Positions 1 through 35,353 of a stretch of 35,353 nucleotides of DNA are shown here, piece by piece. The notes under the pieces were generated by a model. It ran no database searches. It was given only the letters and a program-made list of their open reading frames with translations, and had not been told where the DNA came from. This DNA comes from a virus. The stretch spans positions 1 through 35,353 of the IMG/VR virus record IMGVR_UViG_3300036715_002192. One strand, written 5' to 3'. Position numbers and translations under genes: made by a program. How positions within the stretch are numbered: the first letter of the stretch is position 1; the number at the start of each line of letters is the position of its first letter.

Positions 1-313
1 TCTCCTTAAATGATACAATCATAGAATTATTATACACAAAACTTATAGACCTGTTATTAGAAATTAATCCTGTCAGTTGATTATTTGTATAAGTAGGTGA
101 AAATATTTCAACAATATTATTATTAGTGTATATCATCTTTGTGAAATGACGAATCTCTACCTCACTAAGAAACATTGATGATATGTTTAATCCCATATAT
201 TCTACTGAGAAAGATGGATATTTAGTATCAAAAACAAATTCTAATGATTCTGTATCCGAGTAAATTCTCTTCAATGATTTTTTAATATTGTAATTTATTG
301 TTTCAGTAATCAT
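1..313 (-). CDS. partial gene, probable fourth member of the minus-strand repeat-protein cluster
   Basis: The frame opens with ATG at 313-311 and stays open to the window edge, giving 104 residues of an incomplete protein that begins MITETINYNIKKSLKRIYS. It overlaps the stop codon of the upstream gene as ATGA, so it is probably translationally coupled. A purine-rich site (GGAGG, read on the minus strand) precedes the start. The visible part is rich in Tyr, Asn, Ser and Ile, with alternating beta-type patterns like the three genes upstream of it. No known domain can be assigned from the fragment. Its inclusion in the surface/fibre-like cluster rests on position, overlap and composition. Confidence 0.75.
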   Translation of the reverse strand, partial: MITETINYNIKKSLKRIYSDTESLEFVFDTKYPSFSVEYMGLNISSMFLSEVEIRHFTKMIYTNNNIVEIFSPTYTNNQLTGLISNNRSISFVYNNSMIVSFKE

Positions 314-1848
314 AAAATACCTCCTTTAGTTATCTCAAAAAAATCTGCTAATTTATAACTACTGATATTTGTCGCAACAGGTGAATCTGTTTCTGTTGAA
401 CAGGTTATAGGTTCATTATTTTTATCGTAAGTAATTGTTCCTATTTTTACTTTTCCATAATCATCATATATATCATCTATTTGCATGTTATCAGAAAGTT
501 TGAATGTAAAACTACCTAATTTATTAGCACCTGAAGCAATATAATTATGATCAATTTTTAATGTTCTGTCTTTTTGGTTATATGGATTACGTATATAGTT
601 AAAGGTTGAGAACAATATACTTGCATCATGCTTATCAGTATAATATGTTTCAATTTGTGATATTTTATTTTGATTATAAAAATATCTTATATATCCAAGT
701 TTTGTTAACGTAGGATAATCAAGTATATCTAAACTTTTAATTTTACCATAACTATAATTAGGAACAAGTTTATAATATAATATTCCATTGTATTTGAAAT
801 CTAATGATTCTAAATTTGTCTGCTCACCATTCATATCTATGTTAAATTTACATAGATTTACGACACTACCATCTTGGATAATCAATCCTGGTATAAAAAA
901 TCTATTTACATTTATTTTTGTTACATCATAATTATATATAAGATTTGCTTGTACACCATCAATATTCATATCAACTGATGTTATTAATTCAGGTTTAGCG
1001 TACCCATAAACAACTTGAGAATTTTGTATATCATTATATTCAATTCTATTTTTAAGAACTTTAAACCATAATATTTTCAAAGTTGTAGTTCTATATGTTG
1101 CAACAAGATTACCAACAGAATTATATTGCATATCAATTCTTTTGTATGTGGTTCCTGTACATAAGATATATGAAAGTTTTTCACCAGCATATCTAAATGT
1201 AAATGTTGCATCAATAAGATATGATAATCTTCCTAATGCATCTTTACGATAACTATATTCATCCATACGTTCAAGTTTATCACCATTATATGTATATATT
1301 ACTTTCCATTGCACTGCAGGTGTATTTGTGTTTGTTCCTAGAACTGATTGAATTTTTCCATTGACAAAAGTCGGTATTATCTGAATGGTAGTATCTGGTG
1401 ATTGAATTCCAGTAATTTCTGATTGAACACCATCACATGTTATATTATCCATACTAATCTCTCGAAGAATACTAATCGGTGTTCTGTTTACAACAGGAGT
1501 AGATTTATCAAATGTAAATTGATACATAATGTTTGTCTGCATATTGTATTCAGATATTTTTGTATAATTATCAGGTCGTTTCCAAAATTCATTATACATT
1601 GAACTATCAGCTTGTGTAACTATATAATCAATTTTATTCTTATGATCAATAATTTTTTTAGCCTCATCGTTTACATCACGTGAAAATGTGATTAGTTTTT
1701 CAAGAGGTTCAGAATTTGTATCTTTTACAGTAGTTAACTTTCCTTCATTATAGATGAGATCATAGGTAATAGGTGTTCCTGCATTATCTGCAATTAATAC
1801 TTGACTATAATCAGTATCTTTTACGTATGTATATACTCGTGTACCCAT
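310..1848 (-). CDS. YD/RHS-like beta-repeat protein, putative phage surface or fibre component (512 aa)
   Basis: A 512-residue protein with no domain I can name confidently. It is built from many short beta-hairpin-like units of the form Y-x-Y-x(2)-G/D-K-L-x(3)-x-Y, for example YTYNGDKLERMDEYSY, FRYAGEKLSYI, QYNSVGNLVATYR and YDDYGKVKIGTITYDKN. These recall the YD repeats of RHS/teneurin shells, although the strict YDxxGRL consensus is only approximate. There is no signal peptide or membrane segment. The start ATG at 1848 overlaps the upstream stop codon (TAATG) and the stop overlaps the downstream start (ATGA), so it is the middle of a tightly coupled operon. Late expression from the promoter near 5407 and a role in host recognition are inferences. 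A non-structural role cannot be excluded. Confidence 0.6.
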   Translation of the reverse strand: MGTRVYTYVKDTDYSQVLIADNAGTPITYDLIYNEGKLTTVKDTNSEPLEKLITFSRDVNDEAKKIIDHKNKIDYIVTQADSSMYNEFWKRPDNYTKISEYNMQTNIMYQFTFDKSTPVVNRTPISILREISMDNITCDGVQSEITGIQSPDTTIQIIPTFVNGKIQSVLGTNTNTPAVQWKVIYTYNGDKLERMDEYSYRKDALGRLSYLIDATFTFRYAGEKLSYILCTGTTYKRIDMQYNSVGNLVATYRTTTLKILWFKVLKNRIEYNDIQNSQVVYGYAKPELITSVDMNIDGVQANLIYNYDVTKINVNRFFIPGLIIQDGSVVNLCKFNIDMNGEQTNLESLDFKYNGILYYKLVPNYSYGKIKSLDILDYPTLTKLGYIRYFYNQNKISQIETYYTDKHDASILFSTFNYIRNPYNQKDRTLKIDHNYIASGANKLGSFTFKLSDNMQIDDIYDDYGKVKIGTITYDKNNEPITCSTETDSPVATNISSYKLADFFEITKGGIL

Positions 1849-2849
1849 TAGTAAGTCTCCGTTATTTTATTGATTATTCCTGCACTATCATATTCATATG
1901 AAAATGTACTAATACGATTACTATCACCATCACAATAATCTACATGATGAATTTTTGTCTTATCTGCTACATTATTTACAATTCCACCATAATACATAAT
2001 ATACATATGTTTTCTTTTTGACTTATCAAGAGTGAAAATTTCAATATTAACTATGTACGGTTGTATATCATTAGTTGGTTTAAAAAAGTATTGTAAAGGT
2101 CCATATTCACCTAAATAAAATGTATTTACTAGAACTTCATCAGGATTATAATTAACCTTCACAAATTCATCATTCAAAATACATTCAGCGGTTGCACCGT
2201 ATATTAATGATACTGGTGAGGTTGGCGAATCTGTTAACCATCCAGTAGTATTATATAAATCATTTACTTCTAGTGTTTGATTTCTTAAAGTATTATCATC
2301 TGAATAATCAAATTCAACATAATCATCTGTTACCAGAAGGGTATCAAGATAATTCGGAATAACATTCTCAAATGTCGTATCATCCCAATAATCACTAAGA
2401 ACGAATCCTCTATCAGTTAAGAGATGACCTGATTTTGCATATGCTTGTTGAACTTCATAATATTTTCCTTCTAAAGTGTATCCTCTTACAAAAGCACCTT
2501 CATACATAATATCAAGATGATTTGTTAGATTTGTAACAGATCTCATTTGATATATTGTATCAAGAACATTATCAGAATTAAAATTTAATAATTTATTATC
2601 ATCATTTACAAGTCCAATATTTGTATCAAAATCTTTTGATAGAATATTATCAAAGATATTATATTCCTGTGCAAGGGATAGTTGTTTCCCCACTAGAATA
2701 CGAAATTTTCTGTTATAGACATCAGTATCACAGTAATTAAGATTACAGTAAGTTTCTGAAACATATAATTCTGTTTCAGGTCTATACGTTGATAATACTC
2801 CAGCTTCAGACAAATCATTAGACATTGTTAATTCATCATTAAATCCCAT
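1848..2849 (-). CDS. YD/RHS-like repeat protein, paralogous architecture (333 aa)
   Basis: A 333-residue acidic protein ending in FSYEYDSAGIINKITETY, which closely resembles a YD repeat (YEYDxxGxIxxI). The rest is Asp-, Asn- and Tyr-rich and beta-patterned, with no membrane segment. An AGGAG site at 2856-2860 (read on minus) precedes the start, and an 8-bp hairpin ends one base before that site. The gene is separated from the 806-aa gene upstream by only 74 bases and overlaps the next gene at its stop. The shared style with its neighbours suggests a family of duplicated and diverged surface proteins. The molecular function is unknown. Confidence 0.6.
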   Translation of the reverse strand: MGFNDELTMSNDLSEAGVLSTYRPETELYVSETYCNLNYCDTDVYNRKFRILVGKQLSLAQEYNIFDNILSKDFDTNIGLVNDDNKLLNFNSDNVLDTIYQMRSVTNLTNHLDIMYEGAFVRGYTLEGKYYEVQQAYAKSGHLLTDRGFVLSDYWDDTTFENVIPNYLDTLLVTDDYVEFDYSDDNTLRNQTLEVNDLYNTTGWLTDSPTSPVSLIYGATAECILNDEFVKVNYNPDEVLVNTFYLGEYGPLQYFFKPTNDIQPYIVNIEIFTLDKSKRKHMYIMYYGGIVNNVADKTKIHHVDYCDGDSNRISTFSYEYDSAGIINKITETY

Positions 2850-2861
2850 TTTATGCTCCTG

Positions 2862-2882
2862 TCAAGATGCAAAACATCTTGA
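2862..2882 (-). promoter_or_regulatory. 8-bp RNA hairpin abutting a ribosome-binding site
   Basis: TCAAGATG (2862-2869) and CATCTTGA (2875-2882) are perfectly complementary, with a five-base loop CAAAA. On the minus strand the hairpin sits between the stop of the 806-aa gene and the AGGAG of the 333-aa gene, one base from the latter. There is no U-tract after it, so it is not a typical intrinsic terminator. It could be an RNA-processing or stability element, or a weak attenuator separating the expression of the two genes. Confidence 0.55.
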
Positions 2883-2923
2883 ACTAATTTGTGTAATCAA
2901 TATAACATATAGATCTGTACAAT

Positions 2924-5344
2924 CTATACAACAACGGGTGGACACATATTTACATAAAATGTGTCGTATGTACAACCATCTTCCCAATAAATTGTATCAC
3001 AACTTACATTATGTGAACACATATTTACATAGAATTTGTCATATGTACAACCATCTTCCCAATAAATTGTATCACAATCTACAAAAGATAGACACATATT
3101 TACATAAACTGAGTCAGTTGTACAACCATCTTCCCAATAAATTGTATCACAATCTACATTAGGTGAACACATCACTATGTAAAGTGTATCAGTTGAACAA
3201 TCATCTTCCCAGTAAGATATGTCACAACTGTCAACCGGTGCACACATCACTACATAAAATGTGTCGATTGAAAAATCATCTTCCCAGTAAAATGAATCAC
3301 ATTCATCACCTGGACATGGTTCACGCATAGGTATCTGATATGTACCAATTGCTGTTACAAGATAATTATCTCCAACAAAATATCCAAGTTGACTATAACC
3401 ATCATTTGCACGTGCAATGGTTGTAGCATAACTATTTTCAGAATTGAAATATCCTGCTCTTGTAATATATGGTTTTGCGTACAAGAGCGCATATTCATCA
3501 TTAGGCATCTCATATTTGAATGATCTTACTCCAAGGGTTTCAAGATATTCTATTCTTTTTACAAATTCACCAACCTTGATATTTGATATTTTGTTGTATA
3601 TATCAACATAATAAGGTTTACCATTATCAGAATAATGTGGAATGAAAAAATACTCATTTCCATCTTTTTTAACAATCATATATTTTAGATATGGTTGGCA
3701 ACCTGTACCATCAGCAAAATTCCAATCAATATCAAGTGAAAAGAATCTGTGAACCTTTGGTCCATCATAATCATAAACAAAATCAATTGAGTTATATTCA
3801 TCTTTGTATATTAGTTCAGTTGCTATTGCATCTGCAGGATCTGAGGTTCCTGTGATAACATTGTTACATTGTGAAGTTCCTAAAAATTTAGTCTCAGTAG
3901 TTAAGTTATCTTCAAAGAAAATTGCTGATGATATTCCATGATTATAACAACCGTGTGTCCATTTTACAGATGGTTTATCTAATGCAACATATCTGTTTGC
4001 ACCATCAAACGCTTTACTTACTGGTTTGTAATTTAAATCTAAATTAAATCCGCCATTTATCATATCGACGAATCTATTAATTCTTTCACTTACAAGTCTA
4101 TCAACAGTATAATGTTTTATTAGAATTTCATCTGCACTGAATTTCATTACCTTATAAAGTTTTTTATTAATATCATAATAATAATTTAATATACCACCAT
4201 ATACAAATTCAGTATCATCATCACTAAGTACACTAAAGACTAAACTATCAATAAGGTAATCAGGACGATAAACTGGCGTTGCTTTTTTAACAATTTCACC
4301 AATTTCGTTGAAATAACGTATTTCAGTAATGTATTTGTGATTTGTTTCAAATGCAAGATTTGTCAATCCATAATCTTCGAAATCAGTAAATGAATTAATA
4401 TAATGTTTTGATTCATCAACATCAATTTCAATTCTTCGTGAATATTCGCTACTAACCCCATAATATTGTTCACAGAGAATAGCTGGATTTAAATTTGCAG
4501 GAGGTATTAAGAAAGGAACCTCTGCAAAATAGAATACATTACATGATACAATTGTATTCCATTCAAGTACTTTTGAAATTATATGTGCTCTTCCATCAAG
4601 GTCAACACTAAATCTCATATATTGTGAATTTTCTTTATCGAAACCTGAAAAATATCTTGTTCTATTATTATACATATAAACAAGTTTCTGATAATCTATT
4701 ACTTCATCTGCTGAATTATAGTAAGTTTGTTGCATATGAACATCATATATTTTTAATTGATCATCAACATTTACACTTACTACTTTTATAGCCAATCCAT
4801 ATGATATTCCATCAATACTTGTATATTCACTAACTGTAATTGTTTCAATATCGTTATCAAGTGAATATTTAAACTGCCATTTTGTTGTAATAATATTTTT
4901 AGAAAAATCTGTATATTGTAGTTCTTGAATTCTTAATTTATCATCTATCTCTTCATAAAGAGGATTATATTCACCTATAACTCTACCATTGTAGAATTTT
5001 CTAATTTTTGAGATGAAACATAATGATATTGTTTCATCAAAACTTGCATAATAAAGCATATTTCTAAAGTTTGTAAATGGGCGAATTTTCTTTTTAGAAT
5101 TATCATATTCAAACACTAAACCTACATCAAGTGTTCCTTCTTTACATATTTCATAATGTACATTATTGCAGTTTTGAATATCAGGAATAGACTTTACTTT
5201 CCCTAGCGTTGTATCCACATGTACAGGAGGAGTTAGAACATATGGTTTACTTGGTACGCCAAAAATTTGCTGGATATTTGATGAGGCATTTAAATCAATA
5301 AATTCGTATTCAAATATATTAACACTTGGGCTTAAAATTGTCAT
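2924..5344 (-). CDS. large repeat-rich structural protein with C-terminal Cys-rich tandem repeats (806 aa)
   Basis: First gene of the minus-strand cluster. The N-terminus, MTILSPSVNIFEYEF, resembles the first residues of contractile-tail sheath proteins (LSPSxNxxExD-type), but the rest is not sheath-like. Residues of about 20-680 carry YD-like beta units such as FKYSLDNDIETI, FVYDYDGPKVHRFF and IRYFNEIGEIVKKA. The last 125 residues are five head-to-tail 25-residue units with Cys at positions 1, 10 and 20 (the first unit has Phe at 10) and an invariant YWED. No signal peptide is seen. A T4-late-type TATAAATA on the minus strand at 5414-5407 is the probable promoter. I infer a tail-attached adhesin or decoration protein; no exact family is recognised. 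Confidence 0.6.
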   Translation of the reverse strand: MTILSPSVNIFEYEFIDLNASSNIQQIFGVPSKPYVLTPPVHVDTTLGKVKSIPDIQNCNNVHYEICKEGTLDVGLVFEYDNSKKKIRPFTNFRNMLYYASFDETISLCFISKIRKFYNGRVIGEYNPLYEEIDDKLRIQELQYTDFSKNIITTKWQFKYSLDNDIETITVSEYTSIDGISYGLAIKVVSVNVDDQLKIYDVHMQQTYYNSADEVIDYQKLVYMYNNRTRYFSGFDKENSQYMRFSVDLDGRAHIISKVLEWNTIVSCNVFYFAEVPFLIPPANLNPAILCEQYYGVSSEYSRRIEIDVDESKHYINSFTDFEDYGLTNLAFETNHKYITEIRYFNEIGEIVKKATPVYRPDYLIDSLVFSVLSDDDTEFVYGGILNYYYDINKKLYKVMKFSADEILIKHYTVDRLVSERINRFVDMINGGFNLDLNYKPVSKAFDGANRYVALDKPSVKWTHGCYNHGISSAIFFEDNLTTETKFLGTSQCNNVITGTSDPADAIATELIYKDEYNSIDFVYDYDGPKVHRFFSLDIDWNFADGTGCQPYLKYMIVKKDGNEYFFIPHYSDNGKPYYVDIYNKISNIKVGEFVKRIEYLETLGVRSFKYEMPNDEYALLYAKPYITRAGYFNSENSYATTIARANDGYSQLGYFVGDNYLVTAIGTYQIPMREPCPGDECDSFYWEDDFSIDTFYVVMCAPVDSCDISYWEDDCSTDTLYIVMCSPNVDCDTIYWEDGCTTDSVYVNMCLSFVDCDTIYWEDGCTYDKFYVNMCSHNVSCDTIYWEDGCTYDTFYVNMCPPVVV
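2927..3301 (-). repeat. five tandem 75-bp repeats encoding Cys-rich YWED units
   Basis: On the minus strand the five units lie at 3301-3227, 3226-3152, 3151-3077, 3076-3002 and 3001-2927, each exactly 75 bases or 25 residues. The pattern is C-D-x-x-Y-W-E-D-x-C then (S/T)-x-D-x-x-Y-(V/I)-x-M-C followed by five variable residues. Units 3-5 are nearly identical in DNA while units 1-2 have diverged, which indicates growth by recent duplication at the 3' end of the gene. The repeats also create a spurious open frame on the plus strand. Confidence 0.92.
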
Positions 5345-5360
5345 ATAGACCTCATGTAGT

Positions 5361-5383
5361 TTTAAGGTTAATTATGATATAAT
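5361..5383 (+). promoter_or_regulatory. early/host-type promoter for the dda operon
   Basis: TTTAAGG at 5361-5367 is followed by an extended -10, TGATATAAT (TATAAT at 5378-5383), 42 bases before the first ATG. The same arrangement recurs at 9653-9673 and 30555-30576, with TTAAGG and TATAAT 15-16 bases apart start to start. It precedes a helicase gene that is early in T4, so I read it as an early promoter recognised by unmodified host RNA polymerase. Confidence 0.7.
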
Positions 5384-5406
5384 GATATATTCATAAATAT
5401 TTCAAT

Positions 5407-5414
5407 TATTTATA
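5407..5414 (-). promoter_or_regulatory. T4-type late promoter TATAAATA for the minus-strand cluster
   Basis: The minus strand reads TATAAATA, the exact consensus of T4 late promoters, about 63 bases before the ATG of the 806-aa gene. Its transcript would cross the oppositely oriented early promoter at 5361-5383, so late transcription may antagonise the early dda promoter. Confidence 0.65.
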
Positions 5415-5424
5415 AAGGATTAGA

Positions 5425-5745
5425 ATGAATTTTGATAAAATATCAAAAATACCTTTCAACATTGCAAACCCAAAGAACATAATCGATATTAAAAAATTCG
5501 GTAAAAAAATCATAGTTAAATATGAACAGGAGATGTTATTTAATGATGAAAGTGTGCAATTAAAAGAGGATAGAATTATAACAATATTCTATCCAAGAAA
5601 AATCAGGGGCTTTGAGGTTCAAGTTGATGAAGATGATAATATCTTTGTCGCTGTTATATATAAACCATCATTTAATATATTTGGATGGAAATTTGTGAAG
5701 GAAAAAATAGATGACATTAACAGAGCACCAACAAAAAATATTTAA
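5425..5745 (+). CDS. conserved-looking hypothetical protein upstream of dda (106 aa)
   Basis: A 106-residue basic protein that I do not recognise. It is predicted to be soluble and mixed alpha/beta, with a run of beta-like segments (KKIIVKYEQEML, DRIITIFYP, NIFVAVIYKPSF) and an Arg/Lys-rich centre. The start at 5425 follows AAAGGATTAGA with good spacing and lies about 35 bases downstream of the early promoter's probable start site. Its 3' end overlaps the dda start by 35 bases in another frame, so the two are probably co-expressed as an early unit. A nucleic-acid-related accessory role is possible but only from context. Confidence 0.75.
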   Translation: MNFDKISKIPFNIANPKNIIDIKKFGKKIIVKYEQEMLFNDESVQLKEDRIITIFYPRKIRGFEVQVDEDDNIFVAVIYKPSFNIFGWKFVKEKIDDINRAPTKNI

Positions 5746-7030
5746 TGATATAATCGATGGAATTGAGGAGTCCTTAAAATTAGGACAAAGATTTATTGGT
5801 TCATTATCAGGTCCTGCGGGTACAGGTAAAACAGTTATGACTGCAGAAATAATTGAATACCTATTAAAACATTATCCTCATAAACATCTTAGAATTGCAA
5901 CACCAACACATAAATCCCTTCGTGTTGCAAACAATTTTATTGGAAAAACATTAAAGAAACATAAAAATTTCTCATCAAGTACAATTCATTCATATTTGAA
6001 ATTAAAGATGGAACGTATAGAAGATAAAATTGTATTCACTGAAGATTTTGGCAATAACGCCAAAACAGATCATACAAAACATCTAATCATTGATGAAAGT
6101 TCAATGGTATCTGAATTATTATTTAATCATGTGAAAGCAAAAGCAATTGCTGTAGGTTTAGATGTTATATTGTTCGTTGGTGATAAAATTCAACTACTTC
6201 CAGTTGATGGTAAAACTAACCCAATCTTTAGTGACATCAACCAATACGAATTAACTGAAGTTGTTAGACAGGCACAAGATAGTCCTATACTCAAAAAAGC
6301 AACTGAGATTAGAAAATGTATTGAAGCAGAGAATTATGATATGAATGTCCTTACCTTCAATGAGTTTAAGGATTCAACTAATGGCATAATTGTTGTTGAT
6401 GATGTCAAAGATCTTTTGAAGGAATATTTATCAAATGATGGTGATAAAACACTATCTGCATTTACTAATAATTCAGTTAATACATATAATGACTTTATCA
6501 GGAAAATGGTAAATGGTAGTACTGCATTACCTATGTTAATTGAAGGAGAGCAAGTTGTCCTTCAAGAGGCATATGAGAACAATGGAAAATTCATTCAGAA
6601 TGGTGATACTGTAACAGTATATTCACCTTATTTAGATCATCATCCTGCTCTTAAAATTAACTACTGGACATTTACTCCTAAGGATGATGATTTAGAAGAT
6701 ATTGATATTCGTGTTGTTGATATAGATTCTATTGCTCGTTATAACTCACTGCTTGATAGAATTGCATTAAAAGCAAAATCGTTAAAATCTAATAAACAAT
6801 ATAAAGAAGCCAAGGAAATGTGGGAAAAATATTGGGAAGTTAAAAATATGTTTGTTGATATCAAATATAACTTCTGTCATACTATTCACAAATTACAAGG
6901 AAGTACATATGAAAATGTATTTCTTAATTTAAAAGAAACTATCCAAAATTCATCCGATAAAGATACATTATTTCGATTAGTATATGTTGCATTAACACGT
7001 GCTAGTAATAATGTTTTCATCTACAGGTAA
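5711..7030 (+). CDS. dda: Dda-like SF1B DNA helicase
   Basis: ATP-dependent 5'-3' DNA helicase of the Dda/RecD2 group, involved in replication initiation, recombination and displacement of bound proteins. At 439 aa it matches the length of T4 Dda. Walker A is GPAGTGKT at residues 34-41 (Lys40), Walker B is DESSM from Asp128, motif III is GDKIQLLPV from residue 157, motif V is HTIHKLQGST from His390, and motif VI, VYVALTRAS, lies close to the C-terminus. The start is preceded by GAAGGA and overlaps the upstream gene. Transcription is from the early-type promoter at 5361. A hairpin at 7035-7070 follows the stop. All key motifs are intact. Confidence 0.95.
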   Translation: MTLTEHQQKIFNDIIDGIEESLKLGQRFIGSLSGPAGTGKTVMTAEIIEYLLKHYPHKHLRIATPTHKSLRVANNFIGKTLKKHKNFSSSTIHSYLKLKMERIEDKIVFTEDFGNNAKTDHTKHLIIDESSMVSELLFNHVKAKAIAVGLDVILFVGDKIQLLPVDGKTNPIFSDINQYELTEVVRQAQDSPILKKATEIRKCIEAENYDMNVLTFNEFKDSTNGIIVVDDVKDLLKEYLSNDGDKTLSAFTNNSVNTYNDFIRKMVNGSTALPMLIEGEQVVLQEAYENNGKFIQNGDTVTVYSPYLDHHPALKINYWTFTPKDDDLEDIDIRVVDIDSIARYNSLLDRIALKAKSLKSNKQYKEAKEMWEKYWEVKNMFVDIKYNFCHTIHKLQGSTYENVFLNLKETIQNSSDKDTLFRLVYVALTRASNNVFIYR

Positions 7031-7034
7031 ATAT

Positions 7035-7070
7035 TAATCCTACATAAATAAAATAAAAAATGTAGGATTA
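7035..7070 (+). promoter_or_regulatory. 11-bp hairpin sequestering the RBS of the next gene, with a late promoter inside
   Basis: TAATCCTACAT (7035-7045) and ATGTAGGATTA (7060-7070) are perfectly complementary over 11 bp with a 14-base loop. The right arm contains TAGGA, the only good ribosome-binding site for the ATG at 7073. ATAAATA lies at 7044-7050, so late transcripts should start near 7056 and lack the left arm. Early dda read-through mRNA would fold and be untranslatable, while late mRNA would be open. This is the known T4 strategy for genes such as e and soc. The hairpin may also end part of the early transcripts. Confidence 0.8.
7044..7050 (+). promoter_or_regulatory. late promoter core ATAAATA
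   Basis: ATAAATA starts 29 bases before the ATG at 7073 and overlaps the left arm and loop of the hairpin at 7035-7070. It resembles T4 late TATAAATA except that the base before it is C. Confidence 0.6.
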
Positions 7071-7072
7071 CC

Positions 7073-7561
7073 ATGAGCAAATTTATATTTTCTGAATATT
7101 TAAAAACATTAGATAACAATGAAAATTATATGAAACTCTCCGATAATATTATCGAGACATTAGTAAACCCTTCAATAAAATACTCCAAGCGATTGAGAAA
7201 TCGTGAACTCTTCTTCATCGAATATAACATGGATTCCATTGCTGGTCCTGGTCTTATATGCAAAAATATATTAGAATCAATTAATGTTAATCGTAATAAT
7301 GGTATGATATTTTTACCTATTAATCTCTTTAAGGTTTATCAAATAAAAGATGATGAAACTATAAATTCATTGAGAACAATTGAAGAATCTAAAATAATAT
7401 TTGATACAGAATCTTATATTGTGTTAAATCCTGAAAGATTAATATCATTTGCTAATCAAAGTAAATTTAATAAAATTCGTACAATTTCTAAATTAAAAAC
7501 ATATAATGATCTTATTAATTTACTTGAGGTGTATAAAAAATACTTTGAGTATAAGCAATAA
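7073..7561 (+). CDS. hypothetical protein, late-expressed (162 aa)
   Basis: A 162-residue protein without a recognisable domain. It is predicted alpha/beta and soluble, with many Asn, Ile and Lys residues and no membrane segment or signal peptide. The start is fixed by TAGGA nine bases upstream, which is paired in the hairpin at 7035-7070. The predicted late promoter inside that hairpin suggests a virion, assembly or lysis-stage role rather than an early one, even though the gene sits directly behind dda. The small genes after it probably belong to the same late stage, and the unit leads into the repeat fibre gene. Confidence 0.75.
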   Translation: MSKFIFSEYLKTLDNNENYMKLSDNIIETLVNPSIKYSKRLRNRELFFIEYNMDSIAGPGLICKNILESINVNRNNGMIFLPINLFKVYQIKDDETINSLRTIEESKIIFDTESYIVLNPERLISFANQSKFNKIRTISKLKTYNDLINLLEVYKKYFEYKQ

Positions 7562-7564
7562 ATA
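7558..7564 (+). promoter_or_regulatory. late promoter core ATAAATA
   Basis: ATAAATA overlaps the stop codon of the 162-aa gene and starts 24 bases before the ATG at 7582, with AAGGAT between them. Spacing and context match the other late-type sites in the window. Confidence 0.55.
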
Positions 7565-7581
7565 CATAAAAAGGATACATT

Positions 7582-7713
7582 ATGAATGAAGAAACAACTG
7601 CAGGTGACATCGCTGGAGTAGACATGCCATTAGGTGTTAAAAATAAATATACAAAGATTATTAGACGTATCAAAAAATTAAAGAAAAAGGAAATCGAGGA
7701 TGGACAAATTTAG
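7582..7713 (+). CDS. small basic-tailed protein (43 aa)
   Basis: A 43-residue ORF, MNEETTAGDIAGVDMPLG followed by a strongly basic stretch with KNKYTKIIRRIKKLKKK and an acidic end. It has a good AAGGAT site and an ATAAATA promoter, and it overlaps the next gene by 14 bases, which supports its being real. The layout of an acidic N-terminus with a DIAGVDMPLG turn followed by a Lys/Arg helix recalls small phage core or structural peptides, but I cannot name a family. A DNA- or capsid-associated role is only a suggestion. Confidence 0.65.
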   Translation: MNEETTAGDIAGVDMPLGVKNKYTKIIRRIKKLKKKEIEDGQI

Positions 7714-8047
7714 TTCATTAGATGATTTATTTAATATCGTTATTGATATTATTACAAATTATCGTGAAACAAAATTTGTTCTTGATAAAAGTGATCTCAA
7801 TTATTATGAGTTACTTTATACAACATCGGGCACTATTGATGATATTGTATCAGTTCTTGATATTGATATAAAAGATTTTGATACATCTGTTAACGCATCA
7901 GATGAATATATTGAAATATATGGAAAAGATGATTCAAAAGCAGAATTAGTATTACTTCAAAAATTGAAAGATAATGCATCTGAATTGATAGTTTACCAAC
8001 AAGTAATTCTTCTTGCTTCGCTTGAAGATATAATGAAAATACAATAA
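7700..8047 (+). CDS. hypothetical acidic protein (115 aa)
   Basis: A 115-residue acidic, largely helical protein with repeated Asp/Ile segments (SLDDLFNIVIDIITNYRET, DDIVSVLDIDIKDFD). No known motif is seen. The start ATG at 7700 is preceded by AAAAAGGAAATCGAGG, so the ribosome-binding site lies inside the preceding small gene, and the overlap suggests translational coupling. It ends 11 bases before the repeat-fibre gene, which makes a fibre-related function such as a chaperone possible from position alone. Confidence 0.75.
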   Translation: MDKFSSLDDLFNIVIDIITNYRETKFVLDKSDLNYYELLYTTSGTIDDIVSVLDIDIKDFDTSVNASDEYIEIYGKDDSKAELVLLQKLKDNASELIVYQQVILLASLEDIMKIQ

Positions 8048-8058
8048 GGAAATAACAC

Positions 8059-9615
8059 ATGGCATTAATTTTAAGAAGAAATAAAGGTTCAGTTTTAACA
8101 CATGATGAAGTAGATAATAACTTCGTTTACGTGGACACTACAGCAGTCAAATTAACAACAAATCAAACTATTAGTGATATCAAAACATTTACCTCTACAA
8201 TCGTAGGTTCTATATCAGGTAACGCAGGAACTGTAACAAATGGTGTTTATAATACTGGTAATCAATCAATTGATGGTGTTAAAACATTTACCTCTACAAT
8301 TGTAGGTTCTGTTTCAGGTAACGCAGGAGCTGTAACAAATGGTGTTTATACTGTTGGTGATCAGACAATTGCAGGTATCAAAACATTTACCTCAACAATT
8401 GTAGGTTCTGTTTCAGGTAATTCAGGAACTGTGACAAATGGTGTTTATATTGTTGGTAATCAATCAATTGATGGTGTTAAAACATTTACATCAGTAATTA
8501 ATGGATCTGTATCAGGAAATTGTGGTTCAGTAACAAACGGTGTTTATACAATTAGCGATCAGACAATTGCAGGTATCAAAACATTCAGTTCAACAATCGT
8601 AGGTTCTATCAATGGTAATTCTGCAACTGTAACAAACGGTGTTTATACAACTGGTGATCAATCAATTGCAGGAAATAAGACATTTACATTACCTATCACA
8701 GGTTCAATTACAGGTAATTCTGCAACTGTAACAAACGGTGTTTATTTAGTTGGAAATCAGACAATAGCTGGTACAAAAACATTCAGTGCAGCAATCGTAT
8801 CAGATATTACAGGTAATTCTGCAACTGTAACAAATGGTGTTTATACAACAGGTAATCAAACAATTACGGGAATAAAAACATTCAGTACAGCAATTGTATC
8901 AGATATTACAGGTAACGCTGGAACTGTAACAAATGGTGTTTACACAACTGGGTCATACACAGATCCTACATGGTTAACAATATCACAAACAAAAGTTGGT
9001 CTAGGAAATGTTAATAATACATCTGATATAACTAAAAATGTTCTTTCTGCAACAAAATTAACAACATCACGTACAATTAATAGTGTAGGTTTTGATGGTT
9101 CTGCAAATATCAATATTGAAACACGTTTAGGAACTGCAGTAGCATCAGCAGCAACTACAACTATTGGTACTGTTGGTATTGGTGAAGTTATGCACATTAC
9201 AGGTACTACAACTATCACATCATTCGGTATTTCTACAACTGGTGTTATGAGAACAATTATATTTGATGCTGTAACTACTGTAACATATAACGCAACTTCA
9301 TTAATTATTCCTGGCGCATCAAATATCACAACAACTGCAGGTGATATTATGGTTCTTGTTTGTGAAAATGGTGCAAGTGGTTATTGGAGAGTTTTAAATT
9401 ATCTTCCTTCATCTGGTGTGGTTAGTGTTGGTACAGCACAAACTATCTCAGGTGCAAAAACATTCTCATCAGATGTTATTCAAACGCCTTCAGCATCAAT
9501 AACCCCTGCAGTAAATGGACAAATGATATTTGAACATACAAATAATACAACAGTAACTATCAAACTCAAAGGTTCTGATGGTGTTGTTCGTTCTGTAGCG
9601 TTAACATTAGCATAA
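8059..9615 (+). CDS. tail fibre protein with eight 33-residue repeats (518 aa)
   Basis: A phage tail-fibre or tailspike-type protein. The N-terminus, MALILRRNKGSVLTHDEVDNNF, carries the LTHxExDNNF element common at the start of phage fibre proteins. Residues 33-296 are eight repeats of 33 residues (Q-x-I-x-G-x-K-T-F ... G-N-x-x-T-V-T-N-G-V-Y), expected to form a repetitive trimeric beta shaft. Residues of about 305-350 hold the fibre motif GLGNVNNTSDITKNV. The C-terminal part is Thr/Gly-rich, with a further QTISGAKTF echo near residue 460. The start follows AAGGAAATAACAC. A hairpin at 9613-9655 ends the gene. The receptor-binding tip cannot be recognised by family. Confidence 0.85.
   Translation: MALILRRNKGSVLTHDEVDNNFVYVDTTAVKLTTNQTISDIKTFTSTIVGSISGNAGTVTNGVYNTGNQSIDGVKTFTSTIVGSVSGNAGAVTNGVYTVGDQTIAGIKTFTSTIVGSVSGNSGTVTNGVYIVGNQSIDGVKTFTSVINGSVSGNCGSVTNGVYTISDQTIAGIKTFSSTIVGSINGNSATVTNGVYTTGDQSIAGNKTFTLPITGSITGNSATVTNGVYLVGNQTIAGTKTFSAAIVSDITGNSATVTNGVYTTGNQTITGIKTFSTAIVSDITGNAGTVTNGVYTTGSYTDPTWLTISQTKVGLGNVNNTSDITKNVLSATKLTTSRTINSVGFDGSANINIETRLGTAVASAATTTIGTVGIGEVMHITGTTTITSFGISTTGVMRTIIFDAVTTVTYNATSLIIPGASNITTTAGDIMVLVCENGASGYWRVLNYLPSSGVVSVGTAQTISGAKTFSSDVIQTPSASITPAVNGQMIFEHTNNTTVTIKLKGSDGVVRSVALTLA
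8155..8946 (+). repeat. eight tandem 99-bp fibre-shaft repeats
   Basis: Eight consecutive 99-base units encode 33-residue blocks bounded by TNGVY. Neighbouring units keep long identical DNA stretches (for example AAAACATTTACCTC and GTAACAAATGGTGTTTAT), which makes the region prone to copy-number change by recombination. The first four units are most alike, and units 7-8 share an AIVSDITGN variant. Confidence 0.93.
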
Positions 9616-9655
9616 TCTATTCGAAGAACTAGTTGTAGTTCTTCATAATAGATTA
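9613..9655 (+). terminator. long two-part hairpin after the fibre gene
   Basis: Outer arms TAATCTAT (9613-9620) and ATAGATTA (9648-9655) enclose a small internal bulge and inner arms GAAGAACTA (9623-9631) and TAGTTCTTC (9636-9644), with a GTTG loop: 17 paired bases in all. It begins with the fibre stop codon and ends in the next promoter's TTAAGG element. There is no U-run after it, so termination may need another factor, or the hairpin may stabilise the 3' end of the mRNA. Confidence 0.75.
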
Positions 9656-9673
9656 AGGTTATTATGATATAAT
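9653..9673 (+). promoter_or_regulatory. early/host-type promoter (TTAAGG ... TGATATAAT)
   Basis: TTAAGG (9653-9658) and the extended -10 TGATATAAT (TATAAT at 9668-9673) match the promoter before dda. It lies 33 bases before the ATG at 9706. The -35-like element overlaps the right arm of the preceding hairpin. Confidence 0.7.
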
Positions 9674-9705
9674 ATATGTAACAAACGAATGAAAGAAGGA
9701 TTTTT

Positions 9706-9918
9706 ATGAAAGAATTATCAAAAGTATCGGATTTTATAGGGAAAGAAGTTATTATATATCCTGGTGATACAAATAAAAAGATGGGTATTGTATTAGATAT
9801 TACTGATGCAGGTGTTATGTTTAAAATAACTAAAGGATTAGAATATGGTGTTGGTGATATTGTGTTTATATCATTCTCTGCAAGATTAAGTTTTTCTTGT
9901 AAAGAAACAATCAACTAA
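9706..9918 (+). CDS. small KOW/SH3-like hypothetical protein, probably early (70 aa)
   Basis: A 70-residue protein whose sequence reads as alternating beta strands: FIGKEVIIYPGD, KKMGIVLDITDAGVMFKIT, YGVGDIVFISFSARLSF. This resembles a small SH3/KOW-like barrel, but no family is certain. GAAAGAAGGA lies just upstream of the ATG, and an early-type promoter and a hairpin terminator flank it, so it looks like a single-gene early unit. Such early phage proteins often modify host machinery, but nothing in the sequence shows a target. Confidence 0.75.
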   Translation: MKELSKVSDFIGKEVIIYPGDTNKKMGIVLDITDAGVMFKITKGLEYGVGDIVFISFSARLSFSCKETIN

Positions 9919-9928
9919 GATTGTTTTT
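9905..9928 (+). terminator. rho-independent terminator
   Basis: AAACAATC (9905-9912) pairs with GATTGTTT (9919-9926) across the six-base loop AACTAA, and the right arm runs into a T5 tract. The stop codon of the 70-aa gene lies in the loop. Confidence 0.8.
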
Positions 9929-9964
9929 CATAATATAATTATTGTATCAAATTAAGGAAAATTA

Positions 9965-10111
9965 ATGGAAAAAAATTCAAAAGATATATTACTTCTAGGA
10001 TGTTTATTTATCTCAGGAGCAGCATTTGGTTTTGCTGCTAATGGTATTATCGGAAGTAGTATAGGAATTGGTATTGTATCGACATTTATTGCCTTTATAT
10101 TATTCGATTAA
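9965..10111 (+). CDS. small membrane protein (48 aa)
   Basis: A 48-residue ORF preceded by TTAAGGAAAATT. After a short charged start (MEKNSKD) nearly the whole protein is hydrophobic and Gly/Ala-rich (ILLLGCLFISGAAFGFA, then GIGIVSTFIAFILF), consistent with one or two transmembrane helices joined by NGIIGSS. It could be a superinfection-exclusion or holin-like peptide, but there is no family match. A TATAAT-like sequence lies about 30 bases upstream. Its stop codon and that of the minus-strand terminase gene share the palindrome TTAA at 10108-10111, so the two genes converge with a four-base overlap. Confidence 0.7.
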   Translation: MEKNSKDILLLGCLFISGAAFGFAANGIIGSSIGIGIVSTFIAFILFD

Positions 10112-10641
10112 TTCTTATTATCACGAAGCATTTTTAGAATATCTGCAGTACTAGCAATAATGTTATTGGTCTGACTATTGTTAACAACACCAGGACCTTC
10201 ATCTTTACCAAATTGCATTATTTCTTTTTGTACGTGTATGATGTCTTTATAGATAGAACTAAGAAGTTTTAATGATTGATTTACTGCATTTGTTAATTCA
10301 GCAAATGATGTAATCATACTTGATTTACGCTCAGAATCTGATATGATTAATTCATCAGATAAAGATTGCAAAATCAAGCGTCCACTTTTTACTGTACTTA
10401 AAAGTGTTTCACGTATAGTGTGAAAATCTTCTTTAAGCAAACTCAGTTTAATTACACTCTCAACAACATCAGTATCTAACTCAATAGGATTAGATACAAA
10501 TTTTTGTTCTGCAGGTAATATTTCAGAAATATAATCATTCATATTATAAACAGAACTTTCAGTAATATCAAATGTTGCAGTAATCTTATCTAATTTCTTA
10601 GCAAGTTGCTCACCACGTTTAATATTTTCTTCTAAACTCAT
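10108..10641 (-). CDS. small terminase subunit, gp16-like (177 aa)
   Basis: Likely the DNA-recognition subunit that loads the packaging motor and regulates the large terminase gp17. The 177 residues compare with 164 in T4 gp16. The centre (about 85-145) is a helical coiled-coil-type segment, TSFAELTNAVNQSLKLLSS then YKDIIHVQKEI, corresponding to the gp16 oligomerisation core. After a Gly/Asn linker, TNNIIASTADILKMLRD mirrors the C-terminal motif of gp16 (NxxxFxGSPTELMDEI). It overlaps the gp15-like gene as ATGA and is the last gene of a tube-terminator-terminase operon. The large terminase is not in this window. Confidence 0.7.
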   Translation of the reverse strand: MSLEENIKRGEQLAKKLDKITATFDITESSVYNMNDYISEILPAEQKFVSNPIELDTDVVESVIKLSLLKEDFHTIRETLLSTVKSGRLILQSLSDELIISDSERKSSMITSFAELTNAVNQSLKLLSSIYKDIIHVQKEIMQFGKDEGPGVVNNSQTNNIIASTADILKMLRDNKN

Positions 10642-11315
10642 AATTCGCCTTTAGGTATAATTTTTGATATATCATCATAAAGATTTGTGATAACATGATT
10701 AACAATTTTACCATCTTTAATAGGTGGGTAAAGGTTTGCATCAATTGAAAATGTTAATGTTGCATTACATAGACGAATATCATCATCCATTCCTAAATCC
10801 ATATCAAGATCTGTTGTTATATCATTTAAACGAAGAGGAACTGATCTATAATCATTAAGGAAATCCATATCTTTAATCATAATAGAATATGTTGGATTAA
10901 ACATAGGAACTATCTGCTCAATAAGCATTGTTAATTCGGTAAATGAATCTGTAAGAATGTAAATGGTAAAATCAAAACTATATGACACAGAATTATATGT
11001 GTACGTCATAGTCTGTCTATCATCATTAAATTTCATTGTTTTATTTAATTTATTAGTCTCCCTCTCAGGTGACTTTGTTAATCCATCAAAACTTAGAGAT
11101 AATCTTGGTAATACATTATATTTTTGTTCACGAAATTTTGTGAAATCATCAGATGTCATTTCGAATGCTTTTTGCTTGGTAGCAAAAGTGATAGGAATTG
11201 TTACATCCCTATCTACAGTTCCATCATCTTTAAATCTAACAATATGCATATCATTAAATGTATCAAGTATTGCAGCTGTATATCTACGAATAGAATAATG
11301 ATGGAAAAATTGCAT
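10638..11315 (-). CDS. tail terminator / sheath stabiliser, gp15-like (225 aa)
   Basis: Homologue of T4 gp15, the hexameric ring that caps the finished tail and joins it to the neck. The N-terminus, FFHHYSIRRYTAAILDTF, followed by RDVTIPITFATKQKA, matches the gp15 pattern (FYNSSFRRYATLMGDLF ... IRVPITYASKEH). LPRLSLSF corresponds to LPRINLHL, the central YSFDFTIYILTDSFTEL and IVPMFNPTYS match the gp15 core, and DANLYPPIKDG matches NGWMYPPVDDA. It is somewhat shorter than T4 gp15 (272 aa) because the Pro-rich tail is absent. AAGAAGGTAACC precedes the start, 11 bases after the tail tube gene. Confidence 0.88.
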   Translation of the reverse strand: MQFFHHYSIRRYTAAILDTFNDMHIVRFKDDGTVDRDVTIPITFATKQKAFEMTSDDFTKFREQKYNVLPRLSLSFDGLTKSPERETNKLNKTMKFNDDRQTMTYTYNSVSYSFDFTIYILTDSFTELTMLIEQIVPMFNPTYSIMIKDMDFLNDYRSVPLRLNDITTDLDMDLGMDDDIRLCNATLTFSIDANLYPPIKDGKIVNHVITNLYDDISKIIPKGEL

Positions 11316-11326
11316 AGGTTACCTTC

Positions 11327-11821
11327 TTAATCTGCTGTCCAATGACTATAAGCAAATGTTACAGTAAATTCAGTAATTGTATCTGCTGTTTCAGAACTAA
11401 GATCAATAGAACTCACAACCGTTGGATATGCATTATGCAATGTAAAAGATTGAGTTGGTTGATTAAGTGAATCTAATTGTGATACGTGAAGATCTTTCAT
11501 GTAATCAAGGTTACTTGTAACTGATTTGACTTCTGAATCATAACTATCGATTTTTGCAATCTCATCAATAAAAATTTGACGAAATTTTAAATCGTCAGTA
11601 TTGTAAAATATAACATCCCAAGTACCAGAATATTGTGCCTCACCAGCAATAGTCATCTTACGACCTTTGAACCAAACTTCAACGGTTCCTAATGTAACAT
11701 CAGGTAATGTAGTTCCTTTTGCAAGAACGTCCATATCTGTATCGCCATAGTTCAATTGTACTAAAAATTTATTTGCTCTAGCACCTAACCCTAGGGTACT
11801 TTTAAGTGTTTCTAAACTCAT
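11327..11821 (-). CDS. tail tube protein, gp19-like (164 aa)
   Basis: Major inner-tube protein that polymerises as stacked hexamers from the baseplate. Its length (164) equals T4 gp19 (163). The conserved pattern is visible: NKFLVQLNYGDTDMDVLAKG-TTLPD near the start, KGRKMTIAGEAQYSGTWDV, DDLKFRQIFIDE in the middle, and FTLHNAYPTVVSSIDLSSET followed by TEFTVTFAYSHW at the end (T4: LWPTNVGELQLDW ... QTFEVTLALDYW). The start is preceded by AAGGAGATAGT. It is transcribed leftward from late-type ATAAATA sites at 11852-11858 and 11861-11867. The sheath gene gp18 is not adjacent, unlike in T4. Confidence 0.9.
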   Translation of the reverse strand: MSLETLKSTLGLGARANKFLVQLNYGDTDMDVLAKGTTLPDVTLGTVEVWFKGRKMTIAGEAQYSGTWDVIFYNTDDLKFRQIFIDEIAKIDSYDSEVKSVTSNLDYMKDLHVSQLDSLNQPTQSFTLHNAYPTVVSSIDLSSETADTITEFTVTFAYSHWTAD

Positions 11822-11835
11822 ACTATCTCCTTAAA

Positions 11836-11869
11836 TGATAAATATCATAATTATTTATTTTATTTATCA
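11836..11869. promoter_or_regulatory. divergent late promoters within an inverted repeat
   Basis: TGATAAAT (11836-11843) and ATTTATCA (11862-11869) form a perfect 8-bp inverted repeat between the divergent tail-tube and plus-strand tube-like genes. ATAAATA occurs on the plus strand at 11838-11844 and on the minus strand at 11852-11858 and 11861-11867. The right arm abuts the AGGAG of the plus gene. A nested palindrome, ATGATA-AA-TATCAT, lies at 11835-11848. This compact 58-base spacer therefore serves both tail operons. Confidence 0.65.
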
Positions 11870-11879
11870 GGAGAGAAAA

Positions 11880-12371
11880 ATGAGTGACGATTTTCAATTA
11901 TTAAAACATGGGGTTGATAGTCCTACAAAATTCGAGGTTGAAATACATAAATCTAATGGAGATTTATTATTTACACGTGATGAAATGATTCGATCATTAA
12001 AAGCAATCAATATTCCTCAATTTAATGATGAAACTCTTGATGCATTTGTTAATAATAATTACATATTTGCACGTGGTCGCCCAACAATATTTCAAATTCA
12101 AATTACGTTTAAAAATATTAACTCTATGTCATTATATCAGACATGCCTAAAACATATGCATGATAATATGTCAAAATATCCTGCAGAACAATATTTTACT
12201 ATACATGTTAAATACACAGGCACATATAAGAATGATAATAAATCTAAATCAATAACATTTACAAAATGTATGATGACTAACTTATCAGATCTGACATTTG
12301 ACTACAGTTCTGTAAATAATACAATGGATTTCTCAATTGGATTTAAATCTGGCAATATGTCTATGTCATAA
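11880..12371 (+). CDS. tail-tube-fold protein, putative baseplate tube component (163 aa)
   Basis: Probably a gp19-fold protein, as found in phage tubes and tube initiators. The C-terminal half (KSITFTKCMMTNLSDLTFDY followed by NTMDFSIGFKSG) matches the closing strands of that fold, and the N-terminal KFEVEIHK with RSLKAINIPQF fits its first strands. I chose ATG 11880 rather than an in-frame ATG at 11835, because GGAGAG stands directly before 11880 and the upstream extension would run through the promoter hairpin. It opens the large plus-strand baseplate operon and could be a tube-initiator related to gp54. The assignment rests on pattern rather than motif identity. Confidence 0.55.
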   Translation: MSDDFQLLKHGVDSPTKFEVEIHKSNGDLLFTRDEMIRSLKAINIPQFNDETLDAFVNNNYIFARGRPTIFQIQITFKNINSMSLYQTCLKHMHDNMSKYPAEQYFTIHVKYTGTYKNDNKSKSITFTKCMMTNLSDLTFDYSSVNNTMDFSIGFKSGNMSMS

Positions 12372-12374
12372 ATA
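12368..12374 (+). promoter_or_regulatory. late promoter core ATAAATA
   Basis: It overlaps the stop codon of the tube-like gene and begins 31 bases before the ATG at 12399, followed by AAAGGA at SD distance. Confidence 0.55.
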
Positions 12375-12398
12375 AAATAATACAAATAAAGGAATATA

Positions 12399-13073
12399 AT
12401 GTTACCGAAAACAGAAACACGTTACTACGATTATGAAATCAATGGAAAAACAATTGAGTTCAGAGCTTGGAAAACAAAGGATGAAAAAGAATATCTAATC
12501 ATGCAAGCATCAAAAGATGAGATGTCAGATCAAGATATTTTTGAAATTCTTGTTAAACCATGTTTGAAAGATCCTAATATATCTCTTACTGAAGGTGAAA
12601 AACAACTCGTTATGCTTGAGATAAGAAAACGTTCATTTGGTGAATCAGTTGACGTACAATTTTTGTGTGGTTCATGTAAAAAATACAATGAAACTAAATT
12701 AAATATTAATGAAATTGTTAAATATAAACCATTTAAACTTGAAGCAATAACAAAAGATGGCATCACTGTTAATTTCAAAGATACAATCAATATAAAATTA
12801 TTAAATGGTTTTGAAGGTACAAAACTTAATTATCAAAGATTTTTATTACATATTGCATCATTAACTATTGATAATCAAGTCTACAAAGATTTTAATCTTG
12901 AGGAACTAGGAGAATATTTTGATAATATTGACGCAGAAACATTTGATTATTTCTTCGCTGAATTACAAGAACAGATGGAACAAGTAACTTACGGTGGAAA
13001 AGTAAAATGTATGTTCTGTAATGTAGAACAAGATATTGGATTAGGAGATCTCCCAAATTTATTTCCATGGTAA
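12399..13073 (+). CDS. gp26/T4_baseplate-family protein, probable tail assembly chaperone part 1 (224 aa)
   Basis: Resembles the T4 gp26-type baseplate hub assembly family (208 aa in T4): an N-terminal TRYYDYEINGKTIEFRAW segment, then KTKDEKEYLIMQ and a helical centre. Two CxxC pairs, Cys90/Cys93 (CGSC) and Cys204/Cys207 (CMFC), could form a zinc ribbon. It lies between the tube-like gene and the gp29-position gene. Near its end a heptamer C-CCA-AAT (13052-13058) in the right phase would let ribosomes slip into the -1 frame, which runs unbroken into the next ORF and gives a 277-residue fusion. That design is typical of tail assembly chaperones (lambda G/GT). Confidence 0.75.
   Translation: MLPKTETRYYDYEINGKTIEFRAWKTKDEKEYLIMQASKDEMSDQDIFEILVKPCLKDPNISLTEGEKQLVMLEIRKRSFGESVDVQFLCGSCKKYNETKLNINEIVKYKPFKLEAITKDGITVNFKDTINIKLLNGFEGTKLNYQRFLLHIASLTIDNQVYKDFNLEELGEYFDNIDAETFDYFFAELQEQMEQVTYGGKVKCMFCNVEQDIGLGDLPNLFPW
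13052..13058 (+). promoter_or_regulatory. candidate -1 ribosomal frameshift site (CCCAAAT)
   Basis: The zero frame reads C-CCA-AAT, an X-XXY-YYZ heptamer. After slippage translation would continue FISMVIMSTSLNN without a stop into the 51-residue ORF. AGGAGA lies just upstream at 13043-13048. The internal ATG at 13076 has no well-spaced ribosome-binding site, which favours frameshifting or stop-start coupling. Confidence 0.55.
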
Positions 13074-13075
13074 TC

Positions 13076-13231
13076 ATGAGTACCTCGCTAAATAATCTCT
13101 ATAATTATTATAATATAATGAAATTTTACGGTAATTATAATACATTTGAGATTGATGATATGTATCCATTCGAGCGAGAGATTTATCATGGGTTATTGTT
13201 TGAGACTCGTAAAAAAAATATGGAAAATTAA
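13076..13231 (+). CDS. 51-residue downstream partner of the gp26-like gene (chaperone T-like extension)
   Basis: The ORF starts two bases after the gp26-like stop codon, in the -1 frame. It reads MSTSLNNLYNYYNIMKF, then YNTFEIDDMYPFEREIY, and ends in a basic tail. The aromatic and acidic MYPFEREIY centre suggests a short protein-binding helix. The bases before the ATG (CCATGGTAATC) contain no ribosome-binding site, so it is probably made as a -1 frameshift extension of the 224-residue protein or by reinitiation. The putative tape-measure protein lies three genes downstream, where a chaperone G/GT pair would be expected. Confidence 0.65.
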   Translation: MSTSLNNLYNYYNIMKFYGNYNTFEIDDMYPFEREIYHGLLFETRKKNMEN

Positions 13232-13237
13232 TAAATA
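13231..13237 (+). promoter_or_regulatory. late promoter core ATAAATA
   Basis: It begins 26 bases before the ATG at 13257 and overlaps the preceding stop codon. AAAAAAGGAA lies between it and the start. Confidence 0.55.
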
Positions 13238-13256
13238 ACTAAAAAAGGAATAATAT

Positions 13257-13544
13257 ATGAGTTCAGCATTTACAGCAAAAATTTATTTAAATGGATCAAA
13301 CGTTGAAGATGATACCCTTGTATTGAAAGGTGATGATGATTATCTAAAAATTGTTTTGTCACTTGTAAAAAAAGAATATGTATTATTTCCTAATGTTGCA
13401 AATGCTGCAGCCGTTGACAAAAGATTAAAGAATAAAGGACTTACTAAACTTGTTCTTAGACTTGGTATGGTTGGAATTCCTAAAGAAGCATTGACTGCGG
13501 TTCTTGGATTTATTGATACACGTGATATCATTAATAAATCATAA
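13257..13544 (+). CDS. small protein, tandem paralogue A (95 aa)
   Basis: A 95-residue protein of unknown function, mostly helical after a beta start (FTAKIYLNG). It shares a plan with the next gene: a GDD motif, a hydrophobic helix (YLKIVLSLVKK), an (F/Y)P(N/V)(V/I) turn followed by Ala-rich residues, and a C-terminal hydrophobic helix (ALTAVLGFI). The two look like diverged tandem duplicates. Both lie between the gp26-like pair and the gp29-position protein, a place occupied in T4 by hub genes such as gp28, but I see no specific similarity. AAAAGGAATAAT precedes the start. Confidence 0.75.
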   Translation: MSSAFTAKIYLNGSNVEDDTLVLKGDDDYLKIVLSLVKKEYVLFPNVANAAAVDKRLKNKGLTKLVLRLGMVGIPKEALTAVLGFIDTRDIINKS

Positions 13545-13553
13545 GGATATAAT

Positions 13554-13796
13554 ATGAAATATGAAATCAATGGAAAAAAGAAAGAGATAAAGATTACACC
13601 TTCAGGTGATGATGAAAAAAATTTATTAAAATTAATTGTTGCTTTCGCAGACCCAAAAGCAGTAAAATATCCTGTGATAACAGCCACTATATGGGGTTGG
13701 TTAGCAGGAAAAGTAATTAGTTATATTATAATTGATATGAATCATCCAAACATAACCAAAGCATTTATACAAACAATTTTAAGATTAAAAAAATAA
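13554..13796 (+). CDS. small protein, tandem paralogue B (80 aa)
   Basis: An 80-residue basic protein starting MKYEINGKKKEIKITPSGDD. The GDD, the helix NLLKLIVAFADPK, the YPVITATIWGW turn and the closing helix ITKAFIQTILRLKK correspond in order to the elements of the 95-residue gene nine bases upstream. WGWLAGKVISYIIID is hydrophobic enough for membrane or protein-core contact. The function is unknown. Expression within the baseplate operon suggests a hub or tape-measure accessory. Confidence 0.7.
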   Translation: MKYEINGKKKEIKITPSGDDEKNLLKLIVAFADPKAVKYPVITATIWGWLAGKVISYIIIDMNHPNITKAFIQTILRLKK

Positions 13797-13815
13797 TAAT
13801 AAAGGAGTTCATTCA

Positions 13816-16800
13816 ATGACAGATATAATATTAACGGAAAAGAATGAACTCAAAGAAGTAATACAAAAAATTCTTGATAAACATGAAGGTAAAAATTCCT
13901 CACGTGTTGATGAAAAAGAAGATAAAGAACATGTTTCTATATGGTCTAAAATTACTGGTAAGAAAGACAAAAAACCTTCAAATAACATTGTTGCTGAGGC
14001 ATTAAAAGAACCAATTAAAAATGACAAAACAATTATTAAGGAAATAAAAGAAAATAATATTCTCCTTAAGAAAATTGATATAAAACTTAAAAAACTATTA
14101 AATGGAAAAATAAAAGGTCATGACCCACGTCTTGATTTTGGTAAAGATGGTACTGGTGGAAAATCAGCAGGCTCATTAATCAAAGCAGTTTCAAGTGTTG
14201 GAAAAGCAGATCAAACTATTAAAGATAATTCTGATGATGATGATTTTGGGTTATCAGATATGCTTGAAGCTGGTTCTGCTCTTAAAGGTGCAAAATCATT
14301 ATTTAAAAAAGCTCCTAAAGTTAATCCAAGTACAATAGCTGAATCCGCATCAACAGAATCAATTGTATCTAAAGCAGCAGCACCAGTTGCTGAAGATGCT
14401 GGAATGATGTCAAAAGGATTAGGCACTGCGGGTAAACTTGCAGGTAGAGTTGCTGTACCATTAACAGGATTAGTTGCAGGATACGACAAATATTCACAAG
14501 TAAAAGATGATAAAACTTTAAATGGTAGTCAGAAAACAGCTCAAGTTGTTGCAACAGGTGGTGGTGCAATGGCTGGCGCAGCAACTGGCGCAATGGCTGG
14601 CGCAGCACTTGGTAGTGTTGTTCCTATTGTAGGAACAGCTATTGGTGGTGTTCTAGGTGGTATAGCAGGTGCATACCTTGGTCAAAAAGGTGGTGAGGCA
14701 GTAGGTAATGTTGCTAGTGATGCATTAGCAGATGATCCTAAAAAAACACTTGAGAAAACACCTGAAGGTGCTGCACTCCTAGGAATGCAAACATCACTTA
14801 ATCGTATTGAGTCACAAGTAAATAAATTAGTTGGAAAAAAATCTATTAATTTTGATGCAGGTAAAGATAATAAAAAATTAAATGATCTTACAAAAAAAAC
14901 AACACCAGTTGATGTTACAACTAAAAAAGATGACGATGGAAAAGGATTCTTTGGTTCTATATCAAGTGGAATTCAATCATTTGCTCATAGTGCTGTAAAC
15001 GTAGGAAAAGATGCTTGGGATGCAGCTAAAAAACTTGGTGGTCAAGGTATTGATAAACTTTCAGGATATTTTGAATCTGGTGATAAAGGTCCTGGTACAA
15101 TATCATCCGGCCGTGGTGATAATGGTGGTGCATCATATGGTACACATCAATTCTCATCAAAAAATGGTTCATTACAAGGTTATCTACAGAATTCAAAATA
15201 TGGTAAAGAATTTAATGGATTAGCACCTGGTTCTGCAGAATTTAATTCAAAATGGAAAGATATAGCTGATAAAGATCCTAAAGGATTTGATGCAGATCAG
15301 GCACAATATACAACAGCAAAATATTATGTACCACAACAGAAAAAACTTTCAGATTCAGGATTCGATCTTTCTAAACGTTCAAAAGCATTACAATCTGCAG
15401 TATATTCAGCAAGTGTTCAATTTGGCGGAAATACAGATATAGTTTTAAATGCTCTTAAATCTCAGAATATAGATCCTAAAACTGCAAAAGATGAAGATAT
15501 TATTAATGCAATATATCAATATAAAATGGATAATAATTCTACATTATTCAAAAACTCAAGTCCTGCAGTTCAACAAGGAACATACAATCGTGCAGCTACT
15601 GAAAAACAAACTGTATTAAATTCTCTCCAGGATGAGAGGGCAAATCCAAATAAAAATGCTCAAACTCCTGCACAAGCATCAAAACCTGCAACTGTAGGAT
15701 CTAATAGACCTAAAATGACGATGGGAACAAGATCATCTACACCTGTACCAAAAAGAGGTTCTGGTGGTGGTCAAGGTTCAAGTATGTTTAGTAGTATTGG
15801 TTCAAGTATAAGTTCATTTTTCAAACCAATGGCTTCAGGGTTTAGTGCAGGTGTTGATAGAACAACTACCGCACTTGGTGCCGGATATGATGCAGTAAAA
15901 AGTTTCGTTGGTAATGCATTAAAACCTGCAGATAATAGTGTAGATATTAGTGGTGTTCAGCCTGCAGTTCTTGGTAATTTAAATGCTATGGCTGCTGATT
16001 ATGCAAAAAGAACTGGTCAACCGCTACAAATAAATTCAGGTTATCGAGCATCAGGCAAACAAGCAAAACTTTATCAAGCAGATTTAGCTGCAAATGGAGG
16101 ACAACCATCTGGTAAAGTTGCACCTCCTGGTTCATCATTACATAATTATGGAATGGCAGTTGACGTTAATTCTACAGCAGGTAATTATCTTCAACAATCA
16201 GGAATGCTTGATGCATATGGTTTTACAAGACCAATGCCTGGCGAACCATGGCATTTAGAACCAAAAGGTATTATTAGAACAAACGTTAAAAATAATCCTG
16301 CAGGTGAAGCAGCTAAAGTTCAACAAATCTCTAAACCTGCAACACCTATTAAAAATGTAAAACCACCTCAATCAGGTGGAAATGATGTCTCCAAACGTAA
16401 AACAGAAAGTGATGCTCCTCCTGATAAGTCTTTTCAAGCATTAGTTGCAAAGAAAAAACCTCAGGCATCAACATCAACAGCAAGTGCATCAAGTGGTTCG
16501 CATGGGTCACCAGCTGCACCTACGCCAGTTGTTGTTAAACCATCAGGTCTTGCAGGTGGTGATATTGTTAAACCAACAGGTACACCTGGTGTAACACCAG
16601 TTGTTGTTGATAATACACCAACAGATGCATCTACAGATACATCTTCAACAAATAATAGTTCAGTTGCTAATGTATGTACAGCTGGTAATATTTCAACCGC
16701 ACCTACACCAGATATAAAAGTATCATCACAAAATGATAAAATGGATACAACAGCATCTAAATCTCAGGCACCAGTTGTGATAAATAATAGTAACAATACA

Positions 16801-16893
16801 ACTGGTAAAGACAGCAATAAAGGATCACCGGAATTTGGTATGAGTCAAGTTGCAGGACCAAATCCTTATACAGTTGCTTTAATGACATTTTAA
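13816..16893 (+). CDS. gp29-position/tape-measure-like protein with lysozyme-like and M15 peptidase domains (1025 aa)
   Basis: The gene sits where T4 has gp29 (tail length ruler), immediately before gp48. Residues of about 1-110 are Lys/Glu-rich coiled-coil type. About 248-310 is a Gly/Ala hydrophobic stretch (GAMAGAATGAMAGAALG) typical of membrane-interacting tape-measure segments. About 417-608 is a lysozyme-like muramidase domain (FESGDKGPGTISSGRGD, SYGTHQFSS). About 708-818 is an M15 (VanY-type) D-Ala-D-Ala peptidase with SGYR, LHNYGMAVDV (zinc ligands His776 and Asp783) and EPWH (Glu810, His813). The remainder is Pro/Ser/Thr-rich linker. It probably sets tail length and opens peptidoglycan on injection. 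The ruler role is inferred from position; the hydrolase motifs are visible. Confidence 0.8.
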   Translation: MTDIILTEKNELKEVIQKILDKHEGKNSSRVDEKEDKEHVSIWSKITGKKDKKPSNNIVAEALKEPIKNDKTIIKEIKENNILLKKIDIKLKKLLNGKIKGHDPRLDFGKDGTGGKSAGSLIKAVSSVGKADQTIKDNSDDDDFGLSDMLEAGSALKGAKSLFKKAPKVNPSTIAESASTESIVSKAAAPVAEDAGMMSKGLGTAGKLAGRVAVPLTGLVAGYDKYSQVKDDKTLNGSQKTAQVVATGGGAMAGAATGAMAGAALGSVVPIVGTAIGGVLGGIAGAYLGQKGGEAVGNVASDALADDPKKTLEKTPEGAALLGMQTSLNRIESQVNKLVGKKSINFDAGKDNKKLNDLTKKTTPVDVTTKKDDDGKGFFGSISSGIQSFAHSAVNVGKDAWDAAKKLGGQGIDKLSGYFESGDKGPGTISSGRGDNGGASYGTHQFSSKNGSLQGYLQNSKYGKEFNGLAPGSAEFNSKWKDIADKDPKGFDADQAQYTTAKYYVPQQKKLSDSGFDLSKRSKALQSAVYSASVQFGGNTDIVLNALKSQNIDPKTAKDEDIINAIYQYKMDNNSTLFKNSSPAVQQGTYNRAATEKQTVLNSLQDERANPNKNAQTPAQASKPATVGSNRPKMTMGTRSSTPVPKRGSGGGQGSSMFSSIGSSISSFFKPMASGFSAGVDRTTTALGAGYDAVKSFVGNALKPADNSVDISGVQPAVLGNLNAMAADYAKRTGQPLQINSGYRASGKQAKLYQADLAANGGQPSGKVAPPGSSLHNYGMAVDVNSTAGNYLQQSGMLDAYGFTRPMPGEPWHLEPKGIIRTNVKNNPAGEAAKVQQISKPATPIKNVKPPQSGGNDVSKRKTESDAPPDKSFQALVAKKKPQASTSTASASSGSHGSPAAPTPVVVKPSGLAGGDIVKPTGTPGVTPVVVDNTPTDASTDTSSTNNSSVANVCTAGNISTAPTPDIKVSSQNDKMDTTASKSQAPVVINNSNNTTGKDSNKGSPEFGMSQVAGPNPYTVALMTF

Positions 16894-16903
16894 GGATTAA
16901 TAT

Positions 16904-17773
16904 ATGGGTGTTGCTATTAAAGATGTAAAACAAGGGGCAAACAATTCAGATCCTAGAACAGTTCAAAAATTACAAGGATTTAGATTCCCTACAACAGCAA
17001 ATGAAAATGATGCAAAACAATTAGGTATAATTATTGGAGCATTTAATGAGAAAGAAGTAGGAAGGAAAGGTGATAGAAAATATGTGAAAGAAGATACTGC
17101 AGAAAATTTTCAAGGTGCTGTATTATTACCTATGCCCAACTCAATCCAAGATGCTCAAGGTCATGAATGGTCAACATATTCTGTAACTGATATGATTGGT
17201 GAAGTTGTTGGTACCGCAGGTAATTTTATAGGTGGCTTAGGAGGGAAAACAACAGGGTTAATTGGTAAAGCAATTTCAGGTGCAGGGGCAGCAATGCAAA
17301 CAGATGGAACACCAAATAAACTTGCACGTCGAACTACAGGTATTGGATTAGATCCAAATACTAGACTTGAATATACAGGTGAACAATTACGTGAATTCAC
17401 ATTTAATTTTGTAATGATACCAGAATCTGAGGAAGATTCCAAGGCTATTCGTGATATTATTAGATTTTTTAGAATAAATGGAACTGGTGCAACATCATTA
17501 GGAGATGTACCAGGTACAGTTTCAACGGAACTTAATAATACGATTGTTTCCGATATACATGCATTTATTACTGAACCTGGTTGGTTTACAATAGATTTCA
17601 GAAATAAACATTTAAATACTATATACATGCCAACTCAGATGGTTTTAGTGTCATTCACTACATCATTATTTGAAGATGGTTATGCGGCTTTTTATGAGGA
17701 CGATTCACCTAAGAAAGTGTCTATGACATTGGCATTCAAAGAAAGATTACCTAAATATTCAAATAGTTGGTAA
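16904..17773 (+). CDS. baseplate tail-tube cap, gp48/gp54-like (289 aa)
   Basis: Joins the baseplate hub to the tail tube and nucleates tube assembly. The family signature is clear in the second half: NTRLEYTGEQLREFTFNFVM, SKAIRDIIRFFRI, the GWFTIDF strand, LNTIYMPTQMVLVSF and PKKVSMTLAFKERLP, corresponding to gp48/54 strands that mimic the gp19 fold. Residues of about 95-135 form a Gly-rich hydrophobic hairpin (GNFIGGLGGKTTGLIGKAIS), also found in T4 gp48. It follows the gp29-position gene as in T4. Only one member of the gp48/gp54 pair is obvious here. The 163-aa tube-fold protein at 11880 may supply the other role. Confidence 0.85.
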   Translation: MGVAIKDVKQGANNSDPRTVQKLQGFRFPTTANENDAKQLGIIIGAFNEKEVGRKGDRKYVKEDTAENFQGAVLLPMPNSIQDAQGHEWSTYSVTDMIGEVVGTAGNFIGGLGGKTTGLIGKAISGAGAAMQTDGTPNKLARRTTGIGLDPNTRLEYTGEQLREFTFNFVMIPESEEDSKAIRDIIRFFRINGTGATSLGDVPGTVSTELNNTIVSDIHAFITEPGWFTIDFRNKHLNTIYMPTQMVLVSFTTSLFEDGYAAFYEDDSPKKVSMTLAFKERLPKYSNSW

Positions 17774-17777
17774 AAAA

Positions 17778-18605
17778 ATGAAAACACGAATTAAATATAA
17801 TAATACAGTTGTTGAGCATCAAAAGAAACAATATCAATTTACAAATTTCACACGTGATCTTAAACTGATACCTGATGAATTTTTTGGAACTGATATGTAC
17901 AATAATGTTTTTGTTGAAGATGATCTAACATTTGAATTATGTTCTGAAGGAATATATAAGAAAACAGATTACTGGGATTTATTGATGTTATATAACAATA
18001 TTACAAATCCTCTTGTATTACCTAAATCAGCATATATAATTGATGAAATAGTTGATACACGTTTGAATAATTGGTTATCAAGATATCTATTAAAAGGAAA
18101 TGATTTAGATATTCCAGATATTACAATTAAAGATAACGTATGGTATATTTTTGTACCTGATCAATCTGCAACAGATGATACTAACGCAGATTTAATTCAA
18201 AAAGTTGCTTCAATAAACATGAATATTGATAATCTTGCTAAAGAATTATCAAATATGGAAACTGAATATGAAACTATAAAAGATGATTCAAGTGATTATG
18301 GTGGATATAAAAGAAAACTGTTAAGAACAGATATTAATTCAACACGTGATAAAATATTCAAATTTCAACAAGATATAATGGATATTGAGGAAGAAGGAAT
18401 TGATATTAAAGGAAAATGGAATCCAATTCGTCAAAAAGATTTAGATAAAATTTTATCAAAAAATGCAAGCATTATGGTACAACAGGTTTATACTAAATTG
18501 ATGAATGATGCATTAAAAGAAAATGAAAAATATAGATATCTAAAATTCCCTAAAATTGAATATATTGCACGAATGTTAGATTACATTAATAAAGGCATAG
18601 AATGA
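17778..18605 (+). CDS. baseplate wedge, gp53-like (275 aa)
   Basis: T4 gp53 (196 aa) is a wedge protein that clamps the wedge to the hub. The N-terminal half shows the gp53/LysM-like signature: a region around YKKTDYWDLLMLYNNITNPLV that matches the family motif (xYWVLLMCNDxxDP), then helices to about residue 120. Residues of about 145-210 are an extra coiled coil (NMNIDNLAKELSNMETEYE and on), making the protein longer than T4's. The C-terminal KYRYLKFPKIEYIARMLDYI parallels the gp53 end. The stop codon overlaps the start of gp27 by four bases. Confidence 0.75.
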   Translation: MKTRIKYNNTVVEHQKKQYQFTNFTRDLKLIPDEFFGTDMYNNVFVEDDLTFELCSEGIYKKTDYWDLLMLYNNITNPLVLPKSAYIIDEIVDTRLNNWLSRYLLKGNDLDIPDITIKDNVWYIFVPDQSATDDTNADLIQKVASINMNIDNLAKELSNMETEYETIKDDSSDYGGYKRKLLRTDINSTRDKIFKFQQDIMDIEEEGIDIKGKWNPIRQKDLDKILSKNASIMVQQVYTKLMNDALKENEKYRYLKFPKIEYIARMLDYINKGIE

Positions 18606-19810
18606 AAGCAAGTCCATTATCAGAATTATATACTAAAGATTCAGAATTATTCTTCATGAGTAAGAAAGGTGAGAAATATACTATTGAACTTTCGTGGGTG
18701 GATAGAATAGAAATTCATTGGAATATGATATCTATGGCAGGAATTGTAGGTGCTACAATGACATTTGCTGATAACCTGTCTTTTAATGAAACTATTCCAC
18801 TTGAGAAAGGTATATCTTTTGAGATGAATCTTGCTGATACAAGTAAAAATAAATTTAAATATGTATTTGTAATCACTGATATTAGTGTAGAAACCGTTAA
18901 TAAAACTAGAAAAAATATATCTATTGCAATGATGGATCCGTATTCATTTAACCTGATTAAAACATTTTATAGTAAAGGTTATAGTCAAAAAAAAACAGAT
19001 GAGATTATTAATGATTTATGTGTACATAATCTTAATATTAAACTTTATGATAAGATAAATGGGGTTCATGAATGGAATCCAAAGATAACTACTCAACAAA
19101 CAGACAAATATTGCAAGACATATAGTTATGTGACTAGTGGTAAGAAAAGTTTATTCAGAAATATTAAAGAAAAATGTTATCAAGAAGGAATGCTTGCATA
19201 TACAGATCGTACTTCACGAAATTATTGTTTTCTGAAAGATATATTTAATGATAAAGAACCTAGACCTGATATATATCATCAAGTTGCTGGTAATAAAGAT
19301 TATGTGTACAAGATTGATGAGATAAAAAAAATACCACCTGGTAATATTGATTTATTAGATCCTGCATTGAAAAAAGAATGGTTTTCACAATGGTATGCAA
19401 TACCGCAAACTGTTGATATTGATTTACCAACATATGAACTTGATTTTGAATATAAGAAAAAGATTGTAAAACCTATCGATTTTCATGGATTAATTGGAAA
19501 TAATCCAACAAGATTAAATGATATATCACCTGAAGGTAGAATAATTCATTCATACCTTTCAAAGGCTCTTCAAAGAAATCAAATTTTGATTTTAATTTAT
19601 GGTGATTTTACACTTAATGTAGGTGAGTTAATTGAAACTCAGATTTATTCAACTGGTGGAAAAATTGATGAGATTGATCAAGAGACTTCTGGAGTATGGA
19701 TGGTAACAGAAATTATTGATGCAATACATCCTCCTGCATTTTATCAAGTAGTTACGTTATCACGTCCAAGAATAATGAAAAAAAATCATCCAGTTGTAAA
19801 ACCTAAATAA
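18602..19810 (+). CDS. baseplate hub, gp27-like (402 aa)
   Basis: Trimeric hub torus that carries the gp5 spike. Its length, 402 aa, is close to T4 gp27 (391). The N-terminal tube-like domain (WVDRIEIHWNMISMAGIVG and on) is followed by a middle domain with SLFRNIKEKCYQEGMLAYTD, and the C-terminal domain contains ILILIYGDFTLNVGELIETQ, the strongly conserved hub strand. It overlaps gp53 by four bases (ATGA) and is followed by the gp5-like gene, as expected for partners. VVTLSRPRIM closes the fold. Confidence 0.85.
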   Translation: MKASPLSELYTKDSELFFMSKKGEKYTIELSWVDRIEIHWNMISMAGIVGATMTFADNLSFNETIPLEKGISFEMNLADTSKNKFKYVFVITDISVETVNKTRKNISIAMMDPYSFNLIKTFYSKGYSQKKTDEIINDLCVHNLNIKLYDKINGVHEWNPKITTQQTDKYCKTYSYVTSGKKSLFRNIKEKCYQEGMLAYTDRTSRNYCFLKDIFNDKEPRPDIYHQVAGNKDYVYKIDEIKKIPPGNIDLLDPALKKEWFSQWYAIPQTVDIDLPTYELDFEYKKKIVKPIDFHGLIGNNPTRLNDISPEGRIIHSYLSKALQRNQILILIYGDFTLNVGELIETQIYSTGGKIDEIDQETSGVWMVTEIIDAIHPPAFYQVVTLSRPRIMKKNHPVVKPK

Positions 19811-19813
19811 ATA
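19807..19813 (+). promoter_or_regulatory. late promoter core ATAAATA
   Basis: It overlaps the gp27 stop codon and begins 24 bases before the gp5 ATG at 19831, with AAAAAAGGG as the ribosome-binding site. Confidence 0.55.
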
Positions 19814-19830
19814 CATAAAAAAGGGATACA

Positions 19831-20832
19831 ATGGATGATTTTCAAAGATTAAAGGAAAACGTTAACCCTAATCATACATTTTATCGTGCGGTTGTTGAAG
19901 ATAATAACGATCCAGAGATGTTAAATAGATGTAAAATACGTATAGTAGGTATTCACACATCAGATAAAAAATTAATGCCTACTGATGCATTACCATGGGC
20001 TGAACTTATGTTCCCTACAACACGTGGTTCACAATCAATTCCATTACCAGGCCAATGGGTTTGGATTTTTCTTGATCAAGGACGTGAAGATAGACCTATT
20101 ATTATTGGTACTATAACAACTATTGGTGCTGGTAAACCTGATACAACAAAAGGATTCTGTGATCCTTCAGGAACATATCCTAAAGCAGATGATTATAATT
20201 CACCAACTACCCATAGATTTTCACGTGTTCAAGAACTTGATAAAACACCAAATAAAACAATTAATGATTCATTATCAGAAACTAATACAACAGTAGGTTC
20301 TGGTTCTGATAAAATTAATGTTAAATTTAAACAAAAACCATCAACAAATGATAAATCAAAATACCCATCAGTAAATGTTCAAGAAACAGCAGGTGGTCAT
20401 ATATATGAAACAGATGATACACCTGGAAATATGCGTATTCGTCAATTACATACAACTGGAACATATTGGGAAATTGAGAATTCAGGTACATATACTTTTA
20501 AGTCAAAAAATAACTATGAACTTTATGTAGATGTAAATATGATAACAAAGGTAAAAGGCACAAATACAGTCCATATTACTGGTAATGTTATTGAAATTAT
20601 GGATGCAAATGAAGTTACTCAAGTTCATGGAAATCAGACAAAATATGTCACAGGTAATGAAACAAATTCTATTACTGGAAATTTCAAAGAAACAGTAACA
20701 GGTAATGTTACAATCAATGTTACGGGTAAACATACTGAGAATATCAAAGGTGGTATAGACATTAATGGTAACCCAAAAGTAAAAATTCATGCATCATCAG
20801 TCTTTATTGACTCTATGGTTTATCTAGGATAA
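19831..20832 (+). CDS. central spike, gp5-like without lysozyme domain (333 aa)
   Basis: Trimeric spike below gp27. The N-terminal OB fold is recognisable: FYRAVVEDNNDPEMLNRCKI, IVGIHTSDKKLMPTDALPWA, then LPGQWVWIFLDQG and RPIIIGTI. Residues of about 185-215 (VQETAGGHIYETDDTPGNMR) lead into a C-terminal beta-helix with VTGN/ITGN repeats. T4 gp5 (575 aa) has a T4-lysozyme domain between the OB fold and the helix; here that space holds only a Ser/Thr/Lys linker. The wall-digesting function is carried by the 1025-residue protein instead. The start has AAGGG and a late promoter. Confidence 0.9.
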   Translation: MDDFQRLKENVNPNHTFYRAVVEDNNDPEMLNRCKIRIVGIHTSDKKLMPTDALPWAELMFPTTRGSQSIPLPGQWVWIFLDQGREDRPIIIGTITTIGAGKPDTTKGFCDPSGTYPKADDYNSPTTHRFSRVQELDKTPNKTINDSLSETNTTVGSGSDKINVKFKQKPSTNDKSKYPSVNVQETAGGHIYETDDTPGNMRIRQLHTTGTYWEIENSGTYTFKSKNNYELYVDVNMITKVKGTNTVHITGNVIEIMDANEVTQVHGNQTKYVTGNETNSITGNFKETVTGNVTINVTGKHTENIKGGIDINGNPKVKIHASSVFIDSMVYLG

Positions 20833-20841
20833 AGGTATAAA

Positions 20842-23800
20842 ATGGCAACAGCAAAATTCGTATTAAGCATCTCAAGTCATATAAATTCAGGAACAATGAC
20901 TGGACCATCATTGAACGGTCTTATTGATCTTAAGAACAAAGCCCAAGCTAGTTGTATGGCTGATACAAAATTCCTTACAGATGCATTAAAAGCATATAAA
21001 CAACTCTCACATCTTTTGAACGCTACATCTTGTTCTATTCATTTAGGTTCATTTGAATTTGCTGGTAATATAGCAATGGGTGATTTTATAAATGATTCAT
21101 TAATGGAACAATTTGGAACCAATCCTGAGGCAGCTTTAACTGATGCAGTAGGGATGATTAATTCAGCATGTTCATTGATAAATGGAATTATGGGTATGAT
21201 TAATATGCTCAAAGATTTTCTACTTGCATTATATAGACTTATGGATTTTCTAAGAGGTTTAGGGTTTGATTTTTCTATTGAATGTGATTTTGGTTTACTT
21301 GAATTATTATTAAGTCAGACAGATAAACCGTCACCTGGTGTAACAACATTTCCAATTTCTATACAAAATCATTATGATGCATCAGTAAGAATTCTTGGTA
21401 AATTATACGGAAATAAATCATCAGGTGTACCATCTCTGTTAAGTTATTCTGAGGTTCAATTAACACGTGATCCTACTTTAGCAGGTGATACTGTTGATGG
21501 TATTGAGATTACAAATGCAATGATTTTGCAAAGTAGTCTTGTTAATATTAATAGCCATATGTATGATGCCGATATTGCCTTAATGTATGATAAAGGTGTG
21601 AGATACGGTCAACCATTAGTTGACATGCAATCACGTATTGCAAATGGTTTGATAATGGATGCCGGTGATATTGCTACTGCAGAATTAATGTCTATAGGTT
21701 CATGTAGTATTGATGGGTATTCTGATAAAACATCTTGTGAAGGTGCAGGTGGTGTATGGACAGTTGCATCAACAATGGCAAAGGTACCAGTTAAAATTCC
21801 TAGAACATTACAGGTAATATCAAATACAGATTTATTTGATACAAGTATTGAGGCAAATGATAATGTTCTAAATACAACCTCAGGGATTACATATATTCGA
21901 ACCAGTGAAATTATGCCTAGCGCCATTGGTTTAATGATGGTTCAAGGTCAAGTTGGTGCAATTCCACCATATCATTATACATTATCAATTCAAAGTAAAA
22001 TTTCTGATAGTAGTTATATAACATTATTATCAATCCCTAATCTAGAACAAAAATTAGTTACCGTTACAAATGATTATAATTCTTTCTTATTAAAATTATT
22101 AAATGCTAAAAAAGATCTTGCAGATGCAATTACAAATGCAGCTGATATTGGTACAGATCCATCATTGCTTGCAACATATACAACTTTAATGAATTCATAT
22201 GATTTAAAATCTGGAAATATTACAGACAAATATAATATTATTGATAATAATCCAAATAAAATTGGTCAATTAAAATGGTTAATTGATTTAGGAAATCAAG
22301 CAATTACAAATAATGTAAATTATGCAACATTGAATGATGGTATCACAGGTCCAGTTACTTTGACATTTCCTATAAAAAGTTTTGATACATCATCAGGTGC
22401 ATTTAATGATATAACTAATTCAAATGCATTTATAAGTACAGATATTACAAATGTAAATTCATATCTTAATCAGATTCAGCAATTTTATAATGAAAATAAT
22501 GTATTAGATAATTTTATAACAGATATTTCCTCAAAAACTAGGGATCTAATATTGATGTATAATGATTTTCAATCAAAGAATACATTATCAAATCAAATCT
22601 ATTATGGTGTACATAGAACGTATGATTTTCCTGGAAAAGGAACAATTAGAACAGGTGATGCTAAAGTTTATGTAGCATTTTCAAAACCTCATACTGAAAT
22701 TCTAAATGATATTCCAAATAATATTACATTGAATTTATTTCATGGTGATGTATTTTATGATAACACCGATGATAGTGGTACAAGTGTAAGCATGTACTTA
22801 AGGGTGTTAGGTTCTGTTCCTAATTATTATAACTATAAATGGATAAATATCGGTTCAATAGTTTCTATTGAAAACGATACAGCAGGTGCACCAATTCCAA
22901 TAACTATAACAATTGATCCTACTGTGTTTGCATCAATTGACAATAAAACAAATACATATACATCAGGCGATGGTATATTACCTTCATTGCATTGGAGTGC
23001 ATATAAATCTTGGATTAATATTGGGGATATTTGGTTGGATTCAAGTAATCTAGCAACAGGTATTGTACAAAAGGTTTATACATATGATTCAGGATTAACT
23101 TCATTTAAATGGGCAGCGTTATTACCGAATAATCCACCATCATTGGTTCCTGATAATATTACAACATTAGAAGATACAATGGTTACTGGTAATTTATTGT
23201 CCTCAGCATTTGATATGGAAAATGATACAATCACATTAGTTTCAGTAACAGTTGCGGGTGTTGAAACAAATGCAATAAATGGAACAAATGTAAATGTAAC
23301 ATTATCTAATTCATTAGGTGTTTTTACATTAGTAAGTGATACAGGTGATTATATTTTTACACCTACTTTAAATAAAAATACTAATACAACATTTAGTTTT
23401 ACTTATAAAGCAAAAGATTCTAAAGGTGCGATATCTACATCAATATTTTCAATTGCTATAACACCGGCAAATGATCCTCCTCAAGTTTCAGGACCTATAG
23501 ATATAACATATCTAACTAATCAGGCATCAACAACAATTGATCTATTATTAAATACTACTGATGTAGATTTCGATATTATAAGTGTTGATGATTTAGGAAA
23601 AGTTTCAGGGGATGATTCAAATTTTGTGAATTATCACAAATACACACGGATCTTAGAATTTGATCCTACATATTTTGTAAATATTTTAAAACGTGATGAA
23701 ATCAATAATGTATTATTAACATATTCAGTAACAGATAATAAATCAGCAAAAGTACCAACATCTGCATCAATTAAATTTAAAGGTATCAATCATGCACCTG

Positions 23801-24426
23801 TTGTATCAGGAGATATTAATAAATTAATATTGACATCAGATGCGACAACAGATGTCAATTTATTACAAAATGCTACAGATTTTGATGGCGATACACTTTC
23901 TGTTGACACATTAAATTTTAATGCAACAGGAAATGAAATTGGTATTGTAAGGGTTCTTTCATCAAATAAGGTAACAGTTACACCACAACAATATTATAAT
24001 ATATTAAAACGTGATGAAACATTAAATGTTGTTTATACATATTATGTACTCGATTCTTTATCGACTCGTTCTAATATGGCAACTACAAAATTAACATTAA
24101 AAGGTGTTAATCACCCACCTGTCGTATCAGCAGATATAAATGTAAGCAAATTAACATCTGATTCTACATTTGATATTATGTTAGATAAAAATGCTACAGA
24201 TTTTGATGGTGATATATTAACTATTGATACATTGAATTTCAATGTAACAGGTGATGAGGCAGGAATAACAAGAGTTCTTTCTTCAAATAAAATAACGGTT
24301 GACCCATCGAAATACACATTAGCAAAAGGTGTACAAAGTGTTATTACATATACATATTATATACTTGATTCAGTTTTAGCACGTTCAAATCTTGCTACAC
24401 TTACAATAACAATTACTGGTGCATAA
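20842..24426 (+). CDS. large baseplate-associated protein with four cadherin/Ig-like C-terminal domains (1194 aa)
   Basis: The gene lies between the gp5 spike and the PAAR tip. The N-terminal 150 residues contain hydrophobic helices (AALTDAVGMINSACSLINGI and MINMLKDFLLALYRLMDFL). About 287-306 is a small Cys motif, CSIDGYSDKTSCEGAGGVW. The middle is mixed with a helical segment (about 390-600). From about 763 there are four beta-sandwich domains, the last three starting NDPP, NHAP and NHPP and carrying DVDFD or DFDGD acidic loops of the cadherin-like, calcium-binding type. Domains 3 and 4 are close duplicates of about 106 residues. An adhesive or stabilising surface role is inferred from these domains. 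There is no T4 counterpart and the family name is unknown. Confidence 0.75.
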   Translation: MATAKFVLSISSHINSGTMTGPSLNGLIDLKNKAQASCMADTKFLTDALKAYKQLSHLLNATSCSIHLGSFEFAGNIAMGDFINDSLMEQFGTNPEAALTDAVGMINSACSLINGIMGMINMLKDFLLALYRLMDFLRGLGFDFSIECDFGLLELLLSQTDKPSPGVTTFPISIQNHYDASVRILGKLYGNKSSGVPSLLSYSEVQLTRDPTLAGDTVDGIEITNAMILQSSLVNINSHMYDADIALMYDKGVRYGQPLVDMQSRIANGLIMDAGDIATAELMSIGSCSIDGYSDKTSCEGAGGVWTVASTMAKVPVKIPRTLQVISNTDLFDTSIEANDNVLNTTSGITYIRTSEIMPSAIGLMMVQGQVGAIPPYHYTLSIQSKISDSSYITLLSIPNLEQKLVTVTNDYNSFLLKLLNAKKDLADAITNAADIGTDPSLLATYTTLMNSYDLKSGNITDKYNIIDNNPNKIGQLKWLIDLGNQAITNNVNYATLNDGITGPVTLTFPIKSFDTSSGAFNDITNSNAFISTDITNVNSYLNQIQQFYNENNVLDNFITDISSKTRDLILMYNDFQSKNTLSNQIYYGVHRTYDFPGKGTIRTGDAKVYVAFSKPHTEILNDIPNNITLNLFHGDVFYDNTDDSGTSVSMYLRVLGSVPNYYNYKWINIGSIVSIENDTAGAPIPITITIDPTVFASIDNKTNTYTSGDGILPSLHWSAYKSWINIGDIWLDSSNLATGIVQKVYTYDSGLTSFKWAALLPNNPPSLVPDNITTLEDTMVTGNLLSSAFDMENDTITLVSVTVAGVETNAINGTNVNVTLSNSLGVFTLVSDTGDYIFTPTLNKNTNTTFSFTYKAKDSKGAISTSIFSIAITPANDPPQVSGPIDITYLTNQASTTIDLLLNTTDVDFDIISVDDLGKVSGDDSNFVNYHKYTRILEFDPTYFVNILKRDEINNVLLTYSVTDNKSAKVPTSASIKFKGINHAPVVSGDINKLILTSDATTDVNLLQNATDFDGDTLSVDTLNFNATGNEIGIVRVLSSNKVTVTPQQYYNILKRDETLNVVYTYYVLDSLSTRSNMATTKLTLKGVNHPPVVSADINVSKLTSDSTFDIMLDKNATDFDGDILTIDTLNFNVTGDEAGITRVLSSNKITVDPSKYTLAKGVQSVITYTYYILDSVLARSNLATLTITITGA
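23788..24423 (+). repeat. two tandem cadherin-like domain repeats (about 320 bp each)
   Basis: The units start at 23788 (NHAPVVSGDIN) and about 24106 (NHPPVVSADIN) and share NATDFDGD, LNFN(A/V)TG(N/D)E, RVLSSNK(V/I)TV and VYTYY(V/I)LDS-type stretches. They are recent duplicates compared with the two preceding, more diverged domains of the same protein. Confidence 0.85.
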
Positions 24427-24445
24427 ATAATCTAAAAGGATTATT
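24423..24445 (+). promoter_or_regulatory. late promoter overlapping an RBS hairpin before the PAAR gene
   Basis: ATAAATA (24423-24429) overlaps the left arm AATAATC (24426-24432), which pairs over 7 bp with GATTATT (24439-24445). The AAAAGG ribosome-binding site is in the loop and right arm, directly before the ATG at 24446. A transcript starting from this promoter would lack the left arm. The arrangement parallels 7035-7070. Confidence 0.6.
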
Positions 24446-24727
24446 ATGCCTCCAGTAGCTCGAGTAAATGACCCAGTACAACATGGTTGTTTCGGCGGAC
24501 ACATACTAAATTCCGGTTCAGGAAATGTATTCGCAAATGGTATCCCAATGTCAAGGATAGGTGATACTGTAACAGTTCATTGTTGCGGTCCTTCATGTCA
24601 TAGTGGTGCACATTGTGCTGGTTCAGGTAAAGTTTTTACAAATGGTAAACCTCAAGCACGAATTGGTGACCCTATAGATTGTGGTTCTACAATCGCTGGT
24701 GGTTCTAGCAATGTATTCGCTAATTAA
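24446..24727 (+). CDS. PAAR-motif spike tip, gp5.4-like (93 aa)
   Basis: A PAAR-repeat protein forms the sharp conical tip that sits on the gp5 beta-helix and pierces the outer membrane. The sequence shows the family pattern: MPPVARVNDPVQHGCFGGHI, then VFANGIPMSRIGDTV, HCCGPSCHSGAHC and VFTNGKPQARIGDPIDCG. Cys and His residues in the centre and end are the expected metal ligands of the tip. At 93 aa its length is normal for PAAR proteins. It follows the cadherin-like protein and precedes gp25, consistent with the baseplate context. Its start is next to a hairpin and late promoter. Confidence 0.93.
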   Translation: MPPVARVNDPVQHGCFGGHILNSGSGNVFANGIPMSRIGDTVTVHCCGPSCHSGAHCAGSGKVFTNGKPQARIGDPIDCGSTIAGGSSNVFAN

Positions 24728-24736
24728 AGGAAATAA

Positions 24737-24982
24737 ATGAAACCTGAATATTCAGATATATGTAAAAATCTACCTGATATTAAAATGTCAACTGTACCTA
24801 TGTCACGTGAAGAGAAACTTGACCAATTATTATCTATATTTGATGGTATTGAAGAAATAAATGGTTATACTGTAATAAAATTTAATAAAAAAGTTATAAT
24901 TGCATCAAATAGTGATCTAGCTATAGTATCAAGAAAAAATATTATGTTAAAGACAATCGATGGTGCAGTTTTTCTAAATTGA
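24737..24982 (+). CDS. hypothetical baseplate-operon protein (81 aa)
   Basis: An 81-residue protein I do not recognise. The N-terminal half is helical and charged (SREEKLDQLLSIFDGIEE) and the C-terminal half is beta-rich (GYTVIKFNKKVIIASNSDL, then AIVSRKNIMLKTIDGAVF). The start follows AAAGGAAATAA, nine bases after the PAAR stop. Its position between the PAAR tip and gp25 suggests a small baseplate component or assembly factor. No membrane segment is seen. Confidence 0.75.
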   Translation: MKPEYSDICKNLPDIKMSTVPMSREEKLDQLLSIFDGIEEINGYTVIKFNKKVIIASNSDLAIVSRKNIMLKTIDGAVFLN

Positions 24983-24989
24983 ATAAATA
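24983..24989 (+). promoter_or_regulatory. late promoter core ATAAATA
   Basis: It begins 25 bases before the gp25 ATG at 25008 and overlaps the end of the preceding stop region. AAAAAAGGAG is the ribosome-binding site. Confidence 0.55.
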
Positions 24990-25007
24990 ATTAAAAAAGG
25001 AGTATCA

Positions 25008-25358
25008 ATGAAATTTGTAGATATGTCTCCCGACTTTCTTGGTTATTTGATCTCCGATAAAGACGCTATCAGAAATTCAATAAAAAATATAATTCTTATA
25101 CGAAAATATTCTCTTATGGGTAATATATCATTAGGTTCAAACGCATCTAATATTATTTTTTCTGGATTTGATGACCTTGATGAGGCTATGTTCAAGATGG
25201 AAATCATGACTGTAATTAAAAACAAAGAGCCTAGAATCAATGTTCTTGATGTAATAATGGAAAAAAATGATAATAACGAGATAAATGTTAATATTCTTTA
25301 TAGCATAAAAAATTCGCTAATCGATTCAGTTGAAACTGTTCGTTTAAATTTAAATTAA
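25008..25358 (+). CDS. baseplate wedge, gp25-like (116 aa)
   Basis: Member of the GPW/gp25 family, which initiates sheath assembly at the wedge core. The 116 residues compare with 132 in T4. The family's conserved EPR is present in MTVIKNKEPRINVLDVIM, preceded by the helical segment DAIRNSIKNIILIRKYSLMG and NISLGSNASNIIF. It stands immediately before gp6, as in many contractile systems, and its start has AAAGGAG plus a late promoter. All expected elements are present. Confidence 0.88.
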   Translation: MKFVDMSPDFLGYLISDKDAIRNSIKNIILIRKYSLMGNISLGSNASNIIFSGFDDLDEAMFKMEIMTVIKNKEPRINVLDVIMEKNDNNEINVNILYSIKNSLIDSVETVRLNLN

Positions 25359-25367
25359 GAGGTTACG

Positions 25368-27707
25368 ATGATAGAAGTTGTCCCATTCAATTTTGAGGAA
25401 ATAAGTCTTGCTCTCAAAGAGAAGGTTAAAGCATCTAATGTCTTTACTGATGTAGATTATGAAGGTTCTAATATATCAATATTGATTAATCTTCTTGCAA
25501 GCGCAGCTCAAATTGTTAATGCTAATACTAACTTTGGTGTTAATGAGATGATTCTAAATGATGCTGTAGAACGTACAAACATTTTGAAATCTGCAAGAAA
25601 TATTGGTTATGAAGCTCTTCGTGCAAAATCAGCAGAATTTGAAATAACATTAGTTCCTGCTATTCCTATCGCTAATTGGCTTTCTGATACAATGACAATA
25701 TCAATACATAAGTACACACGATTTACAACAAATAATGGAATGTATTGTTATTATATGGGAGATGATTTTGAAAGAATCATCTCACGTGAAGATGTTTTAA
25801 ATTACAATGATAATTCACGTATAACTATCCGTGTAAAAGAGGGAACTCTTTTAATGCAAACAGATCGTGATGACTTCAATTATGTTATTGGTACATTTGT
25901 TGATTATAATGGTGAATTAAAAACAGAATCTTCAATACTTGTATATGAAAATTCTATTGAAGAAGATGGTATTGAGGTATTTGTAACTTCTTCTGAAGAT
26001 ATAAATGTCTACTTTCAACTTGATACTCCTACAATGGTTCCTAAAGGTTCGTTATGGGTTCAAACTGAATTTTCAAATGGTTTGATAAAAGATATTACTA
26101 CAGACACCAATATCTATCTTGCAAAATCTGATGATTCATCTAGTATTATGTTAGGAGAATGGGAATTTTTAAGTTCATGGCAAAATTCAACTAATAGTAT
26201 TATCAATAATTACAAAAGTAATCCTATGCTTGATATACAAGCAGTTGATCCTATGATTAATCGTCCATTCCATAAAAGAACATATTTTGTTATTGATGAT
26301 GAAGTTGATAATAACAAAGATTCATTCCTTCCATTAATGGATTTTGATACAGGTTTTGTTCGTGTTTATTTCAGATATGGAAATACAGGTAAAAGTTTGT
26401 ATCCTGGTTCACGTGTTGCTATTAATGTGTTAAAAACAAGTGGTTCATTAGGCAATAATATCACTGCAATTGCTATTGAAGATCAAGATCTTCAAGCAAA
26501 TGTAATAATAGAACCAGGTTCTGCTCCTAAAATGGTTTCAGTAGGAACTGATGAGGAATCAGATCAAGATATTAAAATAAATGCACCAATTTTTTACAAC
26601 ACAGCTAATCGTGCGGTTACTGCAATGGATTATAAAGCAATTTGTGAAAGACGCACTGAGATTCAAAGATGTGCAGTTTGGGGTGGTGAGGATAAAATTG
26701 AAAAAGAATTAGGTAATGTTTACCTATCATTCTTATCATCAGTAGTGTCAAATAACTCAGATAAATTTACACATGATGTTAATGATAATGTATTCAGATT
26801 AATCAATAACGACATCTATGATAATACAACAGGAATTGCATTAGAACCAAATGCAAGTTCATTTTATGATGCAAATTTTTATCTAAGTAATACAAATGTT
26901 AATGATATTTTAAAATATCTTGAACGTTATAAAATTATGACTATGAAACTTATTCATGTAAATCCAGTCTTTATTGATTGTGACATCATGATTAAAGTTA
27001 TGCGCTATATTAATGATAGTAAATCAACACAAATATCATTATTCAATGTTATAAATTCATATTTTAAATCTGATATGGGTGAGTTTGGAGTTGAATATTT
27101 TAATTCAAATATTATAAGAATGGTTGATAATCAATTTGGTAATATATCAGGTGTAGATATCGATGTTGAATATTCAATTAATCTTAGCACAGGTAATATG
27201 ATTAGTGTTGGAAATAACTATATGTTTCAATTTTATCTTGAATTGCCATTCGAAGCAATGTATGATGAATCGACACCTGAAAAATTATTAATTGCTGAAA
27301 ATATGCCTAATATTGATACAGTTGATTTTATTAAAAATCAAACAGCATCATTGGATCATTCTCTAATTGTAGATTATACTCGTGTTAAGCATACAATTGA
27401 TGTTAACGAAGTATATGATGTAAACACAATTTCAGAAATATCTGAACTTGATGTACTTCCTATTGTATATGCAGGTAAAGACGTAGGTCAATATATTATT
27501 AGAAATGGAATTCTTGACAGTGACAACTATATCAGAGTTGATATTTGGATAAATAATAATACAACAGGCACTGATGTGTTTTCGCAATCATCATTAATGA
27601 AAAATTATTTTAATCAACCACAAAAAATTCGCTTATCTAATAAAACAGATAATGTAAGATTTTTCAGAAATAGTATTCCAAGACTAAACAGTGTACAATT
27701 TATTTAA
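25368..27707 (+). CDS. baseplate wedge, gp6-like (779 aa)
   Basis: The gp6/BaseplateJ family forms the dimeric ring that ties the wedges together. At 779 aa it is longer than T4 gp6 (660). The N-terminal MIEVVPFNFEEISLALKEKV, then VDYEGSNISILINLLASAAQ and DAVERTNILKSARNIGY, is the family start. The central BaseplateJ region includes FVRVYFRYGNTGKSLYPGSR and NTANRAVTAMDYKAIC (the conserved RAVT-x-xDY). KYLERYKIMTMKLIHVNPVF is the matching C-domain. It follows gp25 by nine bases, with GAGGTTACG before the ATG. Confidence 0.9.
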   Translation: MIEVVPFNFEEISLALKEKVKASNVFTDVDYEGSNISILINLLASAAQIVNANTNFGVNEMILNDAVERTNILKSARNIGYEALRAKSAEFEITLVPAIPIANWLSDTMTISIHKYTRFTTNNGMYCYYMGDDFERIISREDVLNYNDNSRITIRVKEGTLLMQTDRDDFNYVIGTFVDYNGELKTESSILVYENSIEEDGIEVFVTSSEDINVYFQLDTPTMVPKGSLWVQTEFSNGLIKDITTDTNIYLAKSDDSSSIMLGEWEFLSSWQNSTNSIINNYKSNPMLDIQAVDPMINRPFHKRTYFVIDDEVDNNKDSFLPLMDFDTGFVRVYFRYGNTGKSLYPGSRVAINVLKTSGSLGNNITAIAIEDQDLQANVIIEPGSAPKMVSVGTDEESDQDIKINAPIFYNTANRAVTAMDYKAICERRTEIQRCAVWGGEDKIEKELGNVYLSFLSSVVSNNSDKFTHDVNDNVFRLINNDIYDNTTGIALEPNASSFYDANFYLSNTNVNDILKYLERYKIMTMKLIHVNPVFIDCDIMIKVMRYINDSKSTQISLFNVINSYFKSDMGEFGVEYFNSNIIRMVDNQFGNISGVDIDVEYSINLSTGNMISVGNNYMFQFYLELPFEAMYDESTPEKLLIAENMPNIDTVDFIKNQTASLDHSLIVDYTRVKHTIDVNEVYDVNTISEISELDVLPIVYAGKDVGQYIIRNGILDSDNYIRVDIWINNNTTGTDVFSQSSLMKNYFNQPQKIRLSNKTDNVRFFRNSIPRLNSVQFI

Positions 27708-27717
27708 GTAGAGAGAT

Positions 27718-29910
27718 ATGAAAAGAGATTTTGAAATTATTTTAAACGCATTAATACCAGAACATCTAAAGGAGAATAACCCAGTTGTTACTGAGTTGTT
27801 CAGAATATTCCTTGAATTTATAGATGAAACATCATACTCTAAAATCTCAAATATTTCAAATCTAGTAACAAGTATTCAGGAAGATGAATCTGAAGATAAA
27901 TCATCATTCAGTTTTCAACCGATAAACAAAAGACAAAATATTGAATTGAAAATGGCGTTTGTTAATTTATTTGCAACTAACATAAATCATTTTTTTGATA
28001 CAATAAAAAATGATAGACAAATTGATGCTGCTCTTACAAAATATGCAAAATTACTTGGTCTTGAAAAAAATGAACTATATGATATGAGTAAATTAAATAT
28101 CAATATAGATGAAGAAATTATTTCATGTTCTAAACCTTTTGCAGAAACAAAAGGAACTAAAGTACCTTTTGATTTTCTATCAAATCTTCTTGAGAACGAA
28201 AATTTAGATCCTGGTATATCACCTATTGGTGGAATAACTGTTACAGATCATATTGACCATGATACTGAAGAACTTGTTCCATGTTCATACGAGGTAGAAT
28301 CCTCATTACATAATGTTGTTTTTAATCGTGCTATAAGACCAATAGTGCATCCTGTTGGATTCAATGTAATATATACTCGTGTTCTTCGTTTATTAATGGA
28401 AGATGCATTTAATCTTAAAATTGAAAATTATGGTTTTTCAGTTGTTATTAAACAACGTAATGGTAAAACATATTCATGGAAAGATGAACTTGATGCAAGT
28501 GGTAACGTAACAAATCAATTAATCAAGACATTCAAATCAGATTTAAATGAATATGGTATTGAGGAACTTGATATAAGATTCATGACGGGTGAAAGATTAT
28601 ATCGTACAACAAATGGCGATTTTGTTTATTATGATAAACAATCAATTCCTCATAGCTGGTCGAAAAAATTCTATGAATTGGAATATAATTTCAAAAAGCG
28701 TATAACTGTTTTAACTAAAGATTCACAGATGGCTGAACATACATCTTACATAGATGATCAATATGATATCGTTTATCAAGTAATTAATGGTAAACTTAAT
28801 ATAATTCATGTTCCTGTATCTGATTATACAGAAAAAATTGACCATATTGACGATAATAGTTATTATGAAGATATCAAAGATTATAATGAACCTGATTTAA
28901 CAGATCATAAAACAACATTTTATCCTGAGGAATTTCCTGAACCTGAAGAAAATAGTATAATACTTGAAGAAACAATATGGTTAAATAATTCAAAAATATT
29001 TGGTCTTCAAGGAAATCAATTTACATATCAACTAAAAGATGTAAAAGAAGGTAATGTTCCTAAAATTCAAGAAGATGATGAATTATTTTGGAATAATACA
29101 GATTATTATGTAAATCATTTCATAAAAATTCTTAGTGATCTTAAACTTGAACTTGCATATAATCAAGATATGTATGATACATATGCAACTCGTAAAGGAA
29201 GAACACGTATTGGTGCATGGAAAGGTTTTAGTGACCCGAGAGCAGAGAAAGATTGTCGTGATGTTCCTATGCTTACTGGTAATATACTTTTAGCAAAAAT
29301 ACGTGAATTAAAAAACCTTATTGTTTCTAATGAGGAAGATATAACCAATATAAATGGAAGATTAAACAAAGTATTAAGTTCACGTGAAGAATTTTATTTT
29401 GTTATTCAAGGTGAAGATCTAATAGAGCCATATATTGTCGATGAACTTATTGAACATATAGACGAAAAAGATATTTCTGATACAGTTATAACATCTGATT
29501 TAATTGAACGAACAACTATTCTTATTAATATGTCAAACGCAGATGGTATGAGTGTAGGTTCTGTAGGTATTGGACAAAAACCATTAGGTTATGAAGATTC
29601 AATGGATACAGATGATGGTGCAGGAATATATACATATACATTAAATAATGGTGTATATTCATTAGTTGATTATATTGGATTCCTTGGTGACGTTTTAACA
29701 CTTGATTCAGACTTAATCAATGATTACAGAAATAACATTACTGAATTAAATAGTCTTATTGCAGAGAAAGAAACTGAAATTGCAGATGTTGTTGGTGTAT
29801 GGGGAACCTATACTAGAATACAATTAAGACTTGAACGTGATGATTTAATCAAAACACTTGAAACATTCCAACAAGAGTTAGATATAATTCTTAATAAATA
29901 CAACAATTAA
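27718..29910 (+). CDS. baseplate wedge protein in gp7 position (730 aa)
   Basis: A 730-residue protein just downstream of gp6, the place of gp7 in T4. The N-terminus (MKRDFEIILNALIPEHLKEN, PVVTELFRIFLEFID) resembles the start of wedge proteins that bind the gp6 ring. About 100-160 is helical, including FFDTIKNDRQIDAALTKYAK. The middle is rich in acidic and aromatic residues. The region near 650-730 is a coiled coil (NNITELNSLIAEKETEIADV and RDDLIKTLETFQQELDIILN). T4 gp7 is larger (1032 aa) and detailed similarity is not visible, so the wedge role rests mainly on position and on the N-terminal layout. Confidence 0.6.
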   Translation: MKRDFEIILNALIPEHLKENNPVVTELFRIFLEFIDETSYSKISNISNLVTSIQEDESEDKSSFSFQPINKRQNIELKMAFVNLFATNINHFFDTIKNDRQIDAALTKYAKLLGLEKNELYDMSKLNINIDEEIISCSKPFAETKGTKVPFDFLSNLLENENLDPGISPIGGITVTDHIDHDTEELVPCSYEVESSLHNVVFNRAIRPIVHPVGFNVIYTRVLRLLMEDAFNLKIENYGFSVVIKQRNGKTYSWKDELDASGNVTNQLIKTFKSDLNEYGIEELDIRFMTGERLYRTTNGDFVYYDKQSIPHSWSKKFYELEYNFKKRITVLTKDSQMAEHTSYIDDQYDIVYQVINGKLNIIHVPVSDYTEKIDHIDDNSYYEDIKDYNEPDLTDHKTTFYPEEFPEPEENSIILEETIWLNNSKIFGLQGNQFTYQLKDVKEGNVPKIQEDDELFWNNTDYYVNHFIKILSDLKLELAYNQDMYDTYATRKGRTRIGAWKGFSDPRAEKDCRDVPMLTGNILLAKIRELKNLIVSNEEDITNINGRLNKVLSSREEFYFVIQGEDLIEPYIVDELIEHIDEKDISDTVITSDLIERTTILINMSNADGMSVGSVGIGQKPLGYEDSMDTDDGAGIYTYTLNNGVYSLVDYIGFLGDVLTLDSDLINDYRNNITELNSLIAEKETEIADVVGVWGTYTRIQLRLERDDLIKTLETFQQELDIILNKYNN

Positions 29911-29929
29911 AATAAAGTAAGGAAAATAT

Positions 29930-30547
29930 ATGCTATCAGATACTATCAAATTCATTGGAGATTTTTCAATTAATCAATACAATGCTAATGACGAATTAAT
30001 CTCAAGTTATTCAGATAAAAACCTTATCATGGATGCAGCTCGTAAAAATATGGCTGAATTGATTGCAGGACTTGCAAATGGTAAAGTAATCAATCGTTTC
30101 ATCTTGGGTACACGTGGGCACGTAGGAACAGACCTTTTAACACCTAAAACTGTAGGTGGTTCATATACTGAAGGTATTTTTGATTCTACACGTCTTTCAC
30201 TTTTCTCAGAAGTTGCACCTGCAGGAACACCATACTGGTTTGTTGATTTTACACCAAGTCCTTTGGGTGGTGCAGCAACTATTGCAGATGTAACCAATGT
30301 AGTAAATACTTCAGAAACATTAAATGATGTTGCTGTTTCAATTGCAGTATCAGGAAAAGAAACAACTTATACAATAACTGTACCAGTTACTAGTGCAAAT
30401 AACCCAGCTGGTCCAGTTGCATATACTGAAGCAGGATTGGTTTCTGTATCAGGTGGTGATGTAGATCTTTTCAGTATGAAGTGTTTTCCCGCACGTGTTA
30501 AAGAAGATACTGTAAAATTAATAATTGTTTGGAAAATCATTTTTTAA
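29930..30547 (+). CDS. baseplate/fibre-attachment structural protein (205 aa)
   Basis: A 205-residue protein ending in LFSMKCFPARVKEDTVKLII-VWKIIF, a closing pattern common to phage fibre-connector and baseplate decoration proteins. The N-terminal half has MDAARKNMAELIAGLANGKV and NRFILGTRGHVGTD, and the centre has a beta segment (TTYTITVPVTSANNPAG, AYTEAGLV). It is probably a baseplate-peripheral or fibre-connector protein, as it links the wedge genes to the fibre genes. I cannot match it to gp8-gp11 specifically. AAGTAAGGAAAATAT precedes the start. A gene-free stretch with its own promoter follows. Confidence 0.6.
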   Translation: MLSDTIKFIGDFSINQYNANDELISSYSDKNLIMDAARKNMAELIAGLANGKVINRFILGTRGHVGTDLLTPKTVGGSYTEGIFDSTRLSLFSEVAPAGTPYWFVDFTPSPLGGAATIADVTNVVNTSETLNDVAVSIAVSGKETTYTITVPVTSANNPAGPVAYTEAGLVSVSGGDVDLFSMKCFPARVKEDTVKLIIVWKIIF

Positions 30548-30554
30548 TCTTGTT

Positions 30555-30576
30555 TTAAGGTAAAATATGATATAAT
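30555..30576 (+). promoter_or_regulatory. early/host-type promoter without a nearby ORF
   Basis: TTAAGG (30555-30560; TTTTAAGG with flank) and the extended -10 TGATATAAT (TATAAT at 30571-30576) repeat the promoter pattern seen before dda and at 9653. No ATG occurs in any plus-strand frame between here and the fibre gene at 30737. Confidence 0.65.
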
Positions 30577-30736
30577 ATACCTAATTAAAAGAACTAGGAA
30601 AAGTTTCAATAAAAAGAAATTTTTTCTTAGTATTTTAAACTACAATCACCATAATTCTCTTCATTTTTTAAACTTCCCTTCAAAAATATCTCACTTCTTA
30701 TTTGATAAATATTGTAATAAGAAAATAGGATTAAAC
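30577..30736 (+). ncRNA. candidate short transcript: hairpin and G-free leader region
   Basis: This 160-base stretch has no ORF. A hairpin joins CTAGGAAAA (30594-30602) to TTTTCTTAG (30622-30630) with one G-U pair. Bases 30631-30703 contain no G at all on the plus strand. A transcript from the promoter at 30555 would begin near 30583. It could be a small RNA, an early leader for the fibre genes, or unused sequence. Confidence 0.35.
30695..30723 (+). promoter_or_regulatory. late promoter inside an 8-bp hairpin before the fibre gene
   Basis: TTCTTATT (30695-30702) and AATAAGAA (30716-30723) are perfectly complementary with a 13-base loop that contains ATAAATA (30705-30711). The TAGGA site and ATG (30737) follow. 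Late transcripts would start at or after the right arm and not form the hairpin. Confidence 0.6.
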
Positions 30737-31798
30737 ATGCCAGTAAATATTCAACTATTAAAACAAGGTGATCGCTCACCAGAAAATTTTAACACTCCTT
30801 TGATTCAACTTAACACTGGAAAGGAAGATAGATTATCATTACCTTATAATCTTGGGTTAGTGCTAACTTCTGATCTTCAAGGTAATAAAACGTGGATTCA
30901 GAATCTAGAACTAGGTGTTACTGCAAAAAACGCATACAGAGGGGATTATGGGCAGATTGCATATAATCACAGTCAATCATTTCACGATTATTACCCAAAT
31001 CAAGGTGGTAAAATAAAAGGTGATATAGATCTAAATACACATAAATTAATTCTTAGTACAACTAATACACTAGAAGTTATAGCAGCAGATACTGTTGTTA
31101 CATCAAATGGATTTTTTAAAGTAAAAGGTTTAGGAATTAAGATTGATTCAACTGTAAATGCTCTAACAGTAAGAAGTTTCTCAGGAACAACAACATCAGG
31201 AATAGGATTATACATAGATGCTGATTACTTAGCTTTTGGTAAATGGGCAGCTGGTCAAGGACCTCAAGATGAAATGGTTATGACTTCAAGTCAACCAAAA
31301 GTATATGCTGGTGACCAAGTAAGAGCACAACGTTTAACTGCACCAGTAATTGTTGCAGGTACATCTCAACTTGACAGCTCAGGACTAAAAATTAATGGTG
31401 TTTCTGTTATAGATGGTTCAGGTACTATATCAGGTGCGAATATCGATCTTGTTGCCGATTATGAATCTGCATGGATATATGTAACAGGTGGAGATTATAG
31501 AATTACAATCCCTCATAATATGGGTTCAAGACCGAGAATATCGCAAATTATATTCTCATATGATAATTCTGTATCAGAAACAAAAACAGTATATACAATT
31601 CCTCATATTCAGACCGGTTACAATAATTATTGGTGGTATTGGTGGTATGGTTGGTATGGTTATGGTGCAAACTGTCATACAATTGTTGAAAGTTACAACA
31701 ATTCATCATATGTAATCAAAACTGGTTCAGGTGGTGTTTATTCAAATGGTGATTCACAATGGTATTCAGGCTATGTTAAAATAATGTTTTGGAAATAA
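30737..31798 (+). CDS. tail fibre protein with aromatic C-terminal tip (353 aa)
   Basis: A phage fibre-type protein. It opens MPVNIQLLKQGDRSPENFNT, then has an AKNAYRGDYGQIAYNHSQSF segment typical of fibre N-terminal halves. The centre is a Thr/Ser/Gly beta region (GGKIKGDIDLNTHKLIL). Residues of about 240-353 form a distinct domain with a run of aromatic residues, YNNYWWYWWYGWYGYG, and ending SGYVKIMFWK. The exposed Trp/Tyr cluster suggests sugar binding. The start has TAGGA and a hairpin-embedded late promoter. An assembly-protein-like gene follows. Confidence 0.75.
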   Translation: MPVNIQLLKQGDRSPENFNTPLIQLNTGKEDRLSLPYNLGLVLTSDLQGNKTWIQNLELGVTAKNAYRGDYGQIAYNHSQSFHDYYPNQGGKIKGDIDLNTHKLILSTTNTLEVIAADTVVTSNGFFKVKGLGIKIDSTVNALTVRSFSGTTTSGIGLYIDADYLAFGKWAAGQGPQDEMVMTSSQPKVYAGDQVRAQRLTAPVIVAGTSQLDSSGLKINGVSVIDGSGTISGANIDLVADYESAWIYVTGGDYRITIPHNMGSRPRISQIIFSYDNSVSETKTVYTIPHIQTGYNNYWWYWWYGWYGYGANCHTIVESYNNSSYVIKTGSGGVYSNGDSQWYSGYVKIMFWK

Positions 31799-31807
31799 GG
31801 AGAAATT

Positions 31808-32158
31808 ATGTACGCATACTATAATGATAAAGGGGATATTGTATCCCTTTCAGAAGTTGAGGTTATAATCGAAGGTATGAAAGATATTAAGGTGCCTGAT
31901 GATACAGACCCAACAAAATTTCAAATTATTAATGATAAATTAATATCACGTGATGTGCAAATTCAATCATTTACAAAAATTGAACAACCTAAAGCACTTG
32001 ATGAGAACATTATTTTTTTGAATTCAACAGATTATAAAGTTATTAAATATAAAGATCAGATTGATTTAGGAATTGCAACATCTATTACTGCAGATGAATA
32101 TAAACAATTACTAATTCAAAGACAAGCGGCTCGTGAAGCAATCGCAGCTAGTAAATAA
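31808..32158 (+). CDS. putative tail-fibre assembly protein (116 aa)
   Basis: A 116-residue protein with a helical C-terminus, FLNSTDYKVIKYKDQIDLGI followed by TADEYKQLLIQRQAAREAI. This resembles the end of fibre-assembly and attachment proteins, where a DxK-x-x-K motif precedes an RQxxR helix. It is placed directly between two fibre genes, as expected for a fibre chaperone. The N-terminus (MYAYYNDKGDIVSLSEVEV) is beta-type. Start site AAGGAGAAATT. The family is not certain. Confidence 0.65.
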   Translation: MYAYYNDKGDIVSLSEVEVIIEGMKDIKVPDDTDPTKFQIINDKLISRDVQIQSFTKIEQPKALDENIIFLNSTDYKVIKYKDQIDLGIATSITADEYKQLLIQRQAAREAIAASK

Positions 32159-32169
32159 GTGAGAATAAT

Positions 32170-33807
32170 ATGACAAGATATTTAACAACTGAAGCAGAAT
32201 TTTTAAATGATTTAGTACATAATGGTGATTGGATTTCTGAACAGAAAATCAATGAGGGGTTCATTGTATTAAAACAAGAACAACTTACTATGAATTCTCG
32301 TACAAATATTATATTTGGAGAAAGACCACCAGCGTGGTTAGCGAATACTTCATATGCACAAGGTGATCTTGTATCATTAATTGGCAGATATTGGGTATCA
32401 TTACAACCACATACAAATATGCAACCTGATTATAATCCATTATATTGGGAAGAGATTCCTATTGATATTGATGCTGATCAAATTGCTTACACACGATATA
32501 TTCTACAAGATACTAATCCTGGTACTGTAGATACAACTGTATGGACTCAACCACAAAACAGAAATCAGATTCTAAATACTTTCAAACCAGGAAATGTATT
32601 CACTGCAATTGATGGGCTTGATAGATTAAAAGCAAATATAAATGGTTCTATATATGAATATTTTATTATTTCTGATTCTGATAACCTAGATGCTGCAACA
32701 ACAAAAAGATATGTACTTGCCCAACTTGATGCAAAAGCATCTATTAATGGAAACAATTTAATAAAATTCAATGTTGCAGAACCTACAGCAATTACACATG
32801 CAACAACTAAATCTTATGTTGATAATGAAATTAAAGATATTAATAATTCTTTATTAAATTTTGCAAATATTAATGGTAATTCATCAGCATTATTTAATGT
32901 AGCAACTCCTGTTCTAAATACACATGCAGCCACAAAAGGTTATATTGATGCAGAAATATCTAATAAATTTGCTGAAGGACAGAATAATGTAATCAAGAAA
33001 ATTGATAAAATAATCACTCAACAAACCATTAATTCATTAAATGTTGGCGTTCCTATGATGGTAGGTCAAATTATGGTTTATTCAGGTTCAGCACTTATGT
33101 ACGAGGGAACTGACTTTAACATTGATAGCCAAGATAATACTAATATTATATGGCTTGAACCACGTAGAAATGGTGAGAGAATTACTGTATTATTTTTATC
33201 AGATAATGCATTACAAACAATACTTGACCCAATCTACGTTAAACAAACTGGCGATATATTAAGCGGTGCAATTAAACAACCAGTAACACCTGTAGATGGA
33301 CAAGATTTAACAAATAAGACATATGTCGATGCTAAACGTGATGAAGCAAAAAATTATTCAGATTCACAACTTGCTGCAAGTAATAATTATTCAGTACCAC
33401 CAGGTGGAATTATCTCATATTCTGGTTCTGCAATTGATGTTGCTAATCTTGCACCTTATTGGTATCTTTGTGATGGTACACATAATACACCTGACTTACG
33501 TGGAAGATTTATTCTTGGCGCAGGAACATCAGGTGGAACAACATATACTATTGATCAAGTTGGTGGTAGCGCAGATAAATCTTTAACAATTGATAATCTT
33601 GCACCACATACCCATGAGTTATTGATGGGTGAGGAAGGACCTTCTGATCATACAGCACCTACTGGATATAATGAATTAACATTGAAACCAGTAACCCCAG
33701 GTGTATCAGGAAACACTAAAGTTGTAAATACTGCAGGTGGTGGACAACCATTTAATATCTTGCCTCCATATTATGTATTATCATATATTATGAGAGCAAA
33801 AGCGTAA
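32170..33807 (+). CDS. tail fibre/collar-domain protein (545 aa)
   Basis: A fibre with a phage tail collar domain (PF07484 type) at the C-terminus: VPPGGIISYSGSA, then WYLCDGTHNTPDLRGRFILG and a final ILPPYYVLSYIMRAKA, with a His-rich NLAPHTHELL loop typical of collar and tip domains. Residues of about 55-95 (YAQGDLVSLIGRYWVS, NPLYWEEI) look like a small carbohydrate-binding module. About 195-280 has two THA(T/A)TK-x-Y-(V/I)-D repeats typical of fibre shafts. It follows the assembly-like gene. Trimerisation and receptor binding are inferred. Confidence 0.85.
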   Translation: MTRYLTTEAEFLNDLVHNGDWISEQKINEGFIVLKQEQLTMNSRTNIIFGERPPAWLANTSYAQGDLVSLIGRYWVSLQPHTNMQPDYNPLYWEEIPIDIDADQIAYTRYILQDTNPGTVDTTVWTQPQNRNQILNTFKPGNVFTAIDGLDRLKANINGSIYEYFIISDSDNLDAATTKRYVLAQLDAKASINGNNLIKFNVAEPTAITHATTKSYVDNEIKDINNSLLNFANINGNSSALFNVATPVLNTHAATKGYIDAEISNKFAEGQNNVIKKIDKIITQQTINSLNVGVPMMVGQIMVYSGSALMYEGTDFNIDSQDNTNIIWLEPRRNGERITVLFLSDNALQTILDPIYVKQTGDILSGAIKQPVTPVDGQDLTNKTYVDAKRDEAKNYSDSQLAASNNYSVPPGGIISYSGSAIDVANLAPYWYLCDGTHNTPDLRGRFILGAGTSGGTTYTIDQVGGSADKSLTIDNLAPHTHELLMGEEGPSDHTAPTGYNELTLKPVTPGVSGNTKVVNTAGGGQPFNILPPYYVLSYIMRAKA

Positions 33808-33816
33808 GGAGATAAT

Positions 33817-34287
33817 ATGGGAACAAAAGTAATTTTAGAGCGTCAAGAGCTTCAAGATTTAAGTGATTATTCAACTAAAGAAGATTATACTTATTTAATT
33901 AGTTTAATTAATGCTGCACACACACGTGCAGATGCAGCTTATGCAGATGCAGAGGCAGTTAGAAAAATAGCATCAAGTAAATCACTCACATTTAACAGTG
34001 GAGGATTTAAGTCTGCAGGGACATATATATATGAACTATCATCTTTATTAAGTATTGTTAATCCTGATGCATGGAATTTTTCAATAAGTGTTTCTGTTCT
34101 TGGTGCAACTACGGGTACAACAGGTTATGGTGGCGGTGTTCCTGTTGCTTCAGCTGCACCATCAGTTTCAGGTTATGTAACAGGACATTCGGCAGTAATT
34201 GTAGTTAGTGCACAAACTGTTTCTGGATATCATGCAACTCAGTCATCATTATCATTTGGTGTTACTGTATCTGCAACTATGATATAA
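33817..34287 (+). CDS. small structural protein, possible fibre tip or decoration protein (156 aa)
   Basis: A 156-residue protein. The first 55 residues are a helix (RQELQDLSDYSTKEDYTYLI, AHTRADAAYADAEAVRKIA) likely to trimerise. The rest is a Gly/Ser/Thr/Val-rich beta domain (SLTFNSGGFKSAGTYIYEL and later VSGYVTGHSAVIVVSAQTVS). The helix plus small beta-head plan suits a fibre tip or decoration protein, and it directly follows the collar-domain fibre. No family is recognised. AAGGAGATAAT precedes the start. Confidence 0.65.
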   Translation: MGTKVILERQELQDLSDYSTKEDYTYLISLINAAHTRADAAYADAEAVRKIASSKSLTFNSGGFKSAGTYIYELSSLLSIVNPDAWNFSISVSVLGATTGTTGYGGGVPVASAAPSVSGYVTGHSAVIVVSAQTVSGYHATQSSLSFGVTVSATMI

Positions 34288-34296
34288 AGGATATTA

Positions 34297-35268
34297 ATGT
34301 TTAGCATTGGTTATACAGAGGGATTGAGTGAGATATTTGAAGAAATTGATACGTATGATAAAATTAGCGATGTTTATTTTTCAATACCAAATGCCTACAC
34401 AGCATCAGCACGAGTTACCGGGTTTAATGAAAAGATGTTCTATGAATTGAAAAAAATTCAATCAAAAGGTGTAAAACTTCATCTTGTTCTTAATGGTGCA
34501 ACATATAATGAAAATGCTTATACTGAATCTGGTTTAAATGATATTGTTAAAATTATTGATACACTTGGTGTTGAGATGTTAACTATAAACAATACTGCTA
34601 TTATGAAATCAATTCAATTTCAAGAATTGAATGAAAAAATTATTATTAAAAATTCTGTTAATAATAAATTGAAAACGTTAGATGATGTTATTCAATATGT
34701 TTCGTTTTTTAAATTTAAACACATTATGCTTGATAGATCATTGAATAGAAATAAAGATGAATTAGAAAAAATTATACAATATTGTAAAACTAATGGTTAT
34801 ACAACAACATTGTTAGTTAATGAGGGATGTATTGCAAATTGTCCTTATAAGCAATTTTGTGATGATGCATTATCAAATCATGATTTAACAAAAAACAATA
34901 ATTTTGCTGTTCTTACATGTAGTTCAGATTTTGAAAGTAATAAATCATTAACATTGAAATCACCATTTATCATTCCTGGTTATATCAATAAATATCGTGA
35001 TATGGGTATAAATTACTTTAAAATTGCATGTAGAGGAAAAACAATCGAAGATGTGAGGTCTAGATTAAAAGCGTATATGTTTGATAATAAAAATATATCA
35101 CTTTCAGTTGCATTGGATACAAATCCTCATTACATCTACAAAACTGTTAATGCACATGTGCTTGATGAATATAATTTTTTTGAACATACTATTAACTGTA
35201 AAAATAAATGTCATGAATGTAATTATTGTGATGTGTTACTTGAAAAATTTTTAAAAGAGGAAAAATAA
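34297..35268 (+). CDS. U32 peptidase-family protein, probable Fe-S enzyme (323 aa)
   Basis: Resembles the U32/UbiU-UbiV/TrhP/RlhA superfamily, TIM-barrel proteins with a cysteine-bound 4Fe-4S cluster that hydroxylate small molecules or RNA in bacteria. Visible family features are strand repeats (KGVKLHLVLNG, GVEMLTINN, FKHIMLD), the motif NEGCIANCPYKQFC (Cys178, 182, 188), Cys208, and SPFIIPGYINKYRDMGINYF followed by KIACR (Cys245). An additional C-terminal cluster C-x3-C-x2-C-x2-C (Cys301, 305, 308, 311) is not a usual family element. No protease motif is evident. It sits in a fibre operon with AAAGGATATTA before ATG. The substrate is unknown: RNA, sugar or fibre modification are possibilities. 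Confidence 0.7.
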   Translation: MFSIGYTEGLSEIFEEIDTYDKISDVYFSIPNAYTASARVTGFNEKMFYELKKIQSKGVKLHLVLNGATYNENAYTESGLNDIVKIIDTLGVEMLTINNTAIMKSIQFQELNEKIIIKNSVNNKLKTLDDVIQYVSFFKFKHIMLDRSLNRNKDELEKIIQYCKTNGYTTTLLVNEGCIANCPYKQFCDDALSNHDLTKNNNFAVLTCSSDFESNKSLTLKSPFIIPGYINKYRDMGINYFKIACRGKTIEDVRSRLKAYMFDNKNISLSVALDTNPHYIYKTVNAHVLDEYNFFEHTINCKNKCHECNYCDVLLEKFLKEEK

Positions 35269-35353
35269 TGATTAAATTATATGAAACACAAGAAGAGAGA
35301 AATTCATTTCAACACATATTTGAATCTCAAAGAACAATACTTGTTGATGAATA
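35268..35353 (+). CDS. partial gene downstream of the U32-family gene
   Basis: The frame opens with ATG at 35268, overlapping the U32-family stop (TAATG), and stays open to the window end. The 28 visible residues start MIKLYETQEERNSFQHIF. AAAGAGG lies just upstream. Tight coupling suggests a role linked to the U32-family protein. The fragment is too short to identify. Confidence 0.65.
   Translation, partial: MIKLYETQEERNSFQHIFESQRTILVDE

Follow-up and report, generated by a model that had tools for sequence, protein, structure and literature searches.

RlhA and TrhP, two U32-family proteins, are required for the prephenate-dependent hydroxylation of C2501 in 23S rRNA and of U34 in tRNA, respectively, direct catalysis not having been demonstrated there; TrhP needs C170 and C177, and RlhA needs C169 and C176 (PMC6599085). 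UbiU and UbiV, which carry one [4Fe-4S] cluster each, act in the hydroxylation of ubiquinone precursors, and the canonical ligand motif of the family is Cx6Cx15Cx3/4C (PMC6747719). In phages, the DNA of RB69 and other members of Mosigvirus carries arabinose bound to 5-hydroxycytosine, the formation of 5-hydroxy-dCMP being ascribed to a TS-superfamily enzyme (PMC13390438), while in Thanatos a pentose is O-linked at C5 and the authors state no hypothesis for attachment of the hydroxyl (PMC12838424).

We analysed a U32-like gene in a virus record of 35 kb (35,353 nucleotides, hereafter the window), which carries T4-like myovirus tail genes for the sheath stabiliser, tube, baseplate hub and wedge, followed by fibre genes. 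The gene is an intact plus-strand ORF (34297-35268) with an ATG start, and encodes a two-site U32-like protein of 323 aa. Since an ORF of this length is expected by chance with p ~5e-13 at the base composition of the window, and since its differences from a 90% identical copy in L003 (34/11/86 by codon position; 79 synonymous and 33 non-synonymous codons) follow a pattern of purifying selection, it is a functional gene. Its features and those of its neighbours are collected in Table 1.

Table 1 Coordinates of the U32-like gene, its predicted sites and neighbouring genes in the window
Feature	Position	Strand	Basis
Probable fibre protein, 353 aa, with aromatic stretch WWYWWYGWYGYG near C-terminus	30737..31798	+	Role by position; no family match
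Tail-fibre-assembly-like protein, 116 aa	31808..32158	+	phrog_33112 1.9e-11; Caudo_TAP 0.0028, under cut-off
Tail fibre/collar fibre protein, 545 aa	32170..33807	+	phrog_8469 4.6e-16; phrog_1800 6.8e-12
156-aa gene between collar-type fibre gene and U32-like gene	33817..34287	+	No family match
Ribosome-binding site AAGGA	34287..34291	+	From sequence; 5 nt upstream of ATG
Two-site U32-like gene, 323 aa	34297..35268	+	Profile match, model and fold, purifying selection
Invariant Asn175-Glu176, directly N-terminal to C178	34819..34824	+	Alignment
Predicted first metal site, C178-x3-C182-x5-[C/H/D]188-x19-C208	34828..34920	+	Alignment
K242-x-x-[G/C]-R246, with invariant K and R; equivalent of the 'KIEGR' motif of U32	35020..35034	+	Profile and residue alignment
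Predicted second, C-terminal site, C301-x3-C305-x2-C308-x2-C311	35197..35229	+	Alignment
Start of partner gene, cut at window end	35268..35353	+	TAATG overlap; whole in L005:10972-11616, 214 aa

Ancestry and fold of the protein

A preliminary description of this DNA had called the protein U32/UbiU-like and proposed a search against PF01136 (peptidase family U32). Run directly on the window protein, Pfam scans gave no match to PF01136, and Pfam and NCBIfam scans together with PDB sequence searches returned nothing significant. In PHROGs, the protein matched PHROG_1458 (1.7e-13), which corresponds to cyanophage T4-GC_354, and PHROG_5757 (1.2e-9), which includes RB69 ORF050c, labelled 'peptidase'; ORF050c in turn matches PF01136 (7.4e-11, 42.2 bits). 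Moreover, the homologue in L006, 40% identical to the window protein, reached 1e-4 and 22.1 bits against PF01136 (cut-off 22.4) and exceeded the cut-off in a further scan. When a profile of 41 relatives was aligned pairwise to single proteins, RlhA gave a probability of 95.7 (score 70), a canonical U32 protein of Desulfobulbus 85.4 and TrhP 78.3, against at most 1.7 (score at most 23) for 27 control proteins. UbiU gave a weak match (14.8) and UbiV none (0.4).

Consistently with these matches, the AlphaFold model of the window protein, built with 41 sequences, was confident (pLDDT 91.7, pTM 0.91) and had as its top Foldseek match in the PDB the U32 protein Mk0906 (5D88; E 3.2e-8, 11% identity over the aligned part), with other TIM barrels from 3.6e-5, which together indicate the U32 TIM-barrel fold; among viral models, the top match was a phage 'peptidase'. 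Because the relatives bridge to PF01136 and both the profile matches and the 5D88 fold agree, U32 ancestry is well supported, at great distance, and we regard membership of the superfamily as almost certain. The claim of U32 membership was thus borne out by profile and by fold; its narrower part, 'UbiU-like', was not, given the profile results above and the absence of the UbiU ligand motif.

A two-site ligand frame and its spread

Conservation was assessed in an alignment of 102 unique relatives (8 window-type, 4 RB69-type, 59 cyanophage-type and 31 bacterial-genome sequences). Seven cysteines (178, 182, 208, 301, 305, 308 and 311) were near-invariant, the equivalent of Cys301 being displaced by one residue in RB69-type sequences, and so were Arg151, Asn175, Glu176, Lys242 and Arg246. 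Position 188 is Cys in all RB69-type and most window-type sequences, His in cyanophage and bacterial relatives and Asp in L019/L020, while position 245 is Gly in most relatives, the Cys245 of the window protein standing at the G position of 'KxxGR'; the protein also has Cys163. The Cys-rich core proposed earlier (178/182/188/208/245) therefore stands at 178, 182 and 208, is relaxed to C/H/D at 188 and does not extend to the unconserved 245, and the C-terminal C-x3-C-x2-C-x2-C cluster proposed with it is present and near-invariant in the 102 relatives.

C178 aligns to RlhA C169, the first U32 Cys ligand. From there on the canonical motif is not present in the 102 relatives, which have Cx3Cx5[C/H/D]x19C in its stead. 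Nor is there a Glu eight residues N-terminal to the first Cys, where TrhP has its essential E162: position 170 is T, I, L, F or V. Neither the UbiU (Cx6Cx16Cx38C) nor the UbiV (CxnCx12Cx3C) ligand motif was found in two-site sequences. The C-terminal C301-x3-C305-x2-C308-x2-C311 cluster is not part of the canonical U32 core domains and is conserved as well as the first site. The window protein fits this subfamily frame throughout, with C178/182/208, C/H/D188, NE, K-x-x-x-R and the C-terminal CxxxCxxCxxC. We read the first site, as predicted from the alignment, as a rebuilt one with three Cys plus C/H/D, and the second as a four-Cys site; judged by homology, the protein very probably binds metal or Fe-S, and we infer that both sites may hold Fe-S clusters. 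With the canonical Cys site replaced and a C-terminal four-Cys site added, the window protein belongs to the U32-superfamily barrels yet is distinct from UbiU, TrhP and RlhA.

The window protein shares with RlhA (23S rRNA ho5C2501) and TrhP (tRNA ho5U34) the barrel fold family, the KxxGR motif and the correspondence at C178, whereas these enzymes have Cx6Cx15Cx3C ligands and the essential Glu, are longer, with further C-terminal sequence, and lie on a separate branch of the tree. UbiU and UbiV, like it, are minimal U32 proteins, and between them they carry two Fe-S clusters; unlike the two predicted sites of the window protein, which lie in one chain, these are split over a heterodimer, and both their ligand motifs and their profile results set them apart. 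In a tree built by a quick method, with few canonical rows and long branches, two-site and canonical U32 sequences were split by a branch with 100% SH-aLRT, and no window-type sequence fell within the canonical clade.

Three phage branches could be distinguished. Window-type proteins (323-329 aa) are encoded in fibre operons. Cyanophage-type proteins such as T4-GC_354 are likewise two-site barrels from fibre operons of T4-like phages, yet differ from the window protein in their length (540-590 aa), in His at 188 and in an extra, fused C-terminal domain of Methyltransf_24/O-methyltransferase type, which in L084 scored 26.4 bits with Methyltransf_24, at the cut-off, and stayed below the own cut-off of the O-methyltransferase model. 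RB69-type proteins (about 380 aa) are encoded between DNA polymerase and uvsX, together with sugar genes. ORF050c (PHROG_5757, from Mosigvirus and relatives) matches PF01136 directly and shares with the window protein its phage origin, the two-site Cys frame, Asn-Glu and KxxGR, but is only ~21% identical to it, is 389 aa long and belongs to a DNA-modification module instead of a tail operon.

Profile matches were also obtained in 37 of the 297 Desulfobacterota genomes of the phylum, in proteins (L113, L120 and L125, for example) that have the Cys frame and motifs of the window protein but are cellular; Pfam recognised none of three such proteins scanned. In a quarter of the loci (7/28), including L120:4526-6939, the two-site gene lies directly 3' of a canonical U32 gene whose nearest relative in the tree is TrhP, a tandem that recalls the UbiU-UbiV pair. 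Reading of the flanking sequence placed a UDP-glucose 4-epimerase-like gene beside the two-site gene of L108. In L125, L126 and L127, genes of xanthine-dehydrogenase-type molybdenum hydroxylases, read in the same manner, adjoin the two-site genes. This two-site subfamily, not recognised until now, is common to many T4-like phages and Desulfobacterota, and phages may thus apply such chemistry to their own particles or DNA.

Fibre operon, coupled partner gene and proposed function

The preliminary description had placed the gene right after fibre genes and coupled it to a further gene, and both observations were confirmed. Its stop shares TAATG (35266-35270) with the ATG of the next gene, of which the window includes the first 86 bases and which is complete (214 aa) in L005; there the U32-like protein is 100% identical to that of the window, and a terminase gene follows the partner gene on the opposite strand. 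In the window-type contigs with a readable upstream side (L001/L005, L003/L012, L014-L017 and L019/L020), the U32-like gene lies within or directly behind fibre genes; the L006 contig starts at the U32-like gene, with the upstream side out of view. All window-type loci, L006 included, encode a partner protein of 213-242 aa downstream, clearly homologous among L001/L005, L003/L012 and L014-L017 and weakly similar in L006 (1.5e-6) and L019 (2.2e-6), which is modest evidence of homology since these E-values come from a two-sequence search. Family and PDB searches with the partner protein gave no recognisable family and no PDB relative. A radical-SAM gene (PF04055, 5.7e-18) sits between the U32-like and partner genes in L006, the only such gene found among the window-type records; these records are fragmentary and yielded no 2OG oxygenase. 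Collagen-like fibre proteins are encoded close to the gene in L019 and L020.

Fibre genes and 2OG-Fe(II) oxygenases surround the cyanophage-type copies, several of which have a tryptophan halogenase directly downstream, and annotated cyanophages carry a GC351-352-353-354 block downstream of large fibre-type genes; S-ShM2 and Syn33 are laboratory isolates that have T4-GC_354 in the fibre operon. Methyltransferase fusion, fibre genes, 2OG oxygenases and halogenase together are the make-up of a tailoring cluster, and next to the tail-fibre genes these loci may serve to tailor proteins. At L043:3534-5611, L060:9545-11694 and L024:9344-9928, the U32-methyltransferase gene is directly followed by a gene for a tryptophan halogenase, for a 2OG-Fe(II) oxygenase or for both, with family matches for L043 and L024, the L060 halogenase being assigned from its length and a pooled scan.

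We propose that the window gene may encode an enzyme of the late tail operon. The protein would be a U32-type TIM barrel of minimal form with two Fe-S sites, of which one, with rebuilt ligands, occupies the U32 active-site position and the other is C-terminal, and it would probably hydroxylate its substrate without O2 or carry out a closely allied redox tailoring reaction. The substrate would be a tail-fibre protein or the partner protein of the next, translationally coupled gene, since these are encoded together with it. Computed support comes from the U32 ancestry and fold, the conserved ligand frame, the recurrent place in fibre operons and the conserved partner gene. By homology to TrhP, RlhA and UbiUV, hydroxylase-type chemistry has about an even chance, and this chemistry may have changed, since neither the E162 equivalent nor the canonical Cx6Cx15Cx3C motif is kept. 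For the window branch, context favours a virion protein among the targets suggested before (RNA, a sugar or a virion protein); given an enzyme, the genome context makes such a target an evenly balanced proposition, gene position by itself being no proof of substrate. The missing direct match to PF01136 and, in the fragmentary window-type records, the lack of 2OG oxygenases and (L006 aside) of radical-SAM genes speak against the proposal. Taken as a whole, the reading of a two-site Fe-S enzyme that hydroxylates a fibre or partner protein without O2 is tentative, somewhat short of even.

Modification of nucleic acid, in which a pyrimidine would be hydroxylated in DNA precursors (to 5-hydroxycytosine) or in RNA, draws on the relatives of the protein. 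RlhA, the best E. coli match, makes 5-hydroxycytidine (PMC6599085), and the 5-hydroxycytosine of DNA is the deoxy counterpart of this product. ORF050c (L008:7950-9119) lies two genes away from the TS-like gene ORF048c in the module for the arabinosylated 5-hydroxycytosine of RB69 DNA (PMC13390438), and the U32-like gene TH1_065 of Thanatos (L009:7716-8852) is in the same type of module, in the phage whose C5 hydroxyl came without a hypothesis (PMC12838424). The RB69-type gene is thus a natural candidate helper in making the 5-hydroxyl of pentosylated cytosine, and the two-site family a concrete candidate for the origin of this group, although a TS-superfamily enzyme has already been assigned 5-hydroxy-dCMP formation (PMC13390438). 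For the window gene, however, such a role is unlikely: it sits in a tail operon with no adjoining replication genes, the protein has no recognised extra RNA-binding domain, and the TS-like and sugar-nucleotidyltransferase genes, both found in the RB69-type record, were not found by the same search in window-type or cyanophage-type records, several of them fragments, others cyanophage records of 143-175 kb. Because these partners were not found in the searched records, we rejected the transfer of the DNA-modification role to the window type.

A sugar or small-molecule substrate, such as a metabolite or a glycan on the fibre or the host surface, would agree with the sugar-nucleotide cluster in which RB69-type relatives lie, with the epimerase-like neighbour in L108 and with the molybdenum-hydroxylase-like neighbours of other relatives, all these bacterial neighbours being read from sequence; as L108 is one case and the neighbourhood of the window gene contained no recognisable glycosyltransferase or sugar gene, we consider it distinctly unlikely. 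An assembly factor or structural virion component, with metal sites for stability only, would account for the position among fibre and fibre-assembly genes, and the C-terminal CxxxCxxCxxC might then hold Zn or an Fe-S cluster in a structural role; this is very unlikely in view of the conservation of Asn-Glu, Lys and Arg in phages and Desulfobacterota alike, the methyltransferase-domain fusion of cyanophages and the presence of the family in cells without tails. The older U32 naming, which survives as 'peptidase family U32' in several phage records, would make the protein a protease or collagenase, a reading that we rejected on family biology and find hardly credible: functionally established U32 members act in hydroxylating RNA or quinone precursors (PMC6599085, PMC6747719), and the conserved residues resemble metal sites.

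If the tailoring of a virion protein by the two-site enzyme is true, T4-like virion proteins would bear enzymatic modifications left out of account by receptor-binding models built from sequence or structure, a widespread marine cyanophage gene, now 'hypothetical', would gain a testable function, and the U32 superfamily would gain a second ligand architecture. A broader scheme, in which an unrecognised two-Fe-S U32 branch would serve as a toolkit for O2-free hydroxylation of side chains in tail fibres or adhesins (which in cyanophages the fused domain would then methylate, halogenases and 2OG oxygenases being encoded nearby) and would help to supply the 5-hydroxyl of arabinosylated cytosine in the DNA of RB69-type phages, is more speculative and rather doubtful.

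Further observations in the window and in L003

The aromatic run WWYWWYGWYGYG of the 353-aa fibre protein is unusual and is conserved in L003 and L016. As a general substrate of the enzyme it was rejected, since only the closest relatives have the stretch and the other branches are without it. At the other end of the window, on the minus strand (310-5344), three large ORFs of 512, 333 and 806 aa had no PHROG match at 1e-3.

A 641-aa endonuclease-like ORF (L003:4334-6259) with no counterpart in the window is inserted among genes of the fibre region, and a gene for an RCC1-like repeat protein (L003:11624-13042; GTVWACGYN...GLG repeats) separates the partner gene from the terminase gene; L005 has none there. 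The large terminase gene, continuous in L005, is interrupted in L003 (13039-16096) by an intein-like insert, read in two overlapping frames, which begins with Cys after FG and ends in HNC before QFEGS.
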